A stretch of DNA of 64,000 nucleotides from contig JAVJSV010000012.1 in NCBI GenBank assembly GCA_040219235.1, positions 310,001 to 374,000 on the forward strand, given 5' to 3'. The notes under the pieces are model-generated. The model saw nothing but the letters and a program-made list of their open reading frames with translations. It did no database searches and was not told the DNA's origin. Every line of letters begins with the position of its first letter. Position 1 is the stretch's first letter. Position numbers and translations under genes: made by a program. Of the stretch, positions 1 to 64,000 are shown one piece after another. The DNA is from Rhodospirillaceae bacterium. Lineage in GTDB: Bacteria; Pseudomonadota; Alphaproteobacteria; Rhodospirillales; Rhodospirillaceae.

Positions 1-656
1 TTCAGAGCGGCTTCCATCTCGGGTACGCGAAAAACGGTTGGTCCTGCGCCGGTAATGGCTACACGCACACCATCTTTGGTTTTGGCCACAAAGGCCCCGA
101 CCACGGCATAGCGCGAGGCCGGGTTGGGGAATTTGCGATAAGACGCGACTTCTGGCACCGGGAAGGTGACCTTTGTGACCAATTCGCCGTCTTCCAGCGC
201 GGTTTCAAACATGCCCGTGAAAAAGTCATCCGCCGAGATTTCGCGTGTGGTGGTGTGCACGGTGGCCCCCAGTCCAACCAACGCGCCCGGGTAATCCGCT
301 GCAGGATCATTGTTGGCGATGGAGCCGCCGATGGTGCCGCGATTGCGCACCTGCGGATCACCAATCAACGAGGCCAGATAAGCCAGCGCCGGAATAGCGT
401 TTTTAACGTCGGTTGAGGCCGCCACTTCGGCATGGCAGGTCATTGCGCCAATGCTCACCGTATCGCCGTCAACGAAAATACCACGCAGGTCTTCAATGCC
501 GCCCAGATCAATCACGTCGGACGGCATGGCCAAGCGTTGCTTCAAGGTTGGGATCAGCGTCATGCCACCGGCCATGAAGGTGCCGTCATCGGCACTGTCG
601 AAGGCGCTTTTTGCATCTTCCAAAGAGAACGCTTTTTTGTACTCAAAGGCGTACAT
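1..656 (-). CDS. coxM: CO dehydrogenase-type medium (FAD) subunit, partial
   Basis: FAD-binding medium subunit of a xanthine oxidase/CO dehydrogenase-family molybdenum hydroxylase; it carries electrons between the 2Fe-2S subunit and the acceptor. The protein starts [12 protein letters not shown]. It shows the family's flavin motifs AGGMTLIP near residue 30 and TIGGSIANNDPAADYPGAL near residue 110. About 218 residues are present of a usual 260-290, and the C-terminus lies beyond the left edge. Its ATG overlaps the coxS stop (ATGA on the minus strand), so the two are translationally coupled. The catalytic large subunit is not in the window; it may lie further left or elsewhere. The real substrate is unknown, because CoxMS-like subunits serve many aldehyde, purine and aromatic hydroxylases. 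Confidence 0.85.
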   Translation of the reverse strand, partial: MYAFEYKKAFSLEDAKSAFDSADDGTFMAGGMTLIPTLKQRLAMPSDVIDLGGIEDLRGIFVDGDTVSIGAMTCHAEVAASTDVKNAIPALAYLASLIGDPQVRNRGTIGGSIANNDPAADYPGALVGLGATVHTTTREISADDFFTGMFETALEDGELVTKVTFPVPEVASYRKFPNPASRYAVVGAFVAKTKDGVRVAITGAGPTVFRVPEMEAAL

Positions 657-1144
657 CAGGCACCTCCCTGCGAGGCTTGCATGGCTTTTGCCCCGGCGGC
701 GATGGCTTTGACAATACCATGATAGCCGGTGCACCGGCACAAGTTGCCTTCCAGTTCTTCCCGAATAGTCTTTTCATCCAGGTCTTCACCCTTGTGGCGC
801 TCGACCATGGCCAGGGCCGACATAATCATCCCGGGTGTGCAGAAGCCGCATTGCAGGCCGTGATTTTCTCGAAAGGCTTCCTGCATCGGGTGCAGTTCTG
901 TGGCTGATGGTGCAACACCTTCGATGGTGGTCAAATCTTGACCATCCGCTTGCGCCGCCAACAGGGTGCAGGCTTTGATAGATTTACCATTCATATGAAT
1001 GGTGCAGGCCCCGCACTGGCTGGTGTCACAGCCCACATGAGTGCCGGTGAGCCCGAGTTGGTAACGAAGAAATTCAACAAGCAATGTGCGTGGTTCAACG
1101 TCGCCGCTGTGTTGTTTGCCATTAATCGTAAGCGAAATCTGCAT
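656..1144 (-). CDS. coxS: CO dehydrogenase-type small 2Fe-2S subunit
   Basis: Small iron-sulfur subunit of a molybdenum hydroxylase. The N-terminal plant-type ferredoxin cluster is seen as CDTSQCGAC followed by the KACT cysteine. The C-terminal helical-bundle cluster is seen as CGFCTPG and CRCTGY. With the start at [11 protein letters not shown] the protein is 162 residues, normal for the family; a 28-residue in-frame upstream extension lacks homology-like character and was excluded. It sits between coxG and coxM on the same strand and ends in an ATGA overlap with coxM. Cytoplasmic or membrane-peripheral location is expected from the family. Substrate not assignable. Confidence 0.92.
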
Positions 1145-1184
1145 GAATGATGTGCGTCCGTTTATGTGCGGTGAAACTAAATCT

Positions 1185-1859
1185 TTAACCGAGGATAAGC
1201 CATAACGACAGGAAGGCGAAGAGGCCAATAACTGTCGTCAGCCAAATCTCGAAGGTAATCGGTTTGAACGTGTTTAAGGGGTCCGGTTTTTGAGCCGCAT
1301 GAACTGGAGAAACGGCACGCGCTGCATCTGGTGTTGCCGCATCTGGTGTCACGTGGGCTGAAATCGGGGCTGAAATCTTAGCGGCAGCAGGTGCCGGGGC
1401 TGGATCTAGGGCGGCCGCTTTCGCTGCTGCTTCTTCACTCAATTTTGAGAAAAACTGATCGGCCATTTTTTTGGCCGTCGAGTCAATCAAACGGCTGCCA
1501 ATTTGAGCCAGTTTTCCACCCACGTTGGCATTGACCACGTAACTCAGTTGCGTGCCAGTGTCGATTTCCACAAGGCTAACGTGCGCGCCGCCCTTGGCAA
1601 ATCCAGCCGCCCCGCCCTTACCCTGGCCAGAAATCGTATAACCATTGGGGGGATCCATATCCGACAACGTGACCGCGCCGGTAAACTTGGCTTTCACCGG
1701 CCCAACCTTGGCGGACACCGTGGCTTCCAGCTCGGTGTCAGAATGCTTGGTGATGGTTTCGCACCCCGGAATACAGGCTTTCAGGACCTCCACATCATTC
1801 AGGGCGTTCCACACAGCTTCCCGGGGGGCGGCGATGTCATATGAGCCTTTCATATCCAT
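1185..1859 (-). CDS. coxG: CoxG-like SRPBCC protein with C-terminal membrane anchor
   Basis: Residues 1-150 form a CoxG/SRPBCC (START-like) domain beginning [17 protein letters not shown], with the conserved [11 protein letters not shown] segment. CoxG-type proteins help recruit or mature CO dehydrogenase-type enzymes at the membrane. A Pro/Ala-rich linker (about 150-195) contains short in-frame duplications ([15 protein letters not shown]). A C-terminal hydrophobic segment (about 203-223) would act as the anchor. An AGGAGA ribosome site lies 8 bases before the ATG. It is first in the coxG-coxS-coxM run, so it is probably co-transcribed with them; the gap to coxS is about 40 bases. Confidence 0.85.
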
Positions 1860-1991
1860 GATGTTGATCTCCTGCGTAAAAGGTGTTCAGGGTTTGCCCC
1901 GGTCGCACGAAAAATGCAACCAGATCAGCGCCGATGTTCATTCCGTGTCGGGGATTTCAGTCAACGCGGGCGATTAGGGCGTAGGATTACT

Positions 1992-2042
1992 GCGCAGGGT
2001 CAATGCGCTGGGTCAAGGCGCTGGGTCAAGGCGCTGGGTCAA
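1992..2042. repeat. 13-bp tandem repeat, four copies, carrying a stop codon
   Basis: Three exact copies of GCGCTGGGTCAA with a 13-base period (starting at 2005, 2018 and 2031) follow a one-mismatch copy at 1992. The last copy contains the symporter's own stop (TCA at 2039-2041, read as TGA on the minus strand). The other copies repeat that TGA at 2026, 2013 and 2000. Because 13 is not a multiple of 3, the four stops cover all three minus-strand frames. Confidence 0.9.
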
Positions 2043-3811
2043 TGATCATGGGCAACTCCCGCCCCCGAAGGCAGGCGAATGTCATCAATCAGGTCTTGAA
2101 CTGTCTGCGGTGGCGGGGCTGTGGCGCGCGCCACAGCTGCGGCGACTGTAAAATTCAGGAGCGCCCCAATAAAGCCGATTCCTTCCGGGGAAATACCAAA
2201 CAACCAATAGTCAGCCGTATTACTGCCCGGACTGATGAACTTGAAGTAAACGATGTAGCCAAAGGTAAACACCAAGCCGACGAGCATGCCGGCAATCGCG
2301 CCTTCCTTATTCATCCGCTTTGAAAATACGCCCATGAGAATAGCGGGAAACAACGAAGCAGCGGCTAATCCAAAGGCAAAGGCCACCACTTGGGCGACGA
2401 AGGCTGGAGGGTAAATGCCAAACAGGCAGGCCAGAGCCAGTGAGGCTGCGATAGCGATGCGGGCATACAGTAACTCCTGTTTGCCGCTCAGATTTGGCGA
2501 AAAGGTTTTCTTGAGTAAGTCATGAGACACCGCCGCAGAAATCACCAGCAGCAAACCCGCCGCCGTTGATAAAGCCGCCGCCAAACTGCCCGCTGCCACC
2601 AGGGCAATCACCCAATCCGGCAGGGCCGCGATCTCTGGATTGGCCAGCACAATAATATCGCGGTCGACATACACCTCGTTGCCGTTCGGGGTGAGTGTGT
2701 TGTTCAAAATACGCTCGCCGGCTGCGCCACGGTTGTCGGTAAAGTCGGGTATTCCTTCAAAGGGCGCGCCAGCGCGGTATTGCAACCGACCATCTTCGTT
2801 TTTGTCGGTCCAGGCGGTCAGGCCAATGTCTTCCCAATTGCGAAACCATCCGGGGGTTTCCGCATAGGATTTCTCATTCACGGACTCTACAAAGTTTAGC
2901 CGCGCAAAAACGGCCACAGCCGGGGCCGTGGTGTAGAGTATCGCGATAAACACCAACGCCCACCCCGCAGACCGGCGCGCATCGGAGACTTTAGGCACCG
3001 TAAAGAAGCGCACAATCACATGAGGCAGACCTGCCGTACCAATCATCAGCGCGGCCGTAATCGCAAACACGTCAATGGTCGATTTCGCCCCACTGGTGTA
3101 GGCGTCAAACCCAAGATCCATCAAAACCCCGTCGAGGGTGTCCAACACCGCACGCCCGGAGCCATCCGCCAACGTGCCGCCAAAGCCAAGCTGTGGAATC
3201 GGTGAGCCAGAGACGAGAATCGAGATAAAGAACGCGGGTACCATATAGGCAAAGATCAACACGCAGTATTGCGCCGCCTGGGTGTAGGTGATGCCTTTCA
3301 TGCCGCCGAGCGCAGCATATATAAAGACGATGCACGCGCCAATGATTACGCCTGTTGCAATCTCCACTTCCAGAAACCGCGAAAACACGATGCCGACGCC
3401 GCGCATTTGTCCGGCGATGTAGGTGAAGGAAATAAAGATCAGGCAGACCACGGCCACCACCCGCGCCGTCTTCGAATAATACCGCTCGCCGATAAAATCA
3501 GGCACGGTGAATTGCCCGAATTTCCGAAGATACGGCGCCAGCAATAACGCCAGCAACACATAGCCGCCGGTCCAGCCCAATAGGTACACAGAACCGTCGC
3601 GGCCCATGAAGGCGATGATTCCGGCCATGGATATAAATGACGCGGCGCTCATCCAGTCTGCTGCGGTGGCCATGCCGTTGACCACCGGGTTGACGCCGCC
3701 AGCGGCCACATAAAAGTCATTGGTGGATTTGGCCCGCGACCAAATGGCAATGGCAATATACAACCCGAAGCTCAGGCCGACAAAAACATAGGTCAACGTT
3801 TGAACACTCAT
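2039..3811 (-). CDS. Sodium:solute symporter, VC_2705 subfamily
   Basis: Large subunit of a two-component SSS-family transporter related to acetate permease ActP. At 590 residues it has about 13 hydrophobic segments. The SSS hallmarks NDFYVAAGGVNP and TAADWMSAASFISMAG lie near residues 31-65, and QFTVPDFIGERYYSK near 105. A soluble insert around residues 290-385 contains TDKNEDGRLQY (about 333-343), which resembles an EF-hand calcium loop without the usual acidic twelfth position. Members of this subfamily pair with a DUF4212 protein, as here: the small-subunit stop and this start overlap as ATGA. Substrate is probably a short monocarboxylate, by family analogy only. Confidence 0.88.
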   Translation of the reverse strand: MSVQTLTYVFVGLSFGLYIAIAIWSRAKSTNDFYVAAGGVNPVVNGMATAADWMSAASFISMAGIIAFMGRDGSVYLLGWTGGYVLLALLLAPYLRKFGQFTVPDFIGERYYSKTARVVAVVCLIFISFTYIAGQMRGVGIVFSRFLEVEIATGVIIGACIVFIYAALGGMKGITYTQAAQYCVLIFAYMVPAFFISILVSGSPIPQLGFGGTLADGSGRAVLDTLDGVLMDLGFDAYTSGAKSTIDVFAITAALMIGTAGLPHVIVRFFTVPKVSDARRSAGWALVFIAILYTTAPAVAVFARLNFVESVNEKSYAETPGWFRNWEDIGLTAWTDKNEDGRLQYRAGAPFEGIPDFTDNRGAAGERILNNTLTPNGNEVYVDRDIIVLANPEIAALPDWVIALVAAGSLAAALSTAAGLLLVISAAVSHDLLKKTFSPNLSGKQELLYARIAIAASLALACLFGIYPPAFVAQVVAFAFGLAAASLFPAILMGVFSKRMNKEGAIAGMLVGLVFTFGYIVYFKFISPGSNTADYWLFGISPEGIGFIGALLNFTVAAAVARATAPPPQTVQDLIDDIRLPSGAGVAHDH

Positions 3812-4233
3812 GACGGGTCTCCCGTCACGGTCGGGGTTTCGTCGTCGTCCAGGACGCCAAGGGACTCGTTGTCCTCGACGCCAAACGCCTTATCAAGGCG
3901 CTGCATGCCGATGACATAGACAAAAATCAAAACCACAAAGACGTAAATCGCGCCTTGCTGGGCAAACCAGAATCCCAGCGGAAAGCCTAAAAAGCTGTAG
4001 GCATCCAGAGCGTCGGCAAAAATGATTCCCGCTCCGAAGGAGACGGCAAACCAGATCACCAGCAGCACGCCCAAGAACTTCAAGTTGGCATGCCAGTAGG
4101 CCGCCATGCGAGATTCAGAAAGCACGTCAGCGTCGTGACTGGAGTGCCCGACGGGATTGTCCTGATCGTCGTGGTGGTAGACCTTTTGACCCGGTTTATC
4201 GTGTTGTTCCGGTGTATGTTGCGCTCCGGTCAT
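3808..4233 (-). CDS. DUF4212 small subunit of sodium:solute symporter
   Basis: Two-helix membrane protein of the family that accompanies VC_2705-type symporters. A His/Asp-rich hydrophilic N-terminus (about 50 residues) is followed by YWHANLKFLGVLLVIWFAVS and a second helix around GAIYVFVVLIFVYVIGM, the typical DUF4212 layout. The chosen ATG (MTGAQHTPEQ, 141 residues) has AGAGGGGAA just upstream. A longer in-frame reading adds 39 residues with no family likeness. Its last codons overlap the symporter start, so the two are made in a coupled way. Confidence 0.85.
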   Translation of the reverse strand: MTGAQHTPEQHDKPGQKVYHHDDQDNPVGHSSHDADVLSESRMAAYWHANLKFLGVLLVIWFAVSFGAGIIFADALDAYSFLGFPLGFWFAQQGAIYVFVVLIFVYVIGMQRLDKAFGVEDNESLGVLDDDETPTVTGDPS

Positions 4234-4360
4234 GCTTTCCCCTCTGTTTCTATGCAATCTTATCGGCGCTGCCCGTGCCCGTTTCGGGATGCCCCATCCT
4301 TGCCCCATTTGTGCACAACAGTAGACTAACCCGCTATGATCAACGATCAAACCAGCTTTA

Positions 4361-5401
4361 ATGAGTTTGTGTATTCATATGTCATTCACCGAAACGCCAG
4401 CCCCTCCGCCCGTTCCGGCATTACCTGAAAACGTCATCGCCGATATTTTGGACCAGGCGGTCAGCCGTTATGCGGAAAGTCGTCGCCAGCAGATTCCAGA
4501 TTTTGTTTCCCGCACCTATGGTTGGAGGGGCGCGTTCGGCATTCACCGCAAGGCGCTGGGTTGGGATCTGTTGCGCGCCCCCGCCAATCTGGTCTTGTCT
4601 GGGGCCACCGGCGTCGCCCGCCTTGGGGGTGTTGCCGCACGGAGCGTTGGGGCGCGCCAAATTGGCGACCGTCTGGGCCGTTTTCAAATGCTTCTTGATA
4701 CAGATGTCGGCCGCGAAGTGGCCTGGCGCGTTCATTCCGATCTGTTGATGATTCCCTATCAACAGCCCGGTCGCTCAACCCTGGCCGATGCTCTGTTTGA
4801 TGAAATCACCCAAGATACTAGGGTCACAGCGCACCTAGATAAAGTCGTTGCCGCCATTGCGGCGGAAACAGACAAGCGGGCCTATCAGGCGCGTCTGGAT
4901 CGCGTCTTGTCAGAATACATCGGCCAACGCGCACCGGCGACCGATATCGCGGCTGCGTTGATGACAGCCTCGCTGGGGTATGCGGCCTATCATAAAGTGA
5001 CGCCGGGACTGATCTCTCTCAGTTCAACTGTCGCGGGGTCCTTGGCGCAGACCATCGCTGTGTCCAGTTTTTGGGCAGGGCCAACGGCGGGCAGTGTGTA
5101 CTACGCCGTGGCAGGGGTGCCCGCCGCATCGACGCTTCTTACTGCAGGTGTGTTTGCAGGTCTCACGGTTCCAGCAGTAGCCCTCACGGCCCTTGCAGGT
5201 TTAGTGGCTGATCCCATTCAAGCCTCTACCGGTCTGCACCACCGGCGGCTTCATCGGCTGATTGATACGCTCGAGCATAATCTTAAGTCTGATCACGAGC
5301 GCCGCTTGCCTCTGCGCTCACATTATACGGCGCGTCTGGTTGATCTATGGGATTGGACGACCGTGGCCTACAATCTCACGGCCAATGGGGGTGTGAAGTA
5401 G
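4361..5401 (+). CDS. Uncharacterised protein with hydrophobic central segments
   Basis: I do not recognise a named family with certainty. The 346-residue protein starts with a proline-rich stretch and a helical region (residues 20-110) with the segment IPDFVSRTYGWRGAFGIHRKALG. It then has a mixed helical part and two or three strongly hydrophobic Ala/Gly-rich stretches between about 195 and 290, compatible with membrane insertion. A basic, His-rich C-terminal segment follows (GLHHRRLHRL). No clear ribosome site precedes the ATG; a second ATG six codons on (MSFTETP) is equally possible. It is divergent from the DUF4212-symporter pair and convergent with dinB. Confidence 0.6.
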   Translation: MSLCIHMSFTETPAPPPVPALPENVIADILDQAVSRYAESRRQQIPDFVSRTYGWRGAFGIHRKALGWDLLRAPANLVLSGATGVARLGGVAARSVGARQIGDRLGRFQMLLDTDVGREVAWRVHSDLLMIPYQQPGRSTLADALFDEITQDTRVTAHLDKVVAAIAAETDKRAYQARLDRVLSEYIGQRAPATDIAAALMTASLGYAAYHKVTPGLISLSSTVAGSLAQTIAVSSFWAGPTAGSVYYAVAGVPAASTLLTAGVFAGLTVPAVALTALAGLVADPIQASTGLHHRRLHRLIDTLEHNLKSDHERRLPLRSHYTARLVDLWDWTTVAYNLTANGGVK

Positions 5402-5424
5402 GGCGTTATGAAATAAAAGACTCT

Positions 5425-6696
5425 CTACCTGTCGATCCGGCCTTTACGAATGGCGCTTTTGCCAAACTTTGCCCGCACCGCGTCCATGGCCTGCTCAATG
5501 CCTTTCACCTGATGTAAGTCACCAGACACCAGGTCGGGTAAATCAGCGACCGCAGACTCCGTCAACGCCCCCGCGCCGATGCCAATCAAGCGAAACGGTC
5601 CCCGTTTGATCTCGCGCTCCAGCATGGGCTTGGTGGCGCGATATAAAATCTCCGCCAGTTGCGTCGGCGACGACAGGGTTAAAGTGCGGGTCAGCGTGCG
5701 GAACCGCGCGGTCTTCAGTTTTAAGGTCACCGTTCCGCCTGCCAGGGCTTTTGCTTTCAGCCGTCCGGAAACGTCCTCGCACAAAGGCCAGAGACGTTTC
5801 AGCAAGACCGCATTGTCGCCAATATCGTGATCAAATGTGCGTTCCGCCGAGATGCTCTTCGCCGCCCGGTTGGTGGTGATTCTGCGGGAGTCTTCCCCTC
5901 GGGAGAGTTTTGCGAGATGTCGTCCGGTGTCGCCATAACGGCCTTCTAAATCGCGCGCGGAACAGGCTTGCAGATCGCCAATCCTAAAAAAGCCATCGAC
6001 CTTTAAACGATTGGACAGCGATGGTCCCACGCCCGGAATGGCGGCAATCGGTTGGTCATGTAAATAACTCACGGCATCGGTGCGACCGATTACGGCAAAG
6101 CCATCCGGTTTGTCGCGTTCCGAGGCCATCTTGGAGAGAAACTTGTTGTAGCTCAGTCCAATCGAAATCTGAATGCCAACCTCGCGCCACACATCGCGGG
6201 CAATGGCGGCCAAGGTGACGGCAGGCACCCGGTTATGTAAACGCGCAGTCCCGGATAAATCCAAGTAGGCTTCGTCCAGGGAAACCGGCTCGACCACCGG
6301 CGTGGCCCGCTCAAAAATGTCGCGCACGTGACGGCCCGCAATCCGATATTTTTCCATATTGGGCTTCATAACAATCGCGTCTGGGCACATCTTCAGCGCT
6401 TTATACATCGGCATGGCCGAGCGCGGACCGTATTGCCGCGCGATGTAACAGGCGGTAGAGACCACGCCGCGCTTGCCGCCACCAATCAATAATGGCTTGT
6501 CCCGTAGGCTCGGGTCGTCGCGCTTTTCGATAGCGGCATAAAACGCATCGCAGTCAATATGTGCCGTGCTCAGGCGGGACAACTCTTCATGAACCACTAC
6601 CCGCGCGGAGCCACACTGCGGGCACGCCGTGAAGGGCGTGTCATCCGTATTTAAGCAGTCACGGCAGAGCGTGGTGAGAGAAACTGTGGAGTCCAT
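5425..6696 (-). CDS. dinB: DNA polymerase IV (Y family) with N-terminal zinc ribbon
   Basis: Error-prone translesion polymerase. The Y-family core begins at AHIDCDAFYAAIEKRDDPSL with the first metal Asp at about residue 48. The catalytic SLDEAYLD motif follows near 138, then the thumb (IPGVGPSLSNRLK) and little-finger regions. In front of the core is a four-cysteine ribbon, C11-x2-C14-x10-C25-x2-C28, which ordinary DinB lacks, giving 423 residues instead of about 350. No LexA-type paired GTTC/GAAC box was found upstream, so SOS control is not evident. The gene stands alone, divergent from an ABC exporter. Confidence 0.9.
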   Translation of the reverse strand: MDSTVSLTTLCRDCLNTDDTPFTACPQCGSARVVVHEELSRLSTAHIDCDAFYAAIEKRDDPSLRDKPLLIGGGKRGVVSTACYIARQYGPRSAMPMYKALKMCPDAIVMKPNMEKYRIAGRHVRDIFERATPVVEPVSLDEAYLDLSGTARLHNRVPAVTLAAIARDVWREVGIQISIGLSYNKFLSKMASERDKPDGFAVIGRTDAVSYLHDQPIAAIPGVGPSLSNRLKVDGFFRIGDLQACSARDLEGRYGDTGRHLAKLSRGEDSRRITTNRAAKSISAERTFDHDIGDNAVLLKRLWPLCEDVSGRLKAKALAGGTVTLKLKTARFRTLTRTLTLSSPTQLAEILYRATKPMLEREIKRGPFRLIGIGAGALTESAVADLPDLVSGDLHQVKGIEQAMDAVRAKFGKSAIRKGRIDR

Positions 6697-6729
6697 GGTT
6701 TAAAAGTAGGTGTGTCAATTCAGAACGGG

Positions 6730-6777
6730 GGAGCCCTTGGGTCAGCTTTGCTCTTGACGCTTTTGCCCCAAGGCTCC
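6730..6777. other. Imperfect inverted repeat between dinB and ABC exporter
   Basis: GGAGCCCTTGGG (6730-6741) pairs with CCCCAAGGCTCC (6766-6777), giving a 6-bp and a 5-bp stem separated by one bulged C, with a 24-base loop. It lies in the divergent promoter region and could be an RNA hairpin or a protein site. No function can be assigned. Confidence 0.4.
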
Positions 6778-6875
6778 ACACCCCCTTACACTACCACGTT
6801 ACACGCCTGGTCGCTGCCTGTTTCCCATCTCGTCGATGCAGCCGGTGCGGCTGGTGCGGAAAAAGGAAGTTGAAG

Positions 6876-8678
6876 ATGAGTGACCAACGGGGCGCCGCCC
6901 GCCTGGCAATGTTAGACCGCCCAAAAGGCCAAAACCCACGCTATCTCTATCGCATGTTCGGCTTCATGAAGCCCTATAGCGTGGCGTTGTCTTTGGCGGC
7001 GGTTGCCCTGGTGCTGACCGCTGGCGCAACGCTCTCCATTGGCCTGGGGGTCAAGTTTCTAATTGATAACGGCCTCAGCGCCGGTGACATGGGGTTTCTT
7101 AACCAGGGGCTTTACGTCTTGATGGGCATTGTCCTGGTCATTTCTGTCGGCACCTATTTCCGGTTTTATTTTGTCTCCTGGGTGGGCGAGCGTGTGGTCG
7201 CCGATATGCGCCAAGCGGTTTATGCGCAAGTGCTCAAACTCAGCCCCGGCTTTTTTGAAGTTACCAAAACCGGTGAAATTCTCTCACGCCTCACGGCGGA
7301 TACATCGTTGCTACAAACCGTCATCGGCTCATCGCTGTCTATTGCCTTGCGCAATGCGTTGACCCTGATCGGCGGTATTGCTTTGCTGATTTACACCAAT
7401 GCCAAACTGGCCGGGCTTGTGGCGTTGGTTATTCCCGCCGTCGTGGTGCCGATCATCTGGTATGGCCGCAAGGTGCGGAAGCTGTCGCGGGACAGCCAAG
7501 ACCGGGTTGCTGATGTCGGTTCCTACGCCGAGGAAAGCCTCAACGCCATCCGCACCGTCCAGGCTTACAGTCATGAAGCGGTTGATGAATTACGCTTCAG
7601 AACCGAAGTTGAGGGTGCCTTTGCCACGGCCATCCGCCGTATCTCGGCGCGCGCCATGCTCGGTGGCGTCGTTATTCTGCTGGTGTTCGGGGCGATCAGT
7701 TTTATTCTCTGGGCGGGCGGGCGTGATGTCATCACCGGCGAGATTACCGCCGGTGAACTGACCTCCTTTGTGTTTTATGCCGTATTGGTGGCGGGCGCGA
7801 CCGGGGCCTTAACAGAAGTCATTGGTGACCTGCAGCGCGCCGCCGGTGCCACCGAACGCCTGATTGAACTGCTGGAAACGGAACCGGATATCCGCCCCCC
7901 AGCGGTCCCGGTTCCCATGCCGACTCCCGCCCGTGGCGCTGTACGGTTTGAAGATGTGACGTTTCATTATCCCTCGCGTCCCGATGTTGCCGCTTTGAAT
8001 GGCCTCAGTCTTGAAGTGACGCCCGGGGAAACCGTTGCGTTGGTCGGGCCGTCCGGTGCCGGCAAAAGCACGGTTTTTCAACTGCTGCTGCGCTTTTATG
8101 ACCCGCAACGCGGTGCCATCTTTGTCGATGACGTGGATCTCACCCAGGCCGATCCCGTTGCCGCGCGCGGTCGTATTGGCTTGGTGTCTCAAGATCAGGT
8201 GATTTTCGCGGCGAACGCCTGGGAAAACATCCGCTATGGCCGCCCCGATGCCACAGATGATGAAGTCCGCGCAGCGGCTGAAGCAGCCATCGCCACGGAA
8301 TTTCTGGATCGCCTGCCCGAGGGCATGAACACCTTTCTCGGTGAAAAAGGCATGCGGTTGTCCGGCGGTCAGAAACAACGTATTTCTATAGCGCGGGCCA
8401 TTCTGCGCGATCCGGCTGTGCTGTTGCTCGACGAAGCCACCAGCGCTCTGGATGCGGAAAACGAAAAACTCGTTCAAACAGCCCTAGAACGTGTGATGGA
8501 CGGTCGCACCACCATGGCCATTGCCCACCGCTTGGCCACGGTGGTGAACGCGGATCGAATTGCTGTGATTGACGATGGCCGCTTGATTGCCACCGGCAGT
8601 CATGCTGCGCTGCTGTCCTCCAGCCCCCTGTATGCCCGCTTGGCTAAATTACAATTTTCAGCCGATTCAGGCGCGTAA
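6876..8678 (+). CDS. ABC exporter, MsbA-like fused permease-ATPase
   Basis: Half-transporter with a six-helix exporter domain (about residues 25-310) followed by an ATPase domain. Visible motifs are Walker A GPSGAGKST near 391, signature LSGGQKQRISIARA near 494, Walker B VLLLDEATSALD near 514 and the H-loop AIAHRLATV. The EGEILSRLT-type coupling region appears as KTGEILSRLTADTSLLQ. Length of 600 residues is normal. ATG at 6876 was preferred to an in-frame TTG two codons earlier because GGAAG lies just upstream. It probably works as a homodimer moving lipid or amphipathic drugs. Neighbours give no substrate clue. Confidence 0.9.
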   Translation: MSDQRGAARLAMLDRPKGQNPRYLYRMFGFMKPYSVALSLAAVALVLTAGATLSIGLGVKFLIDNGLSAGDMGFLNQGLYVLMGIVLVISVGTYFRFYFVSWVGERVVADMRQAVYAQVLKLSPGFFEVTKTGEILSRLTADTSLLQTVIGSSLSIALRNALTLIGGIALLIYTNAKLAGLVALVIPAVVVPIIWYGRKVRKLSRDSQDRVADVGSYAEESLNAIRTVQAYSHEAVDELRFRTEVEGAFATAIRRISARAMLGGVVILLVFGAISFILWAGGRDVITGEITAGELTSFVFYAVLVAGATGALTEVIGDLQRAAGATERLIELLETEPDIRPPAVPVPMPTPARGAVRFEDVTFHYPSRPDVAALNGLSLEVTPGETVALVGPSGAGKSTVFQLLLRFYDPQRGAIFVDDVDLTQADPVAARGRIGLVSQDQVIFAANAWENIRYGRPDATDDEVRAAAEAAIATEFLDRLPEGMNTFLGEKGMRLSGGQKQRISIARAILRDPAVLLLDEATSALDAENEKLVQTALERVMDGRTTMAIAHRLATVVNADRIAVIDDGRLIATGSHAALLSSSPLYARLAKLQFSADSGA

Positions 8679-8832
8679 AGGCACCACTGAAACCCCAGCT
8701 TAAGTCCCATTTTAAAGTCTCGCGCCAACAGCAAATCCCTGGTCATCAATAATTTTCGAGTCTAAACTAATGCCTTGATGTTTATTTCCCAGCTGATTTT
8801 TCTACTTGTAAGAGCGGCGTCGGAAAGATGAG

Positions 8833-11556
8833 GTGGCCTTGCGAAACGGCAAGCAACAAGCAGCGGCAAACGTTCACAATTTGCGTCAAACGGCGCCGTT
8901 TTCTGAATCTGAGTTGCTTGCCCGCATCCTTGATTTGGGCAAGCAGAGTTACTTTGTTCTGGATGTAGAGACAAACACCTTAACCTGGCCGGACTCCACC
9001 TATGAGCTGTGGGGGCGCAGTTCTATCTCTGGCGAGCCCATAACTTTGGGCTGGGTGTTTTCAACCCTGCATCAGGACGATCATGACCGTACAGTTGCGG
9101 CGTTCCTTGATCCGGATTGGAATGATTTGGATGAAGAATTCCGTATTCAATGTCCAGATGGGTCTTCCCGTTCCATCCGAACCCAGGCCCGCCGAGATCG
9201 AGGTGATAACGGACGTGTCATCCGGGTTTTTGGCTTGCTTCAGGACGTCACAGAAGAGCGCCGTCTTGCGAGCGAACTCTCGACCAATCGCACCTTTCTG
9301 ACTCTTGCCCTGCGGGTTGCCCCGCTTGCGATTTGGGAAATCAACCTTGAGACGGGCCACATCAGTGGCAATAACCAAGTCACTAAAATTCTTGGGTATG
9401 ACCCTGGAGAATTAACAATGTCTTTGGACATGTTGGAGACGCTCTGTCATCCCGATGACCGCGCCGCGCGACAGGCCGCCATGCAAGAGCATCTCTCTGG
9501 GCAGAGCCCAAGCTATGCACATGAACACCGAATCAAAGGAAAGCATGGCGATTGGATTTGGATACTGGTCAACGGTCAAATTGTTGAACGGCACTCCGAT
9601 GGTTCCCCACGGCGCATGGTTGGCACCACCCTGGATATCACCGCTCGCAAGGCCGCTGAGCAAGATATCGGCGCCGAGAACACGCTGCTGTCTCTGGCAT
9701 TACGCATGGGTGAGTTGGGTTACTTCCATCGCGATGCCAAAAGCGGCGTGGTGATATGGGGGCCGGAGACTTACGAGATTTGGGGCGTAGATCCCATCGC
9801 CGGCGGACCAACGTCTGAATGGCTCAGGGCGACAATTCATCCGGAAGATCAAGACAGTGTGATCATGCGGTTGCAAGATCAGTCCTGGACCGAATGCGAG
9901 CACGATTTTCGCATCATTCGTCCCGATGGAATAACCCGGTACATTCGGTCGCGCTCCATTCGGCAGCGGGACGAACAGGGTCAGGTTGTTTCCAGTTATG
10001 GCATTTATCAGGACATCACCCGCAACCGGGAGATGGAGAATGCCCTGCTTGAAAGTGAAGCGCGGTTCCGCTCGGTGTTTGAAACCTCGGGCGCGGGCAT
10101 TGTCATCACCGACGATTTTGGCGATGTGCGTTACGTCAATAAAGCGTTTGCCGGTTTGCTCGGCTATGCTCCGGAAACGCTGATCGGACGCAGCCTGGTT
10201 TCTTTCAGTCCCGTGGGCGAAGACGACCCCGTTGTGGAATACGCCGAAAAACTGCGCAGCCGGACGCTGCCCAGTTTGAGCATGGAAAAGCGCTATCGCC
10301 ATGTGCGCGGGCACACCGTTTGGGTCAAAATCAATATCAATGTTGCCGACAGTCTCAGGCTGGGCGAGCGCATGTTTATCGGCGTCGCGCAAGACATCAC
10401 GGAGCGCAAGGAAGCCGAGCAAACCTTGGCTGAAAGCCGCCGCCTTTTGGAAGAGGCCCAGCGTCTCGGCAATATTGGTCATTGGAGCTGGACGCCGGAC
10501 ACCAATGCGGTTGAATGGTCGAGCCAAATGTATCGCATCCTCGGCCTTGATCCGGCTCAGCCGCCCGAAGACCAGCCGCCGTTCCGCGCGTTTGTGCACC
10601 CGGATGATCGGTCCATCTGGGATCAAACCATAGAAAAAATTCTCACGGCCGGCGTCAGCTTGTCGGTGGAATACCGCCTGGTCCGGGCCGATGGCACCCT
10701 GCGCCATGTGCTTGGCCGCGCTGAGCAAGACAACCTGCCCTCGGGCGCCCGGCGGGTGATCGGCACCGTGCAAGATCTCACCGGCCACAAGCGCAACGAA
10801 GAAGTATTGCAACGGGCCATAGATACGGCGGAGGCGGCCAACCGCGCCAAGTCAAAATTCCTGGCCAGTATGAGCCATGAGCTGCGCACGCCGCTGAATG
10901 CTATTTTAGGTTTTGCCCAATTGCTGTCCCTTAAGACCCGTGGGTCGTTGAACCCCGACCAGCAAGGCTATGTCGACAATATCGTGCACGGCGGAGAACA
11001 CCTCCTAGGTCTGATTAACGATGTTCTTGATCTCGCCCGCATCGACTCCGGTCAGTTTGCGGTCAACATCACCAGCGTGGATCTTGTCGAGACGACACAG
11101 CGGGTCATTCAGAACTTTAAGCAACTGGCGGATTCGCGCGCCGTCGTTATGTCTTTTGCACCGGACGCTTTGCCGCTTTTAGATGTCCGCGCCGATCAGA
11201 TGCGCCTCATCCAAGTTATCGTCAACCTCACGTCCAATGCCATTAAGTACAATCGTTCCGGTGGGCAGGTCATCTTCACAATCAGTAAAACCGATGACGG
11301 GTATGGCCGCATTGGCGTTCAAGATACGGGGCAGGGAATTCCCAAAGAGCGTGCCCATGAGGTGTTTCAGAGTTTTAATCGTTTGGGGGCCGAGGCCAGC
11401 GGCCAGGAGGGCACAGGCATCGGGCTCGCACTTTCAAAAAGCCTGGTCGAGCGCATGAACGGTCGGATTGGGTTTGAAACCGAAGCCTCAGTTGGCAGCC
11501 TTTTTTGGGTCGATTTGCCCCTGCCGGATAAAGACGTGATCAGTCCAAAGGCTTAG
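8833..11556 (+). CDS. Multi-PAS sensor histidine kinase
   Basis: A 907-residue soluble sensor kinase; I see no membrane helix. Five PAS/PAC units can be followed, roughly at residues 25-150, 155-275, 285-400, 405-530 and 545-660, each ending with a PAC-like IxQDITxRK segment. They are followed by HisKA (KFLASMSHELRTPLNAILGF, phospho-accepting His near 682). The HATPase domain has N box NLTSNAIKYN, G1 DTGQGIP and G2 GTGIGLALSKSL. There is no receiver domain, and no response regulator gene lies nearby, so its partner must be elsewhere. Translation appears to begin at a GTG shortly after GGAAAG. Confidence 0.9.
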   Translation: MALRNGKQQAAANVHNLRQTAPFSESELLARILDLGKQSYFVLDVETNTLTWPDSTYELWGRSSISGEPITLGWVFSTLHQDDHDRTVAAFLDPDWNDLDEEFRIQCPDGSSRSIRTQARRDRGDNGRVIRVFGLLQDVTEERRLASELSTNRTFLTLALRVAPLAIWEINLETGHISGNNQVTKILGYDPGELTMSLDMLETLCHPDDRAARQAAMQEHLSGQSPSYAHEHRIKGKHGDWIWILVNGQIVERHSDGSPRRMVGTTLDITARKAAEQDIGAENTLLSLALRMGELGYFHRDAKSGVVIWGPETYEIWGVDPIAGGPTSEWLRATIHPEDQDSVIMRLQDQSWTECEHDFRIIRPDGITRYIRSRSIRQRDEQGQVVSSYGIYQDITRNREMENALLESEARFRSVFETSGAGIVITDDFGDVRYVNKAFAGLLGYAPETLIGRSLVSFSPVGEDDPVVEYAEKLRSRTLPSLSMEKRYRHVRGHTVWVKININVADSLRLGERMFIGVAQDITERKEAEQTLAESRRLLEEAQRLGNIGHWSWTPDTNAVEWSSQMYRILGLDPAQPPEDQPPFRAFVHPDDRSIWDQTIEKILTAGVSLSVEYRLVRADGTLRHVLGRAEQDNLPSGARRVIGTVQDLTGHKRNEEVLQRAIDTAEAANRAKSKFLASMSHELRTPLNAILGFAQLLSLKTRGSLNPDQQGYVDNIVHGGEHLLGLINDVLDLARIDSGQFAVNITSVDLVETTQRVIQNFKQLADSRAVVMSFAPDALPLLDVRADQMRLIQVIVNLTSNAIKYNRSGGQVIFTISKTDDGYGRIGVQDTGQGIPKERAHEVFQSFNRLGAEASGQEGTGIGLALSKSLVERMNGRIGFETEASVGSLFWVDLPLPDKDVISPKA

Positions 11557-11560
11557 GCGG

Positions 11561-11983
11561 TTAGTCATCTTGGCCGGGGTCACGCCGCAACTTTTTTAGT
11601 GTTCCCCGCTGTTTTTTTGTCGCCTGATGCCGTTTGACGGAAGCCCGTGAGGGTTTACTCTTGCGGCGCGGCGGGTCTACATGAGTCGCGGATGATATCA
11701 GCGCGACGAGCCGTTCTATGGCGTCTTCACGATTGCGCGTCTGGTGGCGATAGCGTTTTGCCTCAATCACAATAACGCCGTGCTGATTGGCCCGCGTTCC
11801 CGCCAGGGCAAGGAGTCGGTGGCGAACGCTTGGCGGCAGGCATTTAGAGTGCAGGGCATCAAACCGCAATTGCACCGCGCTTGAAACCTTGTTGACGTTT
11901 TGACCGCCCGGCCCGGAAGCCCGGATAAACGAAATTTCGAGTTCGCTTGGGTCAAGTTGTATGTGGTCGGTGACATAAATCAT
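11561..11983 (-). CDS. arfB: Alternative ribosome-rescue factor ArfB (YaeJ)
   Basis: Peptidyl-tRNA hydrolase that frees ribosomes stalled on mRNAs without a stop codon. The release-factor GGQ motif is at residues 26-28 within RASGPGGQNVNKVSS. The basic C-terminal tail (PRRKSKPSRASVKRHQATKK) is the part that enters the empty mRNA channel. With the start at MIYVTDHIQL the protein is 140 residues, the family's usual length; an upstream in-frame extension would run into the sufE leader and was rejected. Divergent from sufE, with about 100 bases between starts. Confidence 0.93.
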   Translation of the reverse strand: MIYVTDHIQLDPSELEISFIRASGPGGQNVNKVSSAVQLRFDALHSKCLPPSVRHRLLALAGTRANQHGVIVIEAKRYRHQTRNREDAIERLVALISSATHVDPPRRKSKPSRASVKRHQATKKQRGTLKKLRRDPGQDD

Positions 11984-12019
11984 GACGTCTTTGGTATAAG
12001 GTATTAAGCCCTGTCCTGC

Positions 12020-12047
12020 ACTGTGATATCCAGACTGTGATATCCAA
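12020..12047. repeat. 14-bp tandem duplication in the arfB-sufE gap
   Basis: ACTGTGATATCCAG at 12020-12033 is followed directly by ACTGTGATATCCAA, giving two copies with one mismatch. It lies between the divergent arfB and sufE starts, about 40 bases before the sufE GTG. Both copies contain GATATC. Function unknown. Confidence 0.85.
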
Positions 12048-12084
12048 ACAACCGCTATTCCCTCAACTCTCAGGAGGTCCTCAC

Positions 12085-12525
12085 GTGTCCACCGCTGATA
12101 TACCGATGATTGATCCCGGCGTGACATTTGAGGATCTGGCTGAAAACTTTGACCTGTTTGATGATTGGGAAGATCGTTACCGTTACATCATTGATCTGGG
12201 TAAAAAATTACCGGCCTTGCCGGAAGCGCTCCATAACGATGCCTACAAGGTGCGGGGCTGCATGAGCCAGGTGTGGATCGTCCCCGGACATGTGCCGGAC
12301 GACGCCACCAAATTTGCCTTCGCGGCCGACAGTGATGCCCATATCATCAAGGGCCTCATTTATATTCTGGCGACTCTCTACACGGGCGCAAAAATTTCCG
12401 ATCTGGCAGAGATTGATGCAGAATCGGCTTTTGAGAAAATAGGCTTGGACCAGCACCTCAGTCCCAGCCGCCGCAACGGCCTCGTGTCCATGGTCAGTCG
12501 CATTCGGGCCTCGGCGTCAGCATAA
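12085..12525 (+). CDS. sufE: Cysteine desulfuration protein SufE
   Basis: Sulfur acceptor that takes persulfide from SufS for Fe-S cluster assembly. The reactive cysteine is C59 in KVRGCMSQVW, the family's signature context. At 146 residues it has the standard SufE length. The GTG at 12085 was chosen because CAGGAGG lies about 8 bases upstream; an earlier in-frame ATG at 12037 has no such site. The rest of the suf operon is not in the window, so this is a solitary sufE, which is common in alphaproteobacteria. Confidence 0.93.
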   Translation: MSTADIPMIDPGVTFEDLAENFDLFDDWEDRYRYIIDLGKKLPALPEALHNDAYKVRGCMSQVWIVPGHVPDDATKFAFAADSDAHIIKGLIYILATLYTGAKISDLAEIDAESAFEKIGLDQHLSPSRRNGLVSMVSRIRASASA

Positions 12526-12548
12526 GCCCTCATTACGTTAGCGGATCG

Positions 12549-13298
12549 CTAAGGCGCGCCAACTTTCTTATCCTCGAGTTTTTTCAGAACACTCAGAGCG
12601 ATGGGATTTTCCGGAGCGGCAGCCAGGCATTCAGTCAGCAGGGTGCGTGCTTCGTTTGTCTTTTCAAGCTGCAACAGCACGTCGGCGAGGCTGGCTTTGA
12701 TGGAGACGTTTTTTGGATCAAGCCCAGCTGCATTTCTCAGAGCGTTCAAGGCTGATGTGAACGCTCTTTTACCCATATACACGACGCCCGTTTGGTGAAA
12801 AATACTGGCGTCTTGCGGGGCGATGGTTGCGGCGCGGGTCAAAGATGCCAGCGCGTCATCCCAGCGCTGCCGCTGGGTCGCAATCCGCGCCAGCCCCACA
12901 AAAGCCTGGTGCAGCTTTGGCTCAATTTCCACAGCTTTCAGGTAATAGGTCTCGGCTTGGGCCAAGTTGCCGTAGCGCTCATGCAGGTTGCCAAGGTTGC
13001 CATAGGCCGAGGCAGAGCGCGGATTGAGCATGAGGGTGGTTTGAAAGGACGCGATTGCGCTGTGTGGGCGCCCCCATTTTCTTAACACTGCGCCCAGATT
13101 GTTATGCGCATCGGCATAGTCAGGACGGAGCGCGATGGCCCGCCGGAAGCAATTGCCCGCGGCCGCTAAGCGTCCTTCATTGAAATATGCCGTGCCGCGT
13201 TCTTTAAGGGACTCTGCTGTTTCGTTGGATACGGGAGGGCGCGGTGCCAACCCAGAAGTCAGCCGTTTTACCAGCGCGTCCGCCGCTGCTCTTACCAT
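12549..13298 (-). CDS. Tetratricopeptide-repeat protein
   Basis: 249-residue protein made almost entirely of TPR units from about residue 28: examples are AERGTAYFNEGRLAAAGNCF-like, ADAHNNLGAVLRKWGRPHSA and ASAYGNLGNLHERYGNLAQA. At least five to six consecutive 34-residue repeats can be followed. No signal peptide or enzymatic domain is visible, so it is likely a cytoplasmic scaffold. It follows a second TPR gene by about 14 bases on the same strand and is probably co-transcribed. The partner is not predictable. Confidence 0.85.
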   Translation of the reverse strand: MVRAAADALVKRLTSGLAPRPPVSNETAESLKERGTAYFNEGRLAAAGNCFRRAIALRPDYADAHNNLGAVLRKWGRPHSAIASFQTTLMLNPRSASAYGNLGNLHERYGNLAQAETYYLKAVEIEPKLHQAFVGLARIATQRQRWDDALASLTRAATIAPQDASIFHQTGVVYMGKRAFTSALNALRNAAGLDPKNVSIKASLADVLLQLEKTNEARTLLTECLAAAPENPIALSVLKKLEDKKVGAP

Positions 13299-13312
13299 GA
13301 TGTGTCGTCAGT

Positions 13313-13720
13313 CTAGCGGTTGAAGCCGAACCAGCGCGCAAAGGCCGAGCGGATTTTTTTCCAACCCAGGCCGCGGTTCAAACTCATGGCGATTTTAAAG
13401 GCCGCAATGGCTTTGTCTTTTTGTCCCAGGAATTGATAGGCTTCCCCCATATTGTAATGGGCGTCTGCATGGGACGGGTCTAGCTGTGTTGCGCGGCGCA
13501 GCGGAATAAGCGCTTCTTCGTTTCGGCCCAGCGCCATCAAAATGACGCCGGCGTCGGCTTGATAGATGGCACTGTTCGGCTCGGCGCGAATGGCCGCGTT
13601 GATATGAGGCAGCGCCGCGTCATGATCACCGGCCCGATAACAGTCCACAGCTTTGGCATGTTCAGCCTGATGATCGACAGAACTTCCCTTGCCCAGGGTG
13701 TTGGATTGCTTGCGTTTCAC
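13313..13720 (-). CDS. Small tetratricopeptide-repeat protein
   Basis: 135 residues with three TPR units beginning near residue 18 (HAKAVDCYRAGDHDAALPHI, then SAIYQADAGVILMALGRNEE, then HADAHYNMGEAYQFLGQKDK). A basic/aromatic tail ends IRSAFARWFGFNR. No signal peptide. Upstream member of a two-gene TPR unit with the gene at 12549. Function unknown; a protein-protein adaptor is the natural guess. Confidence 0.8.
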   Translation of the reverse strand: MKRKQSNTLGKGSSVDHQAEHAKAVDCYRAGDHDAALPHINAAIRAEPNSAIYQADAGVILMALGRNEEALIPLRRATQLDPSHADAHYNMGEAYQFLGQKDKAIAAFKIAMSLNRGLGWKKIRSAFARWFGFNR

Positions 13721-13844
13721 AGATCGCTCCGTTGTTCACTCTCGTGCAGCATAGACGGCCATGCGCCTCTTTCCAGAGAGGTTTTACCCGACCGTGCCGG
13801 GAAATCAAACCGCTCAGAGGGCGCTGACCTTTTGCGCCGCTTCA

Positions 13845-13935
13845 GTCCGCTTGAACCCAAGCTCCTTACGTCCGTTTGGACTCAAGCTCTTTAGGTTCGT
13901 TTGGACCCAAGCTCTTTAGGTTCGTTTGGACCCAA
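13845..13935. repeat. 25-bp tandem repeat spanning the 3' end of the EAL gene
   Basis: Units start at 13845, 13870, 13895 and 13920; the last is partial and lies inside the coding region. The unit is close to GTTCGTTTGGACCCAAGCTC plus TTTAG. The gene's stop (TTA on the plus strand at 13916-13918) is repeated at 13891 and 13866. The period of 25 puts the three TAA stops in three different minus-strand frames. Copies diverge with distance from the gene, the nearest being the most alike. Confidence 0.92.
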
Positions 13936-15571
13936 ACAGGCGCCGGTCAAGCTTGGTTACAAATTGCCAGGGGTCGGGGTCTGGCTTTCCAAACAGGAAG
14001 CCTTGGGCATATTCAACACCGCAGTCTCGCACAAACTCTAAGGTCTCTTTGGTGTCGATCATTTCGGCAATGGTTTCCACGTCCATGGTTTTACACAAGG
14101 TGGTTAGGGCGCGCAGGAAGGCCCGGCCCTTTGGCGCTGTTTGCGCGTTTTTCACCGCACTGCCATCAAGCTTCACCACATCAACTTCAAGCACGCTTAG
14201 ATATTGGAAGCTGGCCGCGCCAGCACCAAAGTCATCCAGGCAGACATGGAAGCCCTTACGCCGCACCGATTGCACAAAGGTATTGGCTTTCTGAAGATCA
14301 ACCACGCGGGCTGATTCTGTGATTTCAAACAGCAGGTGTTCGTTCAGCCACGGGTCTTTGTCGATCAGCGCATGCAGTTTCTCGACGTAAACTTTATCGT
14401 CCACGGAAATGCCCGAGATGTTCACGGCCACCGACACTTTTTCTTTACGGTGCGCTTTGATCCAGTCGACGCATTTTTGCGCCATGGCGATATCAAATTC
14501 GCTGATCAGGCCGGTTTCTTCAGCAAAGGTGATGTACTTGTAAGGCGATTCTTCAAAATTGCCGCCAAAGCGCACCAGGGCTTCATAGTGATGAAATGCG
14601 CCGGTGTTGACATCAAGAATGGGGTGGAAGGCGACTTCAAAATTACTGCCATCGACCACATCGCGAAACTTGTTCAACGAAGACACCGCTTCTTTCACCA
14701 GCGAGTCCATGTTTTGGGCAATGTCTTTGACATTGAAATCCGCGCCCGATTGTTCGCGGAAGTGATTGATCGTGTACACGAGGCCCTTGGTAAGATCTTC
14801 CTCGTTAATGTCGTCCATGTCGACGTCGATGGTGCCCGCTTGCACTTCAACGCCCTTTCCTGTGGGGTCAAACACACGCGTGGCTTCGGCCAGTTTTGCC
14901 TCTAATTCTGCGACGTCCAATGCAGAGTCGTGCAAAATACCAAACTTGCCTTCGCCTATTTCACCAGCGGACTCTCCACCGATTGAATTGGCCCGCAGTG
15001 TGGTGCCGACCGTGTTCATCAATACACTTTGGTCGTCTTCCGACAGGCTTTCGTAAAAACTGTCAAAGCCGGGCAGATTGACCAAGGTTAATTCCGTGTT
15101 GCCGCCAGCTTTATGAGATTCTTTCAGTTTTTCTGCGGCCAACCCTGAGAAGGAATCCCCGGCCAACAAACCAGTGCTGCGGTCCCGTTCTCCGGCGTCT
15201 TCGTATTCACCGTCTTGCCCCACATGACTGACCGTGCGCAGCGCCAGGAAAAAGTTGTTGCCCAGGTCCGGCATCAGGTAGCCCGCAAAACTCAGCGGCG
15301 GCGTTGGGCCTTTCGTGCCTTGCAAATGAATAGTGGTGTCATCAATGCGGCCTTTCTTGGCGGCCACAGCCAGCAACTGCTCGACCAGCAGTTTGTCACG
15401 GGGGGCGATATAATCCCGCAAACTCGTGCCAATCATCTGCTCGACGCTTTTGCCAAACACGGGCTGTGTCGCGCCGGCAGCAAACACAATGTTTCTGGCC
15501 TGGTCGACCTCGATCAGGATGTCAGCCCAGCAGAAGGCAAAGGCGACGAATTTTTCGCGAGCAGTAGACAT
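13916..15571 (-). CDS. PAS-degenerate GGDEF-EAL cyclic-di-GMP phosphodiesterase
   Basis: Probable c-di-GMP phosphodiesterase of 551 residues. A PAS-like region (about 10-110) precedes a GGDEF-type domain whose signature is degraded to GEGKF near residue 205, so it should not make c-di-GMP. The EAL domain looks intact: YEALVRF near 328, NISGISV, LLFEITESARV, CLDDFGAGAASF near 443, VKLDGS and a final AEMIDTKE. No membrane helix is seen, so it is cytoplasmic. It is monocistronic, and two adjoining palindromes lie 80-96 bases before its start. The 3' end is embedded in a 25-bp tandem repeat. Confidence 0.88.
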   Translation of the reverse strand: MSTAREKFVAFAFCWADILIEVDQARNIVFAAGATQPVFGKSVEQMIGTSLRDYIAPRDKLLVEQLLAVAAKKGRIDDTTIHLQGTKGPTPPLSFAGYLMPDLGNNFFLALRTVSHVGQDGEYEDAGERDRSTGLLAGDSFSGLAAEKLKESHKAGGNTELTLVNLPGFDSFYESLSEDDQSVLMNTVGTTLRANSIGGESAGEIGEGKFGILHDSALDVAELEAKLAEATRVFDPTGKGVEVQAGTIDVDMDDINEEDLTKGLVYTINHFREQSGADFNVKDIAQNMDSLVKEAVSSLNKFRDVVDGSNFEVAFHPILDVNTGAFHHYEALVRFGGNFEESPYKYITFAEETGLISEFDIAMAQKCVDWIKAHRKEKVSVAVNISGISVDDKVYVEKLHALIDKDPWLNEHLLFEITESARVVDLQKANTFVQSVRRKGFHVCLDDFGAGAASFQYLSVLEVDVVKLDGSAVKNAQTAPKGRAFLRALTTLCKTMDVETIAEMIDTKETLEFVRDCGVEYAQGFLFGKPDPDPWQFVTKLDRRLFGSKRT

Positions 15572-15649
15572 GTTTGTATGTGGTCCCGGTTTGCTTAATT
15601 TTTGCAGCCTTCTGGCTGTTCTCTCTCTCGATAACGTCTTTATAAATCA

Positions 15650-15667
15650 CGTTATAACGCTATAGCG
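15650..15667. promoter_or_regulatory. Two overlapping 10-bp perfect palindromes upstream of the EAL gene
   Basis: CGTTATAACG (15650-15659) and CGCTATAGCG (15658-15667) are each perfect palindromes and share two bases. They lie in the 236-base gap between the EAL gene and the divergent bicupin gene. The spacing (8 bases centre to centre) suggests a dimeric regulator site for one of the two promoters. No regulator gene is adjacent. Confidence 0.4.
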
Positions 15668-15807
15668 CTTAACATCCCATAGTTGTGGGCCGCAATAAAA
15701 TGTTTGAATCGCATCATTTTGTAACATAGCCCCTCAAAACCCCCATAGAGCGGTCGCCGTAAAATATGTCAGGGTGGGGAAGTTCTTTATTTGGCTGGAG
15801 ATAAGCG

Positions 15808-16680
15808 ATGGCGCGTCCCCATATTGAATTTGTTCAATCCCAGGTGTTGCCGTTTCAGCAAGGTTTGCCGGGAGGTGCGCGCACCGATGTGGCATGTCGG
15901 ATTCTGTCGATCGATGACACAGCGGGCGACTCCTCCACCCAATTGCGCTATTCGGCGGGCTGGCGCGCCGCAGACCCGCATTATCTGACGGTCGATGAAG
16001 AGCTCTTTGTTCTCGAAGGGGCGCTTGAAATCAACGGGCGAAGTTATGGCAAGCACGACTACGCCCATCTGCCGGCCGGATATCACCGCGCCTCCATGTC
16101 CAGCGACGCCGGGGCCGTGGTGCTGACGTTTTTTTCCGGGGAGGTGCGCAGTATTACGTCTGATCGGAGCGGCTCTATGTATGATGACGCCCTGTTGGTC
16201 GAACACCTCAACACACGCCAGATGGACGGCCAGACCGGCCAACGCAAACATATGAATACCGGCGACTGGGACCCCTCCGGCACCCTCCACAAGCCGTTGT
16301 TTCATAATCCCCATACGGGCGAGCGCTCGTGGCTCATTGGCCTGATGCCTTATTGGTCTTCGTCGCGCACAGAGACCCATCCGGTGGTCGAGGAAGAGTT
16401 CGCGATTCTTGGGGATATCTGTTTCCCCATGGGTGTCATGCGCGACGGCGGTTATTTCTGGCGTCCCCCGGGGGTCGAGCACGGCCCCTTCGCCACCTGG
16501 GGCGGCACGCTGCACCTGTGCCGGTGCAAAGGCGGTCCCTTTGCGACAGAGTGGAACGACTCTCCTGGTCCGGATTGGGCGGCCACGTATAAGCCGATCT
16601 TGCCGGCGGCGTATCAGGCCCATGTGGATGCGGCCCATGTGGATGCTGCCCATGATTATGACCGCGAACCGAATTATTAA
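15808..16680 (+). CDS. Bicupin protein, DUF4437-like
   Basis: 290 residues with two cupin folds. The first is around residues 45-115 (LTVDEELFVLEGALEINGRS, then YAHLPAGYHRASM). The second is around 185-250 (PVVEEEFAILGDICFPMG, then RPPGVEHGPFATWGG). It resembles DUF4437-type cupins, whose reactions are mostly unknown. A GGAG ribosome site lies 8 bases upstream of the ATG. The C-terminus carries an in-frame 5-residue repeat, AHVDA-AHVDA-AHDYD. No signal peptide. Possibly a sugar- or aromatic-modifying metal enzyme, but no substrate can be inferred. Confidence 0.75.
   Translation: MARPHIEFVQSQVLPFQQGLPGGARTDVACRILSIDDTAGDSSTQLRYSAGWRAADPHYLTVDEELFVLEGALEINGRSYGKHDYAHLPAGYHRASMSSDAGAVVLTFFSGEVRSITSDRSGSMYDDALLVEHLNTRQMDGQTGQRKHMNTGDWDPSGTLHKPLFHNPHTGERSWLIGLMPYWSSSRTETHPVVEEEFAILGDICFPMGVMRDGGYFWRPPGVEHGPFATWGGTLHLCRCKGGPFATEWNDSPGPDWAATYKPILPAAYQAHVDAAHVDAAHDYDREPNY
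16618..16662 (+). repeat. 15-bp in-frame tandem repeat at the bicupin C-terminus
   Basis: GCCCATGTGGATGC(G/T) occurs at 16618 and 16633 and in a diverged form at 16648. It encodes AHVDA twice and then AHDYD, and ends six codons before the stop. Period 15 keeps the frame. Confidence 0.9.
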
Positions 16681-16709
16681 GCTGTTCGGTCAAAGCTTGC
16701 GCTCTTCTA

Positions 16710-16811
16710 AGTGTTCACTAGAGAATGAGCACTCACTAGAGTAAAACACACAAAGCCGTAACATCGACACGGCGTAAACGCCGCAAACCTAGGCGGCGTA
16801 AACGCCGCAAA
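16710..16811. promoter_or_regulatory. Two pairs of repeated palindromes upstream of the exported VOC gene
   Basis: TCACTAGAG occurs at 16715 and 16733 (18-base offset) and is mixed with the symmetrical AGTGTTCACT. Further down, GGCGTAAACGCCGCAAA occurs exactly at 16771 and 16795 (24-base offset). Each of these contains GGCGT-AA-ACGCC, and the second extends to a 7-bp-arm palindrome GCGGCGT-AA-ACGCCGC. The second pair ends about 30 bases before the ATG at 16842. This looks like operator sites or a structured leader. Confidence 0.45.
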
Positions 16812-16841
16812 ATCTAATCGGCGCACAAAAGGATATGAGTG

Positions 16842-17435
16842 ATGGCGTTATATTTTGAACGGCTCAAACAGACATGCGGCAGTTTCGTTACGGGGGTCGC
16901 GATTCTTATTGTGCTCACGTCTGGGTATGCCGCCGCGCAAGGAACAGCCGTCCGCCGCACCACGTTATTGGTGGAAGATATCGGTCGCTCCATCGATTTT
17001 TATCAGCGCCTTGGCCTCACGCCGTGGTTTGAGCGCTCCTCCACTGATACGGACGAAGGCGGTGTGATCGGCGCACTTGATTTGCCGCTGACGTCTGATC
17101 CCAAGATTGGTCGCATCGTCATTATGCGCGGTAACGATGATCGTATCGGTATGATTGGTCTGCTCGGCTATCAGCGTCCGCCTCTGGCCAGCGCCCGTGG
17201 CAACCTCATGGGTCTCGGGGTCGGCGATATCATCATTATGATCGAAACCGACGATATTAATTTCGTCTACAACCGGCTTCAGGAAACCGGGGCCCGGTTC
17301 CACACAGCGCCCGAGAGGTTTGAAGTCACCAACGCGGACGGTTCCGTGCGCGACACCGGCTACCGCATGTTTGTCTATGATCCGGATGGGCACCTGATTG
17401 AAGTGTCCGAGCCTGAAACCCGGGACCCCGGGTAA
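16842..17435 (+). CDS. Exported VOC-fold (glyoxalase/dioxygenase-like) protein
   Basis: 197 residues. A Sec-type signal peptide (residues about 8-32, CGSFVTGVAILIVLTSGYAAAQG) precedes a vicinal-oxygen-chelate fold. The two beta-alpha-beta halves are visible as TTLLVEDIGRSIDFYQRLGL (about 40) and VFVYDPDGHLIEVSEPE-like at the end. The C-terminal metal-ligand Glu in LIEVSEPE is present; a first-half His ligand is not obvious. ATG at 16842 directly follows an in-frame GTG, and AAAAGGA lies upstream. VOC proteins are usually cytoplasmic, so the signal peptide is notable. Specific reaction unknown. Confidence 0.8.
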   Translation: MALYFERLKQTCGSFVTGVAILIVLTSGYAAAQGTAVRRTTLLVEDIGRSIDFYQRLGLTPWFERSSTDTDEGGVIGALDLPLTSDPKIGRIVIMRGNDDRIGMIGLLGYQRPPLASARGNLMGLGVGDIIIMIETDDINFVYNRLQETGARFHTAPERFEVTNADGSVRDTGYRMFVYDPDGHLIEVSEPETRDPG

Positions 17436-17491
17436 ACAACACAGTTGAAAAATTAATGTGCAGGCTGGGCTTTCTCTTGCGGTGTTTCAAC

Positions 17492-18283
17492 TCAACTTAG
17501 CACCAAAATTATGGTAAATGGTAGCAATCCAGAAACAAGCAATGGGCCAAGAAGGCGTGCTGCCAGCGCTCGTTCTAAGCTACTACGATCACGAGTACGA
17601 GAATTAAGAAACCGCAGCCATAGTGCCGAGTCAATCGCAACTAAGGGCAACCCTAAACTTAGTAATACAAAACTTGTGACCAAAAAGGTTTTGGCTTGTG
17701 GTTGGCCTGTGGCGACAACGTAAAAAACTGCAGCTACCATAGAAAAAAACCATACTGCCGCACAGGCAAGAGTCTTAAGCATTGTGCTGTCTGATGAAAT
17801 AAAGACACTTAAGGTGAGCAGTAAAAGGATTGAGTATGAGAAGAGTGTGGACGGAAAAAGAAAGCTACCTGCTTCACCGGCCCATAATTCTGGGCTCCAG
17901 ATGGCATGTGTAAATAATACCGCTGCAGCTGTGTAAGTTACCGTCGTAAGTTTGATGATTAAGAAAAGCGAGCGTGAGTAATGTTGCCAGAGAAGGCTGC
18001 CAATAAACACAACACTCGTAGCTAGCCCGACATTGTCGTTATTTGTCCAATCTGGTCTGCCCCCAAGTAAAAAGAATCCAATGCATAAAATACAGATCAC
18101 TAGGATTAAGTATGTTTGTCTACCCCGGGTTTGGCGCTCGATTTCAATCCTGCTTACTGGACTGTCTCTTGATACTATTTCAAACGACTGGGCTAGGTAG
18201 GTTGATAGCATTTTCGTTGAACCAATGATGAAATTTGGTAATCGAGGTTCGTGATTAACTTTAGGAAGCAGTTCCGCTAGCAT
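17492..18283 (-). CDS. AT-rich polytopic membrane protein of unknown function
   Basis: 263 residues with about six hydrophobic helices after a 50-residue cytoplasmic N-terminus (first helix TYLILVICILCIGFFLLGG). The layout resembles the membrane region that precedes catalytic domains in some bacterial adenylate cyclases, but no catalytic domain follows; the protein ends in a last helix GLLPFTIILVLS. Base composition is unlike its neighbours: two 60-base lines counted by hand (17641 and 18001) are 38 % and 45 % G+C, against 63 % for a line in the adjacent ggt gene. Possible recent acquisition or truncated sensor. Confidence 0.65.
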   Translation of the reverse strand: MLAELLPKVNHEPRLPNFIIGSTKMLSTYLAQSFEIVSRDSPVSRIEIERQTRGRQTYLILVICILCIGFFLLGGRPDWTNNDNVGLATSVVFIGSLLWQHYSRSLFLIIKLTTVTYTAAAVLFTHAIWSPELWAGEAGSFLFPSTLFSYSILLLLTLSVFISSDSTMLKTLACAAVWFFSMVAAVFYVVATGQPQAKTFLVTSFVLLSLGLPLVAIDSALWLRFLNSRTRDRSSLERALAARLLGPLLVSGLLPFTIILVLS

Positions 18284-18359
18284 ACTATCGGTTAGGAATG
18301 TGACGCTAATATAAAATTATTCATTCTTGGTTTTTACCCGGCGCAGAACTCAAATCCTC

Positions 18360-20135
18360 TTAGTCGCCCATCACCGTGCCTTCGCGCCGTGGGTCAGCCC
18401 CGCCCCAAATCATGCCGCCTTGAACGGCCAGGGCATGCACCCCGCTGGGGAAGTTGCCAACGCGCACCCGGTGGCCCAGGGCTTCTAAAGCCGCTTTGTG
18501 TGCTTCCAGCGCGGTGCCGCCTTCTAAAAAAACGGTCGGTCCAAACAGCAGAATATTTGGAAGGTTGGTGGCCTCTTGGGGGGTCATCTTCCAGTCGAGC
18601 ATGGCAATCAGTGTTTTCACCACCAGCGGCACAATGGCCATACCGCCGGGTGAGCCGGACACCGCAACAATTTGGTTGTTCTCATCAAAGACGATAATCG
18701 GGGCCATGGAACTGCGGGGGCGTTTGCCGCCTTCCACCCGGTTGGCCACCGTGCGTCCTTGAGCCACAGCGTCGTAAGAAAAATCTGTCAGCTGGTTGTT
18801 CAGCAGGAAGCCCCCAGCCATCAGGTGTGAGCCAAAGGCCCCCTCGATGGAACTGGTCATGGACACGGCGTTGCCCTGATCATCAATGACAGAAATATGG
18901 GTGGTGGAGGGGCGTTCAAAGTCGCGGCCTGGGCCGTAGTTAAACGTGCCCTTCTGCGGCGGCTTGCCGGCCTCGACCTTGCTCATACGGCGGGCAGGAT
19001 CAATCAGCGCCGCACGGTCTGAGATATAGCCCCTGTCAATCAGGCCGTCTTGTGGCACCGGCGAAAAGTCTGGATCGGCGATATAGGTGGCGCGGTCGGC
19101 GTACACCAGCCGGCTGGCCTCGACAAACAAATGCGCTGCCTCTACCGACCAAGGTTCCATGTTTGGCAGGTCGAATTTTTCCAGCAACCCAAGAGTCTGA
19201 ATCACGCCAATGCCGCCGGAGGTGGGCGCGGGCATGCCGCAAATTTTGTAGATCCGGTAGGGCGCGCACAATGGAGTGCGCTCGACCGCCCGGTAATTTG
19301 CCAAGTCGTCCAGCGTTATATCAGCCGGGTTGCGTGTGGTTTCCTTCACGCGCATGACAATCCGCTCCGCCACGTCGCCGTGATAAAACCCGCGTCGTCC
19401 TTCGGTGGCAATGGTTTTTAAGGTTATGGCCATGCGGGGGTTGGTCAGAACCGTCCCTATGGGCTTTGGTGTAAGGTCAGCCTGATAGTACAGCTCGGCC
19501 GGCAACCTGATTTTCCGCAACTCTTCGTCAACGTCGAGCAGGCGGAACAGCCGCGGGGAAATTTCAAATCCTTCCTCAGCAACTTTGATGGCCGGGTCAA
19601 ACAGCGTCGCCCACTTCAAGGCACCATGACGCTGGTGCGCCAGCTCCATCACGGCGACCAGGCCGGGCACCCCAACCGATTTTCCACCGATGACAGCGCG
19701 CTGCCGCAGCATCGCTTTGCCGTCTGCGGTCAGGAAACGCTTTTCGGTGGCGGTCGCCGGCGCGGTTTCGCGCCCGTCATAGGCATAGAGTTCTTGTGCT
19801 GAATTATCCCAGTATAGAATGAACGCACCGCCGCCGATGCCCGAGGACTGTGGTTCCACCAAATTCAAAACCAGTTGTACGGCCAGCGCGGCGTCGAGGG
19901 CATTGCCCCCCGCTTTGATGGCGTCGTAGCCGGCCTGTACAGCAATAGGATTGGCCGCAGCGACCATAAACTTGGAGGCTGTATCGCCTTTTTGTTCTAC
20001 CAGTCCACTCGACGCTTCCGGGAAGTTTACATCCTGGGCGTGTATCGCCGTCGAAGTTAAAAACCCTAAGCTCATCGCGACAGCGAACACCTGGCGGCGG
20101 CTTATTAAACGGTCGAAAAATGAGAAGAGGAGCAT
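18360..20135 (-). CDS. ggt: Gamma-glutamyltransferase (glutathione hydrolase)
   Basis: Periplasmic enzyme that cleaves the gamma-glutamyl bond of glutathione and related compounds. It is made as a proenzyme that self-cuts before a Thr. The new N-terminal Thr lies in PSTTHISVID near residue 409, followed by the family's GNAVSMTSSIEGAFGS segment. The substrate-binding SGIGGGAF and GMPAPTSGGIG segments are also present. Starting at MLLFSFFDRL, a signal peptide ends near STAIHAQD. A further in-frame Met 15 codons upstream is less likely, as AGGAC precedes the chosen ATG. Single gene, no operon partner. Confidence 0.92.
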   Translation of the reverse strand: MLLFSFFDRLISRRQVFAVAMSLGFLTSTAIHAQDVNFPEASSGLVEQKGDTASKFMVAAANPIAVQAGYDAIKAGGNALDAALAVQLVLNLVEPQSSGIGGGAFILYWDNSAQELYAYDGRETAPATATEKRFLTADGKAMLRQRAVIGGKSVGVPGLVAVMELAHQRHGALKWATLFDPAIKVAEEGFEISPRLFRLLDVDEELRKIRLPAELYYQADLTPKPIGTVLTNPRMAITLKTIATEGRRGFYHGDVAERIVMRVKETTRNPADITLDDLANYRAVERTPLCAPYRIYKICGMPAPTSGGIGVIQTLGLLEKFDLPNMEPWSVEAAHLFVEASRLVYADRATYIADPDFSPVPQDGLIDRGYISDRAALIDPARRMSKVEAGKPPQKGTFNYGPGRDFERPSTTHISVIDDQGNAVSMTSSIEGAFGSHLMAGGFLLNNQLTDFSYDAVAQGRTVANRVEGGKRPRSSMAPIIVFDENNQIVAVSGSPGGMAIVPLVVKTLIAMLDWKMTPQEATNLPNILLFGPTVFLEGGTALEAHKAALEALGHRVRVGNFPSGVHALAVQGGMIWGGADPRREGTVMGD

Positions 20136-20326
20136 GGGGCGTCCTAAGCAAAAGCCGGTATTATATCGCATCCATATCACACCGCTTTGATGGGGTCAGC
20201 TTTAGGTTTTAAGTATCCTCTGGCGCGCTATGCGATCACGCCTGAGCAAACTCCACTGTAATTCAGCTTAAGACCCTTTAGTGTGCAAATATATATGTGT
20301 TTCCTTCAGGGAAGAGGATGACGATC

Positions 20327-21205
20327 ATGAGCGGTTACATCGATATCGTATGCAATCCCTTTACCCCCTGGGTGGTGGAACAGGGTCTGATGGGCGTCGA
20401 CGAAGATTTCAAGACGCAGGTCCGCATGGCGGGTGACGCCAAGGCCGGTGTGGACATCGACGACTATCTGAAAATGATGGACACGGCGGGCATCGAACGC
20501 TCATTGCTTATCGCGCATCGCTGTGGCGATCTGAATGTCAAAGGGTCCCATCACATTCCCTATGAGTACGTCCGCGATATTTGCCAGAAGTATCCGGACC
20601 GCTTTTCCGGTTTGGCGGGAATCGATACCACCAAGGGCATGGCGCAACTGCGCGAGTTGGAGGTCGCCATCAACGATTACGGCTTTGTCGGTGCCCATTG
20701 GTATCCGCACTGGTTTGCCATTCCCCCCGACGCGCCACAGATTTACCCCATCTATGCCAAGTGCTGTGAGCTTGACATCCCCATCATGATGCAGGTCGGC
20801 CAGAACCTGGTGTATTCCAAAGAACGCCGCTTGCCCTCGGTCGCCAAGCCGATCCTGTTGGATCAGGTGGCCATCGATTTTCCCGAACTGGTGCTCATTG
20901 GCATTCACATCGGGGTGCCGTGGACCGATGAAATGATCGCCATGTGCTGGAAGCACGAGAACGTTTATACGGCCGGTGATGCCTACGCCCCCAAGCACTG
21001 GCCGAAGCAATTGGTTCATTATGCCAATTCCTATGGCCGCCATAAGGTGATGTTTGGTACGGACTGGCCAGTGATTGATCCCGAGCGCGCCGTGCGTGAG
21101 GTGGGCGAATTTGGCATGCGGCCCGAGGCCCACCAAATGCTGATGCGCGACAATGCGCTGCGTCTGTTCAAGCGGATCAATTCAACAATATCATCAGCTT
21201 CATGA
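20327..21205 (+). CDS. Amidohydrolase family 2 protein lacking the HxH motif
   Basis: TIM-barrel amidohydrolase of the ACMSD/decarboxylase type, 292 residues, cytoplasmic. The late-barrel motif FGTDWPVIDPER (metal Asp near 247) and the IGIHIGVPWTDEM region are present. The first-strand metal motif normally reading DxHxH is here IDIVCNPFTP, without either His. GAHWYPHWF may supply alternative ligands. GAAGAGG lies 9 bases before the chosen ATG; an ATG three codons earlier has no space for a ribosome site. It is the first gene of a coupled operon, overlapping the ligase gene by ATGA. Probably a C-C bond or ring-cleaving step in a catabolic path. Confidence 0.8.
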   Translation: MSGYIDIVCNPFTPWVVEQGLMGVDEDFKTQVRMAGDAKAGVDIDDYLKMMDTAGIERSLLIAHRCGDLNVKGSHHIPYEYVRDICQKYPDRFSGLAGIDTTKGMAQLRELEVAINDYGFVGAHWYPHWFAIPPDAPQIYPIYAKCCELDIPIMMQVGQNLVYSKERRLPSVAKPILLDQVAIDFPELVLIGIHIGVPWTDEMIAMCWKHENVYTAGDAYAPKHWPKQLVHYANSYGRHKVMFGTDWPVIDPERAVREVGEFGMRPEAHQMLMRDNALRLFKRINSTISSAS

Positions 21206-22746
21206 AGTCTTTTAATCCCAAAACGGTTTCAATCCCCCATTCGTTTCAGTCTATGACCATGGCGAAAGCCTTGCGGGCGACCACCCGGCGCAATCCAGGT
21301 AAAACGGCGATCACCCACAATGACAAAAGCCGCACCTATCAGGAGCTGTCCACCCGCACAGACCGCCTGACCGCCGCCGCCATTTCTGATCTCAAAATCA
21401 ACCCCGGCGATAACGTCGCCATCGTGGCCAAGAACAGCATTGAATATGTCGAAGTGGTGTGCGGCCTGCCCGAGGCGGGGGCCGCTGTCGCAACGGTCAA
21501 TCCAAAGCTGACCACCGCGGAAATTGAAGGCATTTGCAACGATGCCGGCGCGCGCGTTGTGTTTGTCGATGAGGCGTCCGCCGACGCCGTTGGCAACGCG
21601 ACGTTTGAAACCGTCGAACGCGTGGTCCATCTTGGCAAAGACTACGAAGCTTTGCTCAGCGCCGCTCAAACCCCAGACGCTTATCCCGTAATTCATGAAT
21701 GGGATACGTGGTGCATTCCCTATACTTCGGGGACAACCGGAAAACCAAAAGGCGTGTGCCTGTCGCACCGCTCGCGCTTGCTGGCGTTTTATCAGCAGGC
21801 GCTGGAGTTCGGCTGCTATTCACCCGATGATCGCTTTCTCGGCACCACGCCGATGAATCATGGCGCGGGCATTGCCTTTCCGCTGGCGGCCATCATGTTC
21901 GGCGGGTTCACGGAAATTCTGGATCATTTTGATCCTGAACTGCTGTTGAAGAAACTCAAAGAGGGCAATTTCGCCGGCGTGTTCACCGTGCCCACTCAGC
22001 ACCATGCGATTTTTGAACTCGAACAGGCCGTGCTTGATAAATATCGCAATGCACCTCTTAAAGCGGTGATCTCAAATGCCTCAGCTTTGCCGCAACATCT
22101 CAAACACGAGATCGTCGCGTATTTCGGCGAGGGTCTGTTGCACGAAACTTATGGCTCGACTGAGGCCGGCTTTGTCACCAATCTGCGCCCCTCCTATCAA
22201 CTGCAAAAAGAACGCTGCGTCGGCACGCCCTTCGCCCACACCTTTGTTAAGCTCACCGATGAGGACTTCACCGAGGTCGGCCCCGAAGAGCCCGGCGAGC
22301 TGTGGGTCAAGTCACCCTCAGCCTTTAACGGCTACTGGAACCGCCCGCAAGAAACCGACGCCGCCTTTCATGACGGTTGGATCACTGTGGGCGATGTGGC
22401 CAAACGGGATGAAGACGGTTTCGTCTATATCGTCGACCGCAAGACAGACATGGTCATCACCGGTGGCGTGAATGTCTATCCGCGCGAGATCGAAGCGCTG
22501 CTGTTCACCCATCCGGCCATCGCTGATGCGGCTGTCGTTGGTGTGCCCGACGATAAATGGGGCGAACGTCTGAAGGCTTTTGTGGTGCTCAAGGCCGGGA
22601 AAATTCTTGAGACCCCAGATTTAGTGGAGTTTTGCACAGGTCAGTTGGCCAGCTACAAAATCCCGAAGGAGATGGCGGTGATCGATGCTCTGCCGCGCAA
22701 CGCCAACGGCAAGGTGCTCAAGACGGAACTACGTAAGAAGGGGTGA
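21202..22746 (+). CDS. AMP-forming acyl-CoA synthetase/ligase
   Basis: ANL-superfamily ligase of 514 residues that should activate a carboxylic acid as an acyl-adenylate and then a CoA thioester. Motifs are P-loop YTSGTTGKPKG near 173, the A5 motif YGSTEAG near 316, hinge DRKTDMVITGGVNVYPREIE near 413 and the catalytic Lys in NANGKVLKTELRK close to the C-terminus. Second gene of the operon: it overlaps the amidohydrolase stop by ATGA and is followed 4 bases later by a MIP18-like gene. This context suggests CoA activation of an acid made or used by the flanking amidohydrolases. Confidence 0.9.
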   Translation: MKSFNPKTVSIPHSFQSMTMAKALRATTRRNPGKTAITHNDKSRTYQELSTRTDRLTAAAISDLKINPGDNVAIVAKNSIEYVEVVCGLPEAGAAVATVNPKLTTAEIEGICNDAGARVVFVDEASADAVGNATFETVERVVHLGKDYEALLSAAQTPDAYPVIHEWDTWCIPYTSGTTGKPKGVCLSHRSRLLAFYQQALEFGCYSPDDRFLGTTPMNHGAGIAFPLAAIMFGGFTEILDHFDPELLLKKLKEGNFAGVFTVPTQHHAIFELEQAVLDKYRNAPLKAVISNASALPQHLKHEIVAYFGEGLLHETYGSTEAGFVTNLRPSYQLQKERCVGTPFAHTFVKLTDEDFTEVGPEEPGELWVKSPSAFNGYWNRPQETDAAFHDGWITVGDVAKRDEDGFVYIVDRKTDMVITGGVNVYPREIEALLFTHPAIADAAVVGVPDDKWGERLKAFVVLKAGKILETPDLVEFCTGQLASYKIPKEMAVIDALPRNANGKVLKTELRKKG

Positions 22747-22750
22747 TCAC

Positions 22751-23146
22751 ATGACCATGTGCGGTGCTGATGAGTTAGACTCTGCAATTGCCGCGGTTTG
22801 GTCTTTACTCAAGTGCGTGCCTGACCCGTGCCACGCTCTGTCTGGCCATGACTTAAGTATCGTTGATCTCGGTTTGGTCAATGATGTTGTCCGCGAGGGC
22901 GACGCGCTGCGCATCAGCGTGACCTTTACCGATCCCAGTTGCGTTTTTTCCTATCAAATCATCATGGACCTGGAAGACCTCGCGGAAACCCTAGACGGCG
23001 TCTCGGAGATTACGGTGACGTCCGACCCCTATCCTCTGTGGACGGAAGACCGTCTCAGCGACAAAGCCCGCAAGGTGTTTGCTGACAAGCGCCAACGTTT
23101 CGGTGTTGCAGAGGTCACTCAGCCAAACCAGGAGCGTCACCAATGA
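22751..23146 (+). CDS. MIP18/PaaD-like (DUF59) protein
   Basis: 131-residue protein with the DUF59 fold. LSIVDLGLVNDVVREGDALR matches the family's first strands, and TDPSC carries the conserved cysteine in the place of the usual TxPGC. MIP18/SufT/PaaD proteins assist Fe-S cluster maturation; PaaD helps the phenylacetyl-CoA oxygenase. Start ATG at 22751 follows AAGAAGGGG. It is sandwiched between a ligase and a Tat-exported amidohydrolase, overlapping the latter by ATGA. No Fe-S enzyme is visible in the operon itself, so its client is unknown. The C-terminal 45 residues are hydrophilic and unlike PaaD. Confidence 0.75.
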   Translation: MTMCGADELDSAIAAVWSLLKCVPDPCHALSGHDLSIVDLGLVNDVVREGDALRISVTFTDPSCVFSYQIIMDLEDLAETLDGVSEITVTSDPYPLWTEDRLSDKARKVFADKRQRFGVAEVTQPNQERHQ

Positions 23147-24333
23147 CAGACTCACCCTCCGGCGTTGATCGCCGCGCCGCTTTAAAAACCCTTGGTGGTG
23201 TTGGGGCTGGGGCGGTCGCCGCCTCCCGTGGCGTTGCGCCTGCGGTCGCAGGGGCGGGCTGGTCGCCCGATCCCCATCCCATGGCTGAGAAGATGTTCGT
23301 CATTGATGGGGTCGCGCATTGCTACAATCACGCGCCGTACAACCGCCGCATCAAACGCGCCAGTGTCAATAGCATCAACACCACCCACCGCTATCATGAA
23401 GCCTGCACCCCAGAGGCTTATCGTCTGACCTATGCGCAATGGGCGCGCGACTGGCAGCCCGATGAAGTCATGGATCTGATGTTTCTGGAAAGCCACACAG
23501 ACATGATGATCATGCATTCAGTGCCAATGTATGATCTTCATTATGATGGTCTGGTGTCCAACGAGAAGGGCGCTTACCTCAAAGGCAATTTTCCAGATCG
23601 TGTGCTGTGGTACGGTGCGCTGGATCTGTTTGATCCCTACGACTCGGTCCTCGCAAAAGCCGATCAGCTTATTGATCAAGGCGCTGACGGGATCAAATTC
23701 TATCCCACCCGCATCAATTTTGAGACCCGCGCTCCGGAGTCCTGGTTAATGGACGACGAAAAATTGGCCTTCCCCGTGTTCGACCGCCTGCAAAGCAAAG
23801 GTGTGAAACACCTCGCTGTCCATAAGTTGGTTGGGCATGTTGGCCCGGCTACGGCGGCCTTGGGTGTGGACGATCTCTACAAAGCGGCAGAAGCGTTTCC
23901 CGATCTCACGTTTCATCTTGTCCACGCGGGCTGGCAAAACTTCGAGGAGACCGCAGCCCTGATGAAAGCACGGGAGAACGTTACGGCGGTGATGGAGGGG
24001 CCGATGCTGTTTCCCCTTTTTGATATGAGCACCTTTATAAAGATGATGAATGTGTTCATGACACAAGTGGATTTAGACCGGTTGATCTATGCGTCGACTG
24101 CGGCTAATCAGCATCCCTATTGGATCATCAACGCCTTTTTCGACTTTCAGCCACCGGAGGGTGCGCCTTACGCATTGACCGATGAGACAAAAGCAAAAAT
24201 CCTCGGTGCAAATCTGGCGCGCTATCATGGCATCGATATTCCGGCCCAGCGACAAAAGATCGCCGGTGATAAGTGGTCCCAGTACAAACGCAGGAATGGC
24301 CTGCGCGAACCCTATATTATGCAGCGGTCTTAG
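23143..24333 (+). CDS. Tat-exported amidohydrolase-2 family protein
   Basis: 396 residues beginning with a twin-arginine signal (DRRAALKTLGGVGAGAVAAS) and a cut site near AVAGAG, so it acts in the periplasm after folding. The amidohydrolase barrel follows: MFVIDGVAHCYNH (first-strand metal region), GADGIKFYPTR (a possible Lys ligand), HLAVHKLVGH and FHLVHAGWQNFEETA. The late-barrel GTD motif is replaced by YASTAAN, so the metal site is divergent. Last of four coupled genes. Because it is exported while the ligase stays in the cytoplasm, it may process the substrate before uptake. Confidence 0.8.
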   Translation: MTDSPSGVDRRAALKTLGGVGAGAVAASRGVAPAVAGAGWSPDPHPMAEKMFVIDGVAHCYNHAPYNRRIKRASVNSINTTHRYHEACTPEAYRLTYAQWARDWQPDEVMDLMFLESHTDMMIMHSVPMYDLHYDGLVSNEKGAYLKGNFPDRVLWYGALDLFDPYDSVLAKADQLIDQGADGIKFYPTRINFETRAPESWLMDDEKLAFPVFDRLQSKGVKHLAVHKLVGHVGPATAALGVDDLYKAAEAFPDLTFHLVHAGWQNFEETAALMKARENVTAVMEGPMLFPLFDMSTFIKMMNVFMTQVDLDRLIYASTAANQHPYWIINAFFDFQPPEGAPYALTDETKAKILGANLARYHGIDIPAQRQKIAGDKWSQYKRRNGLREPYIMQRS

Positions 24334-24369
24334 CGACTAAGGTGCATCGCCCGACAGAAGGAAGAGTTC

Positions 24370-26067
24370 ATGACGCACCCCAATAAGAGTGACGACGCCA
24401 AAGCTCAACACGCAAATGCTCAACAAGCTTTGGGCATGTTCCAAAGCCTGCTTGGTTCTGAGGGTGTGATCACCGACGCCGCAGAGCTGACGTATTATTC
24501 CACCGACATTTCCGGCGAGGGCGAGGTCAAGCCCCTGTGTGTGTTGCGGCCCATCGCGGTCGATCAATTGTGCCAGGCTGTCACCATTGCCGGCGGATTG
24601 GGTCTGCCCCTGATTCCCCGCGGCGCGGGCATGTCCTACACCAAGGGGTACCTGCCGGAAGCCGAGAACACCGTGATGATCGATCTCAGCCAGTTGACCG
24701 AGATCGAAGAAATCAACGAGAAAGACATGGTCGTCACCGTGCAGGCGGGGTGCACCTGGGGCGCGTTGTACGAAGCGCTAAAAAAGCGCGGTCTTCGCAC
24801 GCCTTACTTTGGGCCGCTGTCCGGTCTCACCTCCACCGTCGGCGGCGCCGCCAGCAACAATGCCACCTTTTTCGGCTCTGGCGCTCATGGGGCCATGGCC
24901 GATAACGTGATTGGTCTGGATGTGGTCCTGGCCGATGGCTCCTTGCTCGAAACCGGCTCGTCCAGCGCCGACGGTCGCCTGCCCTTTATGCGCCACTTTG
25001 GACCCGACCTCACGGGATTGTTTCTCGGCGATTGCGGGGCCTTTGGCATCAAAGCGCGCATCACCATGCCACTGATCGCCATGCCCGCGGCGGAAGAACA
25101 TCTGTCCTTCGCCTTTGAAAACATCGAAGACATTGCCCTGGCACATACCGCGCTCGCCCGTGAAAACGTTGTGGCCGAGCAATGGGGCATCGATCCGGTC
25201 GGCAACCAGCATCTCGCTGCCAGAGGCTTTGATTTTCTTGAGGGGCTTGGGTTTGTAAAAGATGTGGCCGCGGCTTCAGAAAAACTTGCCGGGGCGGTGA
25301 CCAATGTCACCAAGCTGTTGATTCAAGGTCAGCGCTTTGCAGATCGAACGGGTTATGCCTTGCATGTGGTGGTGGAGGGGATTGATGCCCGCGACGCCGA
25401 AGCCAAAGCCGATCGCGTGCGCCGCATCTGTTTGCCGATGGCGCTGAAAGAACTGCCCAACACTATTCCAAAAGTCACCCGCTCAAAGCCCTTCCGTCCC
25501 ATCAAAGCCTTGCTCGGTCCGGAGGGCGAAAACTGGTTGCCGGTTCACGGCATGTTCCCGCTGTCCAGCGCGGCGGAAGTGTCGGCCATCACCGATGAAT
25601 ATTTCTCCCGCCATGCGGAATTGATGGATCAACACAGCATCACATTTTCCTATCTCACCTCCGCCACGGCCACGTCCTATTTGATCGAGCCCATGTTCTA
25701 TTGGAAAGACCGGCTGCACGCGTTTCATCAGCGTCATGTGACGCCCGAGCAAAAAAAGACCTATGGCAAAACCAAGCCCGATCCCGAAACCCGCGAAGTG
25801 GTAATGAAACTGCGGCGCGATCTCGCCGGCCTGTGGGATGCCTTTGGGGCCAGTCACCATCAGTTAGGCCGGCAATACCCGTATGCCAGTCAGTTGTCGT
25901 CCGCGGCTCTGGCTGTGGCGGTGTCCATCAAAGCGGCGCTTGATCCCAAGGGTATTATGAACCCGGGCGTGCTAGAGCTCACCGGTAAAGGCCAGGGCGT
26001 CAAAAAGATGACCAAGTTCCCCGAATTCCCTCAGGACTTGCTCAAGGAAGAATGGAAAGTGCGTTAG
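24370..26067 (+). CDS. VAO-type FAD-linked oxidase (4-cresol dehydrogenase-like)
   Basis: 565-residue flavoprotein with an FAD-PCMH domain: IPRGAGMSYTKGYLP near residue 85, then TVQAGCTWGALYEALKK and GPLSGLTSTVGGAASNNATF near 150. The C-terminal part resembles the vanillyl-alcohol oxidase/4-cresol dehydrogenase flavoprotein domain and ends with the DPKGIMNPGVL motif common to that family. No signal peptide. It lies 36 bases after the amidohydrolase operon with its own AGGAAGAG site, and is likely part of the same catabolic unit, oxidising a para-alkyl phenol or a hydroxy acid. The last codons are duplicated directly downstream. Confidence 0.85.
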   Translation: MTHPNKSDDAKAQHANAQQALGMFQSLLGSEGVITDAAELTYYSTDISGEGEVKPLCVLRPIAVDQLCQAVTIAGGLGLPLIPRGAGMSYTKGYLPEAENTVMIDLSQLTEIEEINEKDMVVTVQAGCTWGALYEALKKRGLRTPYFGPLSGLTSTVGGAASNNATFFGSGAHGAMADNVIGLDVVLADGSLLETGSSSADGRLPFMRHFGPDLTGLFLGDCGAFGIKARITMPLIAMPAAEEHLSFAFENIEDIALAHTALARENVVAEQWGIDPVGNQHLAARGFDFLEGLGFVKDVAAASEKLAGAVTNVTKLLIQGQRFADRTGYALHVVVEGIDARDAEAKADRVRRICLPMALKELPNTIPKVTRSKPFRPIKALLGPEGENWLPVHGMFPLSSAAEVSAITDEYFSRHAELMDQHSITFSYLTSATATSYLIEPMFYWKDRLHAFHQRHVTPEQKKTYGKTKPDPETREVVMKLRRDLAGLWDAFGASHHQLGRQYPYASQLSSAALAVAVSIKAALDPKGIMNPGVLELTGKGQGVKKMTKFPEFPQDLLKEEWKVR

Positions 26068-26095
26068 CACTAAAAAAAGTGCGTTAGCACTAAAA
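26056..26095. repeat. 20-bp perfect tandem duplication of the oxidase gene end
   Basis: AAAGTGCGTTAGCACTAAAA occurs twice back to back (26056-26075 and 26076-26095). The first copy contains the last three codons and TAG stop of the oxidase gene; the second repeats the TAG 20 bases on in another frame. A third GTGCGTTAG appears at 26272. Confidence 0.95.
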
Positions 26096-26124
26096 CAAAA
26101 GGTGCGGTGACTTTTTCTGCCGTC

Positions 26125-26147
26125 ACCCTCGGACGTGTTCCGGGGGT
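26125..26147. repeat. Palindromic intergenic element, copy 1
   Basis: A 9-bp stem (ACCCTCGGA with TTCCGGGGGT, one G-T pair) encloses a 5-base loop CGTGT and is followed by CCAG. It has the same arrangement as the elements at 26186 and 28420, so a dispersed repeat family is likely. Confidence 0.6.
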
Positions 26148-26160
26148 CCAGAGTAAAAAA

Positions 26161-26220
26161 GCGCTGACCGAACATTTTGCTCTGGATGCTCGGACTAAAT
26201 CCGAGCATGGCATATCAATA
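26161..26220 (+). repeat. 60-bp diverged direct repeat, left copy
   Basis: Starts GCGCTGACCGAACA and ends CATGGCATATCAATA. It aligns without gaps to 26964-27023, with 40 of 60 positions identical by hand count; the ends are far better conserved than the middle. The two copies flank the 2H phosphoesterase-like gene. Confidence 0.55.
26186..26208. repeat. Palindromic intergenic element, copy 2
   Basis: Perfect 9-bp stem ATGCTCGGA / TCCGAGCAT with the 5-base loop CTAAA. It lies about 40 bases after copy 1, in the gap before the 2H phosphoesterase-like gene. There is no T-run, so it is not a standard terminator. Confidence 0.7.
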
Positions 26221-26301
26221 GGCCAGTAAAACTGTAGGACGTGGCTCGTGCAAAACAAAGAGTGCGTTAGACCGGTCAAAAGTAAGTGTGTAAATAGGGT
26301 C

Positions 26302-26940
26302 ATGTCTTTTTTAAATCAGCAGTCGTCCGGTATCACAACCGCGGTCGACGCACACATTAATCAACCCACATTCGCTATTAATTTTATCGCGCAGCCTGAC
26401 GGTGCGTTCCGCCAATCTCTTGCGCGGATGCAACAGGCGTTGGCCGCTGATATGCCACCCGGTGTGTTTACCTGCCCCTTGGGCTCGCTTCATTTAACGG
26501 TGGTGCCGCTCATCTGGGCGCGTGGAACCTATGCCTTTGATGTGCGTCAGTGGTGGTCTGATCATCTGGTTACAAGCGTCGATTTTCTCGAGGGCCTTTG
26601 CGACAAATCTTCGGCCGTGACGATGATCTGCGCCGGCCTCGAGGTTTACCCCAGTGCAATCGTGTTGCGCTTCGAGCCATCGCCCGCGCTTATCGCCCTG
26701 CGGCAGCAGATATTTAACAGCGGCAAATTCGACGCTGTGATTTTGGAAAAGCCAAACTTCTTTCATATCACTCTGTTCAGGTTTGAGGTCGCCATGCCGC
26801 TGTCAGACATCGCCGGTATCGTTGACCGGCACACCCAGATGCCGCCCAATTGGACCATTGATCAATTGCAGCTCTGTCAGGAAGACGTGTATCCGTCTTT
26901 GCAGACCAAAGAGATTGCGTCATTTCAACTGGCGCGCTGA
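26302..26940 (+). CDS. 2H phosphoesterase / 2'-5' RNA ligase-like protein
   Basis: 212-residue protein with two HxT motifs spaced as in the 2H phosphoesterase superfamily: LHLTVVPL near residue 65 and FHITLFRF near 156. These His-Thr pairs form the catalytic site for cyclic phosphodiester or RNA-ligase-like chemistry. No other domain is visible. ATG at 26302 is preferred; a GTG at 26248 would add 18 basic residues without family character, and neither has a strong ribosome site. It is flanked by 60-bp diverged direct repeats and sits between two flavoenzyme genes. Substrate unknown. Confidence 0.72.
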   Translation: MSFLNQQSSGITTAVDAHINQPTFAINFIAQPDGAFRQSLARMQQALAADMPPGVFTCPLGSLHLTVVPLIWARGTYAFDVRQWWSDHLVTSVDFLEGLCDKSSAVTMICAGLEVYPSAIVLRFEPSPALIALRQQIFNSGKFDAVILEKPNFFHITLFRFEVAMPLSDIAGIVDRHTQMPPNWTIDQLQLCQEDVYPSLQTKEIASFQLAR

Positions 26941-26963
26941 CAAGACGCCTACGAGCGCAACGC

Positions 26964-27023
26964 GCGCTGACCGAACACACGCGCCAGAGGGCTCGGCATT
27001 ACGCAACGCATGGCGTATCAATA
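26964..27023 (+). repeat. 60-bp diverged direct repeat, right copy
   Basis: Partner of 26161-26220. The first 14 bases (GCGCTGACCGAACA) are identical and the last 16 nearly so (one change). It lies directly before the monooxygenase ribosome site. Confidence 0.55.
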
Positions 27024-27044
27024 AGCATATTGAGAGGGAGCGTT

Positions 27045-28310
27045 ATGCAAGACCGAGCCAGCATAGATCAAAACCGCGTTATCATCGTCGGCGGCGGGCC
27101 AGTGGGCATGATCACCGCCTTACGTTTGGCCCAGCTGGATATTCCCGTGGTGGTGCTGGATGCCGAGGCGGAAACGCCCACGGCCCATCGGGCCGCCACC
27201 ACCCATTCCTCTACACTCGATCTGTTGGACACGGTGGGTTTAACCGATGAAATCATCGCGCAAGGGTTAACGGCGCGCTACTTTCAATACCGCTACCGCA
27301 CCACCAATGAGGTCTTCGCCGAGTTTGATTTTGGCCGCTTGGCCGATGAAAGCAATCACCCCTACGCCGTCCAGCTCGAGCAACATAAAACCGTCGCCAT
27401 TGCCCTGGCCGCCGCTGAAAAGTTTCCGCACTTCGCATTTCATCGCGAGCATGAGGTGGTCGAGGTCATCAATGCAGAAGATCACGCTGGTGTGGTCACG
27501 CAAACGCCGGCCCAAGGGAATCAAAAGAGCGAGCGGCAAGCCTGGCGCAGCCGCTATGTTATCGGCTGCGACGGTGGCCGCTCCACTGTGCGCAAATCGC
27601 AAGACATCAATTTCCCCGGCTTCACCTGGGAAGAACGCTTCATCATCGTCGCCTCGTACTTTGATTACGAAGCCGCCGACAACTACTGCTATCGCAACTA
27701 TCTGGCCGATCCAGAACAATGGTGTTCGGTGTTTAAAATTCCAGGGCCGGATGAGGACGCCAACACCAACGGCATGTGGCGCAATCTGTTCCCGGTGATC
27801 ACCGATGATCCCGACGAGGTGGTCACCTCCGAGCCCTACATCCGCAACATGATCAACACCTGTTTTCCCTATGCCAAAAACCTCGAGATCGTGCACAGCA
27901 ATCTCTACACCGTGCATCAGCGTGTGGCCGAGAGCTTCCACAAAAACCGCATCATGCTGGCCGGCGATTCCGGGCACATCAACAACCCCCTCGGTGGCAT
28001 GGGCATGAACTCGGGCATTGCCGATGGTCTGAACCTCGCTGAAAAAATCGGCCAGGTGTGGCGCGGCGAGGTGACAGACGCTCAGGCCCTGTTCGCCCAA
28101 TACGACCGTCAACGCCGCCCGCTCGCGCAAAAATATGTCCAGGCCCAATCCATCCAAAATAAAGAGACCCTCCAGGCCAAAGACCCAGCGAAAGCCAACG
28201 CCCGTTTTGAAGAGATGCGCAAAACTGCCGACGACCCCAAACGCCACAAGGCGTTTCTGATGAACGCGTCGCTCATCAACATGGTCCGCGAAGCGGCGGC
28301 GATCGCGTGA
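27045..28310 (+). CDS. FAD-dependent aromatic monooxygenase (PHBH/PheA-like)
   Basis: Class A flavin monooxygenase of 421 residues expected to hydroxylate an aromatic substrate with NAD(P)H. It shows the FAD dinucleotide motif VIIVGGGPVGMITALRLAQ near residue 12, the DG motif YVIGCDGGRSTVRK near 172 and the GD motif MLAGDSGHINNPLGGMGMNS near 304. The C-terminal thioredoxin-like domain of full phenol hydroxylases is missing, so it resembles the shorter members. ATG at 27045 has GAGAGGGA upstream and was preferred to a TTG five codons earlier. It fits an aromatic-compound pathway with the neighbouring VAO-type oxidase, ligase and amidohydrolases. Confidence 0.88.
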   Translation: MQDRASIDQNRVIIVGGGPVGMITALRLAQLDIPVVVLDAEAETPTAHRAATTHSSTLDLLDTVGLTDEIIAQGLTARYFQYRYRTTNEVFAEFDFGRLADESNHPYAVQLEQHKTVAIALAAAEKFPHFAFHREHEVVEVINAEDHAGVVTQTPAQGNQKSERQAWRSRYVIGCDGGRSTVRKSQDINFPGFTWEERFIIVASYFDYEAADNYCYRNYLADPEQWCSVFKIPGPDEDANTNGMWRNLFPVITDDPDEVVTSEPYIRNMINTCFPYAKNLEIVHSNLYTVHQRVAESFHKNRIMLAGDSGHINNPLGGMGMNSGIADGLNLAEKIGQVWRGEVTDAQALFAQYDRQRRPLAQKYVQAQSIQNKETLQAKDPAKANARFEEMRKTADDPKRHKAFLMNASLINMVREAAAIA

Positions 28311-28343
28311 ACGCGAGAAAATAAATAAAGTAGGGCGGCACAC

Positions 28344-28407
28344 ACCCAACCTGTCACCCTCGGGCTTGACCCCCCACCCAACCTGTCACCCTCGGGCTTG
28401 ACCCCCC
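28344..28407. repeat. 32-bp tandem duplication with half-palindromes
   Basis: Two back-to-back identical 32-base units (28344-28375 and 28376-28407) beginning ACCCAACCTGTCACCCTCGG, followed by the start of a third (ACCTAACC). Each holds CACCCTCGGGCTTGACC, the left half of the palindromic element seen intact nearby. Confidence 0.9.
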
Positions 28408-28419
28408 ACCTAACCGGAC

Positions 28420-28442
28420 ACCCGTGGATTTAGTCCGAGGGT
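28420..28442. repeat. Palindromic intergenic element, copy 3
   Basis: ACCCGTGGA / TCCGAGGGT stem (one mismatch and one wobble pair in nine) with the 5-base loop TTTAG, followed by CCAGGG. Same geometry as the elements at 26125 and 26186. Confidence 0.6.
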
Positions 28443-28586
28443 CCAGGGCCACCGGCGCAAATCTTTCAGGTGCGGCTATCCACACGGTGCGCACAGTCGC
28501 CCCAGTGCCGTAATCTCGCTCATTCACATTTGACCTGCCACACTTCTGCCGCTCTACTTCCCTCCTTCATGTGAGGAGTGCGCGCC

Positions 28587-29441
28587 ATGTCTAGACTTCT
28601 GTTGATCCCCCTGCGATCCATCGTGGCCCTTACCGTGCTGTTGGCGCTGTCGCTGGCGGGCGCGAGCCTTTCAGCCAAAGAAAATGTGCTGATCATCGGC
28701 GGCGCGGGCAACACGGGCGCGGCCCTCGCCAAGCTGCTCATCGCGCGCGGCGATTCCGTCACCGCCTTCGTCCGCCCCTCTACAGATCGCTTCCGCCTGG
28801 ACGGCGTCCCGGTCGACTACGTGGTCGGCGATGCCATGGTGGCAGAAGATGTTGCAGCCGCGCTCGCGGGCAAGCAGTTCTCGGTCATCATCGATACCAT
28901 CCAGATTCTCGATGTCACCGATCAGGTTAGTTATACGCGGCTGTACGCGAACTTTGTGCCGGTGGCGAAACGCATGGGCGTCAAACAGTTTCTCATTCTG
29001 GGCGGCGGCTGCAGTGACCGCCCGCGCGAAGACTGCCCCTTGAGTCCGCCGCTCTACACAGTGGCCAGCAATATGACCATCGCCGAGTATATTTTGCGCG
29101 GCTCTGGCGTGCCCTATACCATCCTCCGTATTGGCGCGTTGATGCCCGGCGGACCGGATGATCCGGATGCTGAATTGCGCACCGGCACGTCCTATTTCAC
29201 GACGGATCTCACCAAATTCGGAGGCATCTGGCGGGGGGATCTGAACGATCAAATCGTCGCCTGTACTGGCAACGCTGACTGCATCAACAAGATTTTCGTC
29301 ATTGATGATCCCACCATGAAACCGCAGCTCGATCACTGGTTGTGCAAGCGCAGTTACGAAACCGACACCATCAACTTTTATGACGCCCGTTGTGGCGATA
29401 TGCCGCCGCTTGCGGTAAAGAAAGCGGAGATGAACCAATGA
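28587..29441 (+). CDS. Exported Rossmann-fold (atypical SDR/NmrA-like) protein with paired cysteines
   Basis: 284 residues. A Sec-type leader (ALTVLLALSLAGASLSA) precedes a dinucleotide-binding strand VLIIGGAGNTGAALAKLL, so the mature protein would start about nine residues before a GxxGxxG motif. The rest follows atypical short-chain dehydrogenase order (GDAMVAED, LILGGG, YTILRIG). It has exactly six cysteines, all after residue 130 and in close pairs: GCSDRPREDC, CTGNADC and the pair in LCKRSYETDTINFYDARC. Such pairing suits disulfides outside the cytoplasm. GAGGAG precedes the ATG. It overlaps the DUF1838 gene by ATGA. Confidence 0.78.
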   Translation: MSRLLLIPLRSIVALTVLLALSLAGASLSAKENVLIIGGAGNTGAALAKLLIARGDSVTAFVRPSTDRFRLDGVPVDYVVGDAMVAEDVAAALAGKQFSVIIDTIQILDVTDQVSYTRLYANFVPVAKRMGVKQFLILGGGCSDRPREDCPLSPPLYTVASNMTIAEYILRGSGVPYTILRIGALMPGGPDDPDAELRTGTSYFTTDLTKFGGIWRGDLNDQIVACTGNADCINKIFVIDDPTMKPQLDHWLCKRSYETDTINFYDARCGDMPPLAVKKAEMNQ

Positions 29442-30385
29442 CCGACCTCTCGCGCCGAAATATTCTTGCCGCCGCAGCGACGGTCGCAGCGTCTCCCGCT
29501 CTGCTGGCGACCCGCGATGCCCGCGCTCAAACGCAAGACGCTGACCTGCCGCTGTTGACTTACACAACACCGGCGGAACACGTCCGCGCCTTTCTTAAAC
29601 TCCACGCCAGTCTGGAGACGGAAACCGTCTACTACACTTACGCCGGCACACTCGAGGCGATGGTGCCGGGCCAAAATATCGTCAATCTGTGTTCCACCAC
29701 CACGCTCATTCGCCGCGATGTCGAGGTGCGCCCGGAAGGCCATCGCATCCGCATTTGGGAAGGCACCGTCTATCACCGGCCCGGAGAAACCGTGGCGCTG
29801 GAGGAATTCGAGAATCCCTTGAACAATCGCCTGGTGCGTCCCTTTCATCAGCGCGAAGGGCGTGGCGAAGCGCTGTGGACAGACACCGGCCCAAGTTTTA
29901 TCCGTCACGATGGCGAGCGGGTGTCCCGCTATGGCCCCGGCAATCCGTTCAAACTGGAGTGGCATCAGTCCGGCGAACGCCTCTGGATGTCGCGCTATTC
30001 GTCCGGCGTCTATGCCAAGCACCCCCTGAATGCAGAAGAGTGGCCGCTGGAGTTTGTCGGGCCCGACCTGATTTATTCCGAGAAAACCACCAACAACGGC
30101 CTGATCCGTGAAATGGCTGATCCCGCAATTGTTAATGCCTCGTCCACCTATTCCATGAGCGTCGTGATGTTGTGGTGGCCGTGGCTGCTGATGGGCCAAA
30201 CGCCGGGCCATCTGCTGTGGAACACGCAAGGCGTGAAGCTGTCGTCGCTGGACACCATTCCCAGCGCCACCCGCCAGATGCTTGAGTCGGTTCATCCCGC
30301 CCTGTTTGAAACAGGTGTGCCGTGGGAGGGGCGGCATAGTCTGTGGACGGATTATCCGAAAATGCGCACACCCGTGAAGGTGTAG
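29438..30385 (+). CDS. Tat-exported DUF1838 protein
   Basis: 315 residues with a twin-arginine leader (LSRRNILAAAATVAASPALL, cut near DARAQT). The mature part matches DUF1838-type proteins: LPLLTYTTPAEHVRAFLKLH, then a beta-rich region rich in Trp and Tyr (WEGTVYHRP, VVMLWWPWLLMG). DUF1838 has no established function, but members often lie among amidohydrolase and oxidoreductase genes, as here. The start overlaps the stop of the exported Rossmann protein (ATGA), so both are made together and both leave the cytoplasm. They may form one complex. Confidence 0.82.
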   Translation: MTDLSRRNILAAAATVAASPALLATRDARAQTQDADLPLLTYTTPAEHVRAFLKLHASLETETVYYTYAGTLEAMVPGQNIVNLCSTTTLIRRDVEVRPEGHRIRIWEGTVYHRPGETVALEEFENPLNNRLVRPFHQREGRGEALWTDTGPSFIRHDGERVSRYGPGNPFKLEWHQSGERLWMSRYSSGVYAKHPLNAEEWPLEFVGPDLIYSEKTTNNGLIREMADPAIVNASSTYSMSVVMLWWPWLLMGQTPGHLLWNTQGVKLSSLDTIPSATRQMLESVHPALFETGVPWEGRHSLWTDYPKMRTPVKV

Positions 30386-30418
30386 AAGCGAAGGTGTGGT
30401 CGGGTCACACTTGTAACG

Positions 30419-30451
30419 CTTGGGCTTCCTCTTGGGCTTCCTCTTGGGCTT
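30419..30451. repeat. 12-bp tandem repeat, nearly three copies
   Basis: CTTGGGCTTCCT at 30419 and 30431, then CTTGGGCTT at 30443, in the gap between the DUF1838 gene and pyrC. It generates a spurious Lys-Pro-Arg repeat on the opposite strand. Confidence 0.92.
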
Positions 30452-30497
30452 AAGGCGCGCCTGCGCTATACCGGGGCAAATCACATGAGTTCTGTTT

Positions 30498-31565
30498 ATG
30501 CCCAGCTCTGACTCCACACCTGATCGCCTTATCATCCGTCGGCCCGACGATTGGCATGTTCATCTGCGCGATGGGGCCATGTTGGAAGCCGCCGTGGGTT
30601 ATACGGCCCGTCAGTTTGCCCGCGCCATCGTCATGCCCAATCTCAACCCGCCGGTCACCACCGTGGCGGCGGCGACGGCTTATCGCGACCGCATTCTCGC
30701 AGCTCTGCCAGGGGATGTGGATTTTACGCCGCTGATGACCGCCTATCTCACCGATGACATCGATCCCGCCGAAGTCGAACGTGGCTTTACCGAAGGCGTG
30801 TTCACAGCCGCCAAGCTCTATCCCGCCAACGCCACCACCAATTCCTCTTTTGGCGTCACCGATTTTCAGAAACTCTATCCGGTGTTTGCGGCGATGGAGC
30901 GCATCGGCATGCCCTTGCTGTTGCACGGTGAGGTCACCGAAAAACATGTCGATATTTTTGATCGCGAGGCCGCGTTTATTGAACGCACCCTCAGCAAACT
31001 CATCGTCGATTTCCCGGCGCTCAAAATTGTGTTCGAGCACATCACCACGGCCGATGCGGTGAGCTTTGTCCAAGACGCCGGGCCAAACCTGGGCGCGACC
31101 ATCACACCCCATCATCTCATCATCAACCGCAACGCCATCTTCGACGGCGGCATCCGCCCGCACTTTTATTGTCTGCCCATTGCCAAGCGTGAAAAGCACC
31201 GTCTGGCGTTGCGCAAAGCCGCCACCTCGGGCACCGCGAAATTCTTTTTGGGCACCGACTCCGCCCCCCACGCCATCGGCGATAAAGAATCCGCCTGTGG
31301 CTGTGCCGGCATTTTCAACGCCCCGGTGGCGCTGGAATCCTACGCCGCTGTGTTCGAAGAAGAAGACGCGCTGGATAAATTCGAAGCCTTCGCGTCCGAG
31401 AACGGCCCCCGTTTTTACGGCCTGCCGCTGAATACCGGCACGGTCACCCTAGAGCGCACCGCCTGGCAGGTCGACGACAGCCTCCCCGCAGCGGACACCC
31501 AGGTGGTGCCCTTCCAGGCGGGTCAGCACATCAAATGGACGTTTTTTGGTACTGCGAACACGTAG
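30498..31565 (+). CDS. pyrC: Dihydroorotase, class II
   Basis: Third step of pyrimidine synthesis: cyclises carbamoyl-aspartate to dihydroorotate. At 355 residues it is close to E. coli PyrC (348). Metal ligands are visible as [10 protein letters not shown] near residue 15, the carbamylated Lys in [17 protein letters not shown] near 100, [18 protein letters not shown] and LGTDSAPH near 254. No clear ribosome site precedes the ATG. It is a housekeeping gene inside a mainly catabolic stretch and seems to be transcribed separately from the DUF1838 gene about 110 bases upstream. Confidence 0.95.
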
Positions 31566-31612
31566 CGGTACGCACTGAACATGAGTGAAACAGAGGTTAA
31601 GGAGTCACAGGG

Positions 31613-32143
31613 ATGACCCGGTCCTTTGAAGACAGGCTCACCGGCGGGCATCCAAACTCTTTGGGCAACACTGTTCAAGTTGTTGAAACGGTGCTGAAGA
31701 ACCCAAAACGGTTTGACGAATTGTTCAGCTGTTACAGAAGTGACAACCCCATTGTCCGCCTGCGTACGTCCAATGCCATGAAGCGGGTCGAGGCCGAACA
31801 CCACGCTCTTTTGGTGCCGTACATTGATCGTTTTATTACTGAAATTGGTGCCCTTGATCAGGCCTCAGCGCAATGGACGCTTGCTCAATTGTTTCAACGG
31901 CTCGCCGATGACATGAGCCCATCGCAACGCACCGGCGCGCTCAAGATCATGAAACGAAACCTCGCCAAACATGAGGATTGGATTGTCCTGAACACCACCC
32001 TGGAGACCCTTAGCCTTTGGGCGTGCGACACACCGCCTCTGAAAAAATGGCTGGTGCCGCATCTGGAACGCCTGTCGTCAGACAGCCGGAAGTCGGTTTC
32101 TAAAAAGGCGACCAAACACCTGCAAAGCTTTAATGGTACGTGA
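31613..32143 (+). CDS. HEAT-like helical-repeat protein
   Basis: 176 residues, all helical in character, with HEAT-type units such as DNPIVRLRTSNAMKRVEAEH near 45 and WIVLNTTLETLSLWAC near 125. No signal peptide, membrane segment or catalytic motif. AAGGAG lies about 12 bases before the ATG. It may bind proteins or damaged DNA as other small HEAT-repeat proteins do, but nothing in the context points to a partner. It follows pyrC by 47 bases. Confidence 0.65.
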   Translation: MTRSFEDRLTGGHPNSLGNTVQVVETVLKNPKRFDELFSCYRSDNPIVRLRTSNAMKRVEAEHHALLVPYIDRFITEIGALDQASAQWTLAQLFQRLADDMSPSQRTGALKIMKRNLAKHEDWIVLNTTLETLSLWACDTPPLKKWLVPHLERLSSDSRKSVSKKATKHLQSFNGT

Positions 32144-32175
32144 GGGGCGGGACGCCGGGCGTTGGGGGGGGGAAT

Positions 32176-33018
32176 TTATTTTTCAAAACTCAGCACAAAC
32201 GCGGCCACGGCTTCCACCCACTCCTGCGGTTTTTCATCCACAATATCAATCGTGCCGCCTTCGATTTCCGCATAGGCAAAGTCGGGGCGCAGTTTCATCG
32301 TGTCTTGGGCCTTGTCGTAAATGCTGTCGCCCGTGTTGGTCAGCACCAGGGTGGGATGGGTGATCAGCGGGATGGTCTTGGCCTGGTCATACTGAAACGC
32401 GGCATGATGGCCGTACCAGAATGGCCCGCGCCCAATCACTTGCTCGGCGATATAGCGCGTCGCCAAACGCCAATCGGTTTCGTCGTGGCCATAAGCCATG
32501 CGGTTTTTAAACAGGTCCAGCAGATGTGTGCCATCGGCGCGCGGCGTGTAGCCTTTTTCGTGCTCCTCCACATAGGCCAGGCCCGCGTCCCGCTCTGCGG
32601 CGGTCATCGGCAAGGGTCCGTTGAGAATCACACCGCGCACCCGGTCTGGAAATTGCAGCGCCACTTCGGTCGCCACCTGGGCGCCGGTGTGATGCCCCAG
32701 CACAAAGGCGCTGTCGATCTTCAAATGGTCCAGCACCGCCGGCACAACCCGGGCGTAGTCTTCAATGGTCGGCACAAAATCCGTTGCGTCCGAGCCACCA
32801 AAACCCGGCAGATCAAAGCCAATGGCGCGGATGCCTTTTTCCGCCAGCAGCTCATACACGCTGTCAAACTGGCGCAGCGACATGGGGGCCTGGTGGCACA
32901 ACACCAGAGGGATGCCGTTTTGCGATCCGGGTGTCCCGGTGTTCTGAAAGCCGGGTGTCCCGGTGTCTTGAAAGTGCACCTGGCCGTAGGGGCCATTCGC
33001 GTAGTCGCGATACGTCAT
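32176..33018 (-). CDS. Alpha/beta-fold hydrolase with a His at the nucleophile elbow
   Basis: 280 residues. The fold is clear from PLVLCHQAPMSLRQFDSVY, IGFDLPGFGGSD and the strand-helix turn FVLGHHTGAQVATEVA near residue 108. The elbow normally reads GxSxG or GxDxG, but here it is G-H-H-T-G, so the usual nucleophile is absent. Late-strand Asp and His candidates (VLTNTGDSIYDKA) are present. Start MTYRDYANG has GAGGAA upstream; a longer in-frame start was rejected. Residues 17-32 contain an in-frame duplication, DTGTPGFQ-NTGTPGSQ. Confidence 0.8.
   Translation of the reverse strand: MTYRDYANGPYGQVHFQDTGTPGFQNTGTPGSQNGIPLVLCHQAPMSLRQFDSVYELLAEKGIRAIGFDLPGFGGSDATDFVPTIEDYARVVPAVLDHLKIDSAFVLGHHTGAQVATEVALQFPDRVRGVILNGPLPMTAAERDAGLAYVEEHEKGYTPRADGTHLLDLFKNRMAYGHDETDWRLATRYIAEQVIGRGPFWYGHHAAFQYDQAKTIPLITHPTLVLTNTGDSIYDKAQDTMKLRPDFAYAEIEGGTIDIVDEKPQEWVEAVAAFVLSFEK
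32927..32974 (-). repeat. 24-bp in-frame tandem repeat in the hydrolase gene
   Basis: Two adjacent 24-base units (32927-32950 and 32951-32974, 22 of 24 identical) encode the doubled octapeptide (D/N)TGTPG(F/S)Q near the protein's N-terminus. Confidence 0.9.
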
Positions 33019-33147
33019 CAGCGTGTTCCTCAAATTTCTCTTTGTCCCAAACGCTAACACGTTTCAACTTTTTGATCTTCGGTTCTTGTCCCCAGGGCTG
33101 CAGATTGCGAGACTCTCCCCTAGGGCGCGCGCGCATAAGGAGACGAC

Positions 33148-33633
33148 ATGCCGGAAGAAAAGTACGTTTTAAAGAAGGCGGAGATTGAGGCATTTGAAGG
33201 CACGGCCAAGCAGCACTTCCTTAATGAAAACGCCCGGCGCACCAACAAGTCGCTGGGCGATCTCACCGGCCTGACCGGCTTCGGCTTTCATCTCATCGAG
33301 GTGCCGCCCGGCTGTGAGTCGACTGAGTTTCATGTCCACTATCACGAAGATGAATGCACCTACGTGCTCTCGGGCTCAGGGACCGTCACGATTGGTGAGG
33401 AGACCCACGACATTGCAGACGGCGACTTCATCGGCTATCGCGCCGGGGGTCTGCCCCACACCATGAAAAACACCGGCGAGGTGCCGCTGCGCTGTATCGT
33501 CGTCGGGCAACGGCTCGCCCATGATGTCGGCGATTATCCAAACAAGGGGAAACGCATTTATCGCAACGCCGGGCAGCCGTGGAATCTGGTTGATCTGGCC
33601 AATATCGAAAATCCGGTGGCCGGCAAGAAGTAG
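33148..33633 (+). CDS. Single-domain cupin protein
   Basis: 161-residue cupin with the two conserved motifs. The first is FHVHYHEDECTYVLSGSGTV near residue 62, giving the H-x-H-x(3-4)-E metal set; the second is GDFIGYRAGGLPHTMKNTG near 92, with its His. This is a metal-binding cupin of the type seen in dioxygenases, isomerases or sensors. AAGGAGA lies 6 bases before the ATG. Divergent from the alpha/beta hydrolase, so both could share a control region. Reaction unknown. Confidence 0.82.
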   Translation: MPEEKYVLKKAEIEAFEGTAKQHFLNENARRTNKSLGDLTGLTGFGFHLIEVPPGCESTEFHVHYHEDECTYVLSGSGTVTIGEETHDIADGDFIGYRAGGLPHTMKNTGEVPLRCIVVGQRLAHDVGDYPNKGKRIYRNAGQPWNLVDLANIENPVAGKK

Positions 33634-33790
33634 CCGGTGCCAGCTCTATGCCGTGCCCGGTATAGGTGGGTTTCCTTGGATTGAGGGCTGTATTCAAAAC
33701 TTAAAGAGTCCAGACTTTTGCATGGTGTGAGCCTGTGGAAACGTGACACCATTCTCAAAATCTAATCCGTCAAAAAATGAGGAGCTGAAA

Positions 33791-34105
33791 ATGCCAGAAT
33801 ATCTTTTTGTCTATCACGGTGGCGGTATGCCCGAGACGGAAGAAGAAGGCCAAAAAGCGTTGGCGGCGTGGGACGCCTGGTTCACCTCAATAGGTGACAA
33901 CATTGTCGATGCGGGCAAGGCGGCGGGCGCGTCTAGCACCGTGCTGAGTGATGGCAGCGTCGAGGCAAACGGCGGCGCAAATCCGGTCAGTGGCTATGGT
34001 CTTTTTAAAGCGCCTGATCTCGAGGCCGCCCTCAAAATGGCCCGGGGCTGTCCGATCTTATCGGACGGCGGGTCTGTTGAAGTGGCCGAGACGTTTGAGC
34101 CGTAA
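33791..34105 (+). CDS. YCII-related domain protein
   Basis: 104-residue protein beginning MPEYLFVYHGGG with the YCII/DGPF-like ferredoxin fold; the central segment SVEANGGANPVSGYGLFKA and ALKMARGCPIL fit the family. Members are small dimers, sometimes linked to ECF sigma factors or to chlorocatechol-type metabolism, usually without known activity. ATG at 33791 follows GAGGAG by 5 bases; an in-frame start 16 codons earlier has no ribosome site. Convergent with the carboxylesterase gene. Confidence 0.8.
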   Translation: MPEYLFVYHGGGMPETEEEGQKALAAWDAWFTSIGDNIVDAGKAAGASSTVLSDGSVEANGGANPVSGYGLFKAPDLEAALKMARGCPILSDGGSVEVAETFEP

Positions 34106-34134
34106 GGGCTGCGTCTGGGTTTTGGAATTCTCCA

Positions 34135-35808
34135 TCAATTAGGCTCACGGATACTTTTCCGCTGATAACGCTGCCTGAATACATAACGCACAGCCAATAT
34201 TGATCCGGCGATCACCCCCGTACTCACGATCAACGCGCCCGCCAGCAAGGCGACCCAATATTCCAAAAAGAAGCGTCCGAATGCATAGACGCGGTCGATC
34301 CTCTGCAAGTCGTCCAAGCCCGGAATGGGGATCATGCTTGGATCATGGTTGAGCGCCATAACCTGTTGCCTAGCAGGTGAATACGCCGGCCACGCGGGAA
34401 GCCCTGGCCCGTTGGGGTCGCCTGTTTTGGCAAAGTTTGTCCAATAGGTTGTCACCAGGGCCGTTATGTCACGCTCTCGTGACGTGGGCGGAATGCCGAA
34501 CGGCTCAAGGGTGCCAAACACGAAAGGCATCTCAACACTGTGCGGTATGCCGTGGCCGGCATACGGATGGTCAGGCGTAAATACCGGTTGATGCGAGAAC
34601 TGATAGAAAAAAGCCTTCCGTGTTCCGGCGTGTGACGCCAGGGTGGCCCACGTCCACATATTCCAGCGGAACCGCAAGTCACCTTCAAACCGCACCGCTG
34701 AAGCACGCGCCTCATCGCCGGTCAATCCCGGGTTCGGGCGCATCACCCAAACCACTGGGGGTGAAAAGTGATCTGCGAGAATATCTTCGAAATTTTCCAG
34801 CGAGATATCTTCGTCCATGAGAAACACCGCGCCCTCGTCCGCGTTGGTCCCGACCAGGATGTCAATGTCGTTATGCAGGCCCGCTTGGTAGGCGTCGTAA
34901 GGGGCGCGTGGCAAAGCGTATCCGTCGATGACCAAATGAGGATTAAACAGAGTGGTCATAAGCGCATTGGGAGTCTTATGCCGCAGGTGTTCAATAGAGG
35001 CGGCACCCGTGCGGTCCAGCCAGTCTTCTCCTTCTTTTTCCGCACCGGGCAATTTGAAATTTGGAAACAGGTCAACCGGTTCAAACAGACCGCCGCTCTG
35101 TCCAATGGCGCGTTGAAATAACCCTTCGGCGAGGGGGGAGGTTACCAGTGCACTGATGGAGATGGACCCGGACGACTGACCAAACACTGTAACGTTTTCT
35201 GGGTCACCGCCGAACGCCGCAATGTTGCGCTGAACCCACTGTAAGGCCGCGATTTGGTCGAGCAGGCCATAGTTCCCAGATGTGCCCGTGGCCGACTCCT
35301 GACTTAGGGACGGGTGCGCCAAGAACCCCAAGACTCCTATGCGGTAGTTAAAGGTGACGACGATAACGTCGTGCTTGACCAGTTTGTCTCCGGCATACAA
35401 GGGCGTCGAACCTGAGCCGTTCGTTAGTGCGCCGCCATAAATCCAAACCATGACGGGCAGGGCCGTAGAGGGCGGGTTCGCAGGGGTCCAGATATTCAAA
35501 TACAGACAATCTTCGCTCATAGGTTCTGACGGTGCGTCTGGTGGATACAGGCCCTGTTGCGGGCAGATCGGGGAAAAGCGGTCAGCGGTTTTCACACCGG
35601 TCCACGTGTTCACGGCCTGTGGCGCGCGCCACCGCAGATCACCGACAGGCGGGGCAGCGAAAGGAACGCCTTTGAAAACGCGTGCCATGCCTTCATCGAG
35701 CCCTGACACGTAACCGGTGTCTGTCATGACGGGATGAGACTGCGCCCCAGCGCACAACACCATCAGCGTAAGCAGCGTAAGCAACGTAAGTATGCGAAGC
35801 GCGATCAC
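34135..35808 (-). CDS. Exported type-B carboxylesterase with C-terminal membrane helix
   Basis: 557-residue carboxylesterase/para-nitrobenzyl-esterase family enzyme. The serine nucleophile lies in FGQSSGSIS near residue 211, the EDCLYLNIWTP segment near 95 is typical, and GHGIPHSVEMPFVFGT near 425 holds the catalytic His region. It begins with a signal peptide (LTLLTLLTLMVLCAGAQS) built from a 9-bp repeat, and ends with a hydrophobic helix (about 518-546) and a basic tail, suggesting a membrane-tethered periplasmic enzyme. Translation starts at GTG with AAAGGA upstream. Divergent from a LytTR regulator gene, with a matching binding site between them. Confidence 0.88.
   Translation of the reverse strand: MIALRILTLLTLLTLMVLCAGAQSHPVMTDTGYVSGLDEGMARVFKGVPFAAPPVGDLRWRAPQAVNTWTGVKTADRFSPICPQQGLYPPDAPSEPMSEDCLYLNIWTPANPPSTALPVMVWIYGGALTNGSGSTPLYAGDKLVKHDVIVVTFNYRIGVLGFLAHPSLSQESATGTSGNYGLLDQIAALQWVQRNIAAFGGDPENVTVFGQSSGSISISALVTSPLAEGLFQRAIGQSGGLFEPVDLFPNFKLPGAEKEGEDWLDRTGAASIEHLRHKTPNALMTTLFNPHLVIDGYALPRAPYDAYQAGLHNDIDILVGTNADEGAVFLMDEDISLENFEDILADHFSPPVVWVMRPNPGLTGDEARASAVRFEGDLRFRWNMWTWATLASHAGTRKAFFYQFSHQPVFTPDHPYAGHGIPHSVEMPFVFGTLEPFGIPPTSRERDITALVTTYWTNFAKTGDPNGPGLPAWPAYSPARQQVMALNHDPSMIPIPGLDDLQRIDRVYAFGRFFLEYWVALLAGALIVSTGVIAGSILAVRYVFRQRYQRKSIREPN
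35764..35790 (-). repeat. 9-bp in-frame repeat coding the esterase signal-peptide core
   Basis: CAGCGTAAG at 35764 and 35773, then CAACGTAAG at 35782. On the minus strand these code the LTL-LTL-LTL hydrophobic core of the signal peptide. Confidence 0.9.
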
Positions 35809-35890
35809 GGTTAACGTGGTCCTTTAGCTCTCTTTGAGGTGCGCTAAGATCGTATCGAAAGGCAGTGCAAACCGCATAGGGCTCGGACCG

Positions 35891-35920
35891 TCGGTTCATC
35901 CCGTCAGCGGTGCGGTTCAT
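35891..35920 (+). promoter_or_regulatory. Predicted LytTR-type binding site (9-12-9 direct repeat)
   Basis: TCGGTTCAT (35891-35899) and GCGGTTCAT (35912-35920) are direct repeats separated by exactly 12 bases. LytTR-domain regulators are known to bind two 9-bp direct repeats with a 12-bp spacer, with consensus close to [TA][AC][CA]GTTN[AG][TG]. The first half matches at 8 of 9 positions and the second at 7 of 9. The site lies 48 bases before the LytTR gene and 83 bases before the divergent esterase start. A weak TTGGCA / CACAAT promoter pair (35933 and 35957) follows on the LytTR side. Confidence 0.6.
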
Positions 35921-35967
35921 CACAAAAAGGGCTTGGCAAGGTCGTAGCTGCGCTTTCACAATGGGTT

Positions 35968-36816
35968 ATGAACAAAATCCCCTCGTTTTTCTCAAACTGC
36001 GGCGCCTCACTGTCGCACTGCTCAACCCACCTGGCTTTAGGCTTTGTGTATTGGCTGATTTTTCTTCTGGCGCTTGAGCCGGGCAACGTCTTGCGTGCAA
36101 TTGCTATGCAGAGAGATTTGCTGGTGGACCTGGAGATCGTGCGCATTCTTGGAGCCAGCGTGCTCGGCGCATCAGCGACACCGGTGGTGTTTCTCATGGT
36201 GCGGTTTTTTCCCGTGGCCGGGAGTTTAAAGCTGCGCAACGCCATCCTTCAAACTTTTGGCCTGGTGGCGATGGCCGTCCTGTTGATTGCCGCCTCCGTT
36301 GTCCTGGCGGCCCGTCTGCTGCCCCCTTCTGAATACCCGTTGTCCACCGACCTCCTGTTTCAGCTTAAATCTAATATTCTGATTCTGACGTTTTGCTTAA
36401 TCGGCTTGTCAGCTATTGCCCACGCAAAGTTCTTTTCTGATCAGTCTATGGGGCCCGCAGACACTCTACCTGACCCTTTCTTGTCTCATGTCATGGTTAA
36501 AACCCGAGGCGGACTCATTCGATTGGATTTGGCAGACGTGATTTGGATCGAAAGCCAGGGCAATTATCTTGCGTTGCACGCAGGTGAGGCCGTCCATTTG
36601 ATCCGAGAACCAATAACGGCATTTTGTGCCAAGCTTGATCCCTCACACTTCATAAGAGTTCATCGTGGTGTCGTCGTAGCCATCGACGCAATTCGAGATA
36701 TGTCGTCGTTATCCGGCGGTGATGCCTCTCTGACTCTGCAGAACGAGACGCGCCTGCGCGTTAGCCGCACTTACAGCGCCGCAGTGCGCGCTGCACTTAT
36801 GGCAAGGACGGATTAG
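35968..36816 (+). CDS. Membrane-bound LytTR-family transcription regulator
   Basis: 282 residues. About four membrane helices (residues 20-150, such as HLALGFVYWLIFLLAL and LILTFCLIGLSAIAHAKFF) precede a C-terminal LytTR DNA-binding domain (about 175-278). This domain shows VKTRGGLIRLDLADVIWIES, the QGNYLALH strand and FIRVHRGVVVAIDAI, all standard LytTR landmarks. There is no receiver domain, so it should sense a signal through its membrane part. It is divergent from an exported esterase gene and has a LytTR-like 9-12-9 site in front, suggesting self-regulation and control of the esterase. Confidence 0.88.
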   Translation: MNKIPSFFSNCGASLSHCSTHLALGFVYWLIFLLALEPGNVLRAIAMQRDLLVDLEIVRILGASVLGASATPVVFLMVRFFPVAGSLKLRNAILQTFGLVAMAVLLIAASVVLAARLLPPSEYPLSTDLLFQLKSNILILTFCLIGLSAIAHAKFFSDQSMGPADTLPDPFLSHVMVKTRGGLIRLDLADVIWIESQGNYLALHAGEAVHLIREPITAFCAKLDPSHFIRVHRGVVVAIDAIRDMSSLSGGDASLTLQNETRLRVSRTYSAAVRAALMARTD

Positions 36817-37109
36817 ATCGATTTCGGTCATGAGAACCGTTCGTAGAATGAGTCTAAAGATGTGTTTTTTACAACGGACTCAAGCCCCTAAATACCGTTC
36901 TTCAGGTGTTACTCGTTTGAAACCGACTTAAGGCCCTGAAATTCTTGAAAACCGGTCCAAAAAAGAGGGCGTGTATGGGGTCGTCCCACGGTTTGTCAGC
37001 AGACTAAAAAATATGAGGCCTGTTTCTGTCCGCAAAGCCCATCAGAAGTAAGGGTCTCTCGCCGTCGCATTTCCTTGTTCAATCGCGTTCCGCCCCCTAG
37101 TCTGCCGCG
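36817..37109. other. Longest gene-free gap (293 bases), nothing identified
   Basis: No RNA gene, terminator or coding region is recognisable. Two loosely similar stretches (GGACTCAAGCCCCTAAATAC near 36873 and CGACTTAAGGCCCTGAAATT near 36922) may be an old duplication. The gap must hold the rhomboid gene's promoter. Confidence 0.4.
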
Positions 37110-37910
37110 ATGTTTTTTCCCATTCGCGATGACAACCCGCACACCAAAACCCCCATCGTCACCTGGGCGCTGATCGCAACCTGCGTCGCGGTCTTTCTCT
37201 GGCAGAAGAGTCTGACCGGCAATGCCGATGATATCGCCGTGTTTTCTTTCGGCCTGATCCCGGCCGACCTGTTTGGCACGGCTGAGATCAGTCCTATCAT
37301 CTCGCCGCTGCCCGCCTGGATGACCATTTTCACATCTATGTTTCTGCATGGCGGGTGGCTGCATCTCGGCGGCAACATGCTCTACCTGTGGATCTTCGGC
37401 GATAACGTCGAAGTGTCTATGGGGCGTGGAAAATTTCTGTTGTTTTATCTGGCGTGCGGTTTGGCTGCAGCGCTCACCCAAAGCCTCGCCGCCCCCATGT
37501 CCACAGTGCCCATGGTTGGGGCGTCCGGTGCTGTGGCCGGGGTGCTCGGCGCCTATTTCATGCTGCATCCCTTTGCCAACATCCGCGTGCTGGTGTGGTT
37601 GATCATCTTCTTTTTCATGATCAACGTTCCGGCTTGGATTGTGCTGGGCTTCTGGTTCCTGGGGCAGCTGCTGAGCCAGGTGGGCACCAACCCTGGCGAG
37701 CCTGGTGTGGCGTTCCTTGCGCACATCGGCGGTTTTATAACCGGCCTCGCGCTCATCTTTAAAATGCGCAAACCCGGTGTGCGGCTGTTTGCGCGGCGGG
37801 CCTCGCGTCCCTTTGAGATGAAGTCTGGGCGACCAGTGCGGCGGCGCAGCGGCGGCAGTGTGCCGCCTTCTGGCAGGGCTTCTGGCAACCGCAAAGGGCC
37901 CTGGGGGTGA
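37110..37910 (+). CDS. Rhomboid-family intramembrane serine protease
   Basis: 266 residues with six to seven membrane helices. The catalytic serine lies in VGASGAVAGVLGAYF near residue 138, and the partner His in FLAHIGGFITGLAL near 208. The L1 region HGGWLHLGGNMLYLWIFG (residues 87-104) carries the family's conserved Trp/His/Asn pattern, including the oxyanion Asn. The basic C-terminal tail (from about 222) is cytoplasmic. It cuts single-pass membrane proteins inside the bilayer; the substrate is unknown. It is followed by another small membrane protein gene. Confidence 0.92.
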   Translation: MFFPIRDDNPHTKTPIVTWALIATCVAVFLWQKSLTGNADDIAVFSFGLIPADLFGTAEISPIISPLPAWMTIFTSMFLHGGWLHLGGNMLYLWIFGDNVEVSMGRGKFLLFYLACGLAAALTQSLAAPMSTVPMVGASGAVAGVLGAYFMLHPFANIRVLVWLIIFFFMINVPAWIVLGFWFLGQLLSQVGTNPGEPGVAFLAHIGGFITGLALIFKMRKPGVRLFARRASRPFEMKSGRPVRRRSGGSVPPSGRASGNRKGPWG

Positions 37911-37947
37911 TGGGGCTTAGGGCAGGCTGATGAGGTTGAGGTCGTAG

Positions 37948-38352
37948 ATGTCTGATATCCAAACCGTTCCGCCAGACCCCCGCATGGTCAAAATGGTCTA
38001 CTGGCTCTATCTGCTCAGTCTGTTTTTCGGTCCTCTGATGCTGGCGGGATTGGCCATGGCCCATGATCAGAAACGCAACAACGATCAGTGGATCAACAGC
38101 CACTACTGGTTTCAAATCCGCACCGGCTGGCTGAATATGCTGTTCGCCCTGGTCATCGCTTTACCAGCCTTTGCTGTTCTGGGGGCCGCGGCGCTGGGCA
38201 TGGCAGCGCCCAGCAGTTTGGTCCTGACCCTGTGTGGTGCGGCCATCGGTGCCGTCTTGCTGTGGTGGATTATCCGCTGCGTCCGCGGCTTGATATTGGC
38301 GTTTCAAGAAACCCCAATTCGCAATCCCAAAAGCTGGCTGTTCGGCGGTTAG
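37948..38352 (+). CDS. Small four-helix membrane protein (DUF4870/Tic20-like)
   Basis: 134 residues with about four hydrophobic helices. The pattern MVYWLYLLSLFFGPLMLAG, then NSHYWFQIRTGWLNMLFALV, then LLWWIIRCVRGLILAFQ resembles DUF4870-like small integral membrane proteins, whose function is unknown. It lies 37 bases after the rhomboid gene on the same strand and is probably co-transcribed. Convergent with xerC, whose stop is 8 bases away. Confidence 0.65.
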   Translation: MSDIQTVPPDPRMVKMVYWLYLLSLFFGPLMLAGLAMAHDQKRNNDQWINSHYWFQIRTGWLNMLFALVIALPAFAVLGAAALGMAAPSSLVLTLCGAAIGAVLLWWIIRCVRGLILAFQETPIRNPKSWLFGG

Positions 38353-38359
38353 GCCTGAT

Positions 38360-39331
38360 TTACTTTCGCGCCCTTGGGTGGGCGTCGTCATAAACGCTCA
38401 TGAGCTTTGCTTCGTCGACGGCAGTGTAGCGTTGTGTTGTTGACAGCGACGCATGGCCCAGCAGCTCTTGAATGGTGCGCAAGTCGCCCCCCTTGGCCAG
38501 CAGATGTGTCGCGAAGCTGTGCCGAAAGGCATGGGGTGTGGCGCTGTCACTGAGGCCCAGCAGTGCCCGCACTTTGCGCACCTGGCGTTGCACCACACCG
38601 GCGTTGAGGCGCCCCCCTCGGCTGCCGACAAACAACGGGTCCTTCGCGGTAATGACATGAGGGCAACTCTCGCGGTACGCCGCAACCGCCTGGGCCACGA
38701 TCGGCAGCACTGGCACGATGCGCTCTTTGTTGCCTTTGCCGATGACGCGCAAGGTGCCCTCGGTGGATGTCGCAGCGCCCAGATTGCCGCCGAGGTCGCC
38801 ACCGTTCAGCCCCAGCGCTTCGCCGATGCGCAATCCACAGCCATAGAGCAGCAACATGATCGCCATATCCCGTTTGGCCAGCCAGGGTTCATCTTGCAAC
38901 TCTGCCGCCATTTTGACCGCCGCCAGGGCATCGTCGGGGGTGAGGGCTTTAGGAATACTGCTCGGCGTTTTGGGGGTGCGCACCGCATCAATCGCCGGGT
39001 TATGCACCTTGCTGCTGCGATCCAAAAAGCGGAAGAAGTTGCGCAAGGTGCTCATGGACCGTGCAATTGAGGTGCGCGCCAAGCCCTCCGCCGAGCGCCG
39101 GGCGAGATAGCTGCGGAAGTCGGCCGTGCTCAGGCTCTGCAAGTCTTTCAGCGCGGGTTCGCCGCCGAGGTGATCGCGCAGAAATAAAAAGAACGTGGCC
39201 AGATCGCGGCGATAGGCATCTGTGGTGTGGGCGCTGGCACGGCGTTCACTTTCCAGCCAACGGCCCCAATCCTCGATGGCATTCGTCACGTCTTGCGCGA
39301 CGGCAAAGTTGATCAGTCCTGAGCGGGCCAC
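38360..39331 (-). CDS. xerC: Tyrosine recombinase XerC
   Basis: Chromosome-dimer resolution recombinase of 323 residues acting at dif with XerD. The N-terminal SAM-like DNA-binding domain ends near 120. The catalytic domain shows Arg in YGCGLRIGEALGL near 176, Lys in VIGKGNKER, His-x-x-Arg in TPHAFRHSFATHLL near 265, LGHASLSTTQRY and the nucleophile Tyr in that last motif. Its start lies inside the 3' end of the DUF484 gene (19-base overlap), the same order as in gammaproteobacteria, so the two are co-expressed. Confidence 0.93.
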   Translation of the reverse strand: MARSGLINFAVAQDVTNAIEDWGRWLESERRASAHTTDAYRRDLATFFLFLRDHLGGEPALKDLQSLSTADFRSYLARRSAEGLARTSIARSMSTLRNFFRFLDRSSKVHNPAIDAVRTPKTPSSIPKALTPDDALAAVKMAAELQDEPWLAKRDMAIMLLLYGCGLRIGEALGLNGGDLGGNLGAATSTEGTLRVIGKGNKERIVPVLPIVAQAVAAYRESCPHVITAKDPLFVGSRGGRLNAGVVQRQVRKVRALLGLSDSATPHAFRHSFATHLLAKGGDLRTIQELLGHASLSTTQRYTAVDEAKLMSVYDDAHPRARK

Positions 39332-40038
39332 CAGCGTGCCACCGAGTAGCGCACGACTTCAGAGAGGAAGCCGAGCAACTCCGTTCCTTGATCCTCTGAG
39401 AAATAGCCTTCGTCACGGCTGCCGACCGCAAACAGAGCCACCGGCATCGTCCCGCGTGGGGCAAGACGCACCAGCGCATCAGACACCACCAGACCTTCCG
39501 CTTCGCCATACAACGCCGTGCCGCCGTCTGCTTTGGTGCGCAGGCGTGTGGGGGCATCAGAGCCGATTAGCATGTCGATGGTGCCCGGCGCTAAAATGCG
39601 CAAAGCCGTGCTGGCCCCGGCGGGCAACATTGCTGTGTCGTTAGGGTTAACTTCGATGCCGATGGCGGCGGCGTCAACACCCAAAAATAACGGAATATCT
39701 TCTGCCAGAAGGCGACTCAGATCGAGAAAATTTTCCGCATTGAGCACCGCCAACGCACAGTCGTGGGTTTTTTCCAGAATCGACATATTGGCACGGGTGG
39801 TGGTGATGACGTGCTTGCTCGAGGCTTTCAGCTCGTCCACCTGATTGCGCAGGCGTTGCACCACAAAGCGCTGCATATCGACCACGGTTTCCGAATCGAA
39901 ACGCCGGTCGGGCACCAATTCGGCCAGCAGTTTAGGATTATCCAACAGTAGCTTCGGATGCGCCCGCAGATAGGCAATGACGTCAGCCTCGCTGAGGCCC
40001 GATGTCTTATTTGCTTTGTCCGATGTTTTGTCGGCCAT
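39313..40038 (-). CDS. DUF484 family protein
   Basis: 241 residues. The N-terminal DUF484 segment reads SEADVIAYLRAHPKLLLDNPKLLAELV. A coiled region (FVVQRLRNQVDELKASSKHV) and a GAF-like domain with FAVGSRDEGYFSEDQGTELL near the end follow. Function is not established; the gene is widely conserved next to xerC, as here, and may sense a ligand linked to cell division. It sits 3 bases after the aldolase gene's stop on the same strand, giving an fsa-DUF484-xerC unit. Confidence 0.88.
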   Translation of the reverse strand: MADKTSDKANKTSGLSEADVIAYLRAHPKLLLDNPKLLAELVPDRRFDSETVVDMQRFVVQRLRNQVDELKASSKHVITTTRANMSILEKTHDCALAVLNAENFLDLSRLLAEDIPLFLGVDAAAIGIEVNPNDTAMLPAGASTALRILAPGTIDMLIGSDAPTRLRTKADGGTALYGEAEGLVVSDALVRLAPRGTMPVALFAVGSRDEGYFSEDQGTELLGFLSEVVRYSVARWWPAQD

Positions 40039-40041
40039 GTC

Positions 40042-40701
40042 TCAGGTGTCCAGAATCGACTGACCGGTTTTGGCCCAGTCATCCAGAAACGCTTTCAGGC
40101 CGATGTCGGTCAGCGGATGCTTGTACAACTGCCGTAAGGTTTTCGGCGGCATGGTCGCCACATGCGCGCCCATCCGAGCGGCCTCTAAAATGTGCATGGG
40201 ATGACGAATCGAAGCGACCAGGACTTCGGTTTTGAAATCGTAGTTGGCGTAAATATCGCAGATGTCGTCGATCAAACTCATGCCATCGACGGCTATATCG
40301 TCCAAGCGACCGACGAAGGGCGAGATGAAGGTGGCTCCGGCTTTTGCGGCCAGCAGCGCCTGATTGGCCGAGAAGCACAAGGTGACGTTGACCATCACGC
40401 CGTCGTCGGTCAGGGCTTTGCAACATTTGAGGCCATCGGGGGTCAACGGCACTTTGATCGTGACGTTGGAGGCGATTTTGCGCAGCACCGCCGCTTCTTT
40501 CATCATGGTGTCAAAATCTGTGGCGGTCACTTCGGCGCTCACCGGGCCATCAACAACCTCGCAGATTTCGGCAATCAAGCTGAGGAAGGATTTGCCAGAT
40601 GCGGCCGCCAGTGAAGGGTTGGTGGTGACGCCATCCACCAGGCCGGTTGCGGCAAGGTCTTTAATTTCGTCGGTGTCAGCAGTGTCGATAAAAAATTTCA
40701 T
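40042..40701 (-). CDS. Fructose-6-phosphate aldolase / transaldolase-like protein
   Basis: 219-residue class I aldolase of the short transaldolase (TalB/MipB/FSA) type. The Schiff-base Lys lies in [13 protein letters not shown] near residue 86. [11 protein letters not shown] at the N-terminus, [10 protein letters not shown] and [10 protein letters not shown] are family landmarks. Start [10 protein letters not shown] has CAGGAAC upstream and gives the normal length; a 24-codon extension was rejected. It would act as a transaldolase in the pentose phosphate pathway. Divergent from priA, about 60 bases apart. Confidence 0.92.
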
Positions 40702-40764
40702 AACGGTTCCTGAAGCGATCCCTCTGTCCTGATCAGAGGCGGGGTATGATATGACCAGGACACT

Positions 40765-43020
40765 ATGCAGCAATCAAGTACCCCATCTCAGAGTCTTTTT
40801 ACACCCAACCCGAAGCTGGCCCCTAAATCAGTGACGTTTGGTCCGGGTAATCATGTGGCTGTGCTGCTGCCGTTGCCGGTCGAGGGGGCTTACGATTACC
40901 GGGTGCCAGAGGGGCTCACCCTGACGGTGGGCGATCTGGTTGAAGTGCCCTTAGGCCGCCGATTCGACACCGGCGTGGTCTGGGGCCCAGGGGCGGGTGA
41001 TCTCGATCCCGCCAAAATCAAAGACGTGGTGCACCGGCTCGATCTGCCCCGTCTGCCTCAAGCGCTGATGACGTTCATCGACTGGGTGGCCGATTACACC
41101 GTCCAGCCCAAGGGTGTGGTCCTGCGTATGTCTATGCGCGCGGCGCGGGGGTTAAAACCCGTGGCGCTCGAGACCGAGTATCGGTCAGTTCCAACTCTGC
41201 CCGAAAAACTGCGTCTCACCGAGGCGCGTCAGAAGGTGCTGGATGTTGTCGCCAACTATCCCGTGCGCGGGGCGGCGTCTTTGGCCAAAAAAGCCGGGGT
41301 TAGCGCGTCGGTGGTCAATGGTTTGGCCGACGCTGGGGCGTTGACGGCCAAACAGGTGCCGCCAGCGCATATGTTTAAGGCGCCTGATCCCACACGGCCC
41401 GGTTTGGTCTTGGAACTGGATCAGCGCACCGCCGCCACTGAATTGGCGGCCGCTGTGGGTCAGGGGTTTTCCGTGTCGCTGCTCGAAGGGGTGACTGGCT
41501 CGGGTAAAACCGAAGTGTACTTCGAACCCATCGCCATGGCGCTCAAAGCCAACACCCAGGTTCTGGTGTTGGTGCCGGAGATTGCGCTCACGACCCAATG
41601 GCTGGAGCGGTTTCGGGCGCGGTTTGGCGTTGATCCGGCGGTCTGGCACTCGGATGTTACAGGCAAGGTGCGTCGTGAAACCTGGCGGGCGGCTGGCAAT
41701 GGCGACGCCCGGGTGGTGGTCGGGGCGCGCTCGGCGCTGTTTTTGCCCTTTGTTGATCTCGGTCTCATCGTTGTTGATGAAGAGCACGACGCCGGGTTTA
41801 AACAGGAAGACGGTGTGATTTATCACGCCCGCGATATGGCGGTGGTGCGGGCGCGGGAAGGTAATATTCCCATCGTGCTGGCCTCGGCGACACCGTCGCT
41901 GGAAACCCTGCTCAATGCCCAAGCGGGCCGCTACCGGCATGTCAAACTTGAGGCTCGTGTCGGCGGTGCGACACTACCAGAGGTCACACTCATCAATATG
42001 ATCAAAGACCGGCCTGAAAAGGGCCCCTGGGGCCGCTCCTGGCTGGCGCCGCCGCTGGTGACGGCCATTGATGAAGCGCTGGCCGCGGGCGAGCAGGCGC
42101 TGTTGTTCCTCAATCGGCGCGGTTATGCGCCGCTCACTCTCTGCGGCACCTGCGGGCATCGGCTGCATTGTCCCAGTTGCACCGCCTGGTTGGTCGAGCA
42201 TCGTCTGGCCAAGCGGTTGCAATGTCATCATTGTGGCTTTGTGGCTCCCAAGCCTGAAACTTGTTCCAGTTGTGGCAAGGCCGACAGTTTTGTGCCCTGC
42301 GGCCCCGGCATTGAACGCGTCGCCGAAGAAGCTGCCGCGCGCTGGCCGGAGCATCGCGTGGTGGCTGTTGCCAGTGATACTTTGGAGCGTCCCTCTGCGA
42401 TGGCGGCCCTGGTCGAGGCCGTTGAGCGTGGGCAGATTGATATTATCGTCGGGACCCAAGTGCTGGCCAAAGGGCATCACTTTCCAGGTTTGACTCTGGT
42501 GGGTGTGGTCGATGCGGATCTCGGCTTGTCCAGTTGGGATTTGCGTGCCGGCGAGCGCACCCATCAGTTGTTGCATCAGGTCTCCGGCCGGGCGGGCCGG
42601 GCGCAAAAACCCGGGCGCGTGTTTCTGCAAACCCACGATCCCAAGCATCCCGTCTTGCAGGCCCTAATCAGCGCGGATTCGGATCAATTCATGGAAACGG
42701 AAGCCGATGGCCGGCGGAGCCTGGGTATGCCGCCGTTTGGCCGGCTTGTGGCCCTTATTCTGTCGGGCATGAACGAGGAGGCGGTGCGCCAGGCCGGACG
42801 TGATCTGGCCCGCACGGCCCCAAAAGCCTCCGGAGTGGAAATTCTTGGCCCCGCGCCAGCCTTTATGGCTTTGCTGCGGGGCCGCCATCGTCATCGGTTC
42901 CTGATCAAAGGGCCGCGCAACCGGCTTTTACAGCCACTGATTCGGGCGTGGCTGGGGTCTGTGAAGCTGCCATCATCGGTGCGGGTTCAGGTCGATGTGG
43001 ACCCCTATAGTTTCTATTAA
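40765..43020 (+). CDS. priA: Primosomal helicase PriA
   Basis: Replication-restart helicase of 751 residues. The N-terminal 3'-DNA-binding domain covers about 25-125. The helicase core shows Walker [13 protein letters not shown] near 243, the DEEH box [16 protein letters not shown] near 335 and [20 protein letters not shown] near 560. The zinc-binding insert has [20 protein letters not shown] and CSSCGK. All classical PriA blocks are present. It lies directly upstream of the F1-ATPase operon, a linkage common in alphaproteobacteria, though the 216-base gap suggests separate promoters. Confidence 0.95.
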
Positions 43021-43168
43021 TCCAGAGTCGCTGCGGGACTCTGTTGCAACGCACATCCCGTTATGATACCACCCCATTCGCGGTGGCCGAGGGGTCCGTT
43101 CTGGGTTCCAAGATCGCTAATAAAATCAATCGCTTAGTTCTCATTCAGGATGAGAAAACAGACGAGTC

Positions 43169-43197
43169 TTGGAGCGCTCTGAGACGCGGCTTAAATA
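43169..43197 (+). promoter_or_regulatory. Weak candidate promoter for the atp operon
   Basis: TTGGAG (43169-43174) and TAAATA (43192-43197) are separated by 17 bases, about 40 bases before the atpH start. Each matches only about half of the sigma-70 hexamer, so this is tentative. Confidence 0.25.
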
Positions 43198-43236
43198 TAG
43201 GCTTGGGGCGAACTGTCGCCTTGAAGGGAAATTGGG

Positions 43237-43797
43237 ATGGCATCGGACGGAGCAGTGGTTGGCGGTTTAGCCGCTAGATATGCCTCGGCCCTTTATGACC
43301 TTGCTGATGAGTCCGGCGCACTGGATCTGGTCGCGTCCGACCTCCAGGGTTTGCAGGCTGTTATTGATGAAAACGGCGATTTCACCCGCTTTATCAAAAG
43401 CCCGGTGCTTAGCCGTGAAGACCAAACCAAAGGCATTGCCGCCATTTCAGCCAAAGCGGGCCTGTCTGACATTACCGCGAAATTTCTCGGCTTGATTGCG
43501 AACAATCGCCGTCTTTTCGCCCTGCCGGACATGATCCGTGCCTATCAATCTATTCTGGCGGCCCGCCGTGGTCTGGTTACTGCTGAAGTGACCTCTGCGA
43601 CCGAGTTGTCTGATGGCCAAAGCCAATCTCTGGCGGACGCTCTCAAATCTGCGATCGGTACATCCGTCGCAGTTACCACTAAAGTTGATCCAACCATTCT
43701 TGGTGGGCTGATTGTGCGTGTTGGGTCACGCATGGTCGACAGTTCACTCAAGTCCAAGCTGCAACGCCTGAAGCTATCAATGAAAGGGGTCGGATAA
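43237..43797 (+). CDS. atpH: ATP synthase delta subunit (F1)
   Basis: 186-residue OSCP-type subunit linking F1 to the peripheral stalk. The N-terminal helical domain begins AARYASALYDLADESGAL; the C-terminal signature TILGGLIVRVGSRMVDSSLKSKL is present. GAAGGGA lies before the ATG. First gene of the atpHAGDC operon; its TAA is followed at once by the atpA ATG. F0 genes are elsewhere, as is usual in alphaproteobacteria. Confidence 0.95.
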   Translation: MASDGAVVGGLAARYASALYDLADESGALDLVASDLQGLQAVIDENGDFTRFIKSPVLSREDQTKGIAAISAKAGLSDITAKFLGLIANNRRLFALPDMIRAYQSILAARRGLVTAEVTSATELSDGQSQSLADALKSAIGTSVAVTTKVDPTILGGLIVRVGSRMVDSSLKSKLQRLKLSMKGVG

Positions 43798-45330
<1,533 letters not shown>

Positions 45331-45368
45331 GCGCTGGGACTAGGATCGGATAGGGAAAGGCCCGCGTT

Positions 45369-46256
45369 ATGGCAAGCCTGAAGGACCTGAGGTTACGGAT
45401 CACCTCGGTCCAATCGACCAAGAAGATTACGTCTGCGATGAAGATGGTCGCCGCGTCCAAGTTGCGCCGTGCGCAAGACGCTGCCGAGCAAGCCCGTCCC
45501 TATGCACAACGTATGGAGAGCATGCTGGGCAATCTCGCCGGCGGGGCTGTTGGCCAGGCTGGTGCGCCACCCCTTTTGGCGGGTACCGGGAAAGACGACT
45601 CACACCTTGTTGTTGTGATGACGGCAAACCGCGGGCTTTGCGGCGGCTTCAACACCAACATTATTCGCAGTGCCCGCGCGCTTATCCGCGATTTGCTGGC
45701 GCACGGTAAGGCAGTCAAAATTTACACGGTTGGGACCAAAAGCCGCGACAACCTGAAGCGTGATTACGCCGATCATATGGTCGGTCACTTCGATGAGTTT
45801 GGGCGCACGGTTTCATCCTTCTCTGAGGCCATGCATATCGCTCAGGGTGTGACGTCCATGTTTAACGCGGGTGACTTTGATGTCTGCACGTTGGTGTACG
45901 CCAACTTTGTCTCTGCGATGACGCAAGAAGTGACACGCCAGCAGGTTATTCCGTTCCCCATTCCTGAACTTGCAGAGGGCGAAGAAAGCGCTGCAGGTGG
46001 CGGTGGATACGAGTACGAACCGTCTGATACCGAAATTCTCACTGATCTTTTGCCACGCAATCTGGCGATCCAGATTTTCCGGGCGCTCCTTGAAAACGGA
46101 GCTTCTGAGCAAGGTGCGCGGATGTCTGCCATGGACAGCGCGACTCGCAACGCCGGTGATATGATCGACAAGCTGAAGATGAAATACAACCGTACGCGCC
46201 AAGCGCAGATTACAACTGAACTGATTGAAATCATTTCTGGAGCTGAAGCCCTTTAG
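45369..46256 (+). CDS. atpG: ATP synthase gamma subunit
   Basis: Central rotor shaft, 295 residues. The N-terminal helix [20 protein letters not shown] and C-terminal helix [19 protein letters not shown] are the conserved coiled-coil parts; [17 protein letters not shown] is the usual signature. An internal loop with [17 protein letters not shown] near residue 205 is typical of alphaproteobacterial gamma. GGAAAG lies upstream of the ATG. Confidence 0.97.
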
Positions 46257-46273
46257 GGCCTCCAGAATTTTAA

Positions 46274-47725
<1,452 letters not shown>

Positions 47726-47755
47726 AGCTGGAACTGAGACAGGAAAGCAAACGCC

Positions 47756-48172
47756 ATGGCCGATACTCTTCAACTTGATCTTGTGTCACCAGCCAAGCTG
47801 CTGATGTCAGACGCTGTCGGTATGGTGGTTGTGCCGGGTATCGAAGGATACTTCGGCGTGCTGCCAGATCACATGCCGCTGCTGTCGACTCTGCGTCCGG
47901 GTGTTGTGACGGTCCATGAAAGTGTAACGGCAGCACCATCCAAGTCGTTCTTTGTTGATGGCGGGTTTGCTGAGGTGAATCCATCGGGCTGCACTTTGTT
48001 GGTTGATGAAGCCATCGACGTGTCTGAATTGTCATCCGAGGCAATTGCCGCCCGCCGCGCAATCGCAGAGCAGAAACTGCAAAGCGCTTCAAATGACCAA
48101 GAACGCGTCGCGGCAGAAAAAGCAATGTTCGTTGCCGATGAAATGTCCCGCGTTTTAAGTGAAGCTGCTTAA
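47756..48172 (+). CDS. atpC: ATP synthase epsilon subunit
   Basis: 138-residue rotor subunit. The N-terminal beta-sandwich reads LQLDLVSPAKLLMSDAVGMV and VPGIEGYFGVLPDHMPLLS; a C-terminal helical hairpin (about 88-135) is present, so the inhibitory part is not truncated. AGGAAAG precedes the ATG. Last gene of the operon; no clear hairpin terminator was found after it. Confidence 0.95.
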   Translation: MADTLQLDLVSPAKLLMSDAVGMVVVPGIEGYFGVLPDHMPLLSTLRPGVVTVHESVTAAPSKSFFVDGGFAEVNPSGCTLLVDEAIDVSELSSEAIAARRAIAEQKLQSASNDQERVAAEKAMFVADEMSRVLSEAA

Positions 48173-48252
48173 ACCTGCGTTTTGCGCGATAAGCTTCGTT
48201 GTTCTAATCTGTCCTCTGCACCACTGAACCTGCCGTGGGACTCAAACACCCT

Positions 48253-49077
48253 ATGTCCACCTGGACACTAGACGATATTCCCTGGAGCGACTTTGACCCC
48301 ACGAAGGTCAATGCGGATGTGCTCAAGGTCATCAAAACGGCAGCGCTGGTCGAGCGCAATGGCGCAGACTACGGCCATTATCTCGCCAATGTTTTTGAGG
48401 GTGATGAGGTTTTCCAACAGGCCGCACGTGTCTGGGCCGATGAGGAAGAACAGCACGGCATCGTTTTGGGGCAGTGGGCGGCACTGGCCGACCCAACCTT
48501 CGATTTCGACGCCGCGTTTGACACCTTCAAACAGCTCTATCGTATTCCGGTTGAGGCCACCGAGTCCGTTCGTGGGTCCCGTGCGGCTGAACTCTGCGCG
48601 CGCTGTGTTGTGGAAACCGGCACCAGCTCGTTTTACTCGGCCATGCGGGATGCGATTGAGGAGCCTGTGTTGCGGGCGATTTGCAAGCACATCGCCGCCG
48701 ATGAATTCCGGCATTATAAATTGTTCGCCACTCATTTGAGCCGCTATCAGATCCAGGAAAATCTTTCGACCTGGCAGCGCCTCAAAGTGGTTGTCACGCG
48801 GTTCCGTGAAACCTCCGACGATGAATTGGCTTCCGCCTATCATGCCGGTAACAGCCTCGAAGGGCCGTATGAGTGCTCTGCCGCAAGCGCCGCGTATACG
48901 GAACGCGCGTTGGCTTTTTACCAGCACAAACATGTGCGTCGCGCCGGGCATATGATGTCTCAGGCGGCGGGGTTGGAGCCAACGAGTGTGGCCACCAAAC
49001 TTCTTTCAAAAATATTGTGGTGGGGTATTTCGCTAAAGGGGCGTGCTTTTCGAAACCGCGTTGGCAGCGTGACTTAA
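48253..49077 (+). CDS. Ferritin-like diiron-fold protein
   Basis: 274 residues, helical. Two carboxylate-His motifs fit a ferritin-like diiron centre: ADEEEQHGIVLG near residue 68 and ADEFRHYKLFATH near 155, with further Glu candidates in VERNGADYG and VVETGTSSF. It is close to uncharacterised ferritin-like proteins found near atp or lipid genes; an oxygen-dependent oxidase or a hydroxylase is possible. The ATG at 48253 was chosen over a GTG six codons earlier; neither has a strong ribosome site. Its stop overlaps the stop of the convergent rppH gene. Confidence 0.75.
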   Translation: MSTWTLDDIPWSDFDPTKVNADVLKVIKTAALVERNGADYGHYLANVFEGDEVFQQAARVWADEEEQHGIVLGQWAALADPTFDFDAAFDTFKQLYRIPVEATESVRGSRAAELCARCVVETGTSSFYSAMRDAIEEPVLRAICKHIAADEFRHYKLFATHLSRYQIQENLSTWQRLKVVVTRFRETSDDELASAYHAGNSLEGPYECSAASAAYTERALAFYQHKHVRRAGHMMSQAAGLEPTSVATKLLSKILWWGISLKGRAFRNRVGSVT

Positions 49078-49553
49078 TCCGCAGCGACGATATGGTCCTT
49101 AAAAGCCGTAACGATTTGGTTGTATAACTCTTTCTTAAAGCCCACAATCATATCGGGCAGGGTTTTGAATTCCGCCCATTTCCACTCCGAAAATTCTGGG
49201 TGTTCGGTGTCGATGTTGATGTCGGCATCAGTGCCGGTGAAGCGCATCAGATACCACTTCTGCTCCTGGCCACGGTACTTGCCCTTCCACATTTTGGTTT
49301 GCAGGTCTTCCGGCAGGTCATAGCGCAGCCAGTCTTTGGTTTCTGCGATCAGGGCTGCTTTGTTGGTACCGGTTTCTTCTTCCAATTCTCTCAGCGCTGC
49401 GGCGTAAGGGTCTTCCCCCTGATCAAGTCCGCCTTGGGGCATCTGCCAGGCTGGCTCTTTGGTGTCGATACGTTGTGCCACAAATACACGGTTCTCGGCG
49501 TTCAATAGAACGACTCCAACCCCTTGCCGATATCCGCGCTTAGTCTTTGCCAC
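49074..49553 (-). CDS. rppH: RNA pyrophosphohydrolase RppH
   Basis: Nudix enzyme of 159 residues that removes pyrophosphate from mRNA 5' ends and so starts decay. The Nudix box is GGLDQGEDPYAAALRELEEE followed by TG, near residues 42-63. GYRQGVGVVLLNAENRVFVA at the N-terminus and WKWAEFKTLPDMIVGFKKELY at the end match RppH rather than other Nudix enzymes. Final gene in the gpmI-to-rppH run; it starts about 10 bases after the deacetylase stop. Confidence 0.95.
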   Translation of the reverse strand: MAKTKRGYRQGVGVVLLNAENRVFVAQRIDTKEPAWQMPQGGLDQGEDPYAAALRELEEETGTNKAALIAETKDWLRYDLPEDLQTKMWKGKYRGQEQKWYLMRFTGTDADINIDTEHPEFSEWKWAEFKTLPDMIVGFKKELYNQIVTAFKDHIVAAD

Positions 49554-49563
49554 GCCGCGTAAT

Positions 49564-51153
49564 CTATCGAATCAGAACTTGAGACACCGGTGCCAGCGCG
49601 ATGCCGCGTTGGCCGACGTTGTCCAGCCACAGCGTAATACGTTCAAAGGTTACAGGCTTTGCAGAGGCCACGGCGACAGAATTGCCTTTGTATTTGGCCA
49701 GTTGCTCAATGTAATCGAGACGCGCATCGATGGAGGCGCGGAAGGCCCGTTCATCCAACACAATATCTGCCGTCGCCGTTGGCACCCGGTCGTTGCCAAG
49801 ACGCAGGCCAGGCCGCCCTTGGACGTAAAACAGATTGCGGGCGTCCAAATTATTCATCAGCAAATTGATGTGCGAGGTCGACTCCCGGAAGCGGCTGCCA
49901 GAGTTGTCTAAAATACCCGCTGATCCATCAGCCTCATTTAAGATCGCCGTTAAACGTTCGACGTTCTGAATTTGATCAAGAGAGGTCAGCAATCCCAATG
50001 GCCCAGGATCATCCGCTGGGAAACGATTACTCTCAAGCGGCACTTCAACCAGGACTTCATGTCCGGCCTCTGTCGCTCTGCGCAACCAGTCCTGCAAATC
50101 TCGCGTATAGGGGCTAAAGGCCAACGTCACTGATGCTGGCAATGATTTAATGGCGGCTTCGGTGGCCTCACGATTAAGCCCTAGACCTTCAACAATAATG
50201 GCCACCCGCGCTCTGGCGTTGGGGTCCTGCACAAGTTCTTCCGCATCGGGCAGGGTGGAGAAGTGAGGTGGCGCAGCGCTGATGGAACGGCTATCCGTTG
50301 GCGGCGTCACGGGCTCGACCAGACGCGGAGCGTTGCCTTGGGTGCCGTCGGCGGCGGCCGTGTCTGCTGTAAACCGACGTGGTGCTCCGGGCAGGAGCCC
50401 AGGTTTCGCAATCGCGAGGGCATCACGCTCTGGGGCTGACTCTGGGTTCGCGATTGGATCAGTAGTTGCTGGATCTGCGGGTGACGGCAGTGCGGCTAGC
50501 TGCGTGTCTTCAGTCGGATCTTCAGCCGTGAGTTCGGGTGTGTTTGGCTCTAAAACTTCGGCCTGACGTGCGCTTGGTGGCAGCGCGGCTTGATTTAGCC
50601 CAGGCTCACCTTCCTGCGTGCGACGCAGGAGATCGGCCATGGACCCTGTCTGCCGACCCGCACGAGAATCTTGCGGTTCGGTCGTGTCGTCGTTGCCAGC
50701 CAGCCAGGGCCTACGGCTTGCCGAGCGATCGGTTTCGACGGTTGAATCCCCGACGATTTCTGATCCGTCTGTGATGGGCGGTAAGGCGATGGGGCCGTCT
50801 GCGGCTGTTGTCCCAGGCGCGGTTGACCCAGATGCTGCTGGATCAAGGGGCTCCATGGGAATCAGCGTTTCAAGAACCTCTCCATCCTCAGAGACAACCT
50901 GGGCAATTTCTGTCGGAATGCTGCCAGTGACAGGCCCGGCGGACTCGTCGGCGGTCATAACAGCCGTGACAATAAACCCGATCAGCAGAAGACCCATGAC
51001 CCCGCTCAGGCCAAAGGCTATTTTACGACCAAGGCCGCTCTCATCTGAGTCATCGTCGAAGACATCTTCTTCGTAGAAATCTTCGTCATCATCACCACCA
51101 AATGGGTCTTGCGCCTTTTTGTTGCGCTTAAACAGACCTTTGAGTGACGCCAT
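49564..51153 (-). CDS. Divergent polysaccharide deacetylase family protein
   Basis: 529 residues. An acidic N-terminus leads into one membrane helix (near residue 55, IAFGLSGVMGLLLIGFIVTA). A long low-complexity Pro/Asp/Ala/Thr linker (about 80-310) follows, then a C-terminal divergent polysaccharide deacetylase domain (from RARVAIIVEGLGLNREATEA). Such proteins lie beside CtpA and EnvC in alphaproteobacteria and probably act on the periplasmic wall or its polymers. Start chosen at MASLKGLFKRNKK, 15 codons inside the longest reading. Operon order gpmI-envC-ctpA-this-rppH. Confidence 0.85.
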   Translation of the reverse strand: MASLKGLFKRNKKAQDPFGGDDDEDFYEEDVFDDDSDESGLGRKIAFGLSGVMGLLLIGFIVTAVMTADESAGPVTGSIPTEIAQVVSEDGEVLETLIPMEPLDPAASGSTAPGTTAADGPIALPPITDGSEIVGDSTVETDRSASRRPWLAGNDDTTEPQDSRAGRQTGSMADLLRRTQEGEPGLNQAALPPSARQAEVLEPNTPELTAEDPTEDTQLAALPSPADPATTDPIANPESAPERDALAIAKPGLLPGAPRRFTADTAAADGTQGNAPRLVEPVTPPTDSRSISAAPPHFSTLPDAEELVQDPNARARVAIIVEGLGLNREATEAAIKSLPASVTLAFSPYTRDLQDWLRRATEAGHEVLVEVPLESNRFPADDPGPLGLLTSLDQIQNVERLTAILNEADGSAGILDNSGSRFRESTSHINLLMNNLDARNLFYVQGRPGLRLGNDRVPTATADIVLDERAFRASIDARLDYIEQLAKYKGNSVAVASAKPVTFERITLWLDNVGQRGIALAPVSQVLIR

Positions 51154-51263
51154 GGAAAAGGCCACAGTTCTACCCCCACCGAATTGGGTTAAACGCAATC
51201 CGTCAACCTGACCCTATATCGAGGCCCTTAACAGGGCCTTAAAATTGGACAGCCTAGGGCGCC

Positions 51264-52556
51264 CTAGTTGGTCAGGTTTTGCCGGTACAAGGCCAAGCCC
51301 TGGATCAGATCAAGCGCGCGCGCCAGCTGGTAGTCGTCCACATCCTGGGTGGTGCGTTCTGCCGTGGGCTCCGCTTCCTTGATATCCTCGTCCAGTGTGT
51401 CGTTTTCCAAAGATCCGCGTAGGCTGGATTCGCTGCGCTGTCCGCGCGGGGCCAAGCGCTCCACCGTGGCCGGGCGGACAAGAATGTCCGGTTCAATGCC
51501 GGTGCCCTGGATCGAGCGCCCTGAGGGGGTGTAATAGCGCGCCGTGGTCAAGCGCATGGCATTGTTGTCTTGCATTGGAATGATCGTTTGGACCGAGCCT
51601 TTACCGAAGGACTTGGTGCCCAGAATGATCGCGCGGCCATGATCCTGCAGCGCACCCGCAACAATTTCAGAGGCCGATGCTGAACCATCGTTGATCAGCA
51701 CAACAATCGGCATGCTATCGGTTAGATCGCCTTTCTTGGCCATTGTACGCTTGGTTTCTTCGCTATAGCGGGTGCGGGTCGAGACGATTTCGCCCCGGTC
51801 CAAAAAGGTGTCGGTCACGGATTCAGCCTGATCAAGCAATCCGCCCGGATTGTTGCGTAAGTCCAGCACATACCCTTTCAGGGTTGCGCCCAATTCTTGC
51901 TTGATGCTGGCGATGCCTTCTTCAAGCCCGGCCTGGGTTTGCTCGTTAAAGGAAGTGATGCGGATGTATCCGACGTCGCCTTCCGCGCGGTAGCGCACAG
52001 ACCGCACTTTAATGACGGCACGGGTCAGGGTGACGTCAAAAGGCTCAACCCCCTCTCTGCGCACGCCAATGGTGATGTCGGTGTCCACCAGCCCCCGCAT
52101 CATGTCTACGGCGTCACTCAAGGTCAGACCCAGAACGCTCTCACCATCAATGGTGGTGATGTAGTCGTTGGGCTGTAATCCAGCCTCAAAAGCCGGCGTG
52201 TCATCAATCGGGGTGACCACCTTCACAAAACCATTTTCCATGGTGACCTCAATGCCCAAGCCACCAAACTCACCCTTGGTTTGCTCCTGCATGTCTTCGA
52301 AGCTCTTGGCAGTCAGAAAACTGGAATGCGGGTCCAAAGAGGTCAGCATGCCGTTAATAGCGGCTTCAATCAGGTCTTGGTCTGAAATGTCTTCCACATA
52401 ATCCTTGCGGACGCGCTCGAACACATTGCCGAACAGCTCAAGCTGGCGATAGGTGTCGTCAGAAAATTTGTCATCTGACCATGCAGGCGACGACATCGGG
52501 GCGCTCAGGGCACCAAAGGCTAATAAACTAAGGGAAGCAAAAAAAGTTCGGGTCAT
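51264..52556 (-). CDS. ctpA: Carboxy-terminal processing protease CtpA (S41)
   Basis: 430-residue periplasmic serine protease. Signal peptide FFASLSLLAFGALSAPMSSP; PDZ domain about 90-170 (FGGLGIEVTMENGFVKVVTP); S41 catalytic core with Ser in DGSASASEIVAGAL near 289 and Lys in LGTKSFGKGSVQTI near 316, forming the Ser-Lys dyad. It usually trims tail-specific substrates and wall hydrolases, and the adjacent EnvC-like gene fits that role. Its ATG overlaps the envC stop by 4 bases. Confidence 0.95.
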   Translation of the reverse strand: MTRTFFASLSLLAFGALSAPMSSPAWSDDKFSDDTYRQLELFGNVFERVRKDYVEDISDQDLIEAAINGMLTSLDPHSSFLTAKSFEDMQEQTKGEFGGLGIEVTMENGFVKVVTPIDDTPAFEAGLQPNDYITTIDGESVLGLTLSDAVDMMRGLVDTDITIGVRREGVEPFDVTLTRAVIKVRSVRYRAEGDVGYIRITSFNEQTQAGLEEGIASIKQELGATLKGYVLDLRNNPGGLLDQAESVTDTFLDRGEIVSTRTRYSEETKRTMAKKGDLTDSMPIVVLINDGSASASEIVAGALQDHGRAIILGTKSFGKGSVQTIIPMQDNNAMRLTTARYYTPSGRSIQGTGIEPDILVRPATVERLAPRGQRSESSLRGSLENDTLDEDIKEAEPTAERTTQDVDDYQLARALDLIQGLALYRQNLTN

Positions 52557-53884
52557 CCACGGTTCTCATTGGTTCGAGCTGCCAGCCACGGCAAAGGATT
52601 AATAGGTTGGCCGTTCCGGCGCAACTCAACATACAGTGAGGGATCACCGTCCGGTGACATTACACCTACTGGTTCTCCGGCCAAAACACGTTGTCCAACG
52701 TCACTGTCCAGTCGGGTCATGCCAGCGAGAAGCGTATGGTATCCCTCGCTATGTTCCAGGATCAAGAGTTGGCCGTATCCCCGGAAAGGACCGGAAAACG
52801 CGACAACGCCATCAAAGGGGGCGATCACCTGGGCCGCCGCGCGGGTGTTGATGGTTATGCCTTTGGCGCGGCCCTCATTTCCGGTTTCTTCTCCATAGCG
52901 GTTTGACAGCCGTCCGGCGGCTGGAAAAGGCAGTGTTCCGCGGGCTTTGGTAAAGGATCTGGAGGCTGGCGGAGCAGATTGAGGCGGCAACGGACGTCTT
53001 GCCGTAATTATTTCGGGTGAGGGTGCTGCGCCTGAGGGTGGCGTCAGAACAGGCGCTTCTTTTGCGGCCCGCTCGGCCTCTTCGGCTTGTTGTCGCAGAC
53101 GTTCCGCCATGACCTTGTCGAGCAATTCACGCAGGTCATTTGCTTCTTTGGCTAAATTAGCGATTCGGCGTTCGGCGTCGGTGGCCTTGCGTTCAAATCC
53201 CTTTTGCAACTCCGTTTTTTCTGCATAAAGGCGTTCCAGCCGGTCCTGGTCGTTGACCAAGTCGAGTGTCGTGCGGGCCACTTCACTGCGACGGTCAATG
53301 ATGGCGGCATGGGTTTGGTACAGCGCATCCAGGTCGATTTGGAGTTGCGCCGCGTTTTCGGTCAGGGCGGGAATGGCTGCAGACAATACAAGTCCAGACC
53401 GCACCGCGTCGGCTGGACGCAAGGGTTGTAGCAACAGCGCATCCGTTGGCCTTACAGCCAAGCGCTCTAAGGCGAGCAGGACATCCCGCATTTGCGCATC
53501 TTTCTCCATGAGTTCCGCCGCCAGCGTTTCACGTTGTTGTTCCAATCCGGCCAATTGGGTTTCTAAATCGGTCAGAGTTTGTTCGCGCTCTTGGATGCGT
53601 TTTGCAGCGGCAATCATGTTGGTTTGTAAGGTGGCGGCATCGGCGGCAGCTTGAGTGGCCCGTTGCTCAGCTTCTGCGCGTGCGGCTTGCTCGCGTTTTA
53701 GGTCTTGCTGAACGGCCTGTAGATCTGAGGTGCTTGGGAGGCTGTCATCCTGCTGTGCGTGTGCTGAAATGGGGAATGAGAAGGTTGTCGCCACCACCAC
53801 AAGACACGCGCAAAGACAGGCGCAAAGGTCGATGACGACACCGCGGCGTGTTTTCGTGGTGCTGTGGTGTTTACTCAGCAGCAC
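52553..53884 (-). CDS. envC: EnvC-like murein hydrolase activator (degenerate M23)
   Basis: 443 residues: signal peptide ending near SAHAQQD, a long coiled coil (about 50-250, rich in Glu, Gln, Ala and Arg), a Pro-rich linker and a C-terminal LytM/M23 domain (from GRLSNRYGEETGNEGRAKGI). The zinc ligands of active M23 enzymes are missing: the HxxxD region reads GRAKGITI and the HxH region reads SLYVELRRNG. This is the pattern of EnvC, which activates amidases instead of cutting. It overlaps gpmI by 14 bases and ctpA by 4. Confidence 0.9.
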   Translation of the reverse strand: MLLSKHHSTTKTRRGVVIDLCACLCACLVVVATTFSFPISAHAQQDDSLPSTSDLQAVQQDLKREQAARAEAEQRATQAAADAATLQTNMIAAAKRIQEREQTLTDLETQLAGLEQQRETLAAELMEKDAQMRDVLLALERLAVRPTDALLLQPLRPADAVRSGLVLSAAIPALTENAAQLQIDLDALYQTHAAIIDRRSEVARTTLDLVNDQDRLERLYAEKTELQKGFERKATDAERRIANLAKEANDLRELLDKVMAERLRQQAEEAERAAKEAPVLTPPSGAAPSPEIITARRPLPPQSAPPASRSFTKARGTLPFPAAGRLSNRYGEETGNEGRAKGITINTRAAAQVIAPFDGVVAFSGPFRGYGQLLILEHSEGYHTLLAGMTRLDSDVGQRVLAGEPVGVMSPDGDPSLYVELRRNGQPINPLPWLAARTNENRG

Positions 53885-55457
53885 GGCGTGGGGCAGTGGC
53901 AGACCGGTTCAGCAACGAATGTCCGGTCATTTCTGTAGGTTGATCCAGGCCCATAAGGTCCAGAACGGTGGGTGCCAGATCCGAGAGCCGCCCGTCATGC
54001 AGTTGGCCGACGGAGTCAGCGCCAACAAGAACCACTGGGACTTTGCCGATGGTATGCGCCGTATGTGGCGCCTTGGTGTCAGGATCGACCATCAGTTCAC
54101 AGTTGCCATGATCCGCGGTGACCAGCAGGGCTCCGCCCGCTTTATGAACGGCGGCGGCCAATCTGTTGAGACAGGCATCAAGGGTTTCAGCGGCCTTGAT
54201 GGCTGCAGATAAAACACCCGTATGTCCCACCATGTCACCGTTGGCATAGTTGACGACAATCAGGTCAAAGACGCCGGAGTCGATGGCGTTGACTAAGTGG
54301 TCGGTGACCTCTGCCGCAGACATCTCTGGCTTGAGATCATAAGTGGCCACATCTGGGCTTGGCACCAGGATGCGTTCTTCTCCCGTAAACTCCGTCTCTT
54401 GCCCTCCGTTTAAGAAGAAGGTGACGTGAGCGTACTTTTCAGTTTCGGCGATGCGTAATTGTGTCAGTCCGTGATCGGCGACAACTTGACCGAGGCTATT
54501 TTCTGGAATCGCAGATGGAAACAAGACAGACATCTGCTCCGTTAGTTTTGTGGAGTACTCCGCCATACCAAGGGCGCAGTCGATATGTTTGAGTGTGCCA
54601 CGGTCAAACTCCTCAAAGTCAGGGTCCAGCAGGGCGCTCAGAATCTCTCGTGCGCGGTCTGCCCGGAAGTTCGCCATCAGAATGCCGTCACCCTGCGCAA
54701 TTCCCGGGTACCCATTAAGAACGACGGGTTCAACAAATTCATCTGTGGTCCCCTCCGCATAAGCCGAGTCAATGGCCTCTAATGGGTTTTGGGCCGATGC
54801 GCCTTGGCCATTGGCAATGGCGGCATAAGCGCGGGCCACCCGGTCCCAGCGATTGTCGCGGTCCATGCTGAAATAGCGCCCGCTGAGCGTTACGATGGAC
54901 ACTTTAGCTAGGCCCGTGATGTCGCTCAAAAACTTTGCCATGAAACCATGCGCTGACTTTGGCGGCGTATCCCGCCCATCCAGAAAAGCGTGAATCTGCA
55001 CCGGCACGCCTTCCGCCGAAACGGCCTTGGCAAGGGCGACCATGTGGTCTTGGTGAGAATGGACTCCGCCGGGGGATAGCAGCCCCATGAGGTGACAGGT
55101 TCCACCGCTCTTTTTGAGTGTCTCAATGAAGGCCAATAAATCTGGCCGGTTCGCCAGCGAGCCATCGACCACGGCGGCGTCAATTTGTGGCAGGTCCTGA
55201 AGCACAACACGGCCAGCGCCGATGTTCATATGCCCCACTTCAGAATTGCCCATCTGCCCGGTTGGCAGTCCAACATCTAACCCGCTGGTCTCGACCAAAG
55301 CATGCGGGTGTCCTGATGCGGCCATCCAGCTGTCCCAGGTTGGGGTATTTGCCAGCGCTATAGCGTTGTTCTCCCGCTCCGTGCGGTGGCCCCAACCGTC
55401 CAGAATGCAAAGAACGACGGGCCGTGGGATCTGAGTCGTATTTTTTTCGTCAGTCAT
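53871..55457 (-). CDS. gpmI: Phosphoglycerate mutase, cofactor-independent
   Basis: Glycolytic enzyme interconverting 3- and 2-phosphoglycerate with two manganese ions. 528 residues. The phosphoserine lies in MGNSEVGHMNIGAG near 74; LCILDGWGHRTERENNAI at the N-terminus and VTADHGNCELMVDPDT and PHTAHTIGKVPVVLVG near the end supply metal ligands. Start MTDEKNTTQIP gives normal length; a 27-codon extension was excluded. It heads the cell-envelope run, an arrangement typical of alphaproteobacteria, and diverges from the SRP RNA gene. Confidence 0.96.
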   Translation of the reverse strand: MTDEKNTTQIPRPVVLCILDGWGHRTERENNAIALANTPTWDSWMAASGHPHALVETSGLDVGLPTGQMGNSEVGHMNIGAGRVVLQDLPQIDAAVVDGSLANRPDLLAFIETLKKSGGTCHLMGLLSPGGVHSHQDHMVALAKAVSAEGVPVQIHAFLDGRDTPPKSAHGFMAKFLSDITGLAKVSIVTLSGRYFSMDRDNRWDRVARAYAAIANGQGASAQNPLEAIDSAYAEGTTDEFVEPVVLNGYPGIAQGDGILMANFRADRAREILSALLDPDFEEFDRGTLKHIDCALGMAEYSTKLTEQMSVLFPSAIPENSLGQVVADHGLTQLRIAETEKYAHVTFFLNGGQETEFTGEERILVPSPDVATYDLKPEMSAAEVTDHLVNAIDSGVFDLIVVNYANGDMVGHTGVLSAAIKAAETLDACLNRLAAAVHKAGGALLVTADHGNCELMVDPDTKAPHTAHTIGKVPVVLVGADSVGQLHDGRLSDLAPTVLDLMGLDQPTEMTGHSLLNRSATAPRRAAE

Positions 55458-55557
55458 GTCGTTTGTTATGGCCTGTGGATAACTTAATGAAAGTCCAGGT
55501 TTAGCCCTGTTATTGAAGGGTTCGGACCAGTTTGGCAAGTCTGTACAGCAGAACCCC

Positions 55558-55588
55558 TTGCGTCTGAGGGCTGGACGTTTGATATAGT
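55558..55588 (+). promoter_or_regulatory. Promoter of the SRP RNA gene
   Basis: TTGCGT (55558-55563) and TATAGT (55583-55588) are separated by 19 bases, and the RNA's first paired base lies 6 bases after the -10 box. Hexamer matches are 4 of 6 and 5 of 6; the spacer is slightly long. Confidence 0.55.
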
Positions 55589-55593
55589 GCAGT

Positions 55594-55692
55594 TGAGGGA
55601 CTGGCGGTGGACGGGCGCCTCGCCAACCCGGTCAGGTCCGGAAGGAAGCAGCCGTAACGAGTTTCCGCCTGGGTCGCCGTCAGGACCTCACC
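55594..55692 (+). ncRNA. ffs: Signal recognition particle RNA, small bacterial (4.5S) type
   Basis: RNA partner of Ffh for co-translational membrane targeting. The universal domain IV hairpin lies at 55630-55653, with GGTCAGG, the GGAA tetraloop in CCGGAAGG, and AAGCAGCC exactly as in E. coli 4.5S RNA. The flanks fold back on each other: TGAGG (55594) pairs with CCTCA (55686-55690), and CTGGCGG with CCGTCAG inside that, giving one long hairpin of about 97 bases. It has its own promoter and T-run and precedes dnaX by about 40 bases, a common bacterial linkage. Confidence 0.96.
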
Positions 55693-55698
55693 TTTTTT
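55686..55698 (+). terminator. T-run terminator of SRP RNA
   Basis: The closing helix of the RNA (ending CCTCA at 55690) is followed by CC and six T residues (55693-55698), enough for intrinsic termination. Confidence 0.6.
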
Positions 55699-55731
55699 GT
55701 TTAACCTTTCCCGCTTACGGATGGATGCCTC

Positions 55732-57555
55732 ATGACCGACAAGCCGAACACGGAAGGCGATGTCGGCGCGGAAAGCTCAGCGGATAACTCTGGGGGGCTT
55801 GATCTGGATGGCCAAAATGCGGTTGCAAAACCCAAGCCAGCTTACCAGGTGTTGGCTCGCAAATACCGTCCAACCACTTTCGGTGATTTGGTCGGGCAAG
55901 ACACCGTGGTTCGCACGCTCACCAACGCGATTGCCTCTGGCCGTCTAGCCCAGGCGTATATGCTGACCGGCGTACGCGGGACTGGCAAAACCACAGCCGC
56001 TCGTCTGATTGCCCGCGCGCTGAACTGCATTGGACCCGAGGGTGCTGGCGGCCCCACTGCGTCGCCCTGTGGTGTATGTGAACATTGCCGCTCCATTGCT
56101 GAAGACCGCCATGTTGATGTGTTGGAAATGGATGCGGCCAGCCGCACCGGCGTAGATGATATTCGGGAATTGCTTGATGGGGTGCGCTACCGGCCAACCT
56201 CAGCCCGCACCAAGATTTACATCATTGATGAAGTCCACATGCTGTCGAATCAGGCGTTCAATGCGTTGTTGAAGACGCTTGAAGAACCGCCGGAGCATGT
56301 GAAGTTTATTTTCGCGACAACTGAAATCCGTAAAGTTCCGGTCACCGTCTTGTCGCGCTGTCAGCGATTTGATTTGCGGCGCATCAGTGCAGAGCACCTC
56401 AGTGGTTTGTTTGAGTCCATTGCCGAGAAAGAAGGCGCGCAGGTGGCGCCCGAGGCGTTGGCTTTGATCGCGCGCGCCGCCGATGGCTCTGCGCGGGATG
56501 GCTTATCGATTCTTGATCAGGCGATTTCACAATCGGCTTCTGGCGATGGCCCGCCGCTTGTTGATGAAGCCCAAGTCCGCGACATGCTGGGTTTGGCCGA
56601 CCGCATTCAGGTGTTTGATTTATTAGATGCGGTGTTGCGGGGTGATGTCAAAACAGGACTGGATCTTCTGGCCAGCCAATACGCCTCTGGCGCTGATCCA
56701 ATCGTCGTTTTACAAGACCTCCTTGAACTCACACACTGGCTAACCCGTCTCAAAGTTGCGCCGGATGGGGCTGATGAAGCTTTGGTCGCGGAAGCCGAGC
56801 GCACACGCGGTAAGGATATGGCGGCCGCTTTGTCTATGCCGGTGATCACACGCACCTGGCAAATGCTGCTTAAGGGTTTGGGTGAGGCGCGGACCGCGCC
56901 AATGCCGTTGCAGGCGGCTGAGATGACCCTGGTGCGATTGGCGTATACAGCAGATTTACCGACCCCCGACGATGCGCTTAAGGCGCTTGAGCAGCAAGGT
57001 GGGGCAGCAGCTAAGTCTCCATCTGGTGCGGCTCCTGGAGCCAAATCTTCTGGCGCAAGTCATGGACAAGCCCCCAGTGTTGGCAGTGGCATGTCCGCTC
57101 AGACTGGTGGCGCTTCAAACGGTTCAAACGCCGCCGCAGTTTCCGTCGCGCCAGAATTGGCGCCGGAAAACGTTGTGCACGCAAGTGAAGATGAGGCTGT
57201 TGCACACAAACTGGAGTCACTCTCGGATGTTGTTGCGCTGTGTGAAGCCAATCGTCAGGCTAAGCTGGCGGGCCAGTTGATCCATACCGTCCATCTGGTT
57301 CGGTTTGAACATGGGCGTATCGAAATCCGGCCAAAGAAAGGAACGCCGCAAGACGTTGCAGGTAATTTGGGGGCGTTTCTCAAAGCGCAAACCGGCGAAC
57401 GATGGGTCGTGAGCATTTCTAATGATGCCGGCGAACCAACGCTGCACGAGCAGACTATTTCCAAGGCTTCAGAAGATCCTTTCGTAAAATCGATTCTGGA
57501 CTCTTTTCCTGGGGCTGTGATTGAACGCGTACGCACGGTGGAAGATGATGCGTAA
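55732..57555 (+). CDS. dnaX: DNA polymerase III tau subunit
   Basis: Clamp-loader ATPase of 607 residues. Walker A GVRGTGKTTAARLIARALNC near 80, the zinc module CGVCEHC near 117, DVLEMDAASRTGVDDIREL, Walker B IIDEVHMLS near 164 and the arginine-finger SRC motif TVLSRCQRFDLR. A Ser/Gly/Ala-rich linker (about 425-470) precedes the polymerase-binding C-terminal domain. I saw no A-rich slippery heptamer, so a programmed gamma product is not evident. Starts the dnaX-ybaB-recR set. Confidence 0.95.
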   Translation: MTDKPNTEGDVGAESSADNSGGLDLDGQNAVAKPKPAYQVLARKYRPTTFGDLVGQDTVVRTLTNAIASGRLAQAYMLTGVRGTGKTTAARLIARALNCIGPEGAGGPTASPCGVCEHCRSIAEDRHVDVLEMDAASRTGVDDIRELLDGVRYRPTSARTKIYIIDEVHMLSNQAFNALLKTLEEPPEHVKFIFATTEIRKVPVTVLSRCQRFDLRRISAEHLSGLFESIAEKEGAQVAPEALALIARAADGSARDGLSILDQAISQSASGDGPPLVDEAQVRDMLGLADRIQVFDLLDAVLRGDVKTGLDLLASQYASGADPIVVLQDLLELTHWLTRLKVAPDGADEALVAEAERTRGKDMAAALSMPVITRTWQMLLKGLGEARTAPMPLQAAEMTLVRLAYTADLPTPDDALKALEQQGGAAAKSPSGAAPGAKSSGASHGQAPSVGSGMSAQTGGASNGSNAAAVSVAPELAPENVVHASEDEAVAHKLESLSDVVALCEANRQAKLAGQLIHTVHLVRFEHGRIEIRPKKGTPQDVAGNLGAFLKAQTGERWVVSISNDAGEPTLHEQTISKASEDPFVKSILDSFPGAVIERVRTVEDDA

Positions 57556-57593
57556 CGCACGTTCCAAGATATCTTAACGATGGATAGATCATT

Positions 57594-57917
57594 ATGAAAA
57601 ACCTCGGCGCGCTGATGAAACAAGCGCAAGAGATGCAACAAAAGATGGGTGAGATGCAGGAGCGTCTGGCCGATATAGAAGTTGAAGGCTCCTCCGGCGC
57701 TGGCATGGTTAAAGTGACGCTGAACGGTAAGTCAGACATGCGTCGTATTAAAATAGACCCGACGCTGCTGAAGGCTGATGAAGCGGAAGTGCTTGAAGAC
57801 CTGATTGTCGCCGCCACAAATGATGCGAGGTCACGTCTTGAAGCGCGAACTCAAGAAGAAATGAGCGCGTTGACCGGTGGTCTGAGTTTGCCGCCAGGCT
57901 TTAAGCTGCCGTTCTAA
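57594..57917 (+). CDS. YbaB/EbfC nucleoid-associated protein
   Basis: 107-residue DNA-binding dimer: [20 protein letters not shown] (first helix) and [12 protein letters not shown] at the end are family landmarks. It binds DNA with low sequence preference and is nearly always between dnaX and recR, as here, with 38 and 15 bases on either side. Cytoplasmic. Confidence 0.96.
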
Positions 57918-57932
57918 GGGTAGGCCGCGCAC

Positions 57933-58526
57933 ATGGCTGGTCCTGATATTGAAGCGCTGATTCGGCAATTGTCTAAACTGCCGGGCCTTGGTCCGCGTTC
58001 TGCACGACGCGCGGTCTTGGATTTGATTAAGAAAAAAGAATCTCTGATGATCCCACTCATCCAGTCGATGGACCGTGCGGCGCAAAGCGTGAAAATCTGT
58101 GGCACCTGCGGTAATTTTGACAGTCAGGACCCCTGCGCGCTGTGTCTGGACCCCAAGCGCGACACATCGGTGATCTGTGTTGTTGAAGATGTTGCTGATC
58201 TGTGGGCGCTGGAACGCAGCGCCGCCTTTCGCGGCCTTTATCATGTCATGGGCGGGCTGCTGTCGCCGTTGGATGGCGTTGGACCTGATGACCTCAATAT
58301 CGCTGGTTTAGTTGCGCGGGCAGGTGCCGCTCAGGTCAAAGAGGTGATCTTGGCCCTGAGTGCGACGGTCGATGGTCAAAGCACGGCCCATTATCTGGCC
58401 GACCGCCTTGATGGGACTGATGTGGACATCTCGGGTCTTGCTCATGGTGTTCCCGTTGGCGGAGAGCTTGACTATCTCGACGACGGCACCTTGTCTGCGG
58501 CCCTAAAAGCACGCCGCCCGGTTTAA
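57933..58526 (+). CDS. recR: Recombination protein RecR
   Basis: 197-residue RecFOR-pathway protein that helps load RecA at gaps. Helix-hairpin-helix [20 protein letters not shown] near 8, four-cysteine zinc finger [16 protein letters not shown] near 57-72, and Toprim domain starting [16 protein letters not shown] near 80. [18 protein letters not shown] is also typical. Third gene of the dnaX cluster; GTAGG is upstream. Confidence 0.96.
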
Positions 58527-58734
58527 AGTTATAACCCTGACCATAAACCTTGCCGTCACGATGGCTTCTCGCCTGACTTTTCACGCCAGCCGCCGCCATG
58601 CCCTTGCCACATTCTCAGCGTAATGAATTATTTATAAAATGTGACGTGACTGTGAAGTGGCAAAACTATGTGTCGATGTAGTATGATTGTACTGCACGCA
58701 CACTAGACGCTTTTAATTTAAGGGCACTAAAGAC

Positions 58735-59415
58735 ATGAGGCAGCAAATGGTAAGGCACATCTTAGCAGCAACAGTGATGACTCTCGGGTTGGCGGCATGC
58801 GCCAGTCCTAAGTATGTCGTGTCTGATGTTACGCGTCACCACAGTCTGCCAGCGTCTCCGTCGGGTCAAACATTTGCGCTTGTTCCGCTTGATGATGAGC
58901 AACGTGAGAGCCTTGCCTTTGATGATTACTCAACGCTGATTGTGCAACGCATGTCGTCTTTAGGTTTGCGCGCGTTTGATGGTGGTCGGGCGTCACCGGA
59001 CTTGGTTGTGACGCTGAAGTGGTCTGTCGAAGGGCCAAGCCCAGACATTAAATCCCGCGATAGCGGATTCGGTTATGGCTTTGGCTTTGGTAATCGCCAT
59101 AGCCATTTCGGTTATGGTTTTGGAGCACCGTATGACAACCGCACGACAACCAAGCAGATGTACGTGCGCCGTGTTGATATGGTGATTTACGAAGGCGGAA
59201 CTTATGGCACTGAAGCACCCAAGCGTTTGTTCGAGGGGTCTGCAGTGAGTACAGGCACCAATGGACAGATTGATCCGGTGATGCCGTATATTATTCAGGC
59301 TCTGTTTGAGCAGTTCCCTGGCGCATCGGGTGAAACCAAAACGGTGCGTATCGAAGTGCCACCGGAGTCCGAAGCGGTTTCAACGGGGCAGTACAGTTCC
59401 AGGTCTTCCAAGTAA
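58735..59415 (+). CDS. DUF4136 lipoprotein with Gly/aromatic-rich insert
   Basis: 226 residues. A lipoprotein signal ends with LGLAAC (Cys at 22), so it is probably attached to the outer or inner membrane. The mature part follows DUF4136 (FALVPLDDEQRESLAFDDYS, RASPDLVVTLKWSVEG). An insert around residues 110-128, beginning GFGYGFGFGNRHSHFGYGFG, is rich in Gly, Phe, Tyr and His. Function of the family is unknown. Monocistronic, convergent with nfeD. Confidence 0.82.
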   Translation: MRQQMVRHILAATVMTLGLAACASPKYVVSDVTRHHSLPASPSGQTFALVPLDDEQRESLAFDDYSTLIVQRMSSLGLRAFDGGRASPDLVVTLKWSVEGPSPDIKSRDSGFGYGFGFGNRHSHFGYGFGAPYDNRTTTKQMYVRRVDMVIYEGGTYGTEAPKRLFEGSAVSTGTNGQIDPVMPYIIQALFEQFPGASGETKTVRIEVPPESEAVSTGQYSSRSSK

Positions 59416-59428
59416 TTTCGGTCAAATA

Positions 59429-59454
59429 AAAGCCTACTAGAGAGATCAGGCTTT
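59429..59454. terminator. Possible two-way terminator between DUF4136 and NfeD genes
   Basis: AAAGCCT (59429-59435) and AGGCTTT (59448-59454) form a 7-bp stem with a 12-base loop between two convergent genes. Short A/T runs on each arm could serve both directions, but the structure is weak and overlaps the NfeD stop. Confidence 0.35.
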
Positions 59455-59908
59455 ACAGGCTTTGAACGTGCTCGACTTTAAGCACTGAACCGTCCACGGA
59501 GACCACCTTTACATGAGCGCCAGCAGGCAGGTCCGGCCCTTCCGCCAGCCAAGAGCCATCACCAACGTGCAGTCTGCCACGGCCATTTTCCATGGCTGTG
59601 TCTAGCGTAAACGTGCGCCCGATGTATTGATCGGCACGCTTATTCAGTTTTGAGTCATCCGATGGTGTATTGCCTGGCGTCCAAACTTTGCGCCCGATGT
59701 AAATCGCGATCACGCTGAGTATGGCGAAGATAATGAAACTCATCTGCCATCCCACGGACGGGATAAGCAAAACCAAAAAACCAGTCAGCGCCGCAGCGAT
59801 AGCAAGCCAGAGGAAAATGACTCCGGGCATGGCCAGTTCGACAACAAATAGAAGCAGGGCCAGAATCCACCAATTCCAATGATCAAGGGTCGCCAGGAAA
59901 CCTTCCAT
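59453..59908 (-). CDS. NfeD-like membrane protein
   Basis: 151 residues: three or four membrane helices (from HWNWWILALLLFVVELAMPG) followed by a soluble OB-fold C-terminal domain (about 90-150, ENGRGRLHVGDGSWLAEG). The short NfeD type works with SPFH proteins in membrane microdomains. It begins 5 bases after the SPFH gene's stop on the same strand, so the two form the usual pair. Confidence 0.92.
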   Translation of the reverse strand: MEGFLATLDHWNWWILALLLFVVELAMPGVIFLWLAIAAALTGFLVLLIPSVGWQMSFIIFAILSVIAIYIGRKVWTPGNTPSDDSKLNKRADQYIGRTFTLDTAMENGRGRLHVGDGSWLAEGPDLPAGAHVKVVSVDGSVLKVEHVQSL

Positions 59909-59913
59909 CGGTT

Positions 59914-60882
59914 CTATTCTCCACTGTTCGGAATGCGGGCCGCGCGGGTTTCTGCAACAGCCGCTTTTGAGTCCGCGAGCGCTGATTTTGCTAACTCCGC
60001 AATGCCGCCAATGGCCCCAATCACACCCGAAGCCTCCAGTGGCATCAGCACCAGTTTCTCGTTGGGCGAGGCAGCAAAGCTACTGATCGCTTCAATGTAT
60101 TTCTGTGCGACAAAATAGTTGATGGCCTGGACGTCACCTTTCGCGATGGCCTCTGACACCATTGTTGTGGCCTTCGCTTCCGCTTCAGCTAAACGCTCAC
60201 GCGCTTCAGCTTCCCGAAACGCGGCTTCCCGCTCGCCTTCTGCTTTCAGGATTTGGGATTGTTTATCTCCCTCTGCGCGTAGAATTGAAGACTGCCGGTC
60301 TCCTTCGGCTTCCAGAATTTCGGCCCGCTTTAGGCGCTCGGCCTTCATCTGGCGTCCCATGGCTTCCACCAAATCGCGTGGGGGGGAGATGTCTTTAATT
60401 TCTATGCGGGTGACTTTAATGCCCCAGGGGTTGGTGGCTTCATCAACAACCGTGAGCAGTCGCGCATTGATGGCATCGCGCTGTGACAGTAATTCGTCCA
60501 GGTCCATGCTGCCCATTACCGTTCTGATGTTGGTCATGGTCAGGTTTAAAATGGCGAGTTCCAGTCCGCGCACTTCATAGGCGGCTTTGCCAGCATCCAG
60601 CACTTGATAAAACACGACCCCGTCAACCGTGACCATGGCGTTGTCTTTGGTGATGATTTCCTGAGATGGCACATCCAACACCTGTTCCATCATGTTCATC
60701 TTTGTGCCGACGTTCTCGATGAACGGGGTGATGAGTTGCAAGCCGGGTGAGAAGGTTCGGGTAAAGCGGCCAAAGCGTTCAATGGTGAAGTTCCAGCCCT
60801 GTGGAACCACAACAACGGCTTTAAAAACGATAACAATGCCAAGGACGAGAAAGGCGATTGCAAAAATTGAAGATAATTCCAT
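59914..60882 (-). CDS. SPFH/Band 7 protein (stomatin/QmcA-like)
   Basis: 322 residues: N-terminal membrane helix (FAIAFLVLGIVIVFKAVVVV), SPFH domain about 25-190 (VPQGWNFTIERFGRFTRTFS, TVDGVVFYQVLDAGKAAYEV) and a coiled-coil rich in Ala/Glu (KAERLKRAEILEAEGDRQSS). Scaffold protein of membrane microdomains, paired with the downstream NfeD gene. RmuC lies upstream on the same strand, about 140 bases away, so a separate promoter is likely. Confidence 0.93.
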   Translation of the reverse strand: MELSSIFAIAFLVLGIVIVFKAVVVVPQGWNFTIERFGRFTRTFSPGLQLITPFIENVGTKMNMMEQVLDVPSQEIITKDNAMVTVDGVVFYQVLDAGKAAYEVRGLELAILNLTMTNIRTVMGSMDLDELLSQRDAINARLLTVVDEATNPWGIKVTRIEIKDISPPRDLVEAMGRQMKAERLKRAEILEAEGDRQSSILRAEGDKQSQILKAEGEREAAFREAEARERLAEAEAKATTMVSEAIAKGDVQAINYFVAQKYIEAISSFAASPNEKLVLMPLEASGVIGAIGGIAELAKSALADSKAAVAETRAARIPNSGE

Positions 60883-61025
60883 AAGGGTGTCCGTCCTCTC
60901 AGCGCGGCCAAACAGTTTGCCGGATGATGTGAGTCAATGACTAAGCTTTTAAGCTGCTAGTCTGATATGCGGCTCGCAATAAGGTATGTCAAGTTACAGT
61001 GATACATCTTAAAATTGAAATGGCT

Positions 61026-62228
61026 CTATGAGCGATGACTTTCAATATTGGTGACAGAAGCGAGTCCCTCTTCCAACAGCGGGTCATCCGCTTTTGGTCC
61101 ATCACCTTGCAGATCAACCTGTTTGATTCGCAAGCCATGCCGCATAATGCCGGTGGTTGATTTTTGAATGAGATCAATGTCTTTGCCGGTTTGCTCGAAG
61201 TGTTTGGACAGCGATCCGACGCGTTTGTCTAAACGGGTCACATCTTCCATGAGCAGCCCGACTTCTTTTTGAATTGTGCCCGCGTGCTCGCGCATCTTGG
61301 TGTCACGAATCAGCGCCCGCACGGAATGCAAAATCGCCCAGAAGGAAGACGGCGAGGCAATAATGATTTTGCGCCGGTAGCCTTCTTGAATGACGTTCTG
61401 AAAGTTAGTGTGGAGTTCCATGTAAATCGATTCAGCGGGCACAAACATCAGCGCCCAGTCTGAGGTTTCACCTGGAATAATGTATTTCTCCGCAATGGCC
61501 TGAACGTGTTTAATCACATCGCGCGTAAACGCCTGGCTGGCAATTTTACGCTCCTCGTCGGATTGTGCCTCCATCAGGCGCACAAAGCCTTCGTGGGGAT
61601 ACTTGGAATCGACCCCGATGTCGCCCTGGTCGCCGGGCAGTGTGATCAGGCAATCGACCCGCTTGTTATTAGAAAGCACAGCCTCAAACTTGAAGTAATT
61701 GGCCGGGAGCATGTCGCGCACAATGTCTTCCATCTGCGCTTGACCAAAGGCCCCACGGGCTTGTTTGTTTGACAAAATGTCTTGCAGTCCGACGATGTCG
61801 GTGGAGAGGTCTGTGATATTTTTCTGCGCGGCATCAATCACGGCCAATCGCTTCTGCAGGTCGGTCAGAGATGTGGCGGTTCGTTCGTTGGTTTTTTGCA
61901 AGGTCTCGCCAACGCGCTGGCTGACAGTGTCTAATCGTTCGGTCAGGGCTTTACTGATTTCCCGTTCCTGTTTTTGCAATTGTTCGGCAACCTGCCTGCG
62001 GCTGGTCTCCTGACCTTCGGTCATCAGTTTGATTTGACCGCGCAGTTCTGCTTGATCGCTTGCCAACCGGCTCAAGGCTTCCGTTAACCCGCTCATGTGT
62101 ACGGCGGCAGTTGGGCCCGTTTTTTGGCTGTGGATGATCAGAACAAGCAGCAGTATCAATACCCCCAACGCGGCCAGAATGAGGCCAAATTCGGTGCCGC
62201 TGAGCCCTAAGTGTGTTAGAAAATTCAT
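61026..62228 (-). CDS. rmuC: DNA recombination protein RmuC
   Basis: 400 residues. N-terminal membrane helix (FGLILAALGVLILLLVLII), a long coiled coil (about 45-150), then the RmuC nuclease-like domain (MEDIVRDMLPANYFKFEAVL, VDCLITLPGDQGDIGVDSKY, and ASPSSFWAILHSVRALIRD). RmuC proteins limit DNA inversions at short inverted repeats. Length and all family blocks are normal. Confidence 0.93.
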   Translation of the reverse strand: MNFLTHLGLSGTEFGLILAALGVLILLLVLIIHSQKTGPTAAVHMSGLTEALSRLASDQAELRGQIKLMTEGQETSRRQVAEQLQKQEREISKALTERLDTVSQRVGETLQKTNERTATSLTDLQKRLAVIDAAQKNITDLSTDIVGLQDILSNKQARGAFGQAQMEDIVRDMLPANYFKFEAVLSNNKRVDCLITLPGDQGDIGVDSKYPHEGFVRLMEAQSDEERKIASQAFTRDVIKHVQAIAEKYIIPGETSDWALMFVPAESIYMELHTNFQNVIQEGYRRKIIIASPSSFWAILHSVRALIRDTKMREHAGTIQKEVGLLMEDVTRLDKRVGSLSKHFEQTGKDIDLIQKSTTGIMRHGLRIKQVDLQGDGPKADDPLLEEGLASVTNIESHRS

Positions 62229-62313
62229 AGGCTTGCGCCCTGCCTTACCCGTGCCATGATGATCACCCTAACTTACACCGCACTTTGAAACCACGGCTGA
62301 GAGGCCATTGTCT

Positions 62314-63741
62314 ATGAGGCCCATGTTTATGTCGATGCATAGAAGTTCGATTTTGAGTTTTCTTATCGCCATCTTCTTTATCTCGCCAGTTTCGGCAGAA
62401 GAACTCAGTGTTCCTCCATCCGCTCGCACAGATCTCGCGGTCACGGTTTATAACGGTGATCTGGCCCTGGTGCGTGATACCCGCAAAGTGGATTTGCCGA
62501 AGGGCGATAGCGAGCTTGCCTTTGCGGATGTCAGCACGAGACTTCAACCGAACACGGCGTTGCTCCAATCTGGCAGCGGCGCCTTCACGGTGAAGGAACA
62601 GGTGTTCGACTTCGATGTGGTCAATCAATCCGGGTTGCTACAGGCTTCGGTTGGAAAGGAAGTCAGCATTTTCAGCGTGAATCCGGCGACCGGGAAGGAA
62701 ACTGAGGTCAGAGCCATCGTTTTATCTGTTGCCAATGGCGTGGTGCTGGATATTGATGGTCGCATCACCACAGAAATTCCAGGACGATTGGTGTTTGATG
62801 CGCTACCGCCTGGGGTTCGGGCCGAACCCACGCTTGTGGCGTCTATTGCCACCGAGGCCGCTGCGACAGTTGATGCTGGCTTGAGTTACCTCACCAACGG
62901 CCTAACATGGCGCGCAGACTATGTGGCGGAGCTCAGTGTAGACAGTAAAACCATCGATCTCTCGGCCTGGGCAACCATTTCAAATACAACAGGAACAGAT
63001 TTTCCAGAGGCCACGCTTAAGCTTGTGGCGGGCGACATCAATCGTGTTGCTCCCGAACCAAAGATGATGCGAGCCATGGAAATGTCCGCGCGCAGCGGTC
63101 CAGTCGCAGATCAGATGCAGCAAGAAAGCCTGGCCGCGTTTCATCTCTACGCGATTGACCGCCCGGTCTCCCTGGCTGATCGGCAGACCAAGCAGTTGGC
63201 GCTGCTCTCAGCAAATCAAATCGGTGTAGAAACCGAACTTGTCAGCCGTGGGGAAGAGTATGCAACCCGCAATCCAATGAATGGCCAAGTAAGGACATCC
63301 CAAGCAACGCGCTCTTTGGTGTTTGATAATTCAATAGAGGAAGGCGTAGGCACGCCGCTGCCATCGGGCACCGTGCGTGTTTACGGACAGGATTCTACCG
63401 GCGCACTCCAATTGCTTGGCGAAGACAATGTTATGCATACGCCTATCGGACAGGAGGTTCGCTTTGCCCTCGGGCGAGATTTCGACATCACCGTTGCCCG
63501 TGAGCAAAGAGAGTTCCTAAGAGCGTCTGATCGCATCACGATCTCTGCCCATGGCATCACTGTGAGTAATGCAAAAGACACGGCACAGATTGTGCGGGTG
63601 GTTGAGCCGATGCAGGGGGACTGGGAAATCATTGAAGAAAGTATGTCTCATAAAGAATCTCAAGGTGAAGCAGAATGGGTTGTTGAGGTGCCTGCCGGTG
63701 GTGAGGTCGTGATTGACTACCGCGCGCGCGTGAGATTCTAA
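62314..63741 (+). CDS. Exported DUF4139 protein
   Basis: 475 residues with a signal peptide (SILSFLIAIFFISPVSAEE). The mature protein matches DUF4139: an N-terminal beta domain (LAVTVYNGDLALVRDTRKVD) and the LSYLTNGLTWRADYVAELS block near 200, ending in a beta-rich domain (VEVPAGGEVVIDYRARV). Family function unknown; some relatives are mucoidy-inhibitor-like proteins. Several Mets cluster at the start; ATG at 62314 is 9 bases after GAGAGG, but later ones at 62323-62335 are possible. Confidence 0.85.
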   Translation: MRPMFMSMHRSSILSFLIAIFFISPVSAEELSVPPSARTDLAVTVYNGDLALVRDTRKVDLPKGDSELAFADVSTRLQPNTALLQSGSGAFTVKEQVFDFDVVNQSGLLQASVGKEVSIFSVNPATGKETEVRAIVLSVANGVVLDIDGRITTEIPGRLVFDALPPGVRAEPTLVASIATEAAATVDAGLSYLTNGLTWRADYVAELSVDSKTIDLSAWATISNTTGTDFPEATLKLVAGDINRVAPEPKMMRAMEMSARSGPVADQMQQESLAAFHLYAIDRPVSLADRQTKQLALLSANQIGVETELVSRGEEYATRNPMNGQVRTSQATRSLVFDNSIEEGVGTPLPSGTVRVYGQDSTGALQLLGEDNVMHTPIGQEVRFALGRDFDITVAREQREFLRASDRITISAHGITVSNAKDTAQIVRVVEPMQGDWEIIEESMSHKESQGEAEWVVEVPAGGEVVIDYRARVRF

Positions 63742-63782
63742 GGTGAGGTGCTATTTAAAGGGCTAGGTGTTATCTAAGGGAA

Positions 63783-64000
63783 ATGACTGAGCCCTTTATT
63801 TTTATTGCCTCCATCCTCCTTGCTGTTGCTGGATTAAGTCAGCTGTATGCGCCGCATCTGTGGCAAGCGTATTACGTGTGGTTGGCCTCCCGAGGTACCG
63901 CTGGTGTGCGGTTGAACGGGCTGATCAGCTTGAGTGTTGGTGGAGTTATTGTCTTTTTCCACAATGTTTGGTCTGGTCCGCCGCTGCTGTTGACCGTGAT
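63783..64000 (+). CDS. Membrane protein, partial at the right edge
   Basis: 73 residues before the window ends, no stop reached. Starts MTEPFIFIASILLAVAGLSQ (first helix), followed by LYAPHLWQAYYVWLASRGTA and a second hydrophobic stretch (LNGLISLSVGGVIVFF). Too short to place in a family. It starts 41 bases after the DUF4139 gene on the same strand. Not preceded by a strong ribosome site; AAGGGAAATG gives a close one. Confidence 0.55.
   Translation, partial: MTEPFIFIASILLAVAGLSQLYAPHLWQAYYVWLASRGTAGVRLNGLISLSVGGVIVFFHNVWSGPPLLLTV

What the first reader, a model, noticed from the sequence alone, without database searches (positions are those of the whole stretch)
35809..35967. LytTR 9-12-9 site between a membrane LytTR gene and an exported esterase
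The gap contains TCGGTTCAT and GCGGTTCAT separated by exactly 12 bases, the geometry known for LytTR-domain regulators, with 8/9 and 7/9 matches to the published-type consensus as I recall it. One side encodes a LytTR protein with its own membrane sensor part; the other a signal-peptide esterase with a C-terminal membrane helix. Inference: a two-gene unit in which the regulator senses an esterase product or membrane change and controls both promoters.
Basis: partly seen in the sequence, partly recalled or inferred. Interest (0 to 1): 0.72.

Follow-up and report, generated by a model that had tools for sequence, protein, structure and literature searches.

The report
Membrane regulator, esterase, shared DNA site
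A patchily distributed pair of bacterial genes, a membrane-embedded gene regulator and an exported esterase, shares a conserved double DNA site between them that very probably lets the regulator control the enzyme; it is an undescribed variant of a known regulator type and a simple test system for what such regulators sense.

Summary
The repeat is real and was tested in relatives. CGGTTCATCCC (35892-35902) and CGGTTCATCACAAA (35913-35926) lie 21 bp apart between a divergent PF00135 esterase and a membrane LytTR protein. The match to the general LytTR consensus is at chance level, but conservation decides: in 32 of 35 gaps (window included) a leave-one-out profile beats 300 of 300 shuffles, although the regulators are 33-47% identical to the window's. 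The majority half-site CGGTTCGTC is one base from the AlgR box CCGTTCGTC. On the esterase side a CANNTT element sits 36 nt from the repeat in 19 of 28 gaps (other offsets at most 4; 0 of 5000 nulls); the window itself is not among the 19. The esterase is replaced by an M48 peptidase in 3 of 36 loci with the site kept. A congener that has the esterase but no regulator shows no recognisable site. Best reading: the LytTR protein binds the repeat and controls, probably activates, the divergent hydrolase and perhaps itself. The signal is unknown; nothing supports esterase-product sensing. No binding or expression data exist here. Verdict: new variant of a known kind.

The parts
35892..35902 (+). 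box 1 of the operator, CGGTTCATCCC
   Evidence: sequence; family form CGNYYCRTCCC
35913..35926 (+). box 2 of the operator, CGGTTCATCACAAA, 21 bp after box 1
   Evidence: family form CGNYYCRTCAC followed by A/T-rich bases; the pair is the only place in the genome within 3 mismatches of the family pattern
35849..35854 (-). possible -10 element (TACGAT) of the esterase promoter, 37 nt from box 1; relatives have CANNTT at 36 nt
   Evidence: the window is one of the 9 of 28 gaps that do not fit the family form, so this is inference
35933..35938 (+). possible -35 box (TTGGCA) of the LytTR gene, in the place of the TGGAC box of relatives
   Evidence: TGGAC-like box 34-39 nt before an ATG in 27 of 31 gaps examined; window 34
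35957..35962 (+). possible -10 element (CACAAT) of the LytTR gene, 5 nt before its ATG, so the mRNA would be leaderless or nearly so
   Evidence: read by eye; spacing argument; inference
35968..36816 (+). 282-aa membrane regulator: N-terminal helical membrane domain with LEPGN motif (residues 36-40), C-terminal LytTR DNA-binding domain (183-277)
34135..35808 (-). 557-aa type-B carboxylesterase, catalytic residues Ser212, Glu325, His423 present, signal-peptide-like start (by eye), C-terminal membrane helix

Best explanation
The gap holds the operator of a two-gene regulatory unit. The LytTR protein is a one-component regulator held in the inner membrane by its helical N-terminal domain. Its LytTR domains bind the two boxes, which lie two helical turns (21 bp) apart. 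From there it controls the promoter of the divergent hydrolase, most likely as an activator, because the repeat lies upstream of a core promoter that has a -10-like element at fixed distance but no clear -35. The same site lies upstream of the regulator's own, probably leaderless, promoter, so autoregulation is likely. Shown by sequence: the genes, the repeat, its conservation and spacing, the exchange of the partner gene, and a congener with the esterase but neither regulator nor recognisable site. Inferred: binding, binding as a pair, activation rather than repression, autoregulation, and that the signal is a hydrophobic compound or a change in the membrane felt by the helical domain.
For: Relatives were sought through the LytTR protein alone. 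Of 36 distinct loci (window included; 35 full-length plus the truncated L082) 31 have the esterase divergent, 1 convergent (L019), 1 rearranged (L082) and 3 a divergent M48 peptidase instead. Direct 9-mer repeats of at least 7/9 at spacing 21 occur in 23 of 36 gaps, at every other spacing from 10 to 45 in 4 to 15. Leave-one-out profile: 32 of 35 gaps exceed 300 of 300 shuffles. Most box columns carry 0.8-2.5 bits (exceptions: the third column of either box 0.1-0.2, the fourth of box 2 0.5), spacer columns 0.0-0.4. Esterase-side CANNTT at offset 36 in 19 of 28 gaps, best other offset 4, 0 of 5000 shifted nulls reach 19. Genome scan with the family pattern: in 12 of 14 genomes a hit with 0-2 mismatches lies at the regulator locus; elsewhere 24 hits with 3 mismatches and 1 with 2, against 16 for the reversed control. 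The half-site resembles the AlgR box CCGTTCGTC and the rhlI site CCGTTCATC (PMC4064291, passages). Most LytTR regulators bind upstream of the -35 and activate (PMC11347149, passage). Congener G001 has the esterase beside the rhomboid gene, no regulator found in its genome, and no recognisable site in that gap. Model: mean pLDDT 91.8, pTM 0.66, helices plus a LytTR fold.
Against: No binding or expression data. The two non-alphaproteobacterial cases lack the standard site: L019 (Lysobacterales) has the pair without it, and the two Duganella loci L020 and L021 have the boxes in swapped order, 20 bp apart. L065 and L070 pass the profile test on box 2; their box 1 scores below zero. The window's own -10-like element is TACGAT at 37 nt and is not among the 19; 9 of 28 gaps do not fit, and the letters CANNTT were chosen after seeing the columns (the null covers the choice of offset, not of letters). 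By the usual LytTR consensus the repeat points towards the regulator gene, not the esterase. G001 shows that the esterase can exist without the regulator. Only 1 of 7 genomes of the genus has the regulator. The correlation of esterase and regulator distances (r = 0.44, 29 loci, 0 of 1000 permutations) may only reflect shared species descent. CoxC, a membrane LytTR protein, is a repressor, so the sign could be opposite.
Confidence: 0.8

Rival explanations
1. The site serves only autoregulation of the LytTR gene (as in LRS operons); the esterase is a neighbour kept for other reasons and its promoter is independent.
For: The repeat is oriented towards the LytTR gene; a -35-like TGGAC box follows the repeat in 27 of 31 gaps; LRS repeats in S. 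mutans sit 4-11 bp upstream of their own -35 (PMC6193735, passages).
Against: The distance to the regulator's -35-like box varies (5-23 nt) whereas the esterase-side element is at one fixed distance in 19 of 28 gaps; the divergent partner is a hydrolase in 34 of 36 loci, the 3 M48 peptidases counted.
Confidence: 0.15
2. The regulator represses the esterase (like CoxC) and is released by a membrane signal.
For: CoxC is a membrane LytTR repressor relieved by CO (PMC11347149, passages).
Against: CoxC's operator overlaps the -35; here the nearer box ends 36 nt upstream of the -10-like element, and the esterase -35 region is poorly conserved, which fits an activator better.
Confidence: 0.2
3. The conserved repeat is the target of some other regulator (for example an AlgR-type response regulator), and the LytTR gene and esterase are both its targets.
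For: AlgR boxes are nearly identical; each genome holds other LytTR proteins.
Against: In alphaproteobacterial loci the site goes with this regulator whether the partner is an esterase or an M48 peptidase, and is nearly confined to its locus in the 14 genomes scanned; the congener without the regulator has no recognisable site.
Confidence: 0.05
4. Chance repeat with no function.
For: The consensus match is at chance level.
Against: 32 of 35 gaps conserve it.
Confidence: 0.01

Closest known systems
HigX of Caulobacter crescentus (membrane LytTR regulator; PMC13384398: abstract, passages and section 12 read)
   Same: Four predicted N-terminal membrane helices plus LytTR domain; said to be almost universally adjacent to an uncharacterised COG4188 hydrolase gene; linked to the cell envelope; signal unknown.
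   Different: The HigX motif is an 8-bp inverted repeat without spacer, here a direct repeat with 21-bp period; HigX motif came from 30 top ChIP peaks, here one or a few sites per genome at the stringency used; the partner is another hydrolase family. Sequence relation to HigX was not tested.
LytTR Regulatory Systems (HdrRM, BrsRM; PMC6193735, passages)
   Same: A membrane part controls a LytTR activator that binds paired direct repeats, mostly 12 bp apart, just upstream of its own promoter.
   Different: Two separate proteins in one operon; here one fused protein and a divergent hydrolase.
CoxC of Afipia carboxidovorans (PMC11347149, passages)
   Same: Membrane LytTR one-component regulator binding direct repeats at 18-21 bp intervals.
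   Different: Seven-helix MHYT sensor, three repeats overlapping the -35, repressor; here no MHYT match and two boxes.
AlgR of Pseudomonas aeruginosa (PMC4064291, passages)
   Same: LytTR domain; boxes CCGTTCGTC and, at rhlI, CCGTTCATC differ by one base from CGGTTCGTC and CGGTTCATC here.
   Different: Response regulator of a two-component system; its sites are not necessarily direct repeats 12 bp apart.
Fumonisin B1 and para-nitrobenzyl esterases (PDB 8s6d, 1qe3)
   Same: Best sequence matches among solved structures for the esterase; same family with the Ser-Glu-His triad.
   Different: Substrate of the window enzyme unknown; it has a signal-peptide-like start and, in this sub-lineage, a C-terminal helix.

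Membership tests
LytTR domain family (PF04397) | Sequence match above the gathering score | tested here: met
   70.8 bits against 22.6
LytTR domain family (PF04397) | LytTR beta fold | tested here: met
   Model against 3d6w, TM-score 0.86-0.87 by target length
LytTR domain family (PF04397) | Binds paired direct repeats about 12 bp apart | tested here: inconclusive
   A conserved operator of this geometry lies upstream; binding cannot be tested here
Transmembrane one-component transcription regulators | DNA-binding and membrane parts in one chain, no receiver domain | tested here: met
   Only LytTR found by Pfam; hydrophobic N-terminal helices
LytTR Regulatory Systems (LRS) | Separate membrane inhibitor encoded downstream of the LytTR gene | tested here: not met
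   Membrane part and LytTR domain are one protein; the next gene in the window, a rhomboid, is not shared by the other neighbourhoods
MHYT-LytTR (CoxC type) | MHYT domain PF03707 | tested here: not met
   No Pfam match up to E 5 in the N-terminal part of the window protein; only sub-threshold unrelated matches in two relatives
HigX family | Orthology to HigX; inverted-repeat motif | not tested
   HigX sequence not fetched; the operator differs from the motif printed in PMC13384398
Type-B carboxylesterases (PF00135) | Profile match and Ser-Glu-His triad | tested here: met
   377.9 bits; triad in 13 of 13 esterases aligned

The most novel reading that the evidence does not exclude
A previously undescribed family of membrane LytTR regulators (LEPGN-type helical sensor) that is spread patchily, perhaps by transfer, together with one divergent envelope hydrolase, exchangeable between a type-B esterase and an M48 peptidase, and, in alphaproteobacteria, with its own AlgR-like operator (altered in Duganella, not seen in Lysobacterales). 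The sensor reads a lipophilic compound or the state of the membrane directly inside the bilayer and switches on a single dedicated hydrolase: a minimal one-sensor, one-operator, one-enzyme circuit. HigX with its COG4188 hydrolase may be a cousin of the same plan.
Probability: 0.4. Interest if true: 0.65.

Novelty: new variant of a known kind. Interest (0 to 1): 0.52.

Why it matters
The LytTR proteins of alphaproteobacteria are mostly membrane proteins (as PMC13384398 reports from an earlier survey), and the HigX paper calls its own regulator's role still enigmatic; what such proteins sense is largely open. This one comes with what looks like a single main target, a defined operator and a promoter model, and with natural controls (partner exchange, a congener without the regulator), so signal and mechanism can be attacked with one reporter. 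The motif also gives a way to find further members.

Tried and rejected
Consensus match as evidence: rejected, chance level. Esterase-product sensing: not supported, because of the M48 exchange. C-terminal esterase helix as a conserved part: rejected, 3 of 13 (one of the 13 is the esterase of G001, which has no regulator). Plasmid carriage: no tblastn match at E 1e-20 in the plasmid collection. A larger conserved operon: in a crude ORF clustering of the window and 18 stretches (17 regulator loci and the second-site stretch L086) only the regulator, the esterase and the M48 gene recur in three or more; L083 and L084 share further neighbours with each other. A HigX-type hydrolase beside other LytTR genes of G447-G449: inconclusive, dropped. 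A second 2-mismatch site in G495: may be chance, only looked at. Fold relatives of the helical domain: none significant; one search gives one weak match of it to a calcium transporter, E 0.0088. Prior description of the LytTR-esterase or LytTR-M48 pair: not seen in the listings of paper searches (20 of 24 listed; 20 of 89; 5 of 5; 12 of 18; 12 of 22; 0; 1 of 1; 1 of 1); open-licence papers only, and of the listed papers only PMC11347149, PMC6193735, PMC10269533, PMC4064291 and PMC13384398 were opened, in part.

Limits of the counts. The genome searches scored only the best candidates of a first look in each genome (for example 6, 10, 8), so numbers of genomes are lower bounds. The LytTR proteins with partial matches were not examined. 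Rows dropped before counts: L082 (regulator truncated, rearranged) from the profile test and the promoter counts, though not from the 36 gaps of the spacing count; L019, L020, L021 and L065 from the promoter counts as they lack the standard pair; the 3 M48 loci from the esterase-side count (looked at: L026 fits in four of four letters, L066 in three, L073 not); L053, L063 and L070 from the esterase tree and distances (short or split). Duplicates (L018 = L053, L007 = L070, L001 = L006 = L025 = window) counted once. Box-2 places were chosen by best match to a box-2 string (L059 set by hand), so the box-2 columns are biased, and the profile rows were placed that way. The TGGAC-like box (TGGAC, TAGAC or TTGGCA within 30 nt of box 2) was chosen after seeing the data and an ATG was sought only 28-42 nt from it. 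The null tests do not correct for relatedness, except that near relatives were left out of the profile.

Full report
What was checked. The exact repeat is unusual (39 of 20,000 shuffles of the gap) and its exact form occurs once in the genome, but only relatives could decide.

Relatives. They were sought through the LytTR protein alone: 7 records in the named genome collection; then, with a nine-row profile, full-length matches in 15 of 96 genomes of one family of the same class (16 loci; the call's own tally of 16 genomes includes one partial match), 2 of 73 genomes of the window's family, 14 of 249 of the family of Caulobacter sp. 602-2 (its own genome and C. endophyticus included, one of the 14 truncated), 1 of 294 of the family of Duganella sp. 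BJB476 (its own genome), and 2 of 385 of the class (16 have some match). The class is Alphaproteobacteria: L018, titled so, has the same contig coordinates as a locus of genome G538, marked same class. This gives 36 distinct loci, the window and one truncated locus included. In the 31-row alignment identity to the window protein is 33-47%, and the tree has long end branches (median 0.67 changes per column). The esterase lies next door, divergent, in 31 of 36; in L019 it is convergent; L082 is a rearranged remnant; in L026, L066 and L073 a divergent M48 peptidase takes its place. On the regulator tree the M48 label needs two changes, one origin not ruled out. No other neighbour is widely shared.

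The operator. Aligned on the repeat, most gaps read CGNYYCRTCCC, ten variable bases, CGNYYCRTCAC followed mostly by AAA. Repeats of at least 7/9 at spacing 21 are found in 23 of 36 gaps; at the other spacings from 10 to 45 in 4 to 15. A profile made without the tested locus and its near relatives scored above all 300 dinucleotide shuffles in 32 of 35 gaps. The misses are L019 (nothing) and the two Duganella loci, where the boxes stand in reverse order at 20 bp; L065 and L070 pass on box 2 alone. So the standard site is shown for alphaproteobacterial loci only, while the gene pair reaches a betaproteobacterial genus and a Lysobacterales bin. The first-stage 9-mers are this motif, shifted one base to the left. 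It is close to the AlgR box CCGTTCGTC and the rhlI site CCGTTCATC (PMC4064291, passages), and the geometry is usual for LytTR proteins (PMC11347149 and PMC6193735, passages). Scanning 14 genomes with the family pattern, 12 had a hit with 0-2 mismatches at the regulator; elsewhere there were 24 hits with three mismatches and one with two (G495), against 16 for the reversed control; G495 and G029 had no hit at their regulator.

Promoters. Reading from box 1 towards the esterase, CANNTT (at least three of four letters) begins at offset 36 in 19 of 28 gaps; no other offset exceeds 4, and the best of 5000 shifted nulls was 8. Offset and letters were noticed before the test; the null covers the offset only. 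This looks like a -10 element at a fixed distance from the repeat without a clear -35, as expected of a promoter that needs its activator. The window does not fit it: it has TACGAT at 37. Towards the regulator a TGGAC-like box stands 34-39 nt before an ATG in 27 of the 31 gaps examined (none found in L058, L070, L073, L077), which puts the start of transcription at or near the ATG: a leaderless message. Its distance from box 2 is 5-23 nt, mostly 10-16 or 20-23, about one helical turn apart. So the rigid side is the hydrolase side.

Natural controls. The three M48-partnered loci keep the site (profile scores 33.5, 27.0, 29.1); L026 also has CACCTT at offset 36, L066 fits in three of four letters, L073 does not. 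In congener G001 the esterase (66-71% identical, with a C-terminal helix too) lies next to the rhomboid gene as in the window, but no regulator was found in that genome (95% complete) and the gap shows no recognisable box (best match to the box-2 string 10 of 14; only that string was scored). In the other five congeners neither gene was found in the stretches fetched; in G004 and G006 the upstream alpha/beta hydrolase gene adjoins the rhomboid gene. In the esterase tree G001 and the window are sisters in a four-row group whose other two members have the regulator, so loss of regulator and site in G001 is the simpler reading, though not shown.

Proteins. The regulator model (mean pLDDT 91.8, pTM 0.66) has four long helices, the second broken, the last running towards the LytTR domain; hydropathy alone counts five segments. 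Foldseek finds LytTR domains (3d6w, ComE, AgrA) and nothing significant for the helices. The helical part has no Pfam family above cut-off and carries a LEPGN motif in which the P is invariant, and L, E and N are at least 90% conserved, in 31 rows, while the G varies. The esterase has its triad in 13 of 13 aligned, and its best matches among solved structures are fumonisin B1 and para-nitrobenzyl esterases.

Judgement. The operator, the gene pair and the promoter-like element on the hydrolase side are well supported by sequence; binding by this LytTR domain is inference with high probability (0.8). The sign is more likely activation. The signal is unknown. It works like LRS and HigX-type regulation but is not an LRS (that needs a separate membrane inhibitor) and is not shown to be HigX. 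The paper searches made (listings partly capped) listed nothing that describes the pairing; the nearest is HigX beside a COG4188 hydrolase (PMC13384398, section 12).

Noticed in passing
window 13845-13935: Tandem array of a 25-bp unit, 3.6 copies (GTCCGTTTGGACCCAAGCTCTTTAG), which also gives the hit with fewest mismatches to the LytTR-like consensus pattern in the window; function unknown.
   Followed up: no
window 28343-28423: 32-bp tandem repeat, 2.5 copies.
   Followed up: no
L002-L005: The four other LytTR genes found in the same genome also encode hydrophobic N-terminal parts by eye, but without the LEPGN motif; their neighbours differ.
   Followed up: partly
L007 / L070: In G029 the partner esterase is split between two frames; either a decayed gene or an assembly error.
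   Followed up: no
L082: A truncated regulator abuts the C-terminal part of an esterase, as if the gap and both gene starts had been deleted.
   Followed up: no
L086:5794-5828: A second operator-like site (2 mismatches) in G495, upstream of what look by eye like membrane-fusion and ABC efflux genes; could be a second target of the regulator or chance.
   Followed up: partly
L020, L021 upstream gaps: Duganella loci have the two boxes in reverse order, 20 bp apart.
   Followed up: no
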